From contig JAQIBY010000027.1 of NCBI GenBank assembly GCA_027858835.1, positions 1 through 56,257 on the forward strand: a DNA stretch of 56,257 bases. The letters run 5' to 3'. Positions 1 to 56,257 of this stretch are shown piece by piece; position 1 is the stretch's first letter, and each line of letters starts with the position of its first letter. The notes beneath the pieces were generated by a model. The model searched no databases and was not told the DNA's origin. It saw only the letters and a list, made by a program, of their open reading frames with translations. Position numbers and translations under genes: made by a program. Origin of the DNA: Bacteroidales bacterium (GTDB taxonomy: Bacteria; Bacteroidota; Bacteroidia; Bacteroidales; ML635J-15).

Positions 1-35
1 TCTGTCAATGCCTGAATAGGGTTGACCGTTTAAAA

Positions 36-986
36 CTATTTACTAATTATGTTTTTACACATTAAATTCTGACTATACTTAATTTGTTTTGTTGTCATCT
101 TTAATAATTTAACATTCCTAATAGTCTCGCTTTTAAAGCATTCATTCGATTCTGATTCTAATGTGCTCATTGCACGCTGACTCTGTAAATGTAATAATTT
201 ATTTTCAAATTCAATAGGGCTATTTCTATCTAACTTAATATGAGGCTTTTGCTGGTTATACATTAGTACTGCGTGGTCAACTTTTTGGGTTAATTGCTCA
301 AAACTTTTTATTTGCCAGTGCCTTAGATAGTTATTTTTAATTACTCCATTTATGCGTTCTGCTTTCCCATTTTCATATGCATGCTTACACATACTATTGA
401 CAATCCCTGCTTTTTGAGTTGTTTTTAAAAACTCTTGTGCGTAATATTGACCACCGCCGTCAGAATGAAAAATTAAACCTTTTATATCTTGTCCTTTTCT
501 GGTTTTCAATGCCATCTTTAAAGCAGGCAAGGTTGTGTGTTCCGTCAACAACCGCCTTGAGACACTATAGCCAACGATACGCCTAGAATATGAATCAAGA
601 ATAAATGTTAAATAATAAAATCTACCTCCTACTTCAATATAGGTTATATCACTTTGCCAGACTTGATTTACCCTATCAATCTTTAAACTTTCAATAAGGT
701 TGGGAAAACGTTTTACTCCAGAGCTATCTGTTGTTTTACAAGCATTCCTTTTATGCTTAAAACTATAGCCAGACTCCTGACAGAATAATTCAAATTTATC
801 CCTGCCCATAAAGTCAGGCATTATCTTATAATACATATCACGTAGCCCCATTGTTGGATGATCAGCACGTATGTCTTCAATATAACGTGCTAACTGAGCA
901 CTCTCATCTCTTTGTTTTTGTCGTAAATTAAGCATCACATGTACAGCTTGTTTACTTATCCCTATTGAATAATATAATTGATTCAA
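36..986 (-). CDS. IS3-family transposase OrfB (DDE integrase core)
   Basis: This is the catalytic half of the IS3 transposase. It has an HTH_21-like N-terminal part (about residues 35-85) and an rve integrase core with the acidic triad visible as D113 (in WQSDIT), D176 (in FHSDGG) and E210 (in ENGKAERINGV). The listed start is a TTG codon at 984-986. The frame is open further upstream into the end of orfA and is -1 relative to orfA, as expected for an OrfAB fusion made by ribosomal frameshifting. No classic A6G slippery heptamer is visible; the junction reads GAGAAGAAATAG. The gene looks intact, so the element could be active. Confidence 0.93.
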   Translation of the reverse strand: MNQLYYSIGISKQAVHVMLNLRQKQRDESAQLARYIEDIRADHPTMGLRDMYYKIMPDFMGRDKFELFCQESGYSFKHKRNACKTTDSSGVKRFPNLIESLKIDRVNQVWQSDITYIEVGGRFYYLTFILDSYSRRIVGYSVSRRLLTEHTTLPALKMALKTRKGQDIKGLIFHSDGGGQYYAQEFLKTTQKAGIVNSMCKHAYENGKAERINGVIKNNYLRHWQIKSFEQLTQKVDHAVLMYNQQKPHIKLDRNSPIEFENKLLHLQSQRAMSTLESESNECFKSETIRNVKLLKMTTKQIKYSQNLMCKNIISK

Positions 987-994
987 ACTAAATC

Positions 995-1408
995 CTATTT
1001 CTTCTCGGTGGAACCAGAAGTATTCGATAGTCGATCGGTAAGCTTTTTTTTTATGTCTACTCCATACAGGTCTTCTGCAATATCAATCATCTTATCCTTA
1101 AAATCAATTAGTAATTGTTTTTGTCCTACAGTTTGCTCAAGCTCAGCAATGCGTTTCTTTAACGCTAACAGCTCCTGGGTATCACTTTCGCTTTCAATAA
1201 CAAGTCTTTCTTTTTTGTCTTTCATAATTCCATACTTATTTATCCATTTGTAAATAGATGCATCTGAAACTTCATAGGCTTTACAAAGCTCTGAAATTTT
1301 TGCGACTCCTGTTTCTAATTCGCGTACTTTTTTGATTTTGAAACTTTCACTAAAGGTTCGACGTCGTCGTTCTGATTCTGTCAATTTAAAATTCGATCGT
1401 TTTGCCAT
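995..1408 (-). CDS. IS3-family transposase OrfA (helix-turn-helix)
   Basis: 137 residues. A Tnp_1/HTH_8-type helix-turn-helix lies at about residues 20-60 (TFSESFKIKKVRELE, then VAKISELCKAYEVSDASIYKW), followed by a leucine-rich coiled coil (about 75-110) that in this family mediates oligomerisation. It binds the terminal inverted repeats and supplies the N-terminus of the OrfAB transposase. It ends 9 bp upstream of the OrfB TTG start and is +1 relative to OrfB. The ATG at 1406-1408 is preceded by the right-hand inverted repeat, where the element's own promoter would lie. Confidence 0.92.
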   Translation of the reverse strand: MAKRSNFKLTESERRRRTFSESFKIKKVRELETGVAKISELCKAYEVSDASIYKWINKYGIMKDKKERLVIESESDTQELLALKKRIAELEQTVGQKQLLIDFKDKMIDIAEDLYGVDIKKKLTDRLSNTSGSTEKK

Positions 1409-1493
1409 AATTTCCCGTTTTTAATTAATACTTACTTTTGTATTTTAAACGGTCAACCTATTTCAGGCATTGACACCTAACACCTGTCACCTG

Positions 1494-4400
1494 TCACTTG
1501 ACCTCCACCACCTCAGATTTAAACACATACCAAATGTAAGCATCAACCTTTTCATAGCCAATTTCGCGCAGAGATTTTGCGTAGTTTTGCACTTGCTGTT
1601 CATAGCGCTGATTATGTTTTTCGCCAAACTTATAATCAATCACAATTGCATGATTATTGCGAATCATAACCCGATCAGGTTTCCGAACAGCACCATCCGG
1701 CAATAGAATTTCCTGCTCAGCCATAATTTTATAATCTCCGTAAAACCAATCCCGCACTTCAGGCATGTCCATTGCTTGCTGCAATTGCGCTTTTAAATCA
1801 TGAGCCGCAGTTTTTTCAACTCGTCCCTTACGAACCAGATTTTCAACTGCTGCATCCAAATCATCGGCAGACAAGCATTGTTCTAAAATTTCATGAGCAA
1901 TACTACCTAAACTGGTTTTATTGCGAATAATTTCATCCTGATTCAGATTAATAAAGGCATCCGGATGGTGATATCGCAATTTCTGTCCCCGAATATTCAG
2001 TGGGTATTCTGTTAAACCAATGGCTTTTGAACGCTTTTTTTCCTGCTGATTGGCAGAAATTTCGCCAAACTCAAAACGGGTTTTATCGGCATTCCAAAAA
2101 GAATCCCAGGCGGCTAAATCAGCCGAAGACTTGGCTTCATCTGCCATATTAACATCCACGGAATCACATAAAAGCTCATCCAAATATGAATAATATGTTT
2201 TTTTATTCTTGCTTTTCGTTTTCGCATCACGCAACCACAGCCATAAACCTTCTTCTGCACGAGTAATTGCAACATAAAACATGTTCATCATATCCACCTG
2301 TCGCTTGTAATACTCGTCTTGATATGCTGCTTTAAAATGCGAGTGAAGCATTTCTTTTTTGTAATGCACCATCACAACCGGCATCTCATTAAAAGGCGGT
2401 GATTGCGGCTTTAACCACAAACTTGTTGAAAAGCGCATCGGATTGATTTCCCAATCTAGAAACGGAATAAAAACAAAGCGATATTGCAATCCTTTTGCTT
2501 TATGTAAAGTTGAAATAACAATTGCATCAGCTGCCTCCGGCAAATCAAGTTTTGGAGATTTTTTCTCAAACCATTCCGTAAAAGCGATGATATCGGCAGG
2601 ATTTCGTTGCGAAAACATGTTTATCTGATCTTGGAAAGCTGTAAGATAGGCAAAATATTGCGGCATGTTTTGCAAACCAAAAATCGATACCAAGTTTTCT
2701 GTTAAATCATACAATGGATAACCGGACAAGTCGCGATGATGCGTTTGATAAGCTTCCGGCAAACTGCTTAAGAGTGCCTGCTCAATGGCTGATTTATCAT
2801 CTGACTCAGGATGTGGCTGGTAGCTTTCATTTCCAAACACATCCCGTTGATAGGAAAATACAAGCTGATTTAAAGCCATCAAATTATCCGGATTTGCAAT
2901 ATGATTAAATGCTGATAGTAAGCATTTTATTACAGGATGTTCTGATAAAACCAAACTATCTGCCGACACAATCGGAAAACGATAGGCGCCATCACTTTGT
3001 GTCGCTTTTTGATCCTCTTCCATTAAGCGTACGGCAACTTGTCCGGCATCTTTATTTTTGCGGGTAAGCACGGCCATATCTCCGGCAGAATATCCCAAAG
3101 CAAATAATCGATGCATTTCGTCAATCATGCCGTCCATTGCAGCAGACCGCCAGTCATCATCTTTGCCTGCGGGTAATTTTTCCATCTGCACGTATCCGAA
3201 AGGCGGATTAATGGCATTAGGTTTTTGCACAAAATCTGAATACAGTCGGCTCAATTCCATTGCTTCCGGGATGTTGTCAAACACTTCGGAGAGATTCACG
3301 GTAAACGCCGGTATCATTCGATGAATCAATGCATTATTAAACTCGACTATCTGTTTTCGACTCCGAAAGTTGATGTCAAGTGAAATTGGTTTTTCTGCAG
3401 GTAGTTCTGCTTCAATTTCATTGGAAAGAATGTTCCAATCGCCGTTTCTCCAACGATAAATAGATTGCTTCACATCACCGACCACCAACACTTCTCCACC
3501 TTTTGACAAGCCTTCTTCCAGCAATGGTTTCAAAATATCCCATTGCATGCGTGAGGTGTCCTGAAATTCATCCAACATAAAATGCAAATAGCGGGTGCCG
3601 ATTTTCTCATACACAAACATTGCATTTTCTTTCACCACAATTTCATGTAAGAGTTGCGACATCTGGGAGGGAAAATAAATATTTCGTTCTTGACATAATT
3701 TGCGCAGGGCGGCATTCAAATCCAGAAAAACACCAAAATCATTGATGGTAGATAAGATTAATGAAGCGGTATTGTAATCATGAATGGTTTTTTTATAATA
3801 ATCCAACATCTCAACAATGAGCGGGTGAATTTTTGTGATTGCAAAATCCATTAATGCAGCATTACTTTGCTTGGCTTTTGATATCATCGTTTCAGGATCC
3901 TCATAAGCATCCAATGCCCGTTTGGAAACATCAAAATAGTAGCGATCTTTTAGGCTGATAATAAAACCAAGTGCACTGGCTTTACCATGACTGAAATCTG
4001 CAATTGTGAAACCGGAATTTTCAAGCACTTGCTCAGCCTCTTCACTAATGGCTTTCATCCCTTGCTCCAGTTTTTTAACCAGAGAAAATATTAATTTTCG
4101 ATAATTGATTAGGCGGGTTTTATCTTCGGCAATGCTTTTCAATTCAGCTTCAATTGTCAAAAAATCTTCTTTTGCAATTGCCCCTGATTCATCTAAAATG
4201 GATTTTCGGATATTCCAATCTTTACTGTCATCCAATTTTTGTTTTGTGTATTCCAGTAGCCATTTTCCCAGCGGCTCATTCATGTTAAAATCGCTGAGCA
4301 TTTCATCCAGTGCTTCTTCGCGATTAATTTTATCATCTAAACTGATTTCGCTGTCGGGGCGAATATTTACCTCGTAAGAAAATCCGGTAAGGATGCGATT

Positions 4401-4733
4401 AAAAAACTTATCGATTGTGCTTACCGAAAAGCGTGAATAATTGTGCAAAATCAGATTCAATGCATGACTTGCTCGTTCTTGTATCTGAGCATCTGGAAAA
4501 TCCAGTTTTTTACGGATATTGGATAGATAATCACTTTTATTATCCAAAACAGAAAGATAGGTCAGCACATCAATAATGCGGGTTTTCAATTCCCCGGCAG
4601 CTTTATTTGTAAAGGTAATTGCAAGCGTATGCTGATAGGCGTCAGGATTTTTTAATAACAAAACGACAATTTCCACTGCCATTTGATAGGTTTTCCCTGA
4701 ACCGGCAGAGGCTTTATAAAGGCGTAAGCTCAT
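1494..4733 (-). CDS. addA: AddA/RecB-like UvrD-type helicase with PD-(D/E)XK nuclease
   Basis: 1079 residues. The N-terminal Walker A is ASAGSGKT (residues 8-15). The DEFQDTS motif II is near residue 388, VGDVKQSIYRWR near 420, and the SF1 motif STLHKAKGLQ near 745. A C-terminal RecB-type nuclease has the VIDYKFGEKHNQRYEQQ signature near 1035. This is the helicase-nuclease of a double-strand-break end-resection complex that loads RecA. Its usual AddB-type partner is not next to it in the visible DNA; if it lay downstream, the IS3 element now separates them. The start ATG shares one base with the stop of the upstream lipoprotein gene (TAATG), so the two are co-transcribed. It could equally be labelled a generic UvrD-helicase protein; the nuclease tail favours AddA. 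Confidence 0.88.
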   Translation of the reverse strand: MSLRLYKASAGSGKTYQMAVEIVVLLLKNPDAYQHTLAITFTNKAAGELKTRIIDVLTYLSVLDNKSDYLSNIRKKLDFPDAQIQERASHALNLILHNYSRFSVSTIDKFFNRILTGFSYEVNIRPDSEISLDDKINREEALDEMLSDFNMNEPLGKWLLEYTKQKLDDSKDWNIRKSILDESGAIAKEDFLTIEAELKSIAEDKTRLINYRKLIFSLVKKLEQGMKAISEEAEQVLENSGFTIADFSHGKASALGFIISLKDRYYFDVSKRALDAYEDPETMISKAKQSNAALMDFAITKIHPLIVEMLDYYKKTIHDYNTASLILSTINDFGVFLDLNAALRKLCQERNIYFPSQMSQLLHEIVVKENAMFVYEKIGTRYLHFMLDEFQDTSRMQWDILKPLLEEGLSKGGEVLVVGDVKQSIYRWRNGDWNILSNEIEAELPAEKPISLDINFRSRKQIVEFNNALIHRMIPAFTVNLSEVFDNIPEAMELSRLYSDFVQKPNAINPPFGYVQMEKLPAGKDDDWRSAAMDGMIDEMHRLFALGYSAGDMAVLTRKNKDAGQVAVRLMEEDQKATQSDGAYRFPIVSADSLVLSEHPVIKCLLSAFNHIANPDNLMALNQLVFSYQRDVFGNESYQPHPESDDKSAIEQALLSSLPEAYQTHHRDLSGYPLYDLTENLVSIFGLQNMPQYFAYLTAFQDQINMFSQRNPADIIAFTEWFEKKSPKLDLPEAADAIVISTLHKAKGLQYRFVFIPFLDWEINPMRFSTSLWLKPQSPPFNEMPVVMVHYKKEMLHSHFKAAYQDEYYKRQVDMMNMFYVAITRAEEGLWLWLRDAKTKSKNKKTYYSYLDELLCDSVDVNMADEAKSSADLAAWDSFWNADKTRFEFGEISANQQEKKRSKAIGLTEYPLNIRGQKLRYHHPDAFINLNQDEIIRNKTSLGSIAHEILEQCLSADDLDAAVENLVRKGRVEKTAAHDLKAQLQQAMDMPEVRDWFYGDYKIMAEQEILLPDGAVRKPDRVMIRNNHAIVIDYKFGEKHNQRYEQQVQNYAKSLREIGYEKVDAYIWYVFKSEVVEVK

Positions 4734-5044
4734 TAAAACTCAATTTCAAATTCAGTCGATTCACAGTCCAAAATCGTAAGGGTTTCCTGCAGTTCTTCGG
4801 ATTCTTCAGCACCTGAGAAGCAACGAATTGCTCGTTGCCCCGAAGCTAAAGTTGCTTCTTTCTCCTGTCCCGGCTGTAAATCGAATAATAAATCTCCGTC
4901 AATACGCACTTCAGCACTTGTGTTATCGAGATTAATTACGGTTAAGGTTCCGGTGTGATTATACTCACAATCAGGCTTAGTTGTACATGCTGAAAGCCCC
5001 ACTAAAAATCCGGAAATTAGCACTAATATTATTATTCGTTTCAT
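4733..5044 (-). CDS. small hypothetical lipoprotein
   Basis: About 103 residues from the ATG at 5042-5044. It begins MKRIIILVLISGFLVGLSAC, a type II signal peptide with lipobox LSAC, so it is probably membrane-anchored in the envelope. The mature part is acidic and beta-rich (TLTVINLDNTSAEVRIDG), without a family I recognise. An upstream TTG in frame (5065) is rejected as the start because it overlaps the -7 promoter element at 5063-5070. Its stop overlaps the start of the addA-like gene by one base, giving a two-gene transcript. The functional link is unknown. Confidence 0.75.
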   Translation of the reverse strand: MKRIIILVLISGFLVGLSACTTKPDCEYNHTGTLTVINLDNTSAEVRIDGDLLFDLQPGQEKEATLASGQRAIRCFSGAEESEELQETLTILDCESTEFEIEF

Positions 5045-5062
5045 AAGCAATAACTTTATCCC

Positions 5063-5070
5063 CAAATTTA
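5063..5070 (-). promoter_or_regulatory. -7 promoter element TAAATTTG for the lipoprotein-addA unit
   Basis: It matches the Bacteroidota -7 consensus TAnnTTTG and sits 18 bases upstream of the ATG at 5044. It decides the lipoprotein start codon. The -33 element is not clear. Confidence 0.5.
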
Positions 5071-5181
5071 CACAAATATTTAATTATTCAAAAAAAAGAT
5101 CAGTCCATCGAACAAAAATAAGCTCATCTTGTTAAAGTATTGTAATTTCCATTAAAAATAAGCAACAAACAACCGAACATC

Positions 5182-6069
5182 ATGAGAAATATGATTCAAG
5201 CTATTGTTTTATTGGTGCTCATATCACAAGTAAGTTTTGCTCAAATCCTTCCAAATGCAAACTTTGAAACTTGGGTAAGTGAAGGTGATTATGAAATTCC
5301 CGAAGGATGGGAAACCAGCAATGAAGCCACATACGAGTGGCCAATAAGTTTAATTACTGCCGAAAAAACCGACGATGCTTACGCTGGCGACTGGGCTGTG
5401 CGGTTAATTTCGAAAAACATTCTGGGCATTGTTTCGCCTGGATTTATTACCACTGCGCGTTTTGAGTTTGAAGTTTTTTCTCAAAGTGCAGATTTATTCG
5501 GCGGAACTTATTTTCCATACCGACCGGAATCCATTAATGGCTACTACAAATACACTCCCGCTGAACCAACTGATTATTGTGTTGTAGGTGCATTTTTACT
5601 AAAATACAATGAAGGCTCTGAAATTCCCGACACCATAGGGTTTGCAGAATTTAACGGCACAGAGGCAATATCAGAATATACTCCCTTTACTGCCACCTTT
5701 GAATATCAGTCCGATGAAATGCCGGACAGTTTAGCATTGACCATTTTAAGTACAAATTTTGATAATCCGATTGCTGAATCCATCATGTTTGTCGATAATC
5801 TCTCTATCAGCATGCCAACCGGGAATCGTATCGATTTAATGTCAGAAACCGAAACAGTTTATCCCAATCCCGGAAACGGAATTTTTAATCTAAATCTCAC
5901 TGAAGCAACTGAAATCAGCATTTACAATTTATTGGGCGTGCAAGTTTTCAAACAAAACTTGCCCAAAGGAAATCATAGGCTAAATATTAGTTTTTTAAAA
6001 AAATCACAGTTTATTGTTAGATTAAAAACGGCAAGCCATGAAAAAACTCAAAGCATTATTATTCAATAA
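5182..6069 (+). CDS. secreted PCMD-like protein with T9SS sorting domain
   Basis: 295 residues. The signal peptide is MRNMIQAIVLLVLISQVSFAQ. The body starts LPNANFETWVSEGDYEIPEGW, the N-terminal pattern of the putative carbohydrate-metabolism (PCMD, DUF4493-neighbouring) beta-sandwich proteins. A type A T9SS C-terminal domain starts at VYPNPGNGIFNLNL (about residue 225) and ends QSIIIQ. It should be secreted by T9SS and attached to the cell surface. The following gene encodes a related domain on a lipoprotein and overlaps this one by 32 bp, so translation is probably coupled. The ligand is unknown; a glycan or matrix component is only an inference. Confidence 0.8.
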   Translation: MRNMIQAIVLLVLISQVSFAQILPNANFETWVSEGDYEIPEGWETSNEATYEWPISLITAEKTDDAYAGDWAVRLISKNILGIVSPGFITTARFEFEVFSQSADLFGGTYFPYRPESINGYYKYTPAEPTDYCVVGAFLLKYNEGSEIPDTIGFAEFNGTEAISEYTPFTATFEYQSDEMPDSLALTILSTNFDNPIAESIMFVDNLSISMPTGNRIDLMSETETVYPNPGNGIFNLNLTEATEISIYNLLGVQVFKQNLPKGNHRLNISFLKKSQFIVRLKTASHEKTQSIIIQ

Positions 6070-6784
6070 GTTATTTATTGTTGGATTTAGCATTGCGCTC
6101 GCAGTTTCTTTCACTGCATGTGAAGATGAACCGGAGACTGATGATGACAATAATGACGACAATCAAGTGACAATTGATGCCTTAACAGACGGTGATTTCG
6201 AAACTTGGACAATCCACACCGAAGGTGAAGTCAGTTACGAAATCCCTGAATCAGGATGGTGGGGATCATTAAATATGCTTGCAACGCTTGGCTCTCCATT
6301 AACAATGACAAAAACCGAGGATGCCTATTCAGGTGATTACGCCTTGCAATTAGAAACGATAAATTGGGGAGACCAACTCGCAATTCCCGGAATTCTTGCC
6401 GCCGGATATTTCGATAAAACGCAACCAATTTCTGAAAATCTAATGCTAGGTCGCCCCTATACAGAAACACCCCTTGTATTAAGCGGATATTTCAAGTATT
6501 TCCCGGCTGAACAAGACACGCTTGTCATGTACACAAACCTGACACGTTACAATACGGAAACCAACACACGCGACACAATTGCCGAAGCCGATTTCACAAG
6601 CAATCAATTATTTGACGAATACACCAAATTTGAGCTATTTTACGATTATCACCTGCCTGGTGTCACTCCCGACACAATTAATGTATTGTTTCTTACCAGC
6701 GTTTCCGGACAAGAATTTCTCGGACACATAGGTAGTAAGTTAATTATTGACGATTTAACAATTTTAGTGGAGAATGAAGAATAA
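6038..6784 (+). CDS. PCMD-like surface lipoprotein
   Basis: 248 residues. The lipobox is AVSFTACEDE, followed by a very acidic D/N/E linker (residues 28-45), typical of Bacteroidota surface-exported lipoproteins. The body opens LTDGDFETWTIHTEGEVSYEIP and contains matching landmarks of the preceding protein (KTEDAYSGDYALQL versus KTDDAYAGDWAVRL, LSGYFKYFPAE versus INGYYKYTPAE), so the two are paralogous domains on different anchoring systems. It overlaps the upstream gene by 32 bp and the downstream gene by 11 bp. Function unknown; a binding protein working with its neighbours is likely. Confidence 0.78.
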   Translation: MKKLKALLFNKLFIVGFSIALAVSFTACEDEPETDDDNNDDNQVTIDALTDGDFETWTIHTEGEVSYEIPESGWWGSLNMLATLGSPLTMTKTEDAYSGDYALQLETINWGDQLAIPGILAAGYFDKTQPISENLMLGRPYTETPLVLSGYFKYFPAEQDTLVMYTNLTRYNTETNTRDTIAEADFTSNQLFDEYTKFELFYDYHLPGVTPDTINVLFLTSVSGQEFLGHIGSKLIIDDLTILVENEE

Positions 6785-7493
6785 AATAGCACTACTTTTT
6801 AGCATTTTGCTATTATACACAACTGCCGGATTTACCCAAAATCAATTCGGTTTAAATTTTGGTGCAAATTACGGCGGAGCCATACCCACTGAGCTTGACA
6901 CTGCCGATTACGGCAGCGGACTACCCGGTTTTGTCGCCGGAATAGAATACAGAGTCCCAATCGCTGAAAAATTCACATTACATGCGGGCTTGCTTTATAA
7001 TTTACGACAGTTTAAATACGGTACAACACAAAAAAAAGATACAGTAGTTGACGTGCAAATCGGCAACACAAATGCCAGCGTTCCCACTTACTACACTGCT
7101 GAGATACAGGGAAAAGTGATAAGTCACCAAATTGATTTCAGGCTGCCTGTACACTGGAATTTCAATGAAAAATCCGCGCTGCTTTTCGGTCCATACCTGT
7201 CATATGTTGCCGGCGGAAGCGACAAAACAGATATTAATGTGCAAATTGGCGAAGGAAGCATACTCGACGACGTTCAGGAAACCCGCGAAGGCTTTAACAA
7301 CATCAATCCGTTTGAATTCGGGCTTTTGCTTGGCGGCACATTTCATTTTTCAGAAAAACTTTCGCTTAATATTGAAGGCGTCAGAGCAATCACACCATTT
7401 TACGAATCCGGCTATTATGCAAGCATAAACGAAGGCGTAGAAATAAAATTTTACCAAACCTACGTATTTGTCCGATTCGCATACTTTTTTTAA
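6774..7493 (+). CDS. outer-membrane beta-barrel protein (PorT/OMP_b-brl-like)
   Basis: 239 residues with an N-terminal signal sequence (to about TAGFTQNQFG), alternating hydrophobic strands, and a C-terminal strand ending VFVRFAYFF with the terminal aromatic typical of BAM substrates. It resembles the small 8-stranded outer-membrane barrels that are widespread in Bacteroidota. It overlaps the PCMD lipoprotein gene by 11 bp, so the three genes form a compact operon: T9SS protein, lipoprotein, barrel. The barrel may anchor or dock the two others; that is inference. Confidence 0.78.
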   Translation: MKNKIALLFSILLLYTTAGFTQNQFGLNFGANYGGAIPTELDTADYGSGLPGFVAGIEYRVPIAEKFTLHAGLLYNLRQFKYGTTQKKDTVVDVQIGNTNASVPTYYTAEIQGKVISHQIDFRLPVHWNFNEKSALLFGPYLSYVAGGSDKTDINVQIGEGSILDDVQETREGFNNINPFEFGLLLGGTFHFSEKLSLNIEGVRAITPFYESGYYASINEGVEIKFYQTYVFVRFAYFF

Positions 7494-7706
7494 GCATTTG
7501 GGCGCCAATTCTGCCTACGGCTGCAAGCTTTCACTTTCCAAACATGTATTTGCACGGCATTTCATGAGCTTCCTCCGGTCGCTATGCCCTGCCGGCAAAT
7601 TACAATTTTTGGCAAGCAAAAGGCTTTCCGTCTTCGTCAGGGCGCATCTGCCGCGCATATACCACTCAAATGGATAAAACAATTACAACTTCAGATAAAG
7701 TATAGC
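7494..7706. other. GC-richer intergenic stretch, no supported gene
   Basis: This follows the barrel gene and is noticeably richer in G and C than its surroundings (GGCGCCAATTCTGCC, CCTGCCGGC, CGCATCTGCCGCGC). An open frame of 69 codons covers 7468-7677 but overlaps the end of the barrel gene, has no start signal and no recognisable protein character, so I do not call it. Such sequence downstream of surface-protein genes looks like a dispersed repeat or remnant; no second copy is present in this window. Confidence 0.4.
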
Positions 7707-7808
7707 AAGCCTCTCTGCCAATTTACCAGCTGATATTGGCAGGCATACAGAACGACTTATGCTAATCCGTCAGCCAAAAACTTTCGGATTGATGTTTAAT
7801 CGGTATAA
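7707..7808 (+). repeat. dispersed intergenic repeat, subtype A, copy 1
   Basis: About 100 bp shared with 47902-47996. Both begin AAGCCT(C/G)TCTGCC, continue with CCAGCTGA and TGGCAGGCA, and end with CGGATTGATGTTTAATCGG then TATAA. Internal hairpins: CTGCCAAT with ATTGGCAG, GCATA with TATGC, and AATCCG with CGGATT. The right end is also shared with the subtype B copies. It abuts the promoter of the SRAP gene. Confidence 0.8.
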
Positions 7809-7813
7809 TTCCT

Positions 7814-7821
7814 TACCTTTG
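7814..7821 (+). promoter_or_regulatory. -7 promoter element TACCTTTG for the SRAP gene
   Basis: An exact TAnnTTTG match only 4 bases before the ATG at 7826, so the mRNA should be leaderless or nearly so. It starts 5 bp beyond the end of the dispersed repeat, which therefore forms the region where the -33 element would lie. Confidence 0.55.
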
Positions 7822-7825
7822 TTTT

Positions 7826-8617
7826 ATGTGCGGACGATACATTTTGGTACAAAAACTTGAAAAGATAGCTAAACGCTTTGAGTTGGATATTCCGGATGAT
7901 ATCGATTATGCTCCGTCCTATAATATTGGTCCCGGAAAATCGGCCTTGGTCATTACCAATGAGGGTAAAATGCGCATGGAAATGATGCGATTTGGAATGC
8001 AGCCTTTTTGGGCGAAAAAATCCATGTTGTTAATTAATGCACGTGCTGAAGGAAATCGAAACCAGGAAAACCAAATGCATTATCGGGGGGCAAAGGATAT
8101 CATTAATAAACCGGCTTTTCGGAAACCAATACGTAGTCAGCGTTGTCTTGTCATTGCGGATGCCTTTGTTGAAGGAACCACAGCAGACGGTCTTAATAAA
8201 CCGTATCTGGTATTTCTTAAAAATAAAAATCGCCCCTTTGCTTTTGCAGGGATATATGATGAGTGGATTAATCCCAAAACCGGTCAAAATCAGCGGGGTT
8301 TTGCAATTATAACAGCCGGGCCAAATGAACTTATGCAAAAAATCCCGCATCATCGCTCTCCTGTCATTTTAAAACCTTTTCAGGAAAAGCATTGGTTGAA
8401 CCCAAAATCTCCGCTGACAGACATTACTGCAATCTTATCTAGTTATGATGCTGACAAAATGGATGCGTTTCCAATTAATCCGAAAATAAAATCTATTCAT
8501 GAAGATACACCGGATATAGTCAAGCCTTTGGGGAGTAATCTAAATGCTGATTCTTCAATTAGTGTGAAGGATGAATTCAAACGTGAAGGTTTCGGCAGAC
8601 GTAATCGTCATTTTTAA
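7826..8617 (+). CDS. SOS response-associated peptidase (SRAP, YedK/HMCES family)
   Basis: 263 residues. SRAP proteins cap abasic sites in single-stranded DNA by forming a thiazolidine cross-link through Cys2. The expected residues are visible: MCGRY with Cys2 exposed after Met removal, N71 in LLINARAE, E116 in ADAFVEG, and H175 in IPHHRSPVIL. Length is normal for the family (about 220-260). Monocistronic, with a leaderless promoter directly upstream. No LexA box could be identified. Role: protection of replication forks from AP sites. Confidence 0.93.
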   Translation: MCGRYILVQKLEKIAKRFELDIPDDIDYAPSYNIGPGKSALVITNEGKMRMEMMRFGMQPFWAKKSMLLINARAEGNRNQENQMHYRGAKDIINKPAFRKPIRSQRCLVIADAFVEGTTADGLNKPYLVFLKNKNRPFAFAGIYDEWINPKTGQNQRGFAIITAGPNELMQKIPHHRSPVILKPFQEKHWLNPKSPLTDITAILSSYDADKMDAFPINPKIKSIHEDTPDIVKPLGSNLNADSSISVKDEFKREGFGRRNRHF

Positions 8618-8743
8618 TACCTGCGTATTTTATCTTAGTAAATCTTGTGTTATTTAAGCAGTTTTACGCAATTGTAAAATCAGTGCTTTTGCCTTATTTA
8701 TCACCTTGAATTTGAATTAATTTCGTAGTCTAAGCTTTTGATT

Positions 8744-10018
8744 ATGAAAATTGGTCTCGTATTATTATTTTGTTTATTCAGTTTATTTGGGTTTTCCCAA
8801 ATTACGGATTTTGATAGAATTTCTTCAGGAAATATTCAGCGTGAAACGCAATGTGTCATCTCAAATTTACCCAATGATATTACTATTTGTGAAAATGAAG
8901 CGGCAGAATTTCAAGTGTCAGCGAATAATTTTAATGATTTAACATGGTATTCCTCGGAAAATCATACAACTCCTATCGGATATGGTGCGCAGTTTAACAC
9001 TGGGATATTAAGCGAATCACAAACTTATAATTTACAGGCAAATTGTCCCTTTCCTGAGAATCAACTTCGTTCAATTGAAACGCTTTGGCGTGGTGAAAAT
9101 GGAAAAGATGGTGTTATGTTTAGTCTTAATGTGAAAAAAACTGTAAGCCTACAAAGTATAGATATTCACATGAAACAGGCTCGTGTTAATTGTCATGTTT
9201 TTATGATTAACGGCGTTTATGACATGTTTTCAAATAATCCTGCCGCTTGGACTCCGATTTTTGATGATATGATTGATGGCAAAGGGAAATCTGAGCCGGT
9301 TACTATTGATATTCAAGATGTTGATTTAGCGCCGGGTGTTTATGGGTTTTATGTTAGCTTAGAAAATGATGATTTATTGTATTACAGCACCGGAACCTCT
9401 GTGTATGAAGATGATTTTCTGAGGATTAGTAATGGGAGAGGGGTGACCTGGCCCTTTAGCTATTTGTGTGGAGACCGGAGTTTCAATGGACGATTAAATT
9501 ATGCGGTGGGTGAAAGACCCAAGAGCATTCAATATGAAATTCATGCAAATGTAGCCGAGAAAGCTAATGCACTGTCTGTATATTTTGTTGGGAATCACTT
9601 TTCTGTTAACCAAGATGGAGCATTTGTGTGGTATCAGAATGGAAAAGAAATCCTAAATGAAAATCAATCCACTTTATATCCCCCTGAAAGTGGGGTTTAT
9701 ACCGTTGCAAAACAAATCGGTCAATGTGTCGGATATGAATCAAATCCGGTCTATTTTGCTGAACCGGATATTGATGACTCACCAATGCAAGCTGAGTTTT
9801 ATCCAAATCCCGTACAAAAAATCCTTTATGTTAATACTCACAATTGTTCTTCAGGATTGCTGCAAATTAGTGATGCGCGTGGTAGTATTTTGCACGAAGA
9901 GAATTTTAGTGGTGAGCAAACCCTCAATATTAATCTTTCAGACTTTAACCCGGGACAATATTCTGTTTCTCTGATTTCAGGACAAGCACGATTTTCTCAA
10001 ATGATTATAAAACAATAG
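8744..10018 (+). CDS. T9SS-sorted secreted protein with Ig-like domains
   Basis: 424 residues from the ATG at 8744 (an in-frame TTG at 8738 is less likely). The signal peptide is MKIGLVLLFCLFSLFGFSQ. A bacterial Ig-like segment, ITICENEAAEFQVSA, lies near residue 50, a sugar-binding-like middle region follows, then a second Ig-like stretch around VYFVGNHFSVNQDG. The type A sorting domain begins FYPNPVQKILYVN (about residue 350) and ends SQMIIKQ. It is expected on the cell surface. Substrate unknown. Separate from the arsenic island that begins 165 bp downstream. Confidence 0.8.
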   Translation: MKIGLVLLFCLFSLFGFSQITDFDRISSGNIQRETQCVISNLPNDITICENEAAEFQVSANNFNDLTWYSSENHTTPIGYGAQFNTGILSESQTYNLQANCPFPENQLRSIETLWRGENGKDGVMFSLNVKKTVSLQSIDIHMKQARVNCHVFMINGVYDMFSNNPAAWTPIFDDMIDGKGKSEPVTIDIQDVDLAPGVYGFYVSLENDDLLYYSTGTSVYEDDFLRISNGRGVTWPFSYLCGDRSFNGRLNYAVGERPKSIQYEIHANVAEKANALSVYFVGNHFSVNQDGAFVWYQNGKEILNENQSTLYPPESGVYTVAKQIGQCVGYESNPVYFAEPDIDDSPMQAEFYPNPVQKILYVNTHNCSSGLLQISDARGSILHEENFSGEQTLNINLSDFNPGQYSVSLISGQARFSQMIIKQ

Positions 10019-10141
10019 TTTCCTTCTTTGAGAAAAAACTAATAGATTACATTTTAATTATTGTTGTCCGACAAGAATTTTAAACGCTTAGCTATTCTCT
10101 CTTATCGTATAAATTAATTGTCAAAAAGTTTTCATTTTCAA

Positions 10142-10177
10142 AATCATTTCGTATGTTTGCGAAATAAAGAAATGATT
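10142..10177 (+). promoter_or_regulatory. ArsR operator overlapping the -7 promoter (unit 1)
   Basis: Two nested inverted repeats centre on the promoter. The outer arms are AATCATTTC (10142-10150) and GAAATGATT (10169-10177); the inner arms are ATTTCG (10146-10151) and CGAAAT (10160-10165). Between the inner arms lies TATGTTTG (10152-10159), an exact Bacteroidota -7 element. Binding of the repressor here would block RNA polymerase. The arsR start codon follows at 10183, so autoregulation of the whole downstream unit is likely. Compare the second operator at 17611-17641, which carries the same CGTATGTTTGC core. Confidence 0.75.
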
Positions 10178-10182
10178 ATGGT

Positions 10183-10533
10183 ATGAATGAAAAAGTACAA
10201 TTATCAGATGATATTAAGCAGATGGCTGCATATGCCAAGGCGATGAGCCATCCGGTGAGGGTTTATATTTTGCAAAAATTAGCTAAAATGGATGCCTGTT
10301 GTTACAGTGGAGATTTAGTTGATGAATTACCAATCGGCCGCTCGACTTTATCTCAGCATCTTAAAGAATTAAAATATGCCGGATTAATTCAGGGCGAAAT
10401 TCAACCCCCGTACATAAAATATTGCATAAATGTAGAAAATTGGGAAAAAGCAAAGGCTTTATTTGAGCTGCTCTTTTCTGAAAAAGTGCAAAATCAATCA
10501 TGTAAAATTAAAACATTAGAAAATGGAAATTAA
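10183..10533 (+). CDS. arsR: ArsR/SmtB-family repressor 1
   Basis: 116 residues. The winged helix-turn-helix is typical: MSHPVRVYILQKLA (residues 21-34), recognition helix GRSTLSQHLKELKYAGLI (52-69) and wing. Metalloid-binding thiols are probably C39 and C40 (MDACCYSGDL) near the recognition helix, with C81 and C107 as further candidates; the pattern differs from the E. coli CVCDLC motif. It should leave its operator (10142-10177) on binding trivalent arsenic. It overlaps the next gene by 11 bp, so it is translated with it. Confidence 0.92.
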   Translation: MNEKVQLSDDIKQMAAYAKAMSHPVRVYILQKLAKMDACCYSGDLVDELPIGRSTLSQHLKELKYAGLIQGEIQPPYIKYCINVENWEKAKALFELLFSEKVQNQSCKIKTLENGN

Positions 10534-10762
10534 AATTCTTGGTCCCGGTTGCCCGAAGTGCAAAACCCTGGACAAACTGACACGTGAAGCTGTAAGTGAG
10601 TTGGGAATTACGGCACAAGTCGAGAAAGAGGAAGACATTATGAAAATTATGGAGTATGGCGTATTGCAGACTCCCGGGCTTGTCATTAATGGCAAAGTCT
10701 TGTTTTCAGGACGTGTTCCTTCTGCAAGTGAATTAAAAGGAATTATTACTAAAAATCAGTAA
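10523..10762 (+). CDS. small CxxC thioredoxin (MTH895/TM0996-like)
   Basis: 79 residues, a minimal thioredoxin fold with the active site GPGCPKCKTL (C10, C13) and the cis-proline segment TPGLVING. No signal peptide, so cytoplasmic. This family is repeatedly found beside ArsG/DsbD-like permeases and ArsR in Bacteroidota and may hand electrons to or from them. In arsEFG operons the first gene, ArsE, is also a small redox protein; whether this is its equivalent is inference. It overlaps arsR by 11 bp and ends 4 bp before arsF. A paralog lies at 14354-14602. Confidence 0.88.
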   Translation: MEIKILGPGCPKCKTLDKLTREAVSELGITAQVEKEEDIMKIMEYGVLQTPGLVINGKVLFSGRVPSASELKGIITKNQ

Positions 10763-10766
10763 GTTT

Positions 10767-11189
10767 ATGAAAATGATGAAACGAATTATGATGTTTAGCT
10801 TAGCATTAATGTTGGCCTTTGCATGTGCTGACAAGCCAAAAGAGGATGAATCTAAAGCTGAAAATCAGGAGCAAATTGAGAAAACCGGTGATGTGAATGT
10901 TTATTATTTTCATACAAGCCGTCGTTGTGCGACATGTAATGCCGTTGAAGATGTGGCACGAGAATCTGTACAGGAGCTCTATGGGGACATGGTTGATTTC
11001 GCTGCCTATAATATTGAGGATGAGGACGGTGGAAAAATTGCAGAGAAAGTTGGCGTTTCTGGCCAGGCTTTGGTAGTGTGTTGCGATGGTGAACTTATTG
11101 ATTTAACAGGAGATGCGTTTATGCATGCCCGAAGTAATCCCGATAAATTGAAAGTGTTAATTCAGGAAACGGTGGATCCATTTTTGTAA
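10767..11189 (+). CDS. arsF: ArsF-family lipoprotein (nitrophenyl-arsenical reduction)
   Basis: 140 residues. Lipoprotein signal with LMLAFACAD (lipid Cys about 20), then an acidic linker. The thioredoxin-like core has VYYFHTSRRCATCNAVE (C54, C57) and QALVVCCDGE (C105, C106). This matches the family annotated as nitrophenyl compound nitroreductase subunit ArsF, described from arsEFG operons that act on nitroaromatic arsenicals such as roxarsone. Here it would be an envelope-anchored thiol protein. It is the third gene of the unit, followed by ArsG. The exact reaction is not proven by sequence; a thiol carrier or metalloid sensor role is possible. Confidence 0.82.
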   Translation: MKMMKRIMMFSLALMLAFACADKPKEDESKAENQEQIEKTGDVNVYYFHTSRRCATCNAVEDVARESVQELYGDMVDFAAYNIEDEDGGKIAEKVGVSGQALVVCCDGELIDLTGDAFMHARSNPDKLKVLIQETVDPFL

Positions 11190-11233
11190 TTGACCACTTT
11201 TTCAACCTACAATAATTAACTAAAAATTGGGAT

Positions 11234-11935
11234 ATGGAAGCGTTTTTGAGTGAAATACTCAGTAACAGTTCATTGCCTATTGTTACGGCTTTTCTGCTGG
11301 GAATAATGACAGCAATTAGTCCTTGCCCTTTGGCAACAAATATTACGGCAATCGGATTTATCGGAAAAGATATTGAGGATAGACGGCGTGTTTTTTTGAG
11401 TGGTTTAGTTTATACCCTTGGTCGGGCAATTGCCTATACGGCATTGGCTTTGATTATTTATGTCGGTGCCGACCAATTTAAAATTTCCGGCTGGTTTGCA
11501 AAATACGGAGAGAAAATCATTGGACCGTTGTTTATTATAATTGGTTTGTTAATGCTGGATTTTATTAAAATTAAATTCCCCGGCATGAATAAACTGACAC
11601 AATATTTTCAAAATAAGGGAGCTAAAAACTATTGGAGCGTTTTGCTTTTGGGCGTTGTATTTGCATTGGCATTTTGTCCTTATAGTGGAGTGTTGTATTT
11701 CGGCATGTTAATCCCATTGACAATTAGTAGCGCATCTGGCTTATACTTGCCTGTGGTGTTTGCAATTGCAACCGGAATCCCCGTAATTATTTTTGCCTGG
11801 CTGATTGCATATACTGTTTCCGGTGTTGGGAAAATGTACAATAATATTAAAACATTCGAGAAATGGTTTCGACGCATTATCTCTGTGGTATTTATTATTG
11901 TTGGGATATATTATGTCATTACGATTTATTTTTGA
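11234..11935 (+). CDS. arsG: ArsG-family permease (CcdA/DsbD-like membrane protein)
   Basis: 233 residues with six or seven hydrophobic helices. It has the DsbD/CcdA-type signature with cysteines in TM1 and TM4: TAISPCPLATNI near the N-terminus and ALAFCPYSGVLYFG near 150. It matches the family named ArsG (aromatic aminobenzyl-arsenical efflux permease) that goes with ArsF. An alternative reading is a transmembrane electron carrier that reduces the periplasmic ArsF-type proteins. The position directly after arsF supports a shared task. It is followed by a run of AAGTTGGT tandem repeats. Confidence 0.85.
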   Translation: MEAFLSEILSNSSLPIVTAFLLGIMTAISPCPLATNITAIGFIGKDIEDRRRVFLSGLVYTLGRAIAYTALALIIYVGADQFKISGWFAKYGEKIIGPLFIIIGLLMLDFIKIKFPGMNKLTQYFQNKGAKNYWSVLLLGVVFALAFCPYSGVLYFGMLIPLTISSASGLYLPVVFAIATGIPVIIFAWLIAYTVSGVGKMYNNIKTFEKWFRRIISVVFIIVGIYYVITIYF

Positions 11936-12018
11936 AAAGTTTGGCAAGTTGGTAAGTTTGGAAGTTGGTAAGTTGGTAAGTTGGTAAGTTGATAAGTTGA
12001 TAAGTTTGGAAGTTAGAA
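11936..12018 (+). repeat. degenerate tandem repeats of GGTAAGTT upstream of the S23 gene
   Basis: About ten imperfect copies of an 8-base unit (GGTAAGTT, with GATAAGTT and GGAAGTT variants) fill the gap between arsG and the four-helix-bundle gene. Reverse-complement versions (GTAACTTC, CTCAACTT) occur just after that gene at 12414-12453, so the gene is framed by oppositely oriented repeats. Confidence 0.8.
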
Positions 12019-12029
12019 ACCTAAAAATT

Positions 12030-12413
12030 ATGGCAAAAATTGAACGATTTGAAGATATTGAAGCTTGGCAGTTAGCCCGAGAGTTCGTTAAGGAAATGTT
12101 TCTTGTTTTCAGTGAGAAAAAACTAAAAACTGAGTTTGAATTAATGTCACAATTTAAAAGAGCGAACATTTCCATCATGAATAATATAGCTGAAGGATAT
12201 GGTCGATTTAGCAACGCTGATTTTATCCGTTTTCTTGATTATGCCAGCGCATCAGCCTCCGAAGTAAAAAGTATGCTGTATGTATTAGAAGATTTGCAGT
12301 TTATTAATTCTTCCGATGCAATGCGTTATCGTGACAAAGTTGATGTTATTCAAAGCAAAATCCTTGGGCTTATTAAATATTTAAGAAATCACAAAAAGAT
12401 TAAGAAAACCTAG
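12030..12413 (+). CDS. S23-type four-helix bundle protein (23S rRNA intervening-sequence family)
   Basis: 127 residues from the ATG at 12030; the frame is open upstream through the tandem repeats but that is not coding. Signature features are FEDIEAWQLAREF at the N-terminus and ANISIMNNIAEGYGR in the second helix, then FIRFLDYASASASEV. The family was first seen in intervening sequences of 23S rRNA and is abundant as solitary genes in Bacteroidota, flanked by AAGTTGGTAAGTT-like repeats as here. Function is unknown; it behaves like a passenger of a small mobile unit. It splits the arsG-arsP pair. Confidence 0.9.
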   Translation: MAKIERFEDIEAWQLAREFVKEMFLVFSEKKLKTEFELMSQFKRANISIMNNIAEGYGRFSNADFIRFLDYASASASEVKSMLYVLEDLQFINSSDAMRYRDKVDVIQSKILGLIKYLRNHKKIKKT

Positions 12414-12453
12414 TAGCCTCTCAACCTAGTAACTTCGTAACTTCTCAACTTAT
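12414..12453 (-). repeat. reverse-oriented AAGTT repeats downstream of the S23 gene
   Basis: It contains TCTCAACCTAGTAACTTCG, then TAACTTCTCAACTT, the reverse complement of AAGTTGAGAAGTTACGAAGTTA. It mirrors the upstream array at 11936-12018. With the S23 gene between them this looks like a discrete insertion of about 500 bp. Confidence 0.65.
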
Positions 12454-12492
12454 GAATCTATCAAGCTCAAAATATTAAAACATTAAAAGAAA

Positions 12493-13836
12493 ATGGAACG
12501 TAAAAAAGAAATAAGAATCCTGTTATGGATTGCCGCAGTGTTCGGAGTTGCATTTTTCATGCCAATAGAAAGTGCACGGTTTAAAGAGGCCATTATGGCG
12601 ATGTTTGATTTGGCAAAATGGTATGCACAAGAGCATGTGATTTTGTGTCTGCTACCTGCCTTTTTTATTGCCGGAGTTATTGCTGTTTTTGTGAGCCAGG
12701 GAGCTGTGATGAAATATTTCGGTGCGAATGCAAAAAAATGGTTGGCTTATACGGTTGCCTCAGTTTCAGGGACAATTCTCGCAGTATGTTCTTGCACCAT
12801 TTTGCCGCTATTTTCCAGTATTCACAAAAGGGGTGCGGGTTTAGGTCCTGCCATCGCTTTTCTTTATTCTGGTCCGGCAATTAATATCCTCGCAATTATA
12901 TTAACAGCCCGTATTCTCGGATTTGAAATGGGTATTGCCAGAGTCATTGGAGCCGTTGTTTTTGCGGTAGTAATTGGCTCAGTTATGTCACTAATTTATC
13001 GAAAAGAAGAGGCTGCAAAAAAAGAAGCTCAATTAAACTTTCCCGAAATCCCAGAAAAGCGCCCTATGTGGCAAACTGCTTTCCACTTCTTTACTTTAGT
13101 AGTAATTTTAGTTTTTGCAAACTGGGGAAAACCTGCTGAAGGTGTTACTGATGGAACATGGTTTTGGATTTGGGCTCATAAATGGTATATCACCGGATTT
13201 TTTGCATTGCTTTTGGGATATTCATTGATTAAAATATTGAAAATTAAATGGCAATGGGTAGCGATTTCTGCTGTGAGTGTGTTGGCGTCCGCATTTTTGG
13301 CATCAACATTTATCGATAATGAATCCTTTGTGTCGCTTGTTCCCATGCTTGTCGGAATCATTGCCTTAAGTTTAATGACAGTATTCGATAAACGTGATCC
13401 TGACAATAAAGAATGGGCGTTTTCCGCATGGGATTTTACCAAACAAATTATGCCGCTTTTGGCAATTGGGGTACTCGCTGCCGGATTTCTACTCGGATCA
13501 ACCCATGATGGCACTGCAATAGCAGGGATTATTCCTAATGAGTGGATTGCAAATCTCGTCGGTGGCAATTCACTCTTCTCAAACTTTTTCGCATCAATTG
13601 TCGGTGCATTCATGTATTTTGCAACCCTTACGGAAGTCCCGATTTTGCAGGGCTTAATCGCTGCAGGAATGGGAAAAGGACCAGCCTTGGCTTTATTATT
13701 GGCGGGTCCGTCACTTTCTTTACCGAATATTCTAGTGATTCGTGGCGTTATCGGCACGCAAAAAACATTGGTTTATGTTGGATTGGTTATCGTTATGGCA
13801 ACAATATCCGGCTTGATATATGGAGGTTTATTTTAA
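12493..13836 (+). CDS. arsP: ArsP-type permease (DUF318 / ArsP_1)
   Basis: 447 residues with about ten to twelve predicted membrane helices. The ArsP_1 (PF03773) core is obvious: AVCSCTILPLFSSIHKRGAG (about residues 96-115) and FLYSGPAINILAI, and again TEVPILQGLIAAGMGKGPAL with LLLAGPSLSLPN in the second half. ArsP proteins export trivalent organoarsenicals; other members of the fold move other solutes, so substrate is inferred from the arsR-arsF-arsG context. It is the long form with an insertion between the two halves. Its 3' neighbours are small redox proteins. Confidence 0.85.
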   Translation: MERKKEIRILLWIAAVFGVAFFMPIESARFKEAIMAMFDLAKWYAQEHVILCLLPAFFIAGVIAVFVSQGAVMKYFGANAKKWLAYTVASVSGTILAVCSCTILPLFSSIHKRGAGLGPAIAFLYSGPAINILAIILTARILGFEMGIARVIGAVVFAVVIGSVMSLIYRKEEAAKKEAQLNFPEIPEKRPMWQTAFHFFTLVVILVFANWGKPAEGVTDGTWFWIWAHKWYITGFFALLLGYSLIKILKIKWQWVAISAVSVLASAFLASTFIDNESFVSLVPMLVGIIALSLMTVFDKRDPDNKEWAFSAWDFTKQIMPLLAIGVLAAGFLLGSTHDGTAIAGIIPNEWIANLVGGNSLFSNFFASIVGAFMYFATLTEVPILQGLIAAGMGKGPALALLLAGPSLSLPNILVIRGVIGTQKTLVYVGLVIVMATISGLIYGGLF

Positions 13837-13929
13837 TTATTTAGTCTCTGACCTGTTTGTCTGCACAGGCAAGTGAGTGACATAGATTTTTTTTACAAGT
13901 AATATTTATTAATTTAAAAAAGAGTAACT

Positions 13930-14328
13930 ATGAAACGTTTAAGCTTAATTTTAATTCTCGGCTTGTTTGGCATTACCAGCCTTTTTGCACAAAAAAATGT
14001 CAATTATGAAGTGCTTTATTTTAAAGCAAATTTATCTTGTTGTCAGGCACGCGCTTGCGATGCACTGCAAAAAGACATTGAAAGTACGCTTCAGTCTATT
14101 TTTGACGAAGAAAGTATCAATTTTAAAGTGGTGAAACTTGCTGATGAAGCGAATAAAGATTTGGTGGAAACTTATAATGCAAAATCTCAAACTGTGGTTT
14201 GCATTAAAACCAAACGAAAAAAAACATCATCGGTTGATTTGTCTGAAATTGTCAAACAGTACAGAATTCATCGTGACAAAGAAAAACTTGCAACTGCACT
14301 GAAAGCAGAAATTGTAAAAATGAATTAG
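13930..14328 (+). CDS. secreted divergent ArsF-like cysteine protein
   Basis: 132 residues. A cleavable signal peptide ends LFGITSLFAQ. The core lines up by eye with ArsF: VNYEVLYFKANLSCCQARAC (C37, C38, C43) corresponds to VNVYYFHTSRRCATC, and QTVVCIKTKRKK (C91) to ALVVCCDGE. The cysteine spacing differs from CxxC, so thiol chemistry may differ. It lacks the lipobox, so it is predicted soluble in the periplasm. A second CxxC thioredoxin follows 25 bp downstream, repeating the order thioredoxin/ArsF seen at the start of the unit. Function unknown. Confidence 0.7.
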   Translation: MKRLSLILILGLFGITSLFAQKNVNYEVLYFKANLSCCQARACDALQKDIESTLQSIFDEESINFKVVKLADEANKDLVETYNAKSQTVVCIKTKRKKTSSVDLSEIVKQYRIHRDKEKLATALKAEIVKMN

Positions 14329-14353
14329 TAAAACTTTAAAATTCTTTTGACTT

Positions 14354-14602
14354 ATGGCTGATTTAAATATCAAAGTGCTTGGTAGTGGTTGTCCAACTTG
14401 TGCAAAACTTGAAATTGCCTGTCGGCAGATTGTAGAAGAGAATAATCTGGATGCGGACATTGAGAAAATCACAAACATAAATGAGTTTGCAGATTATGGC
14501 GTCATGATGACTCCCGGATTGGTTGTCAATGGCAAAGTGTTGTCTCAAGGAAAAATTCCTGTAAAAAGCACTCTAGAGCGTTGGCTGTTTGATGCAATTT
14601 AG
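14354..14602 (+). CDS. second small CxxC thioredoxin (MTH895/TM0996-like)
   Basis: 82 residues, paralogous to the gene at 10523-10762: active site GSGCPTCAKL (C13, C16), then DYGVMMTPGLVVNGKVLSQG matching EYGVLQTPGLVINGKVLFSG. Cytoplasmic. Duplication of this gene within one unit suggests two dedicated electron routes, for example one for ArsG and one for ArsP or the secreted protein; that is inference. The next start codon is 68 bp downstream. Confidence 0.87.
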   Translation: MADLNIKVLGSGCPTCAKLEIACRQIVEENNLDADIEKITNINEFADYGVMMTPGLVVNGKVLSQGKIPVKSTLERWLFDAI

Positions 14603-14670
14603 CCTATTTGTATTCGTATCGACTTAAATCCGGTTTAGAGTTTGATTTTAACAATTTTAAAGAAAGTGTT

Positions 14671-16071
14671 TTGAAATATCTAATCATTCTATGTTTTTTA
14701 TTCATCACAGCCTTTGTAAATGCACAAAATGTCATTGAGCTTTCTGCGTCTGAAGCGCACGATATTATTTTGGATTTAAACCCTGATAATGCATCGCTGA
14801 TTGACGGACGCACAGAGGCAATGTATAACGAGGGACATATTGCAAATGCTGTAAATATCAATGCGTTTTTTACGGATGTTAATGATAAACTGAAACCGTA
14901 TTTATCCCGAAAACAATTGGTCGTATATTGTACAAATCAGAATCGGTCGCTGAAACTCATTGATGCTTTGGAGTCACTGAATTATGCCGGAGAAGTCATC
15001 TTCATTACTGATGGCATTACCGGCTGGAAAACAAGTGGTTATGGGTTGGTTGTTCCTGAAAAGTTAATTGTTGAAAATGAGATAGGAGTGAAGGAGCCAA
15101 CTGGCAAACTTACACCAATCGTGCAAGTTTTTGGTACTGCTGCTTATGATGTAAAAAATGAACTCTACGGATACAGTTTCGGTCGTGCCCACCTGGGGTT
15201 TCAGTATCAGTTCAACAATGACTGGAGCGCCAAAATGATTATCGACCGCGGAAGACCCACCTCCTTAGATAACATAAGCGTGATCGATTCTGCCGGCAAC
15301 ATGCTCAACGTAATTTATTCGTCCAAAGAAGGAAGTTATTACACCATGTGGCTGAAATTTGCCAGTCTGAGATGGCAGGTAAATGATAGGTTGTCCCTGA
15401 TTGGCGGAGCGCTGCTGCAGAACCATTACATCACGCAGGAGCGTTTCTGGGGTTTGCGATACGTTGCACAAACCTTTCAGGATATGTACTGGCATATCCC
15501 CAGTTCCGATTTGGGATTCCGTGCAAATTATAAACTGAACGATGTATTCAGCATTGATGCCGCACTGACAAATGGGGAAGGCCCCCGCGTAAAACAAGAT
15601 GCTTTCGGAAAAGTGAAGTATGCTGCAGGACTGAACATTAATCCTGGTGACAAGTTTCAATCCCGCATCTATTATCATATGCGTACATCAGTTGATAATT
15701 CATCAATCGAACAAATGGCCTCTGTTTTTGCAGGTTATCAATTCAGCGATAAATTCCGGCTTGGCGGTGAATTCAATTACATGAATAACCTGAACAATGC
15801 AAGCGGAACGGACAGCTACGGATTTTCAGTCTATTCAGCATATCAGGTAATTATAAATACCCAGATTTTTATTCGCTACGACCGTCTGCTCAACGAAACC
15901 GATAACACGGCCGCTTACAAGATGCCCAATGGAAACAGCCTCATCGGAGGGGTTTCCTATTCACCCTTAAAAGGCATAAACCTGTCCCTGAATTACCAAG
16001 CCTGGCTATCTGATGCTGAAAACAACACAGCTCAGAACAATATTCTTTTAAGCATGGAGTATAAGTTTTGA
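14671..16071 (+). CDS. rhodanese domain fused to an outer-membrane porin-like barrel
   Basis: 466 residues from a TTG start at 14671, chosen because a signal peptide (KYLIILCFLFITAFVNAQ) follows at once; the frame is open upstream to 14608. Residues about 22-125 form a rhodanese domain: DGRTEAMYNEGHIANAVNI and the active loop VVYCTNQNRS with its Cys. From about residue 140 to the end is a beta-barrel with aromatic girdles (YGYSFGRAHLGFQYQFNNDW), ending SMEYKF. The first third is AT-rich and the barrel part GC-richer, as though two genes were joined. It should place a sulfurtransferase in the periplasm beside a pore. No frameshift separates the parts. Confidence 0.78.
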   Translation: MKYLIILCFLFITAFVNAQNVIELSASEAHDIILDLNPDNASLIDGRTEAMYNEGHIANAVNINAFFTDVNDKLKPYLSRKQLVVYCTNQNRSLKLIDALESLNYAGEVIFITDGITGWKTSGYGLVVPEKLIVENEIGVKEPTGKLTPIVQVFGTAAYDVKNELYGYSFGRAHLGFQYQFNNDWSAKMIIDRGRPTSLDNISVIDSAGNMLNVIYSSKEGSYYTMWLKFASLRWQVNDRLSLIGGALLQNHYITQERFWGLRYVAQTFQDMYWHIPSSDLGFRANYKLNDVFSIDAALTNGEGPRVKQDAFGKVKYAAGLNINPGDKFQSRIYYHMRTSVDNSSIEQMASVFAGYQFSDKFRLGGEFNYMNNLNNASGTDSYGFSVYSAYQVIINTQIFIRYDRLLNETDNTAAYKMPNGNSLIGGVSYSPLKGINLSLNYQAWLSDAENNTAQNNILLSMEYKF

Positions 16072-16136
16072 TTTTTTGAAGAATTAGGGCGTTCCATTTT
16101 TTAACCTATAGAAATTGAGTTGATTTTAAAGCGGTG

Positions 16137-16228
16137 TAATATCGGCATAAACTTCCGAAGTAAATTCGGAACAGTAATAGGTGGTTTCAATTTTTTTTGT
16201 CAATCATATTGAAACACAATTGGTATAA
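16137..16228 (-). repeat. dispersed intergenic repeat, subtype B, copy 2
   Basis: On the minus strand it reads TTATACCAATTGTGTTTCAA, continues with ATGATTGA, then a hairpin TTCCGAA-TTTAC-TTCGGAA, and ends GTTTATGCCGATATTA. This follows the copy at 52289-52385 almost base for base at the left end and through the hairpin. It lies just after the rhodanese-porin gene and supplies the stop codon of the gene remnant next to it. Confidence 0.75.
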
Positions 16229-16333
16229 TGTGGCGTTTCTTGGTGGCGAAATTTCTTCTTCAAATGTTATAATTTGATGTTTGGAATCAATTTCAAGCAG
16301 GAAATATTTATCACAAAAGCCACTGCCACTACA
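16187..16333 (-). pseudogene. gene-end remnant, family not recognised
   Basis: The minus strand reads in one frame CSGSGFCDKYFLLEIDSK, then HQIITFEEEISPPRN, then runs into the repeat and stops. The composition is protein-like, but there is no start: the frame closes about 30 bp inside the neighbouring DUF302 gene, from which it is offset by one frame. It looks like the last 35-40 codons of a lost gene, truncated on one side by the DUF302 gene and on the other by the dispersed repeat. Confidence 0.35.
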
Positions 16334-16802
16334 GTTTTTTGAATACGTTTTTGAATTTGGTATTTACTTCAGCTGCAATATCATTAAGCGCATTATTTTC
16401 AAACATTTGCATCAATTTTTCCGGATTGACAACAACCACTTCTGTTTCATCATCACTTACTTGCTTGATTATTAACTTGCAAGGTAGAAACACTCCGATG
16501 TTTTCTTCCTGCTGAATAGTTGCATAGGCATATTTGGCATTGCAAACGCCTAAAATGCGGTATGGTTGCATATCGGCACCTTCAATTTTATTGTTGAGGG
16601 TTTCTGACATATCAATTTCAGTAATAACACTAAACCCTTCCTCCTTGAGTGCGGTTTTGACTCGGGTGGTAACTTCTTCAAAATCTCCATCAACCGTTTT
16701 GCTGAAATAATATAATTCACTTGTCTTTTGTTCTTGGCTATTCTCGCATGATGAAAATCCAATCAGTAAAAACGCTAAAATTGTAAAAAATCCTGTTTTC
16801 AT
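16329..16802 (-). CDS. DUF302 lipoprotein 1
   Basis: 157 residues. Lipobox LIGFSSCEN. The DUF302 (TT1751-like) core is recognisable by ILGVCNAKYAYATIQQEENI and GVFLPCKLII, plus the tail NPEKLMQMFENNAL. DUF302 proteins are small alpha/beta proteins of unknown role, often in stress, sulfur or metal gene groups. It is transcribed opposite to the arsenic units and shares a divergent upstream region with the thioredoxin gene at 17105. ATTACAA (16833-16839) and TTGTAAT (16850-16856) form an inverted repeat in front of it that could be an operator. A second DUF302 lipoprotein is at 49930-50436. Confidence 0.85.
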   Translation of the reverse strand: MKTGFFTILAFLLIGFSSCENSQEQKTSELYYFSKTVDGDFEEVTTRVKTALKEEGFSVITEIDMSETLNNKIEGADMQPYRILGVCNAKYAYATIQQEENIGVFLPCKLIIKQVSDDETEVVVVNPEKLMQMFENNALNDIAAEVNTKFKNVFKKL

Positions 16803-16920
16803 AATATTTTTTTATTTTTTAATGTATGTGAAATTACAACAGGTAATGTTTGTAATTGTTGAGACTAAAACTAATTAAGAATGATTTTGAATAACATCCA
16901 TAATTTGTGTTTGATGGCTT

Positions 16921-16981
16921 CTGGTCGCTTTTGGCATGGTTTTTTGCAAAAATCGCAAAAACACATGCCAAAAGCGACCAG
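16921..16981. repeat. perfect 18-bp-arm hairpin in the divergent intergenic region
   Basis: Arm CTGGTCGCTTTTGGCATG (16921-16938) is the exact reverse complement of 16964-16981. The 25-base spacer itself nearly pairs (GTTTTTTGC with GCAAAAAC), so the whole 61 bases fold into one long stem. No T-run follows on either strand, so it is not an ordinary terminator. It lies between the divergent DUF302 and thioredoxin genes. Confidence 0.85.
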
Positions 16982-17104
16982 AGGAGACTGCTTTCAACCG
17001 GACTACAAATCTAAAACATCTCAGTTGCTTTGGAAATTTACCGGATAAATCGTTAATTTGTTATGTAAAACCAAGTATATAATTGACTCCAACACATTTT
17101 TTAA

Positions 17105-17593
17105 ATGAAGAATAAAACAAATCGAAATGTTAAAATAAAACAATATTTGTCAATTGTCGGGATCCTCTTATCGGTATTGTTCTTTGTTGCCCTATTTGTT
17201 TTTAAAGATAAAATTGAGGATTTAAGCTCTGATATGATTAAACAGCAGACAGATTCGAGCATCATATCATCGACAGAGGTTTATATTGACTCTGTCTGGA
17301 ATTACACAAACAATGGATCAGACTATAAAATGACATTTCTGGAGTTCGGGGCAAAAAATTGTTCCGCATGCAAACGGATGGAAATTGTTTTAGAGGAAGT
17401 CCGTGAGAAATATCCGAATTATGTAAAGGTTGTATTTGTCAATGTTACATTACCACAAAATCAGGATATGTTGAATTATTTTGGAATCTCCATGATACCT
17501 ACACAGTTATTTCTGGATGAAGCCGGAAATGAGTTTTTTCGACACACAGGGTATTATTCAACGGAAGAAATTTGTAAATTAATTGCAAAATAA
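17105..17593 (+). CDS. membrane-anchored thioredoxin-like protein
   Basis: 162 residues. One N-terminal membrane helix (about 13-34, YLSIVGILLSVLFFVALFVF) leaves the rest in the periplasm. The thioredoxin-fold domain has FLEFGAKNCSACKRME (C86, C89) and the cis-proline strand GISMIPTQLFLDEAG. It resembles thiol-disulfide proteins of the thioredoxin_2/TlpA type. CSAC is an unusual active-site pair. It lies between the two arsenic units; it ends 18 bp before the operator of the second arsR and so is probably transcribed separately from it. Confidence 0.85.
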   Translation: MKNKTNRNVKIKQYLSIVGILLSVLFFVALFVFKDKIEDLSSDMIKQQTDSSIISSTEVYIDSVWNYTNNGSDYKMTFLEFGAKNCSACKRMEIVLEEVREKYPNYVKVVFVNVTLPQNQDMLNYFGISMIPTQLFLDEAGNEFFRHTGYYSTEEICKLIAK

Positions 17594-17610
17594 TTTTTTA
17601 ATTTCAAATC

Positions 17611-17641
17611 TAATGACGTATGTTTGCAACATAGAACATTA
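17611..17641 (+). promoter_or_regulatory. ArsR operator overlapping the -7 promoter (unit 2)
   Basis: A 31-bp dyad: outer arms TAATG (17611-17615) and CATTA (17637-17641), inner arms TATGTT (17619-17624) and AACATA (17628-17633), with equal 3-base gaps. The -7 element TATGTTTG (17619-17626) lies inside it. The ATG of arsR 2 follows 6 bp later. Symmetry and position indicate autorepression of the arsR-DUF1573-arsC-acr3 unit. Confidence 0.78.
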
Positions 17642-17647
17642 ACAGAA

Positions 17648-17980
17648 ATGACAAACAATAAATCATCAGAATTTAGTCAGAAGCAGCAAGAAATTGCGAA
17701 CTATTCCAGGATATTATCCCATCCTGCACGAATAGCGATCATACAATTGCTTGCCGAAGAAAAAGAAATAAGAACCGGTAATATTTCCGATTATTTGCCC
17801 TTGAGCAGAACAACCGTTTCACGCCACATAAAAGAATTGCGCTCAGCAGGTTTAATTCAAGGTACAATTGAAGGCTTAAAAATTCATTATTGTTTGGATA
17901 TAGAAAAGTTGCAGGAAATGAGATCGAGTCTAAATGCTTTTTTGGATAACTCAATTGATGATTTCACCTGCAGCTGTTAA
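17648..17980 (+). CDS. arsR: ArsR/SmtB-family repressor 2
   Basis: 110 residues from the ATG at 17648; an in-frame TTG at 17624 lies inside the operator and is rejected. The winged HTH is clear: LSHPARIAIIQLLA (residues 23-36) and SRTTVSRHIKELRSAGLIQG. It lacks the CC pair of arsR 1; its thiols are C82 and a C-terminal CSC (C108, C110), a different binding-site layout. This suggests different inducer preference, probably arsenite here since arsC and ACR3 follow. First gene of the second unit. Confidence 0.92.
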   Translation: MTNNKSSEFSQKQQEIANYSRILSHPARIAIIQLLAEEKEIRTGNISDYLPLSRTTVSRHIKELRSAGLIQGTIEGLKIHYCLDIEKLQEMRSSLNAFLDNSIDDFTCSC

Positions 17981-18033
17981 TGCGGAGAATTGATTTTACA
18001 AGAACCTATTATTAACAAGTAAATTATATTTTT

Positions 18034-18420
18034 ATGAAAAAGTTATTCATGTTATTAGCAATTATCAGTGTTTCAGCTTTGAGTCTTTCTGCTCAATATG
18101 TTGAATCTGAAAAAAACGAAACAATCGTGTTTAATCAGTTGGAGCATGATTATGGGACGATAACACAAGGTGCAGATGGAAACTGTGAGTTTGGTTTTAC
18201 AAATAATGGTCAAAAGCCTCTAGTGTTAAGTAATGTCAGAGCGTCATGCGGATGTACGGTGCCGACTTGGCCAAAAGAGCCCATTCAGCCCGGCGAAACA
18301 GGTGTGATAAAAGTCAAGTATGATACAAAAAGAGTGGGTTCATTCAATAAATCAATTACGGTAAGCTCTAATGCTGAAAATTCAACGGTTATCCTTAGAA
18401 TAAAAGGAAATGTAAAATAA
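18034..18420 (+). CDS. DUF1573 secreted protein
   Basis: 128 residues. The signal peptide is MKKLFMLLAIISVSALSLSAQ. The single domain is DUF1573, an Ig-like fold with the hallmark LSNVRASCGCTVPTWPKEPI followed by PGETGVIKVKYDTKRVGSF. Many Bacteroidota have such proteins; function is unknown but the conserved CGC invites a metal or metalloid role in the periplasm. It lies between arsR and arsC with short gaps (53 and 7 bp), so it is co-transcribed with arsenic genes. Confidence 0.88.
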   Translation: MKKLFMLLAIISVSALSLSAQYVESEKNETIVFNQLEHDYGTITQGADGNCEFGFTNNGQKPLVLSNVRASCGCTVPTWPKEPIQPGETGVIKVKYDTKRVGSFNKSITVSSNAENSTVILRIKGNVK

Positions 18421-18427
18421 TCGTCAA

Positions 18428-18847
18428 ATGAAAATACTGATTTTATGTACCGGAAACTCCTGTCGCAGCCAAATGGCTTACGGGTTTCTTAAATCAATGG
18501 ACAGCGGACTGACTATCCGCTCTGCCGGAACCGAACCTGCAACGCAAGTTAATCCCAAGGCAGTGCAAGTAATGCAGGAAATTGAAATTGACATTTCAAC
18601 TCACACACCGCACTTGGTAGATGAATATCTTTCCGAAACTTGGGATTATGTGATTACTGTGTGCGATGATGCCAATGAAACTTGTCCTGTGTTTTTGGGA
18701 AAGGTGAAAAACCGCTTACATATTGGATTTGAAGATCCATCATATGCCGTTGGGAGTGAGGATTTCATTATGAGCGAGTTTCGTCGCATAAGAGATGAAA
18801 TAATAACCGCATTTGAAATATTCTACAGGGAAAGCATAAAAAGATAA
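18428..18847 (+). CDS. arsC: arsenate reductase, thioredoxin-coupled (LMW-PTPase fold)
   Basis: 139 residues. It reduces As(V) to As(III) with thioredoxin as electron donor. The P-loop CTGNSCR places C7 and R13 in the CX5R motif. Two more cysteines, C79 (ITVCDDA) and C86 (ETCPVF), have the 7-residue spacing of the S. aureus type ArsC disulfide cascade. The AGTEPATQVNPKAV segment is standard. It is 7 bp after the DUF1573 gene and 4 bp before ACR3, which exports the product. Confidence 0.95.
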   Translation: MKILILCTGNSCRSQMAYGFLKSMDSGLTIRSAGTEPATQVNPKAVQVMQEIEIDISTHTPHLVDEYLSETWDYVITVCDDANETCPVFLGKVKNRLHIGFEDPSYAVGSEDFIMSEFRRIRDEIITAFEIFYRESIKR

Positions 18848-18851
18848 TGTT

Positions 18852-19883
18852 ATGGCAGAAAAGAAACAAGCACTTGGGATTTTCGAAAAATACCTGACAA
18901 TTTGGGTGGTCTTGTGCATTGCAGGAGGGATACTGATTGGCTCACTTGCAGGAGATTTTATGCAAGTGCTGAGTGGGTTTGAAATCTTTAAAGTCAATAT
19001 TCCGATTGCACTATTAATCTGGCTGATGATATATCCCATGATGTTGCAAGTGGATTTTTCAAGTATTAAGAATGTGAGAAAAACTCCAAAGGGATTAATT
19101 CTTACGCTCGTGGTTAACTGGTTGATTAAACCATTTACGATGGCGTTTTTTGCTTGGTTGTTCTTTTCTAAAATTTACGCCGCAATCATTAGTCCTGAAA
19201 TGGCCGGAGAATACATTGCCGGAGCAATTTTGTTAGGTGCAGCACCATGTACAGCCATGGTTTTTGTTTGGTCATATCTAACAAAAGGAGACCCGACTTA
19301 CACGCTGGTTCAGGTTTCTGTCAATGATTTAATTATACTGATTGCATTTGTGCCGATTGTTGGTTTGTTGCTCGGCATTACGAATATAACAATTCCTTAT
19401 GACACCTTACTCTCGAGTATTATCATATTTGTCTTAATTCCTTTAATTGCGGGCTATTTTACAAGTCGGAGTCTCATAAAAAAGCGAGGAGAAAGCTGGT
19501 TTAAACAAATCTTTCTGCCTAAGCTTAAGCCGATTAGTGTTTTGGCATTGCTCTTGACATTGTTGTTGCTTTTTGCGTTTCAGGGACCAAACATCCTTAA
19601 TAATCCACTGATAATATTGCTCATCGCTATACCATTGATAATTCAAACGTATTTTATCTTTTTTATCACATGGTTTACAGGGAGAAAACTGCGTTTGCCT
19701 CATGCAATTTGTTCTCCGGCTGCTATGATCGGAGCCAGTAATTTCTTTGAACTTGCTGTGGCGGTGGCAATTGCTTTGTTTGGATTAGACAGTCCTGCTG
19801 CATTGGTGACAGTTGTCGGTGTGCTGGTTGAGGTTCCTTTGATGCTCTCATTGGTTGCGCTTGCAAATAAATGGCGCTATTGA
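18852..19883 (+). CDS. acr3: ACR3-family arsenite efflux transporter
   Basis: 343 residues, about ten membrane helices. It pumps arsenite out using the proton gradient. Family marks are MIYPMMLQVDFSSI (TM2 end), GAAPCTAMVFVWSYLTKGDP with the essential Cys (C133) in TM4, and ASNFFELAVAVAIALFG near the end. Length is normal. Last gene of the second unit, directly after arsC. No clear terminator follows; 107 bp separate it from the kinase gene. Confidence 0.95.
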   Translation: MAEKKQALGIFEKYLTIWVVLCIAGGILIGSLAGDFMQVLSGFEIFKVNIPIALLIWLMIYPMMLQVDFSSIKNVRKTPKGLILTLVVNWLIKPFTMAFFAWLFFSKIYAAIISPEMAGEYIAGAILLGAAPCTAMVFVWSYLTKGDPTYTLVQVSVNDLIILIAFVPIVGLLLGITNITIPYDTLLSSIIIFVLIPLIAGYFTSRSLIKKRGESWFKQIFLPKLKPISVLALLLTLLLLFAFQGPNILNNPLIILLIAIPLIIQTYFIFFITWFTGRKLRLPHAICSPAAMIGASNFFELAVAVAIALFGLDSPAALVTVVGVLVEVPLMLSLVALANKWRY

Positions 19884-19990
19884 TACTGTTTTGCACGACA
19901 GAAGTGGGCTCATTTCGTTTATGGATAAATTGTCGATAAAAAAAATAAAAACTTTATCGTTTTTCAATCCGCTTTTTATATTTTAGGCGT

Positions 19991-20602
19991 GTGAATCATT
20001 ACATTGTCATAGAAGGAAATATTGGGGCGGGGAAAACCTCTTTTGTCCGTAAATATGTGGAAGATATCAATGCTCGTGCAATTTATGAGCGCTTTGAAGA
20101 CAATGCATTTTTACCAAAATTTTATGCTAATCCGGAGAAATATGCCTTTACATTGGAAATGTCATTTCTCGCAGACCGTTTTCATCAATTGCGTGAGGAT
20201 CTCAATAAACAGGATATGTTTTCCAACGGAATTGTCAGTGATTATTTCTTAATGAAATCCCTGATATTTGCCCGCTCAACTCTCGGTGAAGATGAGTATC
20301 GACTATATCGAGATATTTTTGAAATTATTTATCAGCGTTTATCGAAACCCGATCTTTATGTCTATTTACACAAGACGCCTGAAACCTTGTTGAAAAATAT
20401 TTCTAAACGAGGACGGACATATGAAAAAACTATAGACAAAACATATTTAAAAAAGATTGAAGACTCTTATTTCACCTTCTTCAAACAGCACTCTGAGCTA
20501 AAACCATTGATTATTGATACTGAAGAATTGGATTTTTTGGCTAATGATTGTGATTATCAGCATATTTGCAAAATAATTAACAATGCGATAAAAAAAGGCT
20601 GA
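19991..20602 (+). CDS. deoxynucleoside kinase
   Basis: 203 residues with a GTG start at 19991. It phosphorylates deoxynucleosides for nucleotide salvage. The P-loop is GNIGAGKT (residues 9-16); the lid/LID-like KRGRTYEK and the base-binding ERFEDNAFLPKFY and FLADRFHQL segments are those of the dNK/dGK family. Substrate (purine or pyrimidine) cannot be told. Single gene in its own transcription unit, in line with the following lipoprotein gene which has its own promoter. Confidence 0.92.
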   Translation: MNHYIVIEGNIGAGKTSFVRKYVEDINARAIYERFEDNAFLPKFYANPEKYAFTLEMSFLADRFHQLREDLNKQDMFSNGIVSDYFLMKSLIFARSTLGEDEYRLYRDIFEIIYQRLSKPDLYVYLHKTPETLLKNISKRGRTYEKTIDKTYLKKIEDSYFTFFKQHSELKPLIIDTEELDFLANDCDYQHICKIINNAIKKG

Positions 20603-20651
20603 TTGTTACATATTATCTTTGCTGTCGCTTTGTATTATTAAAAAATTCTCT

Positions 20652-20659
20652 TATTTTTG
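20652..20659 (+). promoter_or_regulatory. -7 promoter element TATTTTTG for the OmpA/TPR lipoprotein
   Basis: Exact TAnnTTTG match about 65 bases before the ATG at 20724, leaving a leader of roughly 58 bases, longer than for most genes here. Confidence 0.5.
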
Positions 20660-20723
20660 TGAACAATTTAGTGAAATGTCAAGAATTAATTAAAATTTTA
20701 AACCGCAATAACGTATAAAAATT

Positions 20724-22436
20724 ATGAAAAGACTTACTTATTCTTTAGCAATTATCTCGTTAATCGCATTGGTGGCAGGTTGTACCAGCCTCAAAAGCAT
20801 GCAGGAAGCTGCAGAAGAGATTAACTACACAGTTGAACCTGAAGTGCTGGAAATGCATGCGGGTGAAATCGCTGTTAGTATTTCCGGTAAAGTACCTGAA
20901 AAATATTTCAACAAAAAGGCTACTGCTACAATTACTCCCGTTTTGGTTTATGAAGGTGGCGAAACTGCTTTGACTCCTGTTTCAATTCAAGGTGAAAAAG
21001 TTGAGGGAAATAATACCTCAATTGCATTTAAAGAAGGTGGAAGCTTTACTTATAGCGATAAAAAAGCATATAAATCTGATATGTTGAGAAGTGAACTCGA
21101 AGTTCGTATCGTTGCGACCAAAGGAAACAAAACTGTTGAGTTCGCGCCTTACAAGCTTGCCGATGGAATCGTTGCAACTCCTGATTTAGTTCAAGTTACT
21201 CCTAAAGTTGCTTATGCAACTGATAAATTCCAAAAAGATGTTCCTGCTTCTGAAATGGCTCAGGTTAACTTCGATAAAAACAGCTCAAATCTGAAATACA
21301 CAGAAAAACGTGCTGACGATATTCAAAAACTACAGGAATTTATCACTGAAGTGAAAGAAAACGAACGCAAACGTTTTGACAATGTTGGTGTAGATGCTTA
21401 TGCTTCTCCTGAAGGTTCACAAGAACTTAATGAAGGCCTTGCGAATGATCGTGCTGATGTTGGTAAAAAATTCATCGACAACGAATTTAAAGATTTAGAA
21501 GAACTCGATGAAACTGAATTCTTCCTGAAAAATGCAACTCCTGAAGATTGGACCGGTTTTGAAAAACTCGTTCGCGAATCTAATTTGGAAGAAAAAGACA
21601 TGATTCTTCGCGTTATTCAAATGAATAGTGATGTTAACGAACGTGAAAAAGAGTTCCGTAATATGACTAAAATCTTTAAAGAACTTGAAGCTGAAATTCA
21701 CCCGAAATTACGTCGTTCAGAATTTAAAGTTAACATTACACTTATCGGTCATACTGATGCAGAAATTAAAAACCTTGTTGATGCTGATATTGACAGCTTG
21801 AAACAAGAGGAATTACTTTATGCTGCAACATTGTATCCTGAAGATCTTGAAAAACAACTCATGATTTACACAAACTACACTGAGAAATTTCAAGGTGATT
21901 GGAGAGGTCATAACAATGTAGGTGCTGCACAATTTGAGCTTGATAATGTTGATGCTGCAAGAACTGCTTTTGAAAAAGCAAAAGCTGCGAAAGCAAATGC
22001 AACTGTATTTAATAACTTAGGTGCTGTGGAATTAATCAGTGGTAACATTGAATCTGCTGAAGAAAACTTGAAATCAGCAACTGGTGTAAAACAAGCTTCT
22101 GCTAGCCTCGGTATTATTAAAATTAAACAAGCTGAATATGAAACTGCTGCTAACTATTTTGGCGACAATTGCTGTTTCAATGCTGCTTTGGCTAATGTTT
22201 TGGCTGGTGATAACGATGCTGCAATCCGTCTCGCTGAATGTGGTGATGACAAAGATGAAGCTATGAATTATTATATTAAAGCGGTTGCCGGTGCACGCAA
22301 AGCGGATACTGAAGTTATGTTTAACAACCTCAGAACTGCTTGTACTAAAGATGCTACTTTGAAAACACATGCTGCTAAAGATGTTGAGTTTGTAAATTAT
22401 TTTGATGAGCAAACTTTCAAAAATATCGTAGAATAA
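20724..22436 (+). CDS. OmpA-like/TPR lipoprotein, probably abundant
   Basis: 570 residues. Lipobox ALVAGCTSL. An N-terminal beta-rich region (residues 30-170) is followed by an OmpA_C-like peptidoglycan-binding fold starting MAQVNFDKNSSNLKYTEKRA (about 185) with YASPEGSQELNEGLANDRA, then TPR-like helices (about 410-510: GHNNVGAAQFELDNVDAARTAF, then FNNLGAVELISGNIESAEENL). Codon choice is uniform and the gene ends in a strong terminator, both suggesting high expression. A cell-wall-linked envelope protein of a family common in Bacteroidales; precise role unknown. Confidence 0.85.
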   Translation: MKRLTYSLAIISLIALVAGCTSLKSMQEAAEEINYTVEPEVLEMHAGEIAVSISGKVPEKYFNKKATATITPVLVYEGGETALTPVSIQGEKVEGNNTSIAFKEGGSFTYSDKKAYKSDMLRSELEVRIVATKGNKTVEFAPYKLADGIVATPDLVQVTPKVAYATDKFQKDVPASEMAQVNFDKNSSNLKYTEKRADDIQKLQEFITEVKENERKRFDNVGVDAYASPEGSQELNEGLANDRADVGKKFIDNEFKDLEELDETEFFLKNATPEDWTGFEKLVRESNLEEKDMILRVIQMNSDVNEREKEFRNMTKIFKELEAEIHPKLRRSEFKVNITLIGHTDAEIKNLVDADIDSLKQEELLYAATLYPEDLEKQLMIYTNYTEKFQGDWRGHNNVGAAQFELDNVDAARTAFEKAKAAKANATVFNNLGAVELISGNIESAEENLKSATGVKQASASLGIIKIKQAEYETAANYFGDNCCFNAALANVLAGDNDAAIRLAECGDDKDEAMNYYIKAVAGARKADTEVMFNNLRTACTKDATLKTHAAKDVEFVNYFDEQTFKNIVE

Positions 22437-22455
22437 TCGAAATCAAATAATATTT

Positions 22456-22489
22456 AAAAAGCTTGTCCAAATGGGCAAGCTTTTTTTTT
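22456..22489 (+). terminator. Rho-independent terminator
   Basis: AAAAAGCTTGTCC pairs with GGGCAAGCTTTTT around the loop AAAT, followed by nine Ts. It ends the OmpA/TPR gene. The A-run on the other side could also end the minus-strand trmH transcript. Confidence 0.92.
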
Positions 22490-22530
22490 GATTTATATTT
22501 TTGATACTGAATAAAAAATTTCTGGGCATT

Positions 22531-23064
22531 TTATTTTACTCGAAGTTTCTTATATATTTCCCACATACAAATTCCTCCGCTGATACTGACGTTTAACGAG
22601 TGTTTTGTCCCTTCTTGTGGAATTTCCAGTACCATGTTACACAAATTAATTATTTCCTGAGAAACACCCTTAACTTCATTCCCAAAAATTAAAGCAATTG
22701 GCTTTTCCATCGGAAGCGAAAATGATTCCATAGATGTGCTGTTCTCGGTAATCTCAATGGAGATGAGATAATAGCCTTCTGATTTTAAGGTTTTAACCGC
22801 CTGTAAACTATCCTCATGATAAGTCCAGTTGACAGTTTCACTTGCCCCTAAGGCAGTTTTGCGAATATCACGATGTGGTGGTGTTCCGGTAATTCCGCAT
22901 AATAAGATGGATTCAAACCGAAATGCATCAGCCGTTCGGAAAAACGAACCCACATTATGATGGCTTCTTATATTATCTAAAACAATGCATACCGGATATT
23001 TTTTCAGTGTTTTAAATGCTTCTGGTGACAATCGTGGAATTTCTTCGGTGTTCAGTTTCCTCAT
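22531..23064 (-). CDS. TrmH/SpoU-family RNA 2'-O-methyltransferase
   Basis: 177 residues. SPOUT methyltransferase that 2'-O-methylates ribose in tRNA or rRNA with SAM. The three motifs are present: NIRSHHNVGSFFRTADAFR (motif 1), LIFGNEVKGVSQEII (motif 2) and IPQEGTKHSLNVSISGGI (motif 3, the knot). No N-terminal substrate domain, so a short stand-alone form like TrmL/TrmH-type; target not decidable. Its ATG overlaps the stop of the upstream amidohydrolase by four bases, so it is the last gene of a three-gene minus-strand unit. Confidence 0.92.
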   Translation of the reverse strand: MRKLNTEEIPRLSPEAFKTLKKYPVCIVLDNIRSHHNVGSFFRTADAFRFESILLCGITGTPPHRDIRKTALGASETVNWTYHEDSLQAVKTLKSEGYYLISIEITENSTSMESFSLPMEKPIALIFGNEVKGVSQEIINLCNMVLEIPQEGTKHSLNVSISGGICMWEIYKKLRVK

Positions 23065-24248
23065 GAATTAAATTGATTTAAAAATTGAATGCTCAACCAA
23101 GCCAAACCAGCAGTGCTGTATATTAGTGCATTTTCATCAATGTCAAAAAATCGATTATGAACATTAACAGATCCTAATTTTTCTCCTTGAATACCAAATC
23201 GATAGAAGATTGCCGGCATTTTTTGTGAATAATAGGCAAAATCTTCACCCGTTAAGCGGATGTCCATTTCTTCAACATGCCGATTTGTAAGTAAATCCTG
23301 CATGTATTCTTTTGCGTCATTTGTGTATTCTTGATTATTTGTTAAGCTCGGGTATCCATCCCGAATTTCCAGCCTTACCTCAGTTCCGTATCGGTTAGCA
23401 ATACTTTGTAGTATTGTGTGCATCTGTGTTTTGGCATAGTTTCTGAACGCTTCGTCCATGCTGCGAAATGTTCCCTCCATATTTACTTCTGATGGAATGA
23501 CATTATTACTGCCGTCTGCAATTAATTTTCCGAACCCAAGAACTACAGGTACATCTTTTGCCATGCTTTTAATTTCGGATTTTAGTGTTAAAAGCATTTC
23601 GGCAGCACAAGCTACTGTATCTTTTGTTAGGGTAGGAGTTGCTGCATGTCCGCCTTTTCCGGAAACTTTAATGTATATTTCATCGGTTGAAGCCATATAT
23701 GGCCCTGCTTTGAACCCGAAATGTCCTATCGGCATACCCGGCATCACATGTTGCCCAATAATTAAGCGGGGTTTATATTTATCAAAAATCCCACTGGCAA
23801 TGACTTTTGTTGCACCGCCGGGAAGCATTTCCTCACCGGGTTGAAAAATTGCTAGAACTTTCCCTTTCCATTCCGATTTATTGCTGTTCAATAATTTTAA
23901 ACATCCAAAGAGCGAGCTCATGTGGGTGTCATGTCCACAGGCGTGCATAATTCCATCATTTACTGATGCATAGTCTGCTATGTTGGCTTCCTGAATTGGC
24001 AGGGCGTCCATGTCGGCACGAAGCGCAATGCAGGAGCCAGGATTTCCGGAATCTAACTCAACAGCAATGCCGGTGTCTGCATTTTTTTCAATTTTATTTA
24101 TCCCAATTTTTGCTAATTCCTTAATGAGAAAGGACTGAGTCTCCTTTTCCTGAAAGCTGAGCTCAGGATATTTGTGCAAATGGCGACGAATCCGAATTAT
24201 TTCCGGATGAATTGTTTTTGCGTTATTTAGCAATGCTTGTTTTTCCAT
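23061..24248 (-). CDS. M20D-family amidohydrolase (amino-acylase/carboxypeptidase type)
   Basis: 395 residues. Zn-dependent hydrolase that removes acyl or amino-acid groups from N-acyl amino acids or similar substrates. Metal-binding segments visible: ALRADMDALPI, MHACGHDTHM, GEEMLPGGA, GQHVMPGMPIG, and the C-terminal VNVHNRFFDIDE. Residues about 180-300 form the dimerisation domain (YIKVSGKGGHAATP). Cytoplasmic. It starts at the base directly before the upstream gene's stop codon (no gap), and overlaps trmH downstream. Confidence 0.93.
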   Translation of the reverse strand: MEKQALLNNAKTIHPEIIRIRRHLHKYPELSFQEKETQSFLIKELAKIGINKIEKNADTGIAVELDSGNPGSCIALRADMDALPIQEANIADYASVNDGIMHACGHDTHMSSLFGCLKLLNSNKSEWKGKVLAIFQPGEEMLPGGATKVIASGIFDKYKPRLIIGQHVMPGMPIGHFGFKAGPYMASTDEIYIKVSGKGGHAATPTLTKDTVACAAEMLLTLKSEIKSMAKDVPVVLGFGKLIADGSNNVIPSEVNMEGTFRSMDEAFRNYAKTQMHTILQSIANRYGTEVRLEIRDGYPSLTNNQEYTNDAKEYMQDLLTNRHVEEMDIRLTGEDFAYYSQKMPAIFYRFGIQGEKLGSVNVHNRFFDIDENALIYSTAGLAWLSIQFLNQFNS

Positions 24249-27200
24249 CTAAAAATCAAGATTTAGTGATAAATAGAGCATACCCGGTAAAATTGTATTA
24301 TTCTCTATGCCTTTGGCATAATCTAACCGGACAAAATATCCCAGGAGTTTTGTCCTGACCCCAATACCATATCCTGCAACAATGGGGTAGGAGTCATTAT
24401 CAATTATTATGCTAACCGGTCCGTTTTCGTAATAATCATTTTCGTAAGCATTTTCACCCGAAAAAGGGTTTAGTCCTGTCCAAGCAGATCCGACATCGAA
24501 GAATCCGATGACTTGAAAGTTGTTTAAAAAGTCGGAATTTAATGGTCTGTTAAACAAGTAATTAATGATAGGCCATCTGAGTTCAGCATTTACAACCGCA
24601 AAACTATTTCCATTACGAATATTTTGTGTGAATCCCCTCATGTTTGTTGCTACTGCCTGATAAACATAGTTTTCATCAGGGTTAATTCTCGTAGTCTGAT
24701 CAAACATTGGTCGTTCGGGATTTAAATTTATCCAGTTATCCACACCTCCGAGATAATAGATTAATTTTGCAGTACCAAAGGAGCTGGAGGCAGCAAACCG
24801 AGAGGCAAAAATCAAATTTCTATGAATTGGAATATAACTTCTGAAATCCCACCCGAGCACAAATAAATCAGTTTGTTTTTCATCAATTTGCTTGTAAAAC
24901 TCGCCAAATGCTTTAAAACGTATTCCATCAAGAATATTTAGAGATAAATTTCTTGTATTATCAAAAATGTACTCCAATTTTAATCCTGCCCAGTAATCGT
25001 ATTCGTTTTCACGAAGTAAATTTTGGAAATCAGTACTCAAAAATGCCGATTTATCTTGTCTCATGCTTAAGCTTCCTTGCACTGCTGACACCTGATTAAA
25101 AGGGTATCGGATGCGATAAATTCCTTGATGCAGATAGGTTTTGTACAATGCATTTCCTGCGAAATCTGTAATGGCTTGTCTGTGAAAGATATATTGTTTA
25201 TTCCAACGACTTTTCAAATCTTCAAAACTGAATAAATACTCGTTGCTGTCAAAGTTTCCCGAAAAACGAAATCCGCCAGTAAGTCGGTAATCTTCAAATA
25301 AATCCATGGCCTCTACGGTCAATAAAATATTAAATCCTGGATTAAAATAGAACGCAGAACCGGTAAATCGTTGGTAGCTTGCATTTAAAAACCCGAAATC
25401 TACCTGATTTACAATTTTTGTGGTATAAAAACTCGTGAAATAACGATTCAGATTTTTTCGTTTTAAATTTCCTTCCTCATCAAAATCACTTTCTGTGCCG
25501 GTTACAGATAGTAATGCTGGACTGAATTCATAGGCATCAATATTTACAGTACTATCCTGATATTTTTCCTCTTCTTCAACTTGAGGTTCCAGTTCAGTTT
25601 TCGGATTGTGAAAGTCGTCGAGATAGGCTTTACGGTAAATCGTGTTTTTTAATTCTTCGGAGATAGGTTCCGGAATCAATTCATCTTTGAAAATCTTGTG
25701 GCGTTTGTTTTCAAAATAAACTTCGGTAAATGATTCTGTTTTGCTTGCCATATCATGCTCCTGGATATTCATTTTATAATTTGTAATCGGAAATGAGCGC
25801 ATGAAATACCGATAGTGAGTTATTGTGTCAATATGACTAATTGTGCTGTCGTATTGTGCCGCAAAACGATTATAAATCCCATTATCATTACTCAGGTAAA
25901 CATAATGTCCGTCATTTGCCATAAATGCTTGTTTCTCATTCGTATCCGGGGTTTTTGTGAGCTGAGTCAGTTCGTTTTTCGTTGCATTCAAATCATACAG
26001 AAAAATGTCTCGGTTTGATTGAGTGGGAATTTGATAATCATCCTTATCTTCAAGTGAATCCACTGCGCGTTTTGAGGAAAATAGAATTTGACTTGATTTC
26101 TTTATGTAAATCGGATGATAATCGTCTGCTTTATCTGCCGTAAGATTTCGGTAGGTGTTGGATGCAAGATTGTAAATAAAAATGTCACTTTGCCCGTTCT
26201 TATAACCACTAAAAACAATGTCAAAGCCATCGTCTGAAAAGTCGAAACTCAGTACTTTTTCAAATCCGTTTATTTCAATTTTCCGCTCTGTGTTATCAAC
26301 AATATTGTAGGCGTAATAATAAATTCCGCCTTGCTTTTCTGTAATATATCCTAATATTTTTCCGCTGGGATGCCAACGTAAAATCGGATAACTGAAATCC
26401 GTAATCTGGTCGAGCTTATGCCCTTGACGAAGTATTTTCTTTGTTTTTCCGGTTTCCTGATTTTGGATGAAAATTTTCATTTTACCAATTATGTTGGTAG
26501 TGTAAGCGATGTATTTCCCATCCGGACTAATTTTTGCTTGCTGATAAACTCTGTCTTTTTTTGTACGTTTAAGTATTTCATTTCCTGATGGCACTTCTCT
26601 ATCCTGATATTGTTCATACAACAATTTGTCGTAATAGTCAAGCCAGCTAAAGGATAGCGACTTTAGGTTCGTTCCTAGCACATACATAAATCCGCTTTCA
26701 AGATTTTTCGATGTTTTTGTGAGATATAAAATCGTTGGGATGACTTGGTAACCGTATGTGTTTGTGATATAATGCCAAATCGAATGCCCGGCATATACCG
26801 CATCTTCGCCTTTCAGTTGATTAAATTTTTCGTAATATCCATTGATGATGCCATCCCTGACATGATTTTCGATTTCTTCATTCCATCCATATGCAATGTG
26901 AGATATTAAGCCCTTTATGTACCAGTCAGGAAGGCTTAAAAGCGTATTGTTTGCCGCTTTGTTTTTCCAATCAGTACCGTATAAAATTTCATTAAGCGTG
27001 ATTTCGGCAATGGATGCACGTAATTGTGTCCTCAGGCTTTCTCTGTCGCCTTCTACGTACATGAATACAATATTGTCCACAATGCGCGTTGAGCCTCCGA
27101 TATTATATTGATTGTCAAGCGTTTTAAGTCCTATATTACTTTGTCGAAAATCTGATAAACTATGATAAATAACAAAAATCAAACGCTTGTTAAGCTGATA

Positions 27201-27452
27201 ATCCATTTGGCGCGACAGAATTTCAATTTCTTCATAGGCCAATTCTGCAGTTTGCCTAGCAATTTGTGTCCCACCTGCGTAAAAATAAGTGTCAAATTTT
27301 TGAAATCGGTAGTAAAACCATTCGAACTCATTAAATTGAACTCGGTTTTTCCCAAATTCCATTTGGTGGCCATTATAAAATTGCGAATTTGCTGTCAATG
27401 ATAGCAATAACAGCATGTAAATCATGAAATATTTGTAGGAGCTTATCTTCAA
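24249..27452 (-). CDS. WD40-like propeller plus outer-membrane barrel protein (BamA/TamA-like C-terminus)
   Basis: 1067 residues. Signal peptide to ANSQ. Residues 30-280 resemble a peptidase MA-like domain (LPDWYIKGLISHIAYGW occupies the metalloprotease site but has no HExxH, so probably inactive). Residues 290-560 are a PD40/TolB-type beta-propeller (QAKISPDGKYIAYTTN, DIFIYNLASNTYRNLT). The C-terminal 400 residues form a barrel of the surface-antigen/Omp85 kind, ending LSLNLDF. This three-part family is widespread in Bacteroidota and its role is unknown. First gene of the unit. Confidence 0.82.
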   Translation of the reverse strand: MKISSYKYFMIYMLLLLSLTANSQFYNGHQMEFGKNRVQFNEFEWFYYRFQKFDTYFYAGGTQIARQTAELAYEEIEILSRQMDYQLNKRLIFVIYHSLSDFRQSNIGLKTLDNQYNIGGSTRIVDNIVFMYVEGDRESLRTQLRASIAEITLNEILYGTDWKNKAANNTLLSLPDWYIKGLISHIAYGWNEEIENHVRDGIINGYYEKFNQLKGEDAVYAGHSIWHYITNTYGYQVIPTILYLTKTSKNLESGFMYVLGTNLKSLSFSWLDYYDKLLYEQYQDREVPSGNEILKRTKKDRVYQQAKISPDGKYIAYTTNIIGKMKIFIQNQETGKTKKILRQGHKLDQITDFSYPILRWHPSGKILGYITEKQGGIYYYAYNIVDNTERKIEINGFEKVLSFDFSDDGFDIVFSGYKNGQSDIFIYNLASNTYRNLTADKADDYHPIYIKKSSQILFSSKRAVDSLEDKDDYQIPTQSNRDIFLYDLNATKNELTQLTKTPDTNEKQAFMANDGHYVYLSNDNGIYNRFAAQYDSTISHIDTITHYRYFMRSFPITNYKMNIQEHDMASKTESFTEVYFENKRHKIFKDELIPEPISEELKNTIYRKAYLDDFHNPKTELEPQVEEEEKYQDSTVNIDAYEFSPALLSVTGTESDFDEEGNLKRKNLNRYFTSFYTTKIVNQVDFGFLNASYQRFTGSAFYFNPGFNILLTVEAMDLFEDYRLTGGFRFSGNFDSNEYLFSFEDLKSRWNKQYIFHRQAITDFAGNALYKTYLHQGIYRIRYPFNQVSAVQGSLSMRQDKSAFLSTDFQNLLRENEYDYWAGLKLEYIFDNTRNLSLNILDGIRFKAFGEFYKQIDEKQTDLFVLGWDFRSYIPIHRNLIFASRFAASSSFGTAKLIYYLGGVDNWINLNPERPMFDQTTRINPDENYVYQAVATNMRGFTQNIRNGNSFAVVNAELRWPIINYLFNRPLNSDFLNNFQVIGFFDVGSAWTGLNPFSGENAYENDYYENGPVSIIIDNDSYPIVAGYGIGVRTKLLGYFVRLDYAKGIENNTILPGMLYLSLNLDF

Positions 27453-27476
27453 TTTTACTTTTATTTCTTATAACTT

Positions 27477-27484
27477 CAAAATTA
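27477..27484 (-). promoter_or_regulatory. -7 promoter element TAATTTTG for the propeller-barrel gene
   Basis: On the minus strand it matches TAnnTTTG and lies 25 bases upstream of the ATG at 27452. It would drive the propeller-barrel, amidohydrolase and trmH genes. Confidence 0.5.
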
Positions 27485-27607
27485 ACATTTTAGTTTGGAC
27501 AATCGTGTTAAAATTACGAAAAAGCAAAGAACTTATTGCTTTTTTCTGTAGCGATTTGTGTGATAATGTGTTTATGTTTGATATTTTTGTTCCCTAATTG
27601 TTTGAAA

Positions 27608-28066
27608 ATGAAGATACTTTCCGGTGGTCAGACAGGGGTTGACAGAGCAGCTTTAGATGCTGCAATTGATGCAAATCTGCCTCATGGTGGATGGTGTCCT
27701 GCAGGTCGCATTGCTGAGGATGGAATTATACCCATAAAATATGAGCTTTCAGAGACAAATAGTTCCGATTATGCTGTGCGAACTGAGGCAAATATTATGG
27801 ATTCGGATGCAAGTTTGATTTGTGTCTGGAAAAATGCTCCTGGAAAAGGCACAAAACTTACCCAAATTCTCTGTCGTAAATACAAAAAACTGCATGTACA
27901 ATTGGAACTTAACCACCCCGAGTTTAAAAATATCCTATTAAAATGGGTAAGTGAAAATGATATAAAAACACTCAATGTCGCTGGTAATAGAGAGTCACAG
28001 TCTCCGGGCATACATCAATTTGCCTATGAAAAATTTGTTTCATTTTTCTCAGAAATGAGGCAATAA
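27608..28066 (+). CDS. YpsA/SLOG-like putative molybdenum carrier protein
   Basis: 152 residues from the ATG at 27608; the frame is open upstream to 27536 but that part is not conserved-looking. It opens MKILSGGQTGVDRAALDAA, then LPHGGWCPAGRIAEDG and DYAVRTEANIMDSDASL, the exact signature of the MoCo-carrier family (PF12694), a Rossmann-like SLOG relative. A nucleotide-derived ligand is expected. Despite its name no molybdenum gene is nearby. Single gene. Confidence 0.9.
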   Translation: MKILSGGQTGVDRAALDAAIDANLPHGGWCPAGRIAEDGIIPIKYELSETNSSDYAVRTEANIMDSDASLICVWKNAPGKGTKLTQILCRKYKKLHVQLELNHPEFKNILLKWVSENDIKTLNVAGNRESQSPGIHQFAYEKFVSFFSEMRQ

Positions 28067-28106
28067 TTCAGTTAAACTTTTGTTTTATAGTTTAACACTA
28101 AAGACT

Positions 28107-28114
28107 TATCTTTG
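28107..28114 (+). promoter_or_regulatory. -7 promoter element TATCTTTG for the bamD unit
   Basis: Exact TAnnTTTG match 4 bases before the ATG at 28119, implying a nearly leaderless mRNA. This decides the bamD start against the longer frame from 28080. Confidence 0.6.
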
Positions 28115-28118
28115 CAAA

Positions 28119-28916
28119 ATGATTTTGAAGCAGCTAAAATATCTCGTCGGTTTATTATTGATTCTTAGCATGGGGTCATGTAGTGAGTATCAGAAACTAC
28201 TCAAGTCAGATAATTACGAATTAAAATATACCCGTGCAATCGAGTATTACGAGGATGGAGATTATTACAGAGCCGAAAATCTCTTTGAGGAATTAATGAA
28301 TATTTATAAGGGAACCAATCGTGCTGAAAAAATCCATTATTATTATTCTTATTGCCTGTATGCACAAGGGGAGTTGTCTTTAGCCGCTTATCATTTTAGG
28401 AAGTTTGCACGAACTTATCCAAATTCTGAATATAAAATGGATGCTGAATTCAGAGCTGCGGTTTGTTTTGCGGAGGTTTCCCCAAAACCATCACTTGATC
28501 AGGCTTTTACGGAGAGAGGGATTGACGCGTTTCAGGATTTTCTCGAAAAATATCCAAATACTGAATATCGGGATACCGTGAACAAATTGGTTGATGAATT
28601 ACACCATAAGCTTGAGGTAAAAGCATATGATAATGCGTATCTTTATTATAAAATCGGAGAGTATAAATCTGCAATCACTGCATTAAATAACTCCATTGAG
28701 GATTTTCCCGATTCCCCGTTTAATGAAGATGCAATGTTTTATGTCGTAAAATCATCATTTCTTTTGGCAGAAGGAAGCGTTCAATCAAAAATGAAAGAAC
28801 GATATGAAAATACAATCACTGCTTATTATCGTTTTAAGGATGATTACCCTGACTCAGAGTATCTTCAGGAAGCTGTTAAAATAAAAGAGAAAGTTGAAAA
28901 TATATTAGAACAATAA
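28119..28916 (+). CDS. bamD: outer-membrane assembly factor BamD
   Basis: 265 residues. Lipoprotein (ILSMGSCSEYQ, lipobox Cys about 20) made of TPR-type helices: AIEYYEDGDYYRAENLFEEL, AAYHFRKFARTYPNSEY, YYKIGEYKSAITALNNSI, each the BamD/YfiO pattern. It is part of the BAM complex that inserts beta-barrels. The order bamD, rpoZ, coaBC, DUF4835, recN that follows is a conserved Bacteroidota block and supports the call. Confidence 0.92.
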   Translation: MILKQLKYLVGLLLILSMGSCSEYQKLLKSDNYELKYTRAIEYYEDGDYYRAENLFEELMNIYKGTNRAEKIHYYYSYCLYAQGELSLAAYHFRKFARTYPNSEYKMDAEFRAAVCFAEVSPKPSLDQAFTERGIDAFQDFLEKYPNTEYRDTVNKLVDELHHKLEVKAYDNAYLYYKIGEYKSAITALNNSIEDFPDSPFNEDAMFYVVKSSFLLAEGSVQSKMKERYENTITAYYRFKDDYPDSEYLQEAVKIKEKVENILEQ

Positions 28917-28931
28917 AATAAATTTAATTCT

Positions 28932-29282
28932 ATGGATTTTAAAAAATCAAAAGCCTCTGCTACAATAGAGACATTGGATGTAAATCAATTGGCTGCTGGT
29001 GCCAGCAATGTTTACGAGGCAATTGTTGTTTGTTCAAAACGTGCGAATCAAATTGGCGTTGATATTAAACAAGAATTAAGTCAAAAGCTGGAAGAATTTG
29101 CCAATTATACTGATAACCTTGAAGAGGTTTTTGATAATCGTGAACAAATTGAAATTAGCCGTTTTTATGAGAGATTACCGAAACCAACTTTAATGGGACT
29201 TGAAGAGTTTTTAAATGGTGAGGTGTATTTTCGGAATCCTGAAATAGACGAATTCTCCACGACTAGTGAGCCTGAAAAATAA
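28932..29282 (+). CDS. rpoZ: RNA polymerase omega subunit (Bacteroidota type)
   Basis: 116 residues. The core NVYEAIVVCSKRANQIGVDIKQELSQKLEEF is the omega/RPB6 fold; the C-terminal extension (RFYERLPKPTLMGLEEFLNGEVYFR) is typical of Bacteroidota omega. It assists RNA polymerase assembly. 15 bp after bamD and overlapping coaBC by 17 bp, so the three are co-translated. Confidence 0.93.
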   Translation: MDFKKSKASATIETLDVNQLAAGASNVYEAIVVCSKRANQIGVDIKQELSQKLEEFANYTDNLEEVFDNREQIEISRFYERLPKPTLMGLEEFLNGEVYFRNPEIDEFSTTSEPEK

Positions 29283-30477
29283 AAAAATATTACTCGGAAT
29301 AACCGGTAGCATTTCTGCTTACAAAGCTGCGTATTTGTCCAGATTGTTGGTTAAGGAAGGAGCCGAGGTACAGGTGATTATGACAGCTTTTGCGGCTGAA
29401 TTCATCACTCCATTGACAATGTCAACGCTTTCTCAGCATCCTGTTAAAATGTCAACCCACGACAAGAAAACAGGCGAATGGAGTTCACATGTTGAAATGG
29501 GAAATTGGGCTGATTTGTTATTAATTGCACCCGCATCCTTAAATACAATGGGCAAAATGGCACATGGTATAGCCGATAATTTGCTGGTTACAACTTACAT
29601 GGCGGCAAAATGCCCAGTTATTATTGCTCCGGCAATGGATTTAGACATGTATAAGCATCCTGCGAATATTGAGAATATGAATATGCTTAAAGCCAGAGGC
29701 TGCCACTTTATTGAACCGGGTGAAGGCGAGCTTGCAAGTGGTTTATGTGGAAAAGGTCGCCTCGCAGAACCAGAAATAATAATTCAAGAACTGAATGACT
29801 TTTTTCAACAAAAACAAGCTCTGAAAAAAAAAACATTCCTCGTAACAGCAGGTCCAACTTATGAGAAAATTGACCCGGTACGTTTTGTCGGGAATTTTTC
29901 TAGCGGGAAAATGGGATTTGCGATTGCAGAAAAACTTGCAAAAAATGGCGCAGATGTAATTTTGATTACCGGCCCTACAGTCTTAAGTGCTCAGCATCAG
30001 TCAATCCAGCGTTTGGATGTGACCTCTGCAAGCGAAATGTATGATGCCTGTATGCAGTATTTCCCGAATGTAGATGTGGCAATAATGAGCGCTGCAGTTG
30101 CTGATTTTACTCCTGTTACACTTGATGATGAAAAAATTAAACGAGGAAAAGAAAATCAAAATATACAATTGGTTCCCACCAAAGATATTGCTGCTGAACT
30201 CGGAAAAATTAAGAAAAAATCACAATTATTGATCGGCTTTGCATTGGAAACGAATAATGAAACACAAAATGCAAGCGAAAAAATTAAAAAGAAAAATCTG
30301 GACTTTATTGTCCTTAATTCCTTGAAAGATGAGGGAGCCGGATTTAACCTTAACACAAATAAAGTGAGTATTATTGATAAATCCGGAGAAATTATTAAAT
30401 TTAAGCTCAAATCGAAAAATGAAGTCGCTAGTGATATCGTTAATAAGATAGTAAATGATATCAAAACGATAAAATGA
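29266..30477 (+). CDS. coaBC: CoaBC, phosphopantothenoylcysteine synthetase/decarboxylase
   Basis: 403 residues, GTG start at 29266. The bifunctional enzyme makes 4'-phosphopantetheine for coenzyme A. CoaC half (1-180): LGITGSISAYKAA flavin motif, the active His in SSHVEMGNWAD, PAMDLDMYKHP and the flap Cys in ASGLCGKGRLAEP. CoaB half: VTAGPTYEKIDPVRFVGNFSSGKMG and DEKIKRGKENQN with the conserved lysines. The canonical PAMN is PAMD here. It overlaps rpoZ upstream and DUF4835 downstream (ATGA). Confidence 0.95.
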   Translation: MSLKNKKILLGITGSISAYKAAYLSRLLVKEGAEVQVIMTAFAAEFITPLTMSTLSQHPVKMSTHDKKTGEWSSHVEMGNWADLLLIAPASLNTMGKMAHGIADNLLVTTYMAAKCPVIIAPAMDLDMYKHPANIENMNMLKARGCHFIEPGEGELASGLCGKGRLAEPEIIIQELNDFFQQKQALKKKTFLVTAGPTYEKIDPVRFVGNFSSGKMGFAIAEKLAKNGADVILITGPTVLSAQHQSIQRLDVTSASEMYDACMQYFPNVDVAIMSAAVADFTPVTLDDEKIKRGKENQNIQLVPTKDIAAELGKIKKKSQLLIGFALETNNETQNASEKIKKKNLDFIVLNSLKDEGAGFNLNTNKVSIIDKSGEIIKFKLKSKNEVASDIVNKIVNDIKTIK

Positions 30478-31379
30478 TGAGAAAATTTTTGACCATAGGC
30501 ATTTCCTTATTTTTTGCACTCAATTTGAATGCTCAAGAGCTAGATTGTCGTGTGCAAATGTCATATTCTGCAATTCAGGAAACCAGTAATCGGGAAATGT
30601 TTCAAGAAATGCAAACCGCCGTGTATGAATTTATGAATAATACCGTTTGGACAAACCATGTGTTTAAACAGGACGAAAGGATTGAATGCAATGTCATGAT
30701 TACGCTTTCCGAGCGAATTTCTGCCGATGAATTTAGAGGATCCATACAAGTGCAGTCTTCAAGAACAATTTATGGGACATCTTATAAAAGCCCCGTATTT
30801 AAACATGTTGATCAGGATTTTCGCATACGCTATGTTCAATACGAACCCATAGAGTTTAACATTAATACACATCAATCAAATTTTGCCGCCATTCTTGCTT
30901 ATTACGCATATATCGTTATTGGAATGGATTATGACACCTATGGCTTAAATGCCGGAAATGAGTTTTTTGCGAAAGCAGAACAGATAGTACAGAATGCACA
31001 GAATGCGCAGGAGCCGGGATGGAAGGCATATGAAGACCTGAAAAATAGATATTGGCTTGTGGAAAATCTCATGAATGATGCATATTCTCCTTTACGGGAA
31101 ACCATGTATATGTATCATCGACAGGGACTTGACAGAATGTCTGATAAACTTGAAAATGGACGAACTACGATAGAAGAATCGATTGAAAATCTGAAAAGTG
31201 TACATAACAGAAAACCCGGTTCTTTTTTAATGTCTATTTTTGTGGATACCAAAGCCGATGAAATTGTAAATATCTTTAAAGAGGCTTTTCCCGATCAAAA
31301 AAATCGTGTCATTCGTATCATGAAAGATATTGACCCTGCAAATGCATCAAAATATGATGGCATTATGAAAGACGATTAG
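30474..31379 (+). CDS. DUF4835 protein (T9SS-associated, PorD-like)
   Basis: 301 residues. Signal peptide ends LNLNAQ. The body has the DUF4835 signature: CRVQMSYSAIQETSNREMFQEM-type start, WTNHVFKQDERIECNV, and the tail SIFVDTKADEIVNIFKEAFP. The family is restricted to Bacteroidota and has been linked with the type IX secretion system (PorD-like naming); exact role unclear. Coupled to coaBC by a 4-base overlap and 2 bp from recN. Confidence 0.88.
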   Translation: MMRKFLTIGISLFFALNLNAQELDCRVQMSYSAIQETSNREMFQEMQTAVYEFMNNTVWTNHVFKQDERIECNVMITLSERISADEFRGSIQVQSSRTIYGTSYKSPVFKHVDQDFRIRYVQYEPIEFNINTHQSNFAAILAYYAYIVIGMDYDTYGLNAGNEFFAKAEQIVQNAQNAQEPGWKAYEDLKNRYWLVENLMNDAYSPLRETMYMYHRQGLDRMSDKLENGRTTIEESIENLKSVHNRKPGSFLMSIFVDTKADEIVNIFKEAFPDQKNRVIRIMKDIDPANASKYDGIMKDD

Positions 31380-31381
31380 CT

Positions 31382-33043
31382 ATGCTGAATTGGTTGAAAA
31401 TTCAAAATTATTTATTGCTAAACCATTTGGAAATTCACTTCCCCAATGGTTTTATCAGCATTACAGGAGAAACCGGTGCCGGAAAATCTGTACTAATCGG
31501 AGCAATCTCTTTGCTCACAGGAAAACGTGCTGATACCTCTGTCTTGCTTGATAAGTCAAGGAAGTCGGTTATTGAAGCTGAGTTTGATGTTAGCAAACTG
31601 AAATTGCAGCCATTTTTTAAAGCGAATGATTTAGATTATGATACGGAATGTATTTTGCGCCGTGAAATCACCGGACAGGGAAAATCAAGAGCATTTATTA
31701 ATGATACACCGGTTCGTTTGGAACAGTTACAAACACTTTCAGAATATTTAATTGATATCCACTCTCAGCATCAGAGTTTAAAACTCGGGCAGCATGATTT
31801 CCAGCGTAATATTCTTGATTCAGTGGCATCCCTACAATCTGATTTGGATGCTTACCGAAAACAATTTCTGCGCTATAAAGAAGTTTCAAAAACACTGAAA
31901 ACCCTCCTTGAGAATCAAAAGAAAGCCCTTGAGGAAAAGGATTTTTTAGAATTTCAGTTTAATCAACTCAATGAGGCTGAATTACAAGAAAATGAATTGT
32001 TGACACTTGAAGAAACTGAGCACCTTTTATCCAATGCTGAGGAAATTAAATCGGCACTGGTTTCTGGAGCAGATACTTTGCAGTCCGACGAGATTTCAGG
32101 TGTTGAGGCGATTCGGCAATTTGAGACTGCCTTGGCGCAAATTATAAAGCATTTCCCCAAAGCTGAAACCTATGTTTCCAGATTGAAATCTGTGCGAATT
32201 GAGTTGGCTGATATTTTGGAATCCTGTCAGCAAGACGCTGATAATATTGAATATGATCCTCAGCGTTTATTGGAAATTCAGGAACGAATCAATTTGTTGA
32301 CAGGATTGTTGCAAAAACACAATGCTGAGGATACGAATGAATTGATTCAGGTTCGTGATGAGATTGATGCAAAACTACTGCAATTTCAATCTGATGATAG
32401 TAGGATAAACGATTTGGAGAAATCAAAACAATCCCTTCTTGAAGTACTTCTCACAAAGGGAGAACGAATCACTGAAAAACGAAAAAAGACAGCACCTGCA
32501 CTTGAAAATAAATTACGCAAAATGCTCGCAGAATTGGGAATGCCTCAAGCACAGTTTGTGGTGGAAATTCATGCATTGAATGCTCCGGCTGAAGATGGGC
32601 TGGATGAAATTTGCTTTCTCTTTTCTGCAAATCCCGACATGCCTGCTCAGAACATTCAAAAAGTGGCATCCGGTGGCGAAATGTCTCGTTTAATGCTCTG
32701 TTTGAAATCCATTGTTGCTGAATTTCTGCATTTGCCTAGTATTGTTTTTGATGAGATTGATACCGGAGTTTCCGGTGAAATTGCAGGGCGCATGGGCGAG
32801 ATGATGAAGGCTTTGAGTGAAAAGTCACAGGTTATCAGTATTACGCATTTGCCGCAAGTTGCTGCGCTCGGAGTTGCCCAGTACCATGTTACGAAAGCGG
32901 TTGAAAATAGTCAAACACGGGTGCAAATTTTAAAATTGTCAGGAGAGGATAGAATTCGAGAAATTGCGCGTATGTCTTCAGGAAAAAATCTTACCGAGAC
33001 AGCGATGCAGCATGCCAAAGATTTGCTGAATATTAAAATTTAA
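31382..33043 (+). CDS. recN: DNA repair protein RecN
   Basis: 553 residues. SMC-like ATPase in double-strand break repair. Walker A is ITGETGAGKSVLIGAI (about 28-43); the ABC signature is KVASGGEMSRLMLCLK, and Walker B SIVFDEIDTGVSGEIAGRMGE; a long coiled coil (150-400) lies between. H-loop ISITHLPQVAALG. Normal length. The 3' end overlaps the convergent barrel gene by 11 bp. Confidence 0.96.
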   Translation: MLNWLKIQNYLLLNHLEIHFPNGFISITGETGAGKSVLIGAISLLTGKRADTSVLLDKSRKSVIEAEFDVSKLKLQPFFKANDLDYDTECILRREITGQGKSRAFINDTPVRLEQLQTLSEYLIDIHSQHQSLKLGQHDFQRNILDSVASLQSDLDAYRKQFLRYKEVSKTLKTLLENQKKALEEKDFLEFQFNQLNEAELQENELLTLEETEHLLSNAEEIKSALVSGADTLQSDEISGVEAIRQFETALAQIIKHFPKAETYVSRLKSVRIELADILESCQQDADNIEYDPQRLLEIQERINLLTGLLQKHNAEDTNELIQVRDEIDAKLLQFQSDDSRINDLEKSKQSLLEVLLTKGERITEKRKKTAPALENKLRKMLAELGMPQAQFVVEIHALNAPAEDGLDEICFLFSANPDMPAQNIQKVASGGEMSRLMLCLKSIVAEFLHLPSIVFDEIDTGVSGEIAGRMGEMMKALSEKSQVISITHLPQVAALGVAQYHVTKAVENSQTRVQILKLSGEDRIREIARMSSGKNLTETAMQHAKDLLNIKI

Positions 33044-33620
33044 GTCCTGCACTAATTGTTAATGTGTTTGTTGCAGCAGAACGGTTTCGAAGTACATGCG
33101 AAACGCCATATTCATATCGTACATCAAAACTGAAAATGGTGAATCCAAATCCGCCGCCAACGCATAATCCTAAAGATAAATCACGAAATTCATCAACCAT
33201 CACATCAGGATTGTCAGTATTTAGTATGTAAGTGAAACTCGGACCAGTATAAATCCTTGCTCCTAATGCTTGAACACCAAACATGACCGGTACTTTAACT
33301 GCACGGTAATCAACCTTGTTTAAAATTGTGTCGTAATTATTTTGTAAGTCCTCCAAATACACACTACTTAAGCCTTGTTGAGCAAAGAAAACTCCCGGCA
33401 TAATAAATACAGTCTTTTTTGATTGCACCCAAATTCCACCTTCAACTCCGGTTCTGAATTTGTCTGTTTCAACCATGGGTTCATCTGTTAAACTTGTTAA
33501 ATTTAATCCTATCTGAGGCATCACACGAATTCCTGTTTTATCTGTTTGCCCATAACTTGAGCTTGACAACAAGAGTACTGTTAAAATCACTATAGCTGAA
33601 TATATCTTAATTGCTTCCAT
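33033..33620 (-). CDS. outer-membrane beta-barrel protein (PorT-like)
   Basis: 195 residues from the ATG at 33620 (the frame is open to 33833 but that would cross the secA start). Signal peptide to SSSSYGQ. Alternating strands (GLNLTSLTD, GGIWVQSKKTVFIMPGVFF, GARIYTGPSFTYILN) and a C-terminal AGLKF fit an 8-stranded OMP_b-brl_2/PorT-type barrel. It is transcribed against recN and away from secA. No specific function can be given. Confidence 0.82.
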   Translation of the reverse strand: MEAIKIYSAIVILTVLLLSSSSYGQTDKTGIRVMPQIGLNLTSLTDEPMVETDKFRTGVEGGIWVQSKKTVFIMPGVFFAQQGLSSVYLEDLQNNYDTILNKVDYRAVKVPVMFGVQALGARIYTGPSFTYILNTDNPDVMVDEFRDLSLGLCVGGGFGFTIFSFDVRYEYGVSHVLRNRSAATNTLTISAGLKF

Positions 33621-33730
33621 TTTGTCTCTATATTGTTGACATAACTCAAAAATCTCGCCAAAATTACATAAGTTTTGCGTTTTTTGAAAAAATAAGCAAT
33701 TCATTGGTTTCATAACTCCCTGAAAAAGCT

Positions 33731-33738
33731 TATTTTTG
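33731..33738 (+). promoter_or_regulatory. -7 promoter element TATTTTTG for secA
   Basis: Exact TAnnTTTG match 22 bases upstream of the secA ATG at 33761. Confidence 0.55.
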
Positions 33739-33760
33739 TAAGAAGATAAAATAAATAATA

Positions 33761-36700
33761 ATGGGATTTTTGAATGTAGTAACCAATATCTTTGGTGCCA
33801 AAGCAGACCGGGATTTAAAAGAAGTTCAACCAATCGTTGAAAAAATAATTGCTGTTTATCAAACGCTTAGCGATATGTCTAATGACGATTTGCGGGCGAT
33901 GACAAATGATTTGAAGCAACGAATTCAGGATTCGTTTCGTGAAGAACGTGAGAAAATTAAAGAATTAAAGGCGCTTGCTGAAGAAAAAGATATTTATGAG
34001 CGTGAGGATATTTACGAAGAGGTTGATGCGATAGAACAAAAAATTGATGATAATATCGAGGAGTCATTGGATGAAATTCTCCCAGAGGCCTTCGCAATTA
34101 TGCGTGAAACTGCCCGTCGTTTTAAAGAAAATGAAGAAATTGTCGTTACAGCGAATGATTTTGATCGCGATTTAGCCGCAAATAAAGATTTTGTTGAAAT
34201 TCGTGGTGATAAAGCTGTTTATTTTAACCGATGGATTGCCGGAGGAACTGAGATTATCTGGGACATGGTGCATTATGATGTGCAGTTGATTGGTGGAATT
34301 ACTTTGCATAAAGGACGTATTGCTGAGATGGCTACCGGTGAAGGTAAAACCCTTGTTGCAACCCTTCCGATTTTTCTTAATGCACTTACCGGGCGCGGTG
34401 TACACCTTGTAACAGTAAACGATTATCTTGCAAAACGTGATGCCGAATGGATGGGCCCAATGTACGAATTCCATGGCTTGAGTGTGGATTGTATTGATAA
34501 GCATCAACCGAATTCCGCTGAGCGTACAAAAGCATATAACAGCGATATTACCTTCGGTACAAATAATGAATTTGGTTTTGATTATTTGAGAGATAATATG
34601 GCAATCAGCATTGAAGATCAGGTGCAACGTAAACACAATTTTGCAATCGTTGATGAGGTTGACTCTGTATTGATTGATGATGCCAGAACACCTTTAATCA
34701 TTTCAGGACCAACATCAAAAAGTGAAGATCAGCTTTTTGATGATTTCAAAGATCTTATAAAACGCTTATACTCATCTCAGCGTACACTCGCGACGAATTT
34801 GTTGAATGAAGCCAAGAAATTAATTACTGATGGTGATACAGAGAAAGGTGGATTCAAATTGCTGCAGACATTTAAAGCCTTGCCTAAATATAGTCCGTTG
34901 ATTAAGTTTTTGAGTCAGGAAGGTAATAAACTTCTGCTTCAAAAAACTGAAAATTCCTACATGGCAGATAATATGAAGCACATGCATAAAGTGACTGATG
35001 AGCTTTATTTTATTATTGATGAAAAACAAAATTCGGTTGAAATTACTGACAAGGGATATGAAATTCTTGCTAAGTCCGGTGAAGATTCTGATTTCTTTAT
35101 CCTTCCGGATATCGGAACTGAAATTGCTAAATTAGAAGAAGAATATTCCGATCCAAAAGAAGTTGCACTGAAGAAATCAGAAATGATTAGTGATTTTTCT
35201 TTGAAATCAGAACGGGTACACACAATCAATCAGCTTCTGAAAGCTTATACCTTGTTTGAAAAAGATGTGGAATACGTTGTTATTGACAATAAGGTGAAAA
35301 TTGTCGATGAACAAACCGGTCGTATCATGGAGGGGCGGCGTTACTCTGATGGTTTGCATCAAGCCATTGAAGCCAAAGAGAATGTAAAAGTTGAAGCTGC
35401 TACCCAAACACATGCGACGATTACATTGCAGAATTTTTTCCGTATGTATCACAAGCTTTCCGGAATGACAGGAACTGCTGAAACAGAAGCCGGAGAATTT
35501 TGGGATATTTATGAATTGGATGTGGTGGTAATTCCCACAAACCGCCCGATTGCCAGAGATGATAAACAAGATTTAGTGTATAAAACCAAGCGTGAAAAAT
35601 ATCAGGCTGTGATTGATCATATCGTAGAACTCACAGATGCCGGTAGACCTGTTCTGGTTGGTACTACTGCTGTTGATGTTTCTGAGTTGCTTGGTCGTAT
35701 GCTTACCCGGAAAGGACTTCAGCATAATGTATTGAATGCGAAATTGCATAAACGCGAGGCGGATATTGTTGCTGAGGCCGGACAAAAATCTGCAGTAACT
35801 ATTGCGACAAATATGGCGGGTCGTGGTACGGATATTAAATTGAGCAAAGAAGTTGTTGCTGCCGGAGGACTTGCAATTCTTGGTACGGAGCGACATGATT
35901 CTCGACGCGTAGACAGACAGTTAAGAGGTCGTGCAGGGCGTCAGGGTGATCCGGGAAGTTCACAGTTCTTTGTGTCGCTTGAGGATAATCTTATGCGTGT
36001 ATTCGGTTCAGAACGAATTGCAAAATTGATGGACAGAATGGGATTGAAAGAGGGCGAGGTTATTCAGCATTCCATGATTTCAAAATCCATTGAGCGGGCA
36101 CAGAAAAAAGTTGAAGAAAATAACTTCGGTATCCGCAAAAAATTGCTTGAGTACGATGATGTGATGAATGCTCAGCGTACTGTGATTTATAAAAAACGTC
36201 GTCATGCTCTTGATGGTGAGCGTCTTGGTGCGGATATCGCAGGGATGATGGACGATTTGGCAGCAAGTTTGATTGATGAATCCTACGGAAACCAGGATTT
36301 TGAAGCGTTTGAGCTGGATTTACTTCGCCTTTTATCCTTAGAAGCCCCTTTCACAGCCGAAGAATTTAAATCAGAAAAGCCTGATAAACTTATTGACCGC
36401 CTCTACGGCAAAATTGTTGATGTGCACAAAATAAATGTTGAACGCATTGCAAAACAGGCATATCCGGTTATTAAAACCGTGTACGAAAATCAATCAGCGA
36501 TTTATAAAAATATTGTAATTCCGGTCAGCGACGGAGTGAAAACATATCGTGTCATTGTCAATCTTGAGAAAGCATATGAAACTGAAGGGCGGGAAGTTGT
36601 ATATGCGTATGATAAAACTGCTGTTCTGGCTGCCATTGATGAGATGTGGAAAGAGCACCTTCGTGAGATGGATGACTTGAGACAATCCGTACAGAACGCC

Positions 36701-37051
36701 TCTTATGAGCAAAAAGATCCACTGTTGATTTACAAACTAGAAGCATACGATTTGTTTAAAAATTTGCTTGACAGAATTAACAAATCCGTTGTTTCTGTGT
36801 TGATGAAAGGACAAATTCCGATTGAAGATCCGAATGAAGTAAAAGAAGCAGGTCAACGTAAGCGTCTTGATACCAGTAATATGAAGACTGGACGACAGGA
36901 TCCCGGTTTTGATGGAAATGATACCGAAAAAGCAAAACCACAACCTGTTCGCACTGAAAAGAAAGTTGGCAGAAACGATCTTTGTCCTTGCGGCAGTGGC
37001 AAAAAATATAAAAACTGTCACGGGCGTTCCGGAGCAGAGCAAAATGCTTAG
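33761..37051 (+). CDS. secA: preprotein translocase ATPase SecA
   Basis: 1096 residues. The motor of Sec protein export. Walker [16 protein letters not shown] (near residue 190), DEAD-type [17 protein letters not shown], then [12 protein letters not shown] and [16 protein letters not shown] of NBD2, and the C-terminal zinc SEC-C motif [15 protein letters not shown]. It is longer than E. coli SecA (901), as in other Bacteroidota, because of an insertion around residues 320-430. Own promoter upstream. Confidence 0.97.
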
Positions 37052-37098
37052 GCATGAAATTTGAAAACAAATACAGTTGAAACATAAAAATAAAACCT

Positions 37099-38229
37099 AT
37101 GAATGTAAAACACTTAATTTTGAGTTTAATTGTTTTTTTGCTTCCTGCCATGTTATTGGCACAGGTTGGAGAGCAAGAGAGCGATACAGCACAAATCATT
37201 GTGCCCACAAAAGTTGTAGTTGATACGACTGTTAATGATGGTGAGAATGTCGTTGCAGCTGAAGGACAAGAAGCTCAACTTGCCTATAACAGCGGAATTG
37301 ATTTGTTCAATGCTGGCAGTTATAAACAAGCAGTAAGCCAGTTTACAACTGCTATCGATTTAAATCCTGATTTTGCACAAGCCTATATGAATCGTGGTTC
37401 AGCATTGTTTCAAATGGATGCCTTATCGCAGGCTCTTGAAGATCTTCAAAAGGCAATTGAATTAAATGATGAACTTCCGGCAGCATATTATATGCTCGGC
37501 ATAATTCATATGCAGAAGCAAGAATATTCTGAAGCCCAAGCTGCGTTGCAGGAAGCGAAGGATCAAAAATTCAAAAATTCAAAACTGGATTATTATCTTG
37601 GCGTTATCGCTTTTATGAACGAGGATTATGAAAGTGCAGAGTTTGCTTTTGAAAATGCAATCAAAGCGGATAAAAAAAATGCCATGATTCATAATGATAT
37701 TGCCAGTACATATCGCAAAATGGAACAGTTCGATAAAGCCATTGCTGAATACACCAAAGCGATAGAGTTGGATAAGAGCAATGCAATGTACTACTCCAAC
37801 AGGGGTTCGGTTTATCGTATTCAAGAGAAATATGAAGAGGCAATCGATGATTATACCAAAGCCCTTGATATTGATTCAGAATATAAACTGGCTCAAAATA
37901 ACCGTGGTGTCGCAAAAATGCATCTTGAACAATATGAAGATGCAATTAAAGATTTTGAAGCGGTGGTGAAAGTTGACAGGGATTATGCCTTTGCTTATAA
38001 CAATCTCGGTTTGGTTTATTATCGCATGCGAAATTACGATGATGCCATTACAAATTACACCAAAGCAATTGCTCTTGACCCAGATTACGGCTATGCATAC
38101 TTGCATCGGGGAAATGCAAAGGAAATGCTGCGAAAATTTGAGGATGCTTGCCAAGACTGGGAAAAAGCACTTGAACTGGGAGTGAAAAATGCAGAATCTT
38201 ATTTAATATATTGCAATCAGGAGGACTAG
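37099..38229 (+). CDS. secreted/periplasmic TPR protein
   Basis: 376 residues. Signal peptide to AMLLAQ. From about residue 55 there are nine to ten TPR units with the standard W-LG-Y-A-P spacing (YNSGIDLFNAGSYKQAVSQF, YMNRGSALFQMDALSQALEDL, and so on, with recurrent YAYNNLGLVYYRM). A scaffold for protein contacts in the periplasm. It ends 2 bp before the next gene's ATG, so it is translated together with the two OmpA proteins. Confidence 0.88.
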   Translation: MNVKHLILSLIVFLLPAMLLAQVGEQESDTAQIIVPTKVVVDTTVNDGENVVAAEGQEAQLAYNSGIDLFNAGSYKQAVSQFTTAIDLNPDFAQAYMNRGSALFQMDALSQALEDLQKAIELNDELPAAYYMLGIIHMQKQEYSEAQAALQEAKDQKFKNSKLDYYLGVIAFMNEDYESAEFAFENAIKADKKNAMIHNDIASTYRKMEQFDKAIAEYTKAIELDKSNAMYYSNRGSVYRIQEKYEEAIDDYTKALDIDSEYKLAQNNRGVAKMHLEQYEDAIKDFEAVVKVDRDYAFAYNNLGLVYYRMRNYDDAITNYTKAIALDPDYGYAYLHRGNAKEMLRKFEDACQDWEKALELGVKNAESYLIYCNQED

Positions 38230-38231
38230 CC

Positions 38232-40343
38232 ATGAAAAAAACTAAAAATATATTGAGAATTAGTGCATTAATCCTTTTTTCATTTTTTATGATTCAAGGA
38301 ATAAATGCACAAGTAGATATTGAAATTGATAAAAAGGAGTTTAAAGAAGGTAAAAATGGCTTTAAAGATGCTTGGAAAGCTGTTAAATATGGTGACGATT
38401 TGTACAAGGCAAATACCTCGGGAGGATTTCGACAGGCAATTAGTTTTTATGAAGAAGCCGTAAGATATAATGGGAATAATCCTGAATTAAATTATAAGTT
38501 GGGTGTTTGTTATCTTGTTGATTTGCAGGTTGAAAAGGCGGTTTCTCGTTTTGAGAAAGCTGTAAAAAAGAAATCGGGTGTTGCACCGGATGTTCGATAT
38601 TTACTTGGTAAATCATATCATAATAATTATAAATTTGAGGAAGCAATTGATATGCTTACAGAATTTATTAATAAATACCAATCTTCAGGAGATGACGATT
38701 TTGATAAGAAAATCATTGCCAAAGCAAAACGGAAAATTGAAGAATGTAATTCTGCTAAGATTATGGTTGCAAGCCCAACCCGGGTGTTTATTGACAATTT
38801 AGGACCTGCAGTAAATACAAAATATCCTGAATACGGTCCGGTTATTACTGCTGATGAATCAATGGTTGTCTTCACTTCACGTCGGGAAGGTACAACAGGA
38901 GATGCTCGTGATGAGTCAGATTTTCAGTATTATGAGGATTTATATGTATCTTATCGGGATAATCAGGAACGTTGGGGAAATGCAATGAATATGCGTGATC
39001 TTAATACAGATGGACATGATGCTTCAATAGGCTTATCTTACGACGGACAAATACTGTACACTTATAATGGAACTCCTACCGGAACTATTCTTGCCAGTGA
39101 ATTAGACGGTGACCAATGGTCAAAACCCAAAGAGCTAAGCAAGCATATAAATACTAGAGCGCATGAAACAAGTGCTACTGTTTCTGCCGATGGAAAATAC
39201 TTTTATTTTGTTAGTGATCGTGATAAAGATGATTTCGGAACTCCTTCCTATGGTGGAAAAGACATTTATGTTTGTGAAAAAACAGAGAAAGGCAAGTGGG
39301 GAAAAGTGAAAAATATTGGATCCCCAATTAATACTGAGTTTAATGAAGAGGCATGTTTTATTCATCCAGACGGCGTTACCATGTATTTTAGCTCCGAAGG
39401 ATTAAACTCTATGGGTGAATACGATATTTTTAAAACCACAAAAGATTCTCTTGAAAATTGGACTGAGCCTGAAAACCTTGGTTATCCGGTTAATACGCCT
39501 GCAAAAGATGTCTTTTTTGTTATGGCAGGATCAGGGCGTTATGGTTATTATTCTACTGTCCGTGAAACCGGTTATGGTGGACAAGATATTTACAGAATTA
39601 CCTTTCTCGGTCCGGAAAAACTTATGGTTGAGGCGCTTGAGGATAATCTCATGGCGAGCCTGAATGCTACAATTTCCGATAAGGTAGTGGAGCAAGAGGT
39701 GAAAATTAAAACCGTGCGTTTAACACTATTGAAAGGTACTGTTACAGATGCAATTTCCGGACAACCAATTAAAGCAGATATCGAAATTGTTGATAATGAG
39801 AAAAACGAAGTGGTAACACTTACGAATTCAAACTCTTCAACCGGTAAATACATGATATCATTACCATCAGGAAAGAATTATGGTATTTCTGTAAAAGCGG
39901 AGGGCTATCTCTTCCACTCTGAAAACTTTAATATCCCTGCTACAACAGGCTATCAGGAGGTGATTAAGGATGTTGTTTTAAGTAAAGTTGGTGTTGGAAC
40001 CAAAATCGTTTTGAAAAACATTTTCTTTGATTATAATAAATCTACACTTCGTTCTGAATCGTATCCAGAACTTGAGAGACTCAGAAAATTACTCGATTCT
40101 TACTCCAGTATGCGTATTGAAATTGGTGGACATACTGATAATAGAGGCTCTTTGAAATATAACACCGACTTGTCACAAGCTAGAGCGAAAGCAGTTGTTG
40201 ATTATTTGGTGAGTGCCGGAATTGATCGCAGTCGTTTGGAGTTTAAAGGTTATGCTTATTTGCAACCAATTGATACCAATGATACTGATGAAGGACGTCA
40301 GCAAAATCGACGCGTTGAGTTTAAAGTTTTGAGTGTTAATTAA
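38232..40343 (+). CDS. PorE-architecture OmpA protein 1 (TPR, propeller, CRD, OmpA)
   Basis: 703 residues from the ATG at 38232. Signal peptide to GINAQ. Domain order: TPR-like helices (about 45-160), PD40/WD40-like propeller (190-430: EYGPVITADESMVVFTSRR, HETSATVSADGKYFYFVSD), carboxypeptidase-regulatory-like beta domain (about 500-575), and OmpA_C (585-703: FFDYNKSTLRSESYPELERL, GHTDNRGSLKYN, RRVEFKVL). The same order is known for PorE of the type IX system, which binds peptidoglycan; many paralogs exist, so the T9SS role is not proven. A paralog follows directly. Confidence 0.88.
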   Translation: MKKTKNILRISALILFSFFMIQGINAQVDIEIDKKEFKEGKNGFKDAWKAVKYGDDLYKANTSGGFRQAISFYEEAVRYNGNNPELNYKLGVCYLVDLQVEKAVSRFEKAVKKKSGVAPDVRYLLGKSYHNNYKFEEAIDMLTEFINKYQSSGDDDFDKKIIAKAKRKIEECNSAKIMVASPTRVFIDNLGPAVNTKYPEYGPVITADESMVVFTSRREGTTGDARDESDFQYYEDLYVSYRDNQERWGNAMNMRDLNTDGHDASIGLSYDGQILYTYNGTPTGTILASELDGDQWSKPKELSKHINTRAHETSATVSADGKYFYFVSDRDKDDFGTPSYGGKDIYVCEKTEKGKWGKVKNIGSPINTEFNEEACFIHPDGVTMYFSSEGLNSMGEYDIFKTTKDSLENWTEPENLGYPVNTPAKDVFFVMAGSGRYGYYSTVRETGYGGQDIYRITFLGPEKLMVEALEDNLMASLNATISDKVVEQEVKIKTVRLTLLKGTVTDAISGQPIKADIEIVDNEKNEVVTLTNSNSSTGKYMISLPSGKNYGISVKAEGYLFHSENFNIPATTGYQEVIKDVVLSKVGVGTKIVLKNIFFDYNKSTLRSESYPELERLRKLLDSYSSMRIEIGGHTDNRGSLKYNTDLSQARAKAVVDYLVSAGIDRSRLEFKGYAYLQPIDTNDTDEGRQQNRRVEFKVLSVN

Positions 40344-40359
40344 TTGTATAGTTAATAAT

Positions 40360-42360
40360 ATGGCTGCTTTTTTTAAAAATATCTGTTTAATTGCTTTTGT
40401 TTTTGCTTTTGCCGGTGCATATGCACAAATTGATGTGCAATTTAAACGTTCGGCTTTCCCTGATGACCCAAATGGTTTGAAAAAAGCAAAACAAGACATC
40501 CGTGCCGGAGATTCACGAATAAAAAAGCAAAATGATTTCGAAAAAGCAATTCCATATTATTTGGAAGCCTGGGAGTTTAATCCCAATAATGCAGCACTAA
40601 ATTATACAATTGGTAGCGCATATTGGGAAACGGCTGAAAAACAAAAGGCTTTATCATTTTTTGAAAAAGCAACAACTTTGAATGAAAATGTAGCAAAATA
40701 TTTGTATCTGAAACTCGGTCAGGCCAGGCATTTAAATTATAAATTCGAGTCTGCCATTGAAGCCTTTAATCGGTATCTTCGGCTTAATCCCAAACTTAGT
40801 GTCGAAGAAAAATCAGCGGTTAATAAGCGGGTTACAGAATGTCGTTATGGAATGGAGTTGATACAGGATACTGTCCGTGTAGAAATTGTTAATTTGGGAG
40901 AAAACGTAAATACCGAATATGCTGAATACAATCCAATGATTGTCTCAGATGGTTCCAAACTTTTGTTTACTGCCCGTCGTAAATACATCGGGAATCCGAT
41001 TGAACCCAGAGATGGAAAACCCTGTGAAGATGTCTGGTATGCTGATAAAGGCGAGGATGGAGAATGGGAAAAATCACGAAAGTTCGGTTCTCCAATCAAT
41101 ACCAAAAGGCATGATGCTGTCTCAGGAATGAGCCCTGACGGACAGGAGCTTTTTGTTTATAAAGCGGTAGATAAAAAAGGAGGTGATATTTTTTATTCCA
41201 AATTGAAGGGGGAAAAATGGTCAAAGCCTGAGCCAATGCCGGAAGTTATCAATTCAGAGTATCACGAATCGAAAGCGAGTATGAGTTATGACGGAAAAAC
41301 CTTGTATCTCGTATCAAGGAGACCCGATGATAATTTCGGTGTTCGGGATATTTTTGTCAGCACAATGGATGCAGCTTTGCAATGGTCAGCGCCACAAAAT
41401 CTAGGCTCCGTTATAAATACGGAATATGATGAAGAAGGGGTTTTTATTCATCCTGATGGAAGAACACTCTACTTTTGCTCGAAGGGACATAATAGCATGG
41501 GTGGATTTGATATTTTTCGCTCTGTTAAAGATTCCAGCGGAAATTGGTCAACTCCCGAAAATCTCGGATATCCCATAAACACTCCCGGAGACGAGGCCTT
41601 TTGGGCAATTGCCTCTGACGGACGACATGCTTACATCAGCTCTGTTCGACCCGATGGATTTGGTGATTATGATATCTACGAAGTCATTTTTCCTGAACCT
41701 GAATCAATTGATGAAATTCAACAAATTGATGTTCGCTTAACCTTGTTTAATGGCTTTGTTAAAGATGTCAAAACGTTAGAGCCTCTCGAAGCAAAGATAG
41801 AAATTGTTGATAATGAAACTAATGAGCAGATTGCCGTGTTGTCCTCAAACCAAGCAAGTGGTAAATTCATCGTTAATTTGCCCGCCGGGAAAAATTACGG
41901 CTTATCAGTCAGCAAGGACGGGTATATGTTTCATTCTGAGAATTTCAATATTAAGGATGATGCGAAATTTCAGCAAATTACACGTGAGATTTTGCTGCAG
42001 CCCATTGAAGTTGGAACACGCATTGTTTTACGGAATATTTTCTTTGATTATGACAAAGCAACATTGAGAAGTGAATCAACTGGTGAATTGTCAAAAGTTT
42101 TAAAAATTCTGGATGATAATCCAAATATGAAAATTGAAATATCCGGACATACAGATAATCGAGGTTCATTAGAATATAATACAAAATTGTCTCGCAGTCG
42201 TGCAAAAGCAGTAGTAGATTATTTGATAGAAAAAGGAATTGACACAGAACGATTAAGTTATGAAGGATATGCATTTACTCAGCCTATATCTGATAATGAT
42301 ACAGATGAAGGACGCCAAATGAACCGTCGTGTTGAATTTGAGGTTTTGGAAAATGATTAA
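40360..42360 (+). CDS. PorE-architecture OmpA protein 2
   Basis: 666 residues from the ATG at 40360. Signal peptide AFAGAYAQ. Same four-part order as the preceding protein: TPR-like, propeller (EYNPMIVSDGSKLLFTARR, HESKASMSYDGKTLYLVSR), CRD (VRLTLFNGFVKDVKTLEPL), OmpA_C (FFDYDKATLRSESTGELSKV, GHTDNRGSLEYN). Clearly a tandem duplicate of the upstream gene with strong divergence. Outer-membrane/peptidoglycan linkage is expected. The gap of 16 bp indicates one transcript. Confidence 0.88.
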   Translation: MAAFFKNICLIAFVFAFAGAYAQIDVQFKRSAFPDDPNGLKKAKQDIRAGDSRIKKQNDFEKAIPYYLEAWEFNPNNAALNYTIGSAYWETAEKQKALSFFEKATTLNENVAKYLYLKLGQARHLNYKFESAIEAFNRYLRLNPKLSVEEKSAVNKRVTECRYGMELIQDTVRVEIVNLGENVNTEYAEYNPMIVSDGSKLLFTARRKYIGNPIEPRDGKPCEDVWYADKGEDGEWEKSRKFGSPINTKRHDAVSGMSPDGQELFVYKAVDKKGGDIFYSKLKGEKWSKPEPMPEVINSEYHESKASMSYDGKTLYLVSRRPDDNFGVRDIFVSTMDAALQWSAPQNLGSVINTEYDEEGVFIHPDGRTLYFCSKGHNSMGGFDIFRSVKDSSGNWSTPENLGYPINTPGDEAFWAIASDGRHAYISSVRPDGFGDYDIYEVIFPEPESIDEIQQIDVRLTLFNGFVKDVKTLEPLEAKIEIVDNETNEQIAVLSSNQASGKFIVNLPAGKNYGLSVSKDGYMFHSENFNIKDDAKFQQITREILLQPIEVGTRIVLRNIFFDYDKATLRSESTGELSKVLKILDDNPNMKIEISGHTDNRGSLEYNTKLSRSRAKAVVDYLIEKGIDTERLSYEGYAFTQPISDNDTDEGRQMNRRVEFEVLEND

Positions 42361-42423
42361 TAATAATTGTGAAAGAACTGATTTTTAATTTACATTTTTT
42401 GTTATTTTAACATACATAAGACT

Positions 42424-43548
42424 ATGAAACATACAGCATTAACAAAAACACATGAAGCATTAGGTGCACGCATGGTTCCTTTTGCAGGTTATCTGATGCC
42501 TGTTGAATACACTGGGATTAAGGATGAACACATAAATGTCAGGGAAAAACTTGGGGTTTTTGACGTCTCTCACATGGGTGAATTTGAAGTAAAGGGTTCA
42601 AAAGCGAAGGCATTTGTTCAGCGTTTAACCACCAACAATGTCAATGACCTTTTCGATGGAAAAGTTCAATATACTTGTTTCCCAAATGATAAAGGCGGTA
42701 TTGTTGATGATTTACTTGTGTATCGCTTTAAAGATGATGAGTATTTGTTGGTTGTTAATGCTGCAAATATTGACAAAGACTGGGAATGGTGTGTGAAGCA
42801 ATCTGAAATTGAAGGTTTGGAAATTGGAAAAGAACTTATTAATATTTCCGATGATATCTCACAATTGGCAGTACAGGGACCATATGCACTGAAAGCAATG
42901 CAGAAGCTTACCAATGAAAATGTGATTGATATGGAGTTTTATACTACCAAAAAAATTGCATTTGCCGGTATTGATGAGGTGATTTTCTCAAGCACAGGAT
43001 ACACAGGTGCAGGTGGTTGCGAAATTTATGTCGCAAATAAAGATGCACAAAAACTTTTCGAGGCGGTTATGGATGCCGGAAAAGAATTCGGCATTAAACC
43101 TATAGGTCTCGGCGCACGTGATACCTTGCGTTTGGAGATGAATATGTGTCTTTACGGAAACGATATTAATGACGAAACCTCACCAATTGAAGGTGCTTTG
43201 GGTTGGATTACCAAATTTGTTGACGGAAATGATTTTATTATGAGAACGCATCATGAGAAAATTAAAACCGATGGTCCGGAAAAACGCTTGAAAGGTTTTA
43301 TTATGAAAGAAAGAGGCATTCCGCGGCAGCATTATCCTGTGTTTAATGAAGCGGGTGAGGAGATAGGAGAAGTTACTAGCGGTACAATGTCTCCAATGAT
43401 GGATGTTGGAATTGGAATGGCTTATCTGAAACCCGGGTATTGGAAATCCGGAACAAAAATCTTTATCGGTGTGCGTAAAAAACGCCTTGAAGCAGAAATT
43501 GTAAAACCGCCTATTTTTAAAGATCAAATTCCTGAAGTAAAATCATAA
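42424..43548 (+). CDS. gcvT: glycine cleavage system T protein (aminomethyltransferase)
   Basis: 374 residues. It transfers the methylene of the H-protein-bound aminomethyl group to tetrahydrofolate, releasing ammonia. Landmarks: MVPFAGYLMPVEYTGIKDEH, VSHMGEFEVKG (folate-binding region), DDLLVYRF, GYTGAGGCEIYV and GLGARDTLRLEMNMCLYGNDI. No gcvH or gcvP is in the window. No glycine riboswitch-like structure is seen in the 63 bp upstream. It ends at a terminator. Confidence 0.95.
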   Translation: MKHTALTKTHEALGARMVPFAGYLMPVEYTGIKDEHINVREKLGVFDVSHMGEFEVKGSKAKAFVQRLTTNNVNDLFDGKVQYTCFPNDKGGIVDDLLVYRFKDDEYLLVVNAANIDKDWEWCVKQSEIEGLEIGKELINISDDISQLAVQGPYALKAMQKLTNENVIDMEFYTTKKIAFAGIDEVIFSSTGYTGAGGCEIYVANKDAQKLFEAVMDAGKEFGIKPIGLGARDTLRLEMNMCLYGNDINDETSPIEGALGWITKFVDGNDFIMRTHHEKIKTDGPEKRLKGFIMKERGIPRQHYPVFNEAGEEIGEVTSGTMSPMMDVGIGMAYLKPGYWKSGTKIFIGVRKKRLEAEIVKPPIFKDQIPEVKS

Positions 43549-43588
43549 AGGATTTGCTTGCTTTGACAAGCGATAATGGAAATTTAAG

Positions 43589-43619
43589 AACGAGGCTACT
43601 AAAAATAGTCTCGTTTTTT
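43589..43619 (+). terminator. Rho-independent terminator between convergent genes
   Basis: AACGAGGCTA pairs with TAGTCTCGTT (one G-U) around CTAAAAA, followed by a T-run TTTTTT. It ends gcvT; the convergent barrel gene's stop lies at its edge (43618). Confidence 0.88.
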
Positions 43620-44316
43620 ATTTCTTTTTCATGGTTCCGCCAATGGTAATTTCAAATCCGTGATAATACAACTGTGAATTTGGATAATTGACTTCCTGAT
43701 AAACAGAGGCACTTTCGCCAGATGCATAATTTAAAACACCATTAATTCCAATGTTTTGGCTTCCCATGTAATATTTTACCGCAATGTAGCCCCAGATGTT
43801 GTTTTGAATACGAATATTTAGTTTTGTCCCAACGAGATAGCCCCAACCAAAAGCAGATTTGTCCATTGTCAAATCAGAGCTTAAGCTTGAGTAATTGTAA
43901 GCTTCACTAATCATGTCCTCAAAATTTCCATGCATGATTTTTTGATTAAAGCCCGCAAAGCCAAATACGCCACCCATTAACTCTAACTCAACCGACTTTG
44001 TTGGGATAACAATTGCAGGAACTAAACTCATGCTTAAACTTTGAAACGGGCCAATAAGAGCACGATTGGAGTTGAGTTCATCGGGAAATCCGGTCATGCT
44101 CATTCCGCCGATATTATTCATGCTTATTCCCGGGCTAATTTGTAAGTAATTCCCAAATTTAACCGGTAGATTAATGTTTACCGGAGCAATCGGATTTGAA
44201 AAGTATCCGTGTGTCGGGAAAAAATACGAAAAACCAATACTTTGGGACTGTGCTTTTTGAGAAACAATTAAAAAGCTGATTACGGCAAGTGAGATTAATA
44301 GTCTTTTCATCATCAT
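43618..44316 (-). CDS. outer-membrane protein, hypothetical
   Basis: 232 residues (three ATG codons in a row at 44308-44316; the first is used). Signal peptide to SQKAQSQ. Glycine- and aromatic-rich strands (GFSYFFPTHGYFSNPIAPVN, FGWGYLVGTKLNIRIQNNIWG, YYHGFEITIGG) suggest an outer-membrane barrel, but the protein ends in lysines rather than an aromatic residue. No family recognised. Stand-alone gene. Confidence 0.72.
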   Translation of the reverse strand: MMMKRLLISLAVISFLIVSQKAQSQSIGFSYFFPTHGYFSNPIAPVNINLPVKFGNYLQISPGISMNNIGGMSMTGFPDELNSNRALIGPFQSLSMSLVPAIVIPTKSVELELMGGVFGFAGFNQKIMHGNFEDMISEAYNYSSLSSDLTMDKSAFGWGYLVGTKLNIRIQNNIWGYIAVKYYMGSQNIGINGVLNYASGESASVYQEVNYPNSQLYYHGFEITIGGTMKKK

Positions 44317-44547
44317 AATAAGTTTTTGTGCAATTTATAAAAATGTTTGAACATAGAAGTTGCTGCTTCAAAAAAAATGTTGTCTCGTGAAGACACCAGA
44401 TAGCTAAATCACCGCTTGTAAACTGGCTGGGGGCAAAAAAATGGAAACATCTCTTTTGCTTTGGCTAAGCTTGATTCGATAAATCCACTGCTTATCGTAT
44501 GGGTAACAAGTCGCTATTGAACCAGCTTGTGTGGCAGAAATCAGAAA

Positions 44548-45558
44548 TTATAGAGGGACACTGTTTAGTTTTAAAATATTCCGTCGCTTCAATTGCCCAT
44601 TTAGCATTAATTCAATTTTGTTTTGCAAATCTTCAAGTTCAATTGTATTGTAAGTGTCTTTTATTTGTTTTGGTTTCCATTTGTCGGCCAGCATTTCCCA
44701 AACTTTTTTGCGATATTTCATCGGATAGTTTTGGGAGTCGATGCCAATGAGTGAAACTCCTCTTAAAATAAATGGGAAAATGCTTGTGTTAAGTTTGGAC
44801 GAAGCCACATTCCCGCAACAAGTTACTGCGCCTGTTGAACCGATGGTTTTGATGATGTTTTCGAGAATTACACCTCCAACGGTATCAATTGCTCCTGCAA
44901 ACTGGGGTTTCAGCATTGGTTTTTTATCGAAATTTTCAATCTCGCTGCGTAATAATATTTCTTTTGCTCCAAGTTTTATCAGATAATCACGTTCTTTCTC
45001 TTTTCCTGTTATGGCAACAACTGAATATCCTAATTTGCTTAGAATTGAAATGCTTAAGGCACCAACTCCTCCAGTTCCGCCGGAAACTGCAATTTTACCA
45101 TCCTCAGGGTTCACCAATTCAGTAAGTCGTAAAACCGACATTCCGGCAGTTAATCCGGCAGTTCCGAATATCATTGCTTCTTTCATTGTCAGTTTTTCCG
45201 GCAGTTTTATAGCCCATTCAGACGGAACTTGAATGTATTCTGCAAATCCACCGTCAGTATTCATGCCTAAATCATAGCTGGTGATGATTACTTTTTCTCC
45301 CGGCTTAAGAGTTTTGCTGTTGGATTTTTCAATTGTTCCAACTGCGTCAATTCCCGGAGTGTGTGGATAATTTTTTGTTACTCCCTTATTGCCTGTCGCC
45401 GATAATGCATCCTTGTAATTTAATGAGCTGTAATGCACCTTAACCAAAATGCTGTCATCTGCTAAGGGTTTGAATTCCATCTCTTGAACGGAACTGACGA
45501 ATTTGCCGTTTTTTTCTTCAACACGAAATGCACGAAATGTAGGCTTGTCTTGTTTCAT
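44548..45558 (-). CDS. YhdH/AcuI-family NADPH-dependent reductase
   Basis: 336 residues. Medium-chain reductase without zinc ligands. FRAFRVEEKNGKFVSSVQEM and YSSLNYKDALSATGNKGVTK open it; nucleotide-binding SGGTGGVGALSISILSKLGY lies near 160; CCGNVASSKLNTSIFPFILRG is the family end-region. Members reduce acryloyl-CoA (AcuI) or quinone-like enones. Length fits (about 325-335). Single gene; no propionate or DMSP genes nearby to settle the substrate. Confidence 0.92.
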   Translation of the reverse strand: MKQDKPTFRAFRVEEKNGKFVSSVQEMEFKPLADDSILVKVHYSSLNYKDALSATGNKGVTKNYPHTPGIDAVGTIEKSNSKTLKPGEKVIITSYDLGMNTDGGFAEYIQVPSEWAIKLPEKLTMKEAMIFGTAGLTAGMSVLRLTELVNPEDGKIAVSGGTGGVGALSISILSKLGYSVVAITGKEKERDYLIKLGAKEILLRSEIENFDKKPMLKPQFAGAIDTVGGVILENIIKTIGSTGAVTCCGNVASSKLNTSIFPFILRGVSLIGIDSQNYPMKYRKKVWEMLADKWKPKQIKDTYNTIELEDLQNKIELMLNGQLKRRNILKLNSVPL

Positions 45559-45653
45559 TTTGAGTATTTTTATTGTTTTCAGAAGCCTTCCAGTTGTTTT
45601 ATTTCATTCGGATTTTTCTGTCATTATACTTTTTCAAATATATAACAAGAGGA

Positions 45654-45680
45654 CTAGGTAAATGTTTGATTTTTACCTAG
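45654..45680. promoter_or_regulatory. inverted repeat CTAGGTAAA / TTTACCTAG
   Basis: Perfect 9-bp arms (45654-45662, 45672-45680) with a 9-base spacer. It sits about 95 bp upstream of the YhdH gene start and 148 bp past the stop of the metal-permease gene. No T-run, so a protein-binding site is more likely than a terminator. Apart from this, nothing was seen in 45559-45827. Confidence 0.45.
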
Positions 45681-45827
45681 GTTTTCAATAATACGTTACA
45701 TTAGTCAAATTTCCGGTTTTCCTAAATATTTCCGATAGCAGAAACTAGGATTTTTGTGGATTTGATTGCTTAATTAAGAGGGACGTAGGATGTTAAATGC
45801 TTCCTGCTTCTAATAGACCATTATTAT

Positions 45828-47087
45828 CTATTCCGTTTTGTACCCGAGTGAATTGATGGTTTCTTTGATTTTTTCCATGTCTAAATCATCGCCCTCAATG
45901 GAGGCGGATTTGTCGTTTAAATTCACTCGTACACTTTTTACAAAGGGTAAACTTTCAAGATTACTTTCTACACTTGTTTTGCAGTGATTGCATGTCATTC
46001 CTTCGACTTTAATTGTTTTTGTATCCATTGTATTGTCGTTTAAATTTATTATTGAATTATTTTTTATTTTTCGATATTTTTGGATGTATCCGTTTATTAT
46101 TAGCAGAATCAGTGTAATGCCTGAAGCGATTTGCCACCATGCTAAATTTCCAGCATGATCGTGTCCGAGATGTTGTTGTGCGATATTGGTAAACCAATGT
46201 GTCGGCAACACGTAATCAATCAATAAACCAAAGCCCAAAGCTCCGAAAATTATGGTGGCAAGATAAACCAGTAAACTGCGTTTTCCCAGGACTTTGCCTA
46301 TCATGGTGATGGTTGCGACATTGCTTGCAGGACCAGCCATAAGCAAAACAAATGCGGCACCCGGACTGATTCCTTTTAAAATTAAAACTGCTGCCAAAGG
46401 GATTGATCCTGTTGCACAAATGTACAATGGAACAGAAACTACTAAAATTAGCAACATTTGTAAAATTGGCGGCATGTTTAACATGTTAAAAAAATCATTG
46501 GGAATTAAGGCTGAAATGATGGCTGCCAAAACTAACCCGATTACTAACCATTTAGAAATGTCTTGAATGAAATCGACAAATCCGTAGCGGAAAACGCTGA
46601 TTATTTTTTGGGAAAAGCTTTGATTTTTTTTCATCGGCTTTTGATCTTGCACTTGTTTTTTTTCATGCTTGGTTACTTTGCTTGTAATCAGTCCGCCCGT
46701 GATTCCTGTAATCAGTGCCGCAATGGGTCTGAATAGTGCAAAGGGCAAGCCCATGAGTGAGAAGGTGGCAAGGATGGAATCAACCCCGGTTTGAGGCGTG
46801 GATATAAGAAAGGAAACCGTGCCTCCTTTTGATGCCCCGTTTTTGTAAAGTGCCGCTCCGGTTGGAATAACTCCACAGGAACATAATGGGAGAGGAACTC
46901 CGAGTAAAGAAGCCAGTGTGGCTGATTTGAGTGGCTTTCCACTAAAGTATTTCTGTATGTTTTTTGGCGAAATAAAGGCATAAAGCAGTCCTGCAAAGAA
47001 AAACCCTAACAGTAGATAAGGCGCCATTTCACTCAAAATCTTCACGAAATCTGTTAAAAAGCTGATGATATATTGTTGCACTTCCAT
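45828..47087 (-). CDS. SO_0444-type Cu/Zn efflux permease with C-terminal HMA domain
   Basis: 419 residues. The DUF318/ArsP_1 permease part (1-345) has LGVPLPLCSCGVIPTGAALY (about 62-81) and FLISTPQTGVDS in the first half and AVLILKGISPGAAFVLLMAG in the second. After a short linker a heavy-metal-associated domain follows (354-419) with GMTCNHCKTSVESNLESL. Such proteins are annotated as Cu/Zn efflux transporters. The HMA domain could load metal from the cytosol. It is paralogous in fold to the ArsP protein at 12493. Gene order with the HMA-AraC regulator upstream suggests metal-controlled expression. Confidence 0.88.
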   Translation of the reverse strand: MEVQQYIISFLTDFVKILSEMAPYLLLGFFFAGLLYAFISPKNIQKYFSGKPLKSATLASLLGVPLPLCSCGVIPTGAALYKNGASKGGTVSFLISTPQTGVDSILATFSLMGLPFALFRPIAALITGITGGLITSKVTKHEKKQVQDQKPMKKNQSFSQKIISVFRYGFVDFIQDISKWLVIGLVLAAIISALIPNDFFNMLNMPPILQMLLILVVSVPLYICATGSIPLAAVLILKGISPGAAFVLLMAGPASNVATITMIGKVLGKRSLLVYLATIIFGALGFGLLIDYVLPTHWFTNIAQQHLGHDHAGNLAWWQIASGITLILLIINGYIQKYRKIKNNSIINLNDNTMDTKTIKVEGMTCNHCKTSVESNLESLPFVKSVRVNLNDKSASIEGDDLDMEKIKETINSLGYKTE

Positions 47088-47108
47088 ATTGTTAGTTGTT
47101 TATAAATA

Positions 47109-47116
47109 CAAATTTA
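47109..47116 (-). promoter_or_regulatory. -7 promoter element TAAATTTG for the metal permease
   Basis: Minus-strand TAnnTTTG match 21 bases upstream of the ATG at 47087, inside the 97-bp gap after the regulator gene. It suggests the permease has its own promoter. Confidence 0.5.
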
Positions 47117-47184
47117 GGAAGTAAGCCATCAAAGCTTGTTACACAATTTTGGATATTAATTATAAGATTTCAGGTGGGCAAGTG

Positions 47185-47745
47185 TTAAATCTTGTCAAGT
47201 GCTTTTCGCTTATTTTCTTTCAAATTTTTAAAGTGGGAGGGGGTCATTCCCGTAACTTTTTTGAACTGATTGCTTAAATATGCAACACTCGAATAATTGA
47301 GTTGAAATGCGATTTCGCTTAAGCTTAATTCATCATAAATAAGCAGCTCTTTAACTTTTTCAATTTTTTGTAGGATATAATATTTCTCAATAGTAATACC
47401 TTCAACCTCTGAAAATAAGTTGCTTAGTTGACTGTAATCCCGGTTTGATTCCATGGATAAGTGATCTGATAAGGTGATCTCAAGTCGGTTGTTTTTTGTT
47501 TGTATTAAGTCAGTAATCAGATTTTTGATTTTCTCGATAGTCCTTGAGTTTTTATCATCCAATAAATCAAACCCGATGGATTGCAGCTCCTGTTTTAGTT
47601 GTGATTTTATTTCTGAGATATCATTTTCCTCAAGTTCAACTTCTCCCAAACCAATATGTATAGGGTGCAATCCAATGTTTTCCAGAATTGCTCTTACCGC
47701 CATTACACAGCGCGGGCAAACCATATTTTTGATGTGAATTTTCAT
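47185..47745 (-). CDS. AraC-family regulator with N-terminal HMA metal-binding domain
   Basis: 187 residues from the ATG at 47745 (the frame is open to 47853). Residues 1-70 are an HMA-like ferredoxin fold with KNMVCPRCVMAV (C10, C13). Residues about 95-187 are an AraC double helix-turn-helix (LSLSEIAFQLNYSSVAYLSNQFKKVTGMTP). It should sense Cu(I), Zn or a similar ion through the CPRC site and activate the adjacent permease gene downstream. The small size, with metal domain fused directly to the HTH, is recurrent in Bacteroidota. Confidence 0.88.
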   Translation of the reverse strand: MKIHIKNMVCPRCVMAVRAILENIGLHPIHIGLGEVELEENDISEIKSQLKQELQSIGFDLLDDKNSRTIEKIKNLITDLIQTKNNRLEITLSDHLSMESNRDYSQLSNLFSEVEGITIEKYYILQKIEKVKELLIYDELSLSEIAFQLNYSSVAYLSNQFKKVTGMTPSHFKNLKENKRKALDKI

Positions 47746-47901
47746 GTGTTTATGTGTTTTTGATATTAAAGAAACATTAAGACTAAGGATTTGTTTTAAA
47801 ATTGCTTTTATCCTGAGGTTTTTACAGTCTCGATATTCTGAGCCGGCACTCAATCCTCCATATTGCTGTAGTTTGATTCACAATCGGTGTTACAGCAAAA
47901 G

Positions 47902-47996
47902 AAGCCTGTCTGCCTATTTGCCAGCTGAGGATGGCAGGCAGGTAAACAGAACGCATGCCATGCGAAAGCTTTCGGATTGATGTTTAATCGGTATAA
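47902..47996 (+). repeat. dispersed intergenic repeat, subtype A, copy 2
   Basis: It aligns with 7707-7808: AAGCCTGTCTGCC, CCAGCTGAGGATGGCAGGCA, ACAGAACG, and the identical right end TTTCGGATTGATGTTTAATC then GGTATAA. Hairpins: CCTGTCTGCC with GGCAGGCAGG (one mismatch) and CGCATG with CATGCG. It lies upstream of the regulator gene. Confidence 0.8.
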
Positions 47997-48000
47997 CCTA

Positions 48001-48401
48001 ATGAAAGGCCTTTTCCTTTCAACTCTTTTTGATTATATTTCAAGTCCAAATAAAGTTGTTTTAATAAACCTTTATCATTGCTCCACTTCTGTTTTGAGGG
48101 TCATAGGACACAATAACAACACACGAACAAATTGCGCCGGTGTTTAGAATGGTTTCAATGTCACCTTAACTAACTTCACCTGCATTGTTTAACTTATATT
48201 TATCTGCTGTAAATAACTTTACAGAAAAACTTGAGAGCAATCAACAAACGCATTATGTAATTTAAACTTGTAAATAAATAGCAATCCTAGAAACCTAATT
48301 TTCCTAAAACTGTTGATTTATAGCTGTTAATTGTTTTCCGTTTCTAACACCGTTTTTTTTCGTGATGGAGCTACCACAATAAAAGCACTTTTTTTATTCA
48401 T
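48001..48401 (-). pseudogene. decayed gene, possibly CheD-like
   Basis: On the minus strand an ATG at 48401 opens MNKKSAFIVVAPSRKKTVLE and stops after 24 codons. Further on, one frame reads KLFTADKYKLNNAGEVS, a stop, then GDIETILNTGAICSCVVIVS and YDPQNRSGAMIKVY, stop at 48063; a shifted frame continues LLKQLYLDLKYNQKELKGKG. The PGEV...LGSCV...YDP...GGM pattern recalls the CheD deamidase fold, but this is from memory and weak. Stops and shifts mark it as broken. It abuts the dispersed repeat. Confidence 0.35.
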
Positions 48402-48689
48402 AAGCTTTGATTTGATTCAAAGATAGTGTTTTCAAGCATTATAGAAGTTTACAGCCTCCTTTTTGTCCATTAAGCCGGATTTTAAATAATTATGTGAATT
48501 CAATCATTGCTTCTAAATTTTGAGTATATTTACTGCTGGGTTATTCCATTTTTGATTTCAATTAGTCATTTCTCCTTTTTGCTGCTTTAATAATCCAGTT
48601 TTTTACTCCGGCAATTGACCACTCATTGAGTTATTGATAGTATAGCCCACATTAATTTGTTTTATCACAAGATTAACAAATGACAACTT
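48402..48689. other. AT-rich intergenic DNA with one outward -7 element
   Basis: A minus-strand TATCTTTG (48418-48425) lies 16 bases before the ATG of the decayed gene, a surviving promoter of that gene. The rest (48426-48689) shows no frame, repeat or hairpin I can support, and precedes the synthase-like gene at 48690. Confidence 0.45.
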
Positions 48690-49838
48690 ATGAAAAAATT
48701 AACTCTGGGAGTTATTGGATCTTCAAAAAAAGAAGATGAAAAGCGTGTGCCAATTCATCCTGATCATTTATCACGTTTGCCTATAGATATTAGAAAACAA
48801 TTAGTATTTGAAAAGGGATATGGAGAGCCTTTTGGTTTGGACGATGATTTTTTTGTTTCTCAAACCGGAGGTGTTGCTTCACGTCATGAATTATTAACTG
48901 AAATAGGCTCAGTGATTATTGCTAAACCCATTATAACTGATTTACAAGAAATACGTGAAGGAGGCTTTATCTGGGGTTATCCGCATTGCGCACAACAAGC
49001 TGATATTACACAAACTGCAATAGATCGAAAATTAACATTGATTGCCTTTGAAGATATGTTTATTTGGACTCCAAATGGTCAAATAGGCAGACATACGTTT
49101 TATAAGAATAATGAAATGGCAGGTTATTGCGCAGTTATTCATGCATTACAATTAAGAGGTATTGATGGTCATTATGGCAACCAACGTAAAGCAATTATTT
49201 TTAGTTTTGGAGCAGTTAGTCGAGGCGCTATTTATGCACTTAAATCTCATGGATTCAGAGATATCACAATTTGTATTCAAAGGCCTGATCATGAAGTGCG
49301 AGAGGAGATTTTGGATGTTCATTATATTCGTATCCGAGAAGGGAATGACAATGAACCCAGAATGGTAGCGATAGAACATGATGGCAAAGTTCGACCTTTA
49401 TCAGATTTAATTAGTGAATCGGAGATCATTATTAACGGCACTTATCAAGATACAGAAAACCCTATCAATTTTGTAACAATAGATGAAAAGGACAGTTTAA
49501 AGCCTGGAAGTTTAATTATAGATGTTAGTTGCGACAAAGGTATGGGATTCTATTTTGCGACTCCTACAAGTTTTAAGAACCCTATTTTGCATATTGATAA
49601 CATCGACTATTATGCAGTCGATCATACGCCGAGTTATCTCTGGGAAAGTGCATCAAGGTCGATATCTGCAGCACTAATTGTTTATTTGCCAACAATTATT
49701 GGAGGTCCTAAAAGTTGGATTAAAGATACGACAATTCAAAACGCGATTAATATCGAAAACGGTGTGATATTAAAAGAGTCAGTATTAACTTTTCAGAATC
49801 GTATGCCAAATTACCCACATGATTTCATAAAAAATTGA
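48690..49838 (+). CDS. N5-(carboxyethyl)ornithine synthase / alanine dehydrogenase-like enzyme
   Basis: 382 residues of the AlaDH/PNT fold. LGVIGSSKKEDEKRVPIHP and FEKGYGEPFGLDDDFFVS form the substrate domain; WGYPHCAQQADITQTAIDRK, then LTLIAFEDMF and HTFYKNNEMAGYCAVIHAL match the carboxyethylornithine synthase pattern closer than true alanine dehydrogenase. IFSFGAVSRGAIYALKSHG is the Rossmann nucleotide site. It would reductively condense pyruvate with an amino acid amine or interconvert alanine and pyruvate. It is longer than the Lactococcus enzyme (about 310). No ornithine genes lie beside it. Isolated gene next to decayed DNA; could be acquired. Confidence 0.75.
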   Translation: MKKLTLGVIGSSKKEDEKRVPIHPDHLSRLPIDIRKQLVFEKGYGEPFGLDDDFFVSQTGGVASRHELLTEIGSVIIAKPIITDLQEIREGGFIWGYPHCAQQADITQTAIDRKLTLIAFEDMFIWTPNGQIGRHTFYKNNEMAGYCAVIHALQLRGIDGHYGNQRKAIIFSFGAVSRGAIYALKSHGFRDITICIQRPDHEVREEILDVHYIRIREGNDNEPRMVAIEHDGKVRPLSDLISESEIIINGTYQDTENPINFVTIDEKDSLKPGSLIIDVSCDKGMGFYFATPTSFKNPILHIDNIDYYAVDHTPSYLWESASRSISAALIVYLPTIIGGPKSWIKDTTIQNAINIENGVILKESVLTFQNRMPNYPHDFIKN

Positions 49839-49929
49839 AAGTCAGAACTTATTAATTTAAATTACTGTCTGGAAAAATAATGTATAGATAATGTGGTGTA
49901 AAGTTGTTTAATGCAATTAAAATAGGGGG

Positions 49930-50436
49930 TTATTCAGCTGCAATAAGAGGACTTAATATTTCTTCGACGTCTTTTGAAGAAGCAACCATTACCTCTTCTA
50001 CAACCCCGCCAAGAGATTTTGCCAAAATTCCCGTATTCATTCGTGAAATGTAGGTTTTTCCATTGCTCTTTTCATAAACGCTTACTCTGCAAGGCATTAA
50101 AGAGGAAACAATTCGTTCGTCGTCTTTCAATAATATTTTACTTGAGTGTTTTGGATTACACAAAGCAAAAACTTTTATTGGTAAAACTTCTGTTCCGTTT
50201 TTCTCTAAGCTTTCTTGTAAATTGTGAACAGTCGATACTTTCCAATCTTCTTTTTCAATTTTGGCTATCAACATTTCAACAGTTTCAGCAAAATTATATT
50301 TGCTTTCATTTTCTAAAAACATTGGTTCGTTGTTTTGAGTAAGCTGTGTCTGAATTTTTTCTTCTTTTTCTGCTGGTTGCGTACAACTTGTAACCAAAAC
50401 AAATACGATTAACGTTGTCATAAATAATGATTTCAT
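49930..50436 (-). CDS. DUF302 lipoprotein 2
   Basis: 168 residues. Lipobox VLVTSCTQP, then a Q/E/N-rich linker. DUF302 core: NFAETVEMLIAKIEKEDWKV, KVFALCNPKHSSKILLKDD and VSSLMPCRVSVYEKSNGKTY. It shares the CN...LPC two-cysteine pattern with the protein at 16329-16802 (CNAK...LPCK) but the rest has diverged. Extracytoplasmic, function unknown. Single gene. Confidence 0.85.
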   Translation of the reverse strand: MKSLFMTTLIVFVLVTSCTQPAEKEEKIQTQLTQNNEPMFLENESKYNFAETVEMLIAKIEKEDWKVSTVHNLQESLEKNGTEVLPIKVFALCNPKHSSKILLKDDERIVSSLMPCRVSVYEKSNGKTYISRMNTGILAKSLGGVVEEVMVASSKDVEEILSPLIAAE

Positions 50437-50676
50437 AATACTGTTTTTTAAAATTTAACATAATAGGACAATTTATAAATAAAGCCATCTATGGTTTTGG
50501 GTGTTTTGCTGTCGTCTTCAGTTGCCTTTAACCATATTGTTGGGAAAATGAGTAGTGTCCCTTTGCTCTTCATCATCCTCTATCAATGATAACTTAAAGA
50601 TAATAATATTTGTCAAAAAACGAGTAGTCTTCCGATTTTAATTAGAATAGTTGTCGTTTGCTATTGTGAAATTGCT

Positions 50677-51981
50677 TTATTTCATTGCATATTCTTTTTC
50701 AAAGAAGAATTGTTTTTCCCCAAATGCTGGTTCTAATTCGTCAATCCAAGTTGCTTTCGGGTCATATTTTGCAAAAAACGGACGATGTACCCAATCTGCA
50801 TTTCTGCCTTGTAGGAAGCGCAGCATGTAAACGGGTTCTCCGTTAATTTCCGTGACACCAAGCATGTGAATTTTTCCGGGTCCAGCTGACATGCTGGGTC
50901 CTCTGACTGTTCTTGCTAACCCGCTCACTTGTTGATATGCGGTGCGAAAAATTTCCCAAGCATCTTCCAATGATACGGCAAAATATTCTTTGGCTCCGGT
51001 ATCGCGCGCCATAAAGAAATAATAAGGAACACATCCTAATTCAACCTGACGTTTCCACATATCTCTCCAGACATCGGGATCGTCGTTTATATGAGCCAAT
51101 AGGGGTGATTGTGTGCGAATTTGTGCGCCGGTTTTACGAATCGCAGAAATTGCATCTTCAACGGCTTCGGTTTGAAGTTCATTGACATGGTTAAAATGTG
51201 CCATGATTGCAAGATGAACCCCTGAGTCACTGACCATTTTAAAAAGATCCAAAATGTCTTGAGAATCTTTATCTGTTAGGTAACGGTATGGCCAATATGT
51301 CAATGATTTGGTTCCGATTCTGATGTTTTGAACTGTCGGGACTTCGTTTAGAATTGCTTCAATGTATGCTCTCAGGCGTTTTGCCGACATTACCATTGGA
51401 TCTCCGCCGGTAAACAAAACATCGGTAATTTGCGGATTTTGTTTCAGGTATTTTATCATCAGCTCAGTTTCCTTCATGGCAAATTTCAATTCTTCCATGC
51501 CGGTAAACTGTGGCCAACGGAAACAAAACGTACAATAGGCATGGCAAGTTTGTCCCTGAGTCGGGAAAAACAGCATGGTCTGATCGTATTTGTGTTGAAT
51601 TCCCGTTAGTTTGTGGCCTTCAACTTCCGGAACATTGTGCTCCTGACCTGCCGGGTGCGGGTTTAATTCTAGGCGGATTTTATTTGCCAATCGCTTTATT
51701 TCTGACTTTGTGGCTTCATTTAATATGGCTTTCCGCATCATTTTGTAATGCTCGGGTTTAAGCATATCCTTTTGGGGGAACGTTAAAATGAAAATAGGGT
51801 CGTTTGGAACATTGTCCCAGTTTATTAATTGATCAACGACATAATTGTTGGCTTTAAATGGCAGAATGTTTCCTACTATTTCTATGTCGAAAATTTGTTC
51901 TTTCGTTAGGTACTTTTCTATTTGCGGGATTTTCTTAAAATTGTGTAGTGAATAAACTTTGTAATTGTGTTCAAAACCCAT
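50677..51981 (-). CDS. KamA-family radical SAM protein (lysine 2,3-aminomutase-like)
   Basis: 434 residues. The radical SAM cluster motif is CHAYCTFC (C146, C150, C153). DVLFTGGDPMVMSAKRLRAY follows as in KamA, and IRTQSPLLAHINDDPDVWRD. A lysine in SAGPGKIHMLG is at the place of the PLP-binding lysine (GGGGK in KamA). So a PLP- and SAM-dependent 2,3-amino shift on lysine or a relative is expected. No other lysine-fermentation genes are in the window, so substrate remains open (beta-lysine osmolyte is one possibility). Preceded by a perfect Shine-Dalgarno sequence. Confidence 0.9.
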   Translation of the reverse strand: MGFEHNYKVYSLHNFKKIPQIEKYLTKEQIFDIEIVGNILPFKANNYVVDQLINWDNVPNDPIFILTFPQKDMLKPEHYKMMRKAILNEATKSEIKRLANKIRLELNPHPAGQEHNVPEVEGHKLTGIQHKYDQTMLFFPTQGQTCHAYCTFCFRWPQFTGMEELKFAMKETELMIKYLKQNPQITDVLFTGGDPMVMSAKRLRAYIEAILNEVPTVQNIRIGTKSLTYWPYRYLTDKDSQDILDLFKMVSDSGVHLAIMAHFNHVNELQTEAVEDAISAIRKTGAQIRTQSPLLAHINDDPDVWRDMWKRQVELGCVPYYFFMARDTGAKEYFAVSLEDAWEIFRTAYQQVSGLARTVRGPSMSAGPGKIHMLGVTEINGEPVYMLRFLQGRNADWVHRPFFAKYDPKATWIDELEPAFGEKQFFFEKEYAMK

Positions 51982-51984
51982 CGG

Positions 51985-51994
51985 TCACCTCCTT
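51985..51994 (-). promoter_or_regulatory. perfect Shine-Dalgarno sequence AAGGAGGTGA
   Basis: Minus strand AAGAAGGAGGTGACCG precedes the KamA-like ATG at 51981, with GGAGG six bases from the start. It is fully complementary to the 16S rRNA 3' end. No other gene in this window has one, which fits Bacteroidota where such signals are rare. Confidence 0.85.
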
Positions 51995-52288
51995 CTTATT
52001 TTTAATTAAACGTTTGATTCTTAGAGCTCAAGCTCATAATCTGAGCGAATAGCTTTGCGAAGATAGCGAAATGATTTATGCTTTCCAAAATGTGATGTGT
52101 TAAATAAATGTTATTTAGTTTTCAGGCAGTGAAAGCAATACATTAGATTGTGGAAATATGCGTTTTGTATAAGATGTAGAAAAAGTGAAATGTGCATATT
52201 ATTGTTTTATTATAGTGTGTAAATAATGTTTTGTGTTTTGTGAGATTTGATTTGTTAGAAGAATGAATTTGCCAAATAAAAATGCTTG
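51995..52288. other. AT-rich intergenic DNA upstream of the KamA-like gene
   Basis: A minus-strand TATCTTCG near 52060, one base off the -7 consensus, may be the promoter of the KamA-like gene. No frame or repeat beyond that is supported. Confidence 0.3.
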
Positions 52289-52385
52289 TTATACCAAATG
52301 TGTTTCAAAATGATTGATAAAGAAATTTTGAAACTACCAATTCTTATTCCGAATTCATTTCGGAATGATGTTTAATCGGTATTAT
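52289..52385 (+). repeat. dispersed intergenic repeat, subtype B, copy 1
   Basis: It begins TTATACCAAATGTGTTTC and ends TGATGTTTAATCGGTATTA; the first seven bases are the inverse of the subtype A end GGTATAA. Two internal hairpins: TTTCAAAAT with ATTTTGAAA, and TTCCGAA-TTCAT-TTCGGAA. Homologous along its length to 16137-16228 (minus strand), and at its right end to both subtype A copies. Confidence 0.8.
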
Positions 52386-52423
52386 ACTTTAATGCTATTA
52401 TGCGTTTTTCTTTACAATTATTT

Positions 52424-52459
52424 AAAAAAAATGGCCGGCAAATTATTTTACCAGCCATT
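52424..52459 (-). terminator. Rho-independent terminator of the giant PKD gene
   Basis: Minus strand AATGGCTGG and CCGGCCATT pair (with one mismatch) around an AT-rich loop and are followed by eight Ts. It lies 22 bp past the stop codon. Confidence 0.85.
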
Positions 52460-52480
52460 CTTAAAATTATGAGAAAATTC

Positions 52481-55400
52481 TTATCTTATCAAGTTGACCA
52501 TTCCTGTTTCTAGGACTTTTACACCTTGTTCATCAATCCCTGAAACAATATAAATATATGCACCGGAAGAACACAATTCACCTGAATTTTGAACCGTACC
52601 ATCCCATCCCATGTAATAATCTTTAGTTATGAAGATGGATTGATTAAGTCTGTTCAGGATGCGTAACTCGTAGTTTTCCAGAGGGTTTCCTCTGACATAA
52701 AACACATCGTTTCTACCGTCTCCATTTGGTGTGAATGAATTTGGAATGTAGAAAGCAGGTTCCTTAACATTTATTGTTATGGAATCACTATTTTCACAAC
52801 CAGAGATATCATTTCCAACAACGGTATAAGATATCGTGTCGTCTGGAGAAACTTCCGGATTCTGAATATATGGATTGTTCATATTGGTTGTAGGAGACCA
52901 TATGTAATTAATGCCACCGGTCGCATTGAGTTGTGCGGTTTCTCCTCTGGCAATGGTTTGGTCTGATCCTGCATTAATATCAGGTAGTGGGTGTACTCTT
53001 ACTTTGACTTGGTCAGTAACCGTGTCGCATCCGGCATAAGAAACATTTAGCTGGTAAGTTTTTGTTTGATTGGGACTTACAAGTGGATTGGAGATATTCG
53101 GATTATTTATTCCATGGTTTGGTGTCCATTGATAGATCTGTCCTTCAATATTCCCTGTTCCTATTTGGATTGAGTCAAACGCACAAATACTCACGTCGGG
53201 ACCTGCTTTTGCAATTGCCGGAGGAAGCATTGTGACACTCACAGAATCTGTGTTGGTGCAACTTGTGTTGGCATCGGTTACCGTCAGGTGATAGCTTGTG
53301 AACTCAGCCTGAGGTGATGCGACGGGTTGCGCGACATTGGCATTGTCCAGTGTTGTTGCAGGTAACCAGTTGTAATTGTGGTCTGCCACTTCAGGTGTGC
53401 CAAGCTGTACGCTTCTGTTTGCACAGATGATGGTGTCAATGCCGGCATCAGCTACAGGAAGCGGATGCATGTCGATTGTTTCAACAATGGAATGTGAACA
53501 CTCATTGTTTGACACAGTCAGGCAAATAATTTGCTCTCCGCCTTGTGAAAACTGAACGCCGGTAGGATTCTCAGTCTGAGATCCGTTGGGTGTACTGTAT
53601 CTGCCAAAAGTCCAGCTATAAGAGTATTCCTGCCCCGTACTGCCTTCGTTGACAAAGGAAACGGTTTCCCCGGGACACAAGGGTGCTGTGGATGAAAAGG
53701 CGACCTCGGGTGTCTCATGTATAGTAACCGTCTGGCTGATTTCATCCTGGCAACCGGTGGTGTTGTTGGTTGCCGTCAGGCTGATTTCCTGCGTTCCTGC
53801 TTCTGTATACACCACGACGGGTTCTGCATCTGTGGATGTCGGTGTTGATGCAGCTGCACCAAAGTTCCACGCATAACTTACATCTACGCTGTCACTCATG
53901 TTGTGCATCTGCAATGCCTGTCCACTACATTGTGGTGCGTTGGTTGTGAAGTCAGCCACAGGGCTTTCCGGTATGGTGATGGTTTGACTGACAGTGCGTG
54001 TGCAATTTGTCGTGCTTATTGTCAGCGTCACATTTTTAATACCGGAGCTGTTGTACGCAATTCCCATCGGATTTTCTGCGTTGGAGCTGGCAGGTGAAGC
54101 GCCTTCCCCGAAATCCCAGGTATAAGCATACTCTGCGCCTGAGCTTCCGGTGTTTGTGAAGTCGATACCTATACTAACACATTCTGGAGCTGATGAATTG
54201 AAACTGACATCAGGACGGGGAAGTATGTTGATACTTTTTTCCACATAATTGCTGCATCCACTTGTCGCATTGCTCGCCGTCAAACGGACAATTTTACTGC
54301 CCGGTGAACTGTATGTAATTGTTGGTTCGATTGCGCTGGAGGTTGCTGGTGTTGCATCGCTGCCAAAGTCCCATGAATAGTCAAGTGAAGCATCATAATC
54401 TGCTATACTAAAGCTTACTTCATTGCTTTCACAAACTGGAGCAGTTGATGAGAAATCAATCACCGGAGCAGGGGAGCTTTCAATAGACAAGGTTTCTGTA
54501 TGTGTTGAGCTACAATTTGGTGTGCTAACAGTTAGGCTTATGGTTTTATTACCATCGCTGCTGTAAACAATGCCGGTTGGGTTTTCAGCTGTTGAGCCTG
54601 CCGGAGTTGCATCAGAACCAAAATTCCAGCTATAGCTGAATTCCTGTCCGTTAGATCCGGTATTCGTAAAATCAACTTGTGAGCCGCTGCAAACAGGGCT
54701 GGAAAAGTTAAACGAAGCGGCCGGAGTAGGATAGATGTTAAGCGTTTGCTGGGCTTCATTCCAACAGCCACTGATTGCATCTGTTACTGTCAATTGGATA
54801 TTTTGAGTTCCATTTGAGCTAAATGCAATGCCTGTGGGATTATTGGCGGTGCTTGTGCCTGGTGTGGCATCTGCACCAAAGTCCCAGTTGAAAATCATGC
54901 CTGTGGGATCTCCGTCAAAACTGAAATCCACAGCTTCACCATCGCATTTTGGAGCCGTGCTGCTAAAGCTGACTTCCGGTGCTGGTGAGTTTTCAACCGT
55001 TAGATTTTGTGTAGCGGTTGAGCTGCAAGCGTTGTTGGAAACGTTCAGCGTAATTGTATGCGTTCCGCTGTTGTCAAAGCTGATGTTTTGCGGATTTTCT
55101 GCAGTTGATCCGGAAGATGATGCATCCGCACCGAAATCCCATGCGTAGGTAAATCCGTCACCTGAGCTGCCTGTGTTGGTGAAGTCCGTGGCTGTTCCCA
55201 GACACAGATTGTCAGTGAAACTAAAGGAAGCAACAGGTTGAGTCAGAATCTGAAAATCCTGACTTACCGTACTCTGGCACCCGCTTACACCGTCAGTAAC
55301 TGTCAGCGCTGCAGTTTTTGTTCCTGATGAAGCAAAAGCAATGCCTGTAGGATTTTCGGCTATGCTGTTTGCCGGTGTAGCATCTGGAGCAAATACCCAG

Positions 55401-56257
55401 TTGAACGTTACGCCACCGGAATCGCCGGTATTAACAAAGTCAATGGTTTCACCGTTGCAAACAGGGGCATTGTGACTGAATGAGACCTCGGGTTCCGGTA
55501 AAATTGTCACCGTACCGTATTCGATCCTAGAGCAATGGTCGTTCGTCACAATGTGTTGAATGGGTTTGTTACCAGGCGTGTTAAACACGATTTCCGGGTT
55601 TTCAGTATAGGCTTCCTGCGGATTAGCATCGGTTGGGAATATCCACTCATGTGAAAAGCCCGAGCCACTTGAGCCAGTATTGGTAAACTGTACAGGTGAG
55701 CCAACGCAAACGTTGTTGGTGAAGTTGAAGTCTGCATCCGGACGGTCGTAAATGTTGACATACTTGGTAACCAGAGCAGAATCCATTCCACAGTTGATTA
55801 TGATTTTCAGATCAACCTGTTTTAGGCCTGATGTTGACCAGTTGATGGATGGGTTTTCCTGGTTGGAAGTCGCCTGAGATGCACTACCATGGAACGTCCA
55901 GTCGTAGGAAATTCCGCTTCCGCTGGGGCCGGCGTTCAGAAACTGAACATCCTGACCGGTACAAGCCGGAGCATCATGCACAAAATCAGCAATGAGGGTA
56001 TCTACATTGGCGCCAAAACTGTTTGCTTCGAGGAATACACCTGAGTCATATGCCCCATCCACTGCATCGGCAACCACCAGTTTGATGTGATATTCCTGAC
56101 AAGGTACGACAATGGCTTCGGCTGTAAATACATCGGTTAATCCATCGTATTCGACACCTGTACCACCGATGTTGTCCACGTAATAGGCGGCATTATTGTT
56201 CTCTATTGCTGGGCATGAGCCAGAACTGCTTCCGTTATTAACTGTAGCAATAGCAAC
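52481..56257 (-). CDS. giant surface adhesin: choice-of-anchor L, ten PKD repeats, CHU_C end (5' cut off)
   Basis: 1258 codons are visible; the frame is open to the window edge, so the N-terminus and signal peptide are missing. The first 95 residues match the end of a choice-of-anchor L domain (VEYDGLTDVFTAEA, DGAYDSGVFLEANSF). About ten PKD-like repeats of 80-90 residues follow, each with a C-x-G pair and a Y/F-x-WxFG motif then G(I)xY/FSSxGxK. Three Ig-like domains then precede IPNSFTPNGDGRNDVFYVRG and the gliding-motility-associated CHU_C (type B sorting) end, MVNLIR. T9SS-exported adhesin or surface filament. The repeats are GC-richer than neighbouring genes. Confidence 0.9.
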   Translation of the reverse strand, partial: VAIATVNNGSSSGSCPAIENNNAAYYVDNIGGTGVEYDGLTDVFTAEAIVVPCQEYHIKLVVADAVDGAYDSGVFLEANSFGANVDTLIADFVHDAPACTGQDVQFLNAGPSGSGISYDWTFHGSASQATSNQENPSINWSTSGLKQVDLKIIINCGMDSALVTKYVNIYDRPDADFNFTNNVCVGSPVQFTNTGSSGSGFSHEWIFPTDANPQEAYTENPEIVFNTPGNKPIQHIVTNDHCSRIEYGTVTILPEPEVSFSHNAPVCNGETIDFVNTGDSGGVTFNWVFAPDATPANSIAENPTGIAFASSGTKTAALTVTDGVSGCQSTVSQDFQILTQPVASFSFTDNLCLGTATDFTNTGSSGDGFTYAWDFGADASSSGSTAENPQNISFDNSGTHTITLNVSNNACSSTATQNLTVENSPAPEVSFSSTAPKCDGEAVDFSFDGDPTGMIFNWDFGADATPGTSTANNPTGIAFSSNGTQNIQLTVTDAISGCWNEAQQTLNIYPTPAASFNFSSPVCSGSQVDFTNTGSNGQEFSYSWNFGSDATPAGSTAENPTGIVYSSDGNKTISLTVSTPNCSSTHTETLSIESSPAPVIDFSSTAPVCESNEVSFSIADYDASLDYSWDFGSDATPATSSAIEPTITYSSPGSKIVRLTASNATSGCSNYVEKSINILPRPDVSFNSSAPECVSIGIDFTNTGSSGAEYAYTWDFGEGASPASSNAENPMGIAYNSSGIKNVTLTISTTNCTRTVSQTITIPESPVADFTTNAPQCSGQALQMHNMSDSVDVSYAWNFGAAASTPTSTDAEPVVVYTEAGTQEISLTATNNTTGCQDEISQTVTIHETPEVAFSSTAPLCPGETVSFVNEGSTGQEYSYSWTFGRYSTPNGSQTENPTGVQFSQGGEQIICLTVSNNECSHSIVETIDMHPLPVADAGIDTIICANRSVQLGTPEVADHNYNWLPATTLDNANVAQPVASPQAEFTSYHLTVTDANTSCTNTDSVSVTMLPPAIAKAGPDVSICAFDSIQIGTGNIEGQIYQWTPNHGINNPNISNPLVSPNQTKTYQLNVSYAGCDTVTDQVKVRVHPLPDINAGSDQTIARGETAQLNATGGINYIWSPTTNMNNPYIQNPEVSPDDTISYTVVGNDISGCENSDSITINVKEPAFYIPNSFTPNGDGRNDVFYVRGNPLENYELRILNRLNQSIFITKDYYMGWDGTVQNSGELCSSGAYIYIVSGIDEQGVKVLETGMVNLIR

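Follow-up and report, generated by a model that had tools for sequence, protein, structure and literature searches.

A single gene of a Bacteroidales bacterium encodes an export signal, a rhodanese domain and a porin-type barrel as one polypeptide, an architecture we regard as practically certain. The gene lies on contig JAQIBY010000027.1 (assembly GCA_027858835.1), in the stretch of 56,257 nucleotides analyzed here and referred to as the window. It appears to combine a porin and a rhodanese, each of a known kind, in a way not previously described; a literature search found no paper on a rhodanese-barrel fusion. At a probability of about 0.5, the protein would serve an ArsR-controlled ArsEFG-ArsP detoxification operon as its outer-membrane channel and carry a tethered periplasmic sulfurtransferase reset by a relay. 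The two parts of this reading differ in strength. Judged from the encoded families, the barrel probably acts as the channel of an (organo)arsenic- or metal-detoxification operon, and a relay or sulfur-transfer step performed by the tethered rhodanese is a tentative proposal. The operon context of ArsR, ArsE, ArsF, ArsG and ArsP, absent from the first-pass annotation of this DNA, is the best clue to function.

Coordinates of the fused gene, its parts and the surrounding genes in the window
Feature	Position	Strand	Details and evidence
ArsR-type repressor (ArsR1)	10183..10533	+	CC + C: C39, C40, C81; Pfam
ArsF-family lipoprotein-like thioredoxin fold	10767..11189	+	CxxC; NF040494 84.6 bits, cut-off 60
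ArsG / DsbD_2-type membrane protein	11234..11935	+	C31 + C148; NF040495 316.7 bits, cut-off 200
ArsP/SaoE/SO_0444-type permease	12493..13836	+	CSC motif; PF03773 3e-72
Second, diverged ArsF-like protein	13930..14328	+	signal peptide; NF040494 40.4 bits, under cut-off 60
ArsE / MTH895 thioredoxin-like protein	14354..14602	+	CxxC; TIGR00412 91.6 bits, cut-off 62
Rhodanese-porin fusion gene	14671..16071	+	466 aa; single open frame of 466 codons from TTG at 14671 to stop at 16069-16071, no internal stops
Signal peptide, aa 1-19	14671..14727	+	type I, no lipobox; sequence
Rhodanese domain	14728..15045	+	PF00581, alignment, PDB profile match 6mxv 4.5e-24
Codon of active-site Cys87	14929..14931	+	sole Cys of mature window protein
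Variable linker/join between domains, ~22 aa	15046..15108	+	11-38% identity among fused relatives
Porin barrel, predicted 16 strands, C-terminal aromatic	15109..16068	+	profile, AF2, Foldseek, trees
Segment most simply read as exchanged between window lineage and congener L002/G1134	15091..16069	+	84.7% nt identity, bounded by join and stop codon
Membrane-anchored thioredoxin	17105..17593	+	PF00085; adjoins barrels in L034, L035, L040, L045, L046, L048, L004
Second ArsR, DUF1573-like, ArsC-family arsenate reductase, ACR3 arsenite efflux	17624..19883	+	

The first-pass annotation had described a signal peptide, a complete rhodanese domain with its active-site Cys and a full-length β-barrel in one frame, and each of these parts is borne out. 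The hydrophobic N-terminal signal ends in VNAQ^N, and Q19 in the cleavage region is invariant in the alignment of fused and free relatives. The rhodanese family PF00581 matches residues 36-121 (E 1.4e-12; 48.4 bits against a gathering cut-off of 22.2), a threshold also passed by the four other fused proteins found (L002, L003, L034 and L078); at E 1e-4, no other gene in the window's genome matches PF00581. When the barrel is excised at 15088, it scores 30.3 bits against the BBP2 porin family (PF07642; cut-off 26.2), a match not reported for the full-length window protein; the full-length proteins of L002 and L003 pass the cut-off, and 3 of the 21 members of the barrel family match BBP2 at E 0.01. 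AF2 modeling of the barrel alone from a four-sequence alignment gave 16 strands at low confidence (pLDDT 56, pTM 0.51), and the best PDB matches of this low-confidence model in Foldseek are the OmpK36, OmpC and OmpF porins (E 1e-9, prob 1.0). The full-length fusion, modeled from four sequences, reached a pLDDT of 47, too low to place the rhodanese relative to the pore. Together with the signal at residues 1-19, the protein possesses an aromatic C-terminal residue (SMEYKF), as for insertion by BAM. Since a signal peptide followed by a barrel with an even number of strands leaves the N-terminal domain on the periplasmic side, it follows from the predicted topology that the rhodanese would be periplasmic.

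The gene follows a run of ars genes. ArsE, ArsF and ArsG of the window all score above their NCBIfam cut-offs under an ArsR gene, the combination used here to recognize an ArsEFG operon. The permease belongs to the wider ArsP_1 family and falls below the equivalog cut-offs for SaoE (111.3 of 325 bits) and SO_0444 (116.7 of 300 bits). Downstream, ACR3 scores 390 bits (cut-off 282.8), and the ArsC family 127.8 bits, under its cut-off of 174.3. Across the operons compared, the Cys residues that such a relay would need are conserved in ArsR (CC + C, 12-13 of 13), ArsE (CxxC, 10 of 10), ArsF (CxxC, 14 of 14), ArsG (both Cys, 14 of 14) and ArsP (CSC, 14 of 14). ArsG and/or ArsP lie beside the barrel in 12 of 16 stand-alone barrel loci (L035-L050), and most of these 12 carry ArsR/ArsE/ArsF too; the barrels of L042, L047 and L053 have no adjoining ars genes. 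The typical order is ArsR-ArsE-ArsF-ArsG-ArsP-barrel, after which a DGC-domain protein and a membrane thioredoxin often come next. The barrel is thus a conserved member of ArsR-ArsE-ArsF-ArsG-ArsP operons in this bacterial order, usually as a stand-alone protein and fused in a minority. Promoter and terminator scans returned no usable signal.

Several further features of these neighborhoods were recorded. The window encodes a DUF302 lipoprotein-like protein (16329-16802, − strand) in the interval that separates the fused gene from the thioredoxin downstream. In L034 (10763-11131), L040, L041, L046 and L004, the barrel gene has immediately after it a gene for a DGC-domain (PF08859) protein or an ORF that starts in the same way; the window has none at that place. 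In L045 (10660-11646), the porin is accompanied nearby by another type of predicted outer-membrane barrel (Phenol_MetA_deg, start ...QCCSAGNP...), and ORFs with similar starts occur in L040, L044 and L048. Between ArsG and ArsP, positions 11941-12413 of the window hold a tandem array of nine copies of the 8-bp unit TTGGTAAG with a 24-bp period, and this TTGGTAAG array abuts and overlaps the start of a four-helix-bundle/23S rRNA-IVP gene (TIGR02436, PF05635). Elsewhere in the window (45831-47877, − strand), a second ArsP_1 permease is assigned to the SO_0444 Cu/Zn equivalog (362.6 bits, cut-off 300); it bears a C-terminally fused HMA/CopZ-like metal-binding domain and is neighbored by an AraC-type regulator whose N-terminal part contains an HMA-like CPRC stretch.

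From the families present, ArsR would sense a soft metal(loid) at its three-Cys site, ArsP and ArsG would clear the cytoplasm of thiophilic (organo)metal(loid) species, and the barrel would provide for the exit or exchange of these species across the outer membrane. More speculatively, Cys87 of the tethered rhodanese may hold a persulfide or metal-thiolate at the periplasmic face of the pore, from which the domain could pass sulfur to, or scavenge, whatever crosses. Its reset might draw on electrons that run from cytosolic thioredoxin or ArsE to ArsG, with two membrane Cys of the CcdA/DsbD type, and on to the periplasmic CxxC protein ArsF. Because most relatives have no fused rhodanese, the domain is not essential to the system. 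A more ambitious version, which we consider a long shot, is a processing porin whose redox-reset sulfurtransferase at the inner mouth would thiolate or persulfidate exiting metal(loid)s; in this version the cap would have been attached repeatedly, to distinct barrel lineages, because selection favored the coupling itself.

The same genes could instead constitute a persulfide or sulfur-stress system, in which an ArsR resembling SqrR or BigR would sense sulfane sulfur, the rhodanese and thioredoxin-like proteins would handle periplasmic polysulfide or thiosulfate, and the porin would pass small sulfur anions. We judge this unlikely. A rhodanese, a DsbD-type protein and thioredoxins do occur together, and the closest free signal-peptide rhodanese (L051/L060) adjoins an ArsR-like gene, but ArsE, ArsF and ArsG exceed arsenic-family cut-offs, and an ArsC-family reductase and ACR3 lie just downstream. 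The regulator itself points the same way: ArsR1 scores against both BigR and TsoR, yet its 28.6 bits for BigR are far under the cut-off of 155, and its conserved Cys are the CC + C set.

Less probable still is that the rhodanese serves as a non-catalytic cap, whether a plug, an assembly aid or a thiol ligand that gates the pore. Single-domain sulfurtransferases usually display a CxxGxR-like active loop. The window protein has a six-residue loop, Y86-C87-T-N-Q-N-R92, with Cys followed by Arg, and this C-T-x-x-x-R pattern departs from the usual motif, as might be expected of a cap. Linker and rhodanese also diverge fast (43-50% identity), most barrels have no cap, and rhodaneses encoded as separate cytosolic proteins in the same operons mostly have the Cys replaced, by Asp or by another residue. 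Against a passive role stand the catalytic residues themselves: D45, G46, R47, C87, R92, D114 and G115, the active-site Cys and Arg among them, are invariant in the five fused proteins and the two closest free rhodaneses, despite identities to the window domain of 35-42% across fused and free forms, and Cys87 is the only Cys that the mature window protein retains.

These separate rhodaneses associate the two protein types in another form. Of the 19 genomes whose barrel is unfused, 5 (G089, G233, G354, G369 and G094) have a separate rhodanese-like gene no more than about 2 kb from it, compared with a chance expectation of about 0.1 by our own estimate from a density of about 5 rhodaneses per genome, so the rhodanese-barrel association recurs. 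The operon-encoded proteins have no signal peptides, the catalytic Cys is missing from most of them, and their clade is distant from that of the fused domains; they are therefore not equivalent to the fused domain. The cytosolic rhodanese-like proteins of L034 (12803-13213), L036 (10862-11338), L040 (10684-11094), L044 (185-592, − strand) and L050 (10129-10560), mostly with Asp or another residue for the catalytic Cys, share a conserved C-terminal GxCxC-type motif and are possibly a metal-binding, non-catalytic rhodanese family.

The search for other proteins of the same architecture, proposed in the first-pass annotation, retrieved the order signal peptide-rhodanese-linker-barrel from four further genomes: L002 (=G1134), a congener of the window; L003, a Prolixibacteraceae MAG; L034 (=G297); and L078 (=G1122). 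L002 (JAQIDD010000013.1) and L081 (G1134:C287) are the same 3625-base contig, which the genome collection places in the window's genus; the title of the JAQIDD010000013.1 record, Candidatus Delongbacteria, is doubtful given that placement. Barrel relatives at E 1e-60 or better occur in 21 of 393 genomes of the order, window included, with two of the 21 fused; within the window's own family, the barrel is present in 5 of 31 genomes and fused in three of these five. The architecture is unusual, as had been supposed. The class and phylum samples gave no match at E 1e-40 beyond the window's genome, a limit that would miss weak relatives, and the plasmid collection gave none. Three of the four fusions inspected for this have in-frame start codons near the join (in the window, TTG126 and GTG140), none of them preceding a signal peptide, and each of the stand-alone barrel homologues inspected starts with a hydrophobic leader of its own; a barrel started internally would have no signal peptide and so could not be exported. 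That the fused frame is an artifact of assembly, or that the barrel is translated separately, is thus virtually excluded, for the base-composition step and the two in-frame start codons that might suggest it are outweighed by the recurrence of the architecture in five genomes from separate, independent assemblies and by the missing leader.

A change in base composition at the join had been taken as the mark of a recent fusion. The change is real, with GC3 rising from 0.345 to 0.489 (GC1+2 merely from 0.385 to 0.417); SecA and ArsP of the window have GC3 values of 0.33-0.35, and the L002 barrel 0.53. A smaller GC3 step is found in L003 and L034 and none in L002. The inference of a recent fusion is rejected, and DNA comparison points instead to exchange of the barrel. 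Between the window and L002, protein identity is 45% for the rhodanese and 84% for the barrel, and DNA identity is 84.7% for the barrel against 71.7% for ArsP and 74% for SecA. Among identical residues, the same codon is used in 77% of cases in the barrel, compared with 51% in the rhodanese, 41% in ArsP (p 1e-19 against the barrel) and 51% in SecA (p 1e-14). Most simply, the barrel half would have been exchanged between the window's lineage and its congener after the genomes diverged, which would account for the composition step in the window; given the smaller steps in L003 and L034, part of it may be intrinsic to the barrel. The similarity to the L002 barrel begins at 15091, within the interval (15080-15120) where the join had been placed. 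The fusion itself is not recent: it is shared by five genomes whose rhodanese halves are just about 35-50% identical, and the divergence across fusions, around 45% identity, indicates that the joining is old, repeated or both.

Phylogenetic analysis complicates the history further. Grouping all fused barrels in one clade is rejected by the barrel tree (delta lnL 172, p-AU 0.00035), in which the L078 barrel pairs with an unfused barrel at 100/100 support; an AU test on barrels without L078 does not reject a single clade (0.113). Resolution is poor in the rhodanese tree, on which a single fused clade is not rejected (p 0.342). The barrel tree thus speaks against one origin of all fused barrels, which the rhodanese tree would allow, and it calls for several gains, moves or losses of the cap, at least three changes in all. 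These could be repeated attachments, recombination that carried the cap between barrels, or repeated losses, each of which would fit. A simple merger of adjoining genes finds no support as a source: the rhodaneses encoded next to barrels are cytosolic proteins of a distant clade, most of them without the catalytic Cys, and it is with free signal-peptide rhodaneses from other loci (L060, L061) that the fused domains cluster.

Little is known of how metal(loid) detoxification proceeds at the outer membrane, ars systems having been described up to the inner membrane. The present finding names a barrel of ArsEFG-ArsP operons in one bacterial order, and the enzyme domain fused to that barrel opens a possible periplasmic sulfur or thiol step at the pore to direct testing.

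Among known systems, ArsEFG is the nearest for the operon: it is ArsR-controlled and detoxifies roxarsone and nitarsone, according to the account of Chen et al. 2019 given in PMC9144182. The window adds an ArsP-type permease and ArsR to its own ArsE, ArsF and ArsG, and the described system, as far as that literature goes, includes neither a rhodanese nor an outer-membrane barrel. YgaP and other exported or membrane-bound single-domain rhodaneses share the fold and active-site region (PDB 5hbl/2moi for YgaP, 6mxv); YgaP differs in being an inner-membrane protein, and none of these rhodaneses carries an outer-membrane barrel. A rhodanese tied to a DsbD-type electron carrier is found in TsoB, a rhodanese/DsbD fusion selenoprotein of the Tso operon (Haft and Tolstoy 2025, as reviewed in PMC13188914). 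Two NCBIfam families of the Tso naming series, TsoR, an ArsR-type regulator, and TsoX, a thioredoxin-like protein, are weakly touched by ArsR1 and the first ArsF of the window. As summarized in that review, the partner in TsoB is DsbD rather than a porin and the chemistry is selenocysteine-based, whereas the window protein has no selenocysteine; the latter does not match NF045694 (TsoB) and scores as a generic rhodanese only.

The closest parallel is found in the extHIJKL cluster of Geobacter sulfurreducens, where the rhodanese-like lipoprotein ExtH and the outer-membrane porin-like ExtI likewise place a rhodanese and a barrel in one gene neighborhood. Without ExtI, the reduction of selenite and tellurite is impaired (PMC5877670). 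The protein bears a weak likeness to phosphate porins (PMC5877670), and the window barrel profile touches OprP (E 0.035), a comparison of the two barrels by description only. The differences are that ExtH and ExtI are encoded by two genes, that ExtH is a 49-kDa lipoprotein treated as extracellular, and that the ext cluster is cytochrome-based and lacks ArsEFG and ArsP. In 10 of 18 Geobacter ext clusters, the rhodanese has been replaced by a different one while the barrel is kept (PMC6148476), which resembles the modularity of cap and barrel in the window's family. By analogy with this replacement, the repeated shuffling of cap and barrel suggests a recurring partnership between rhodaneses and porins.
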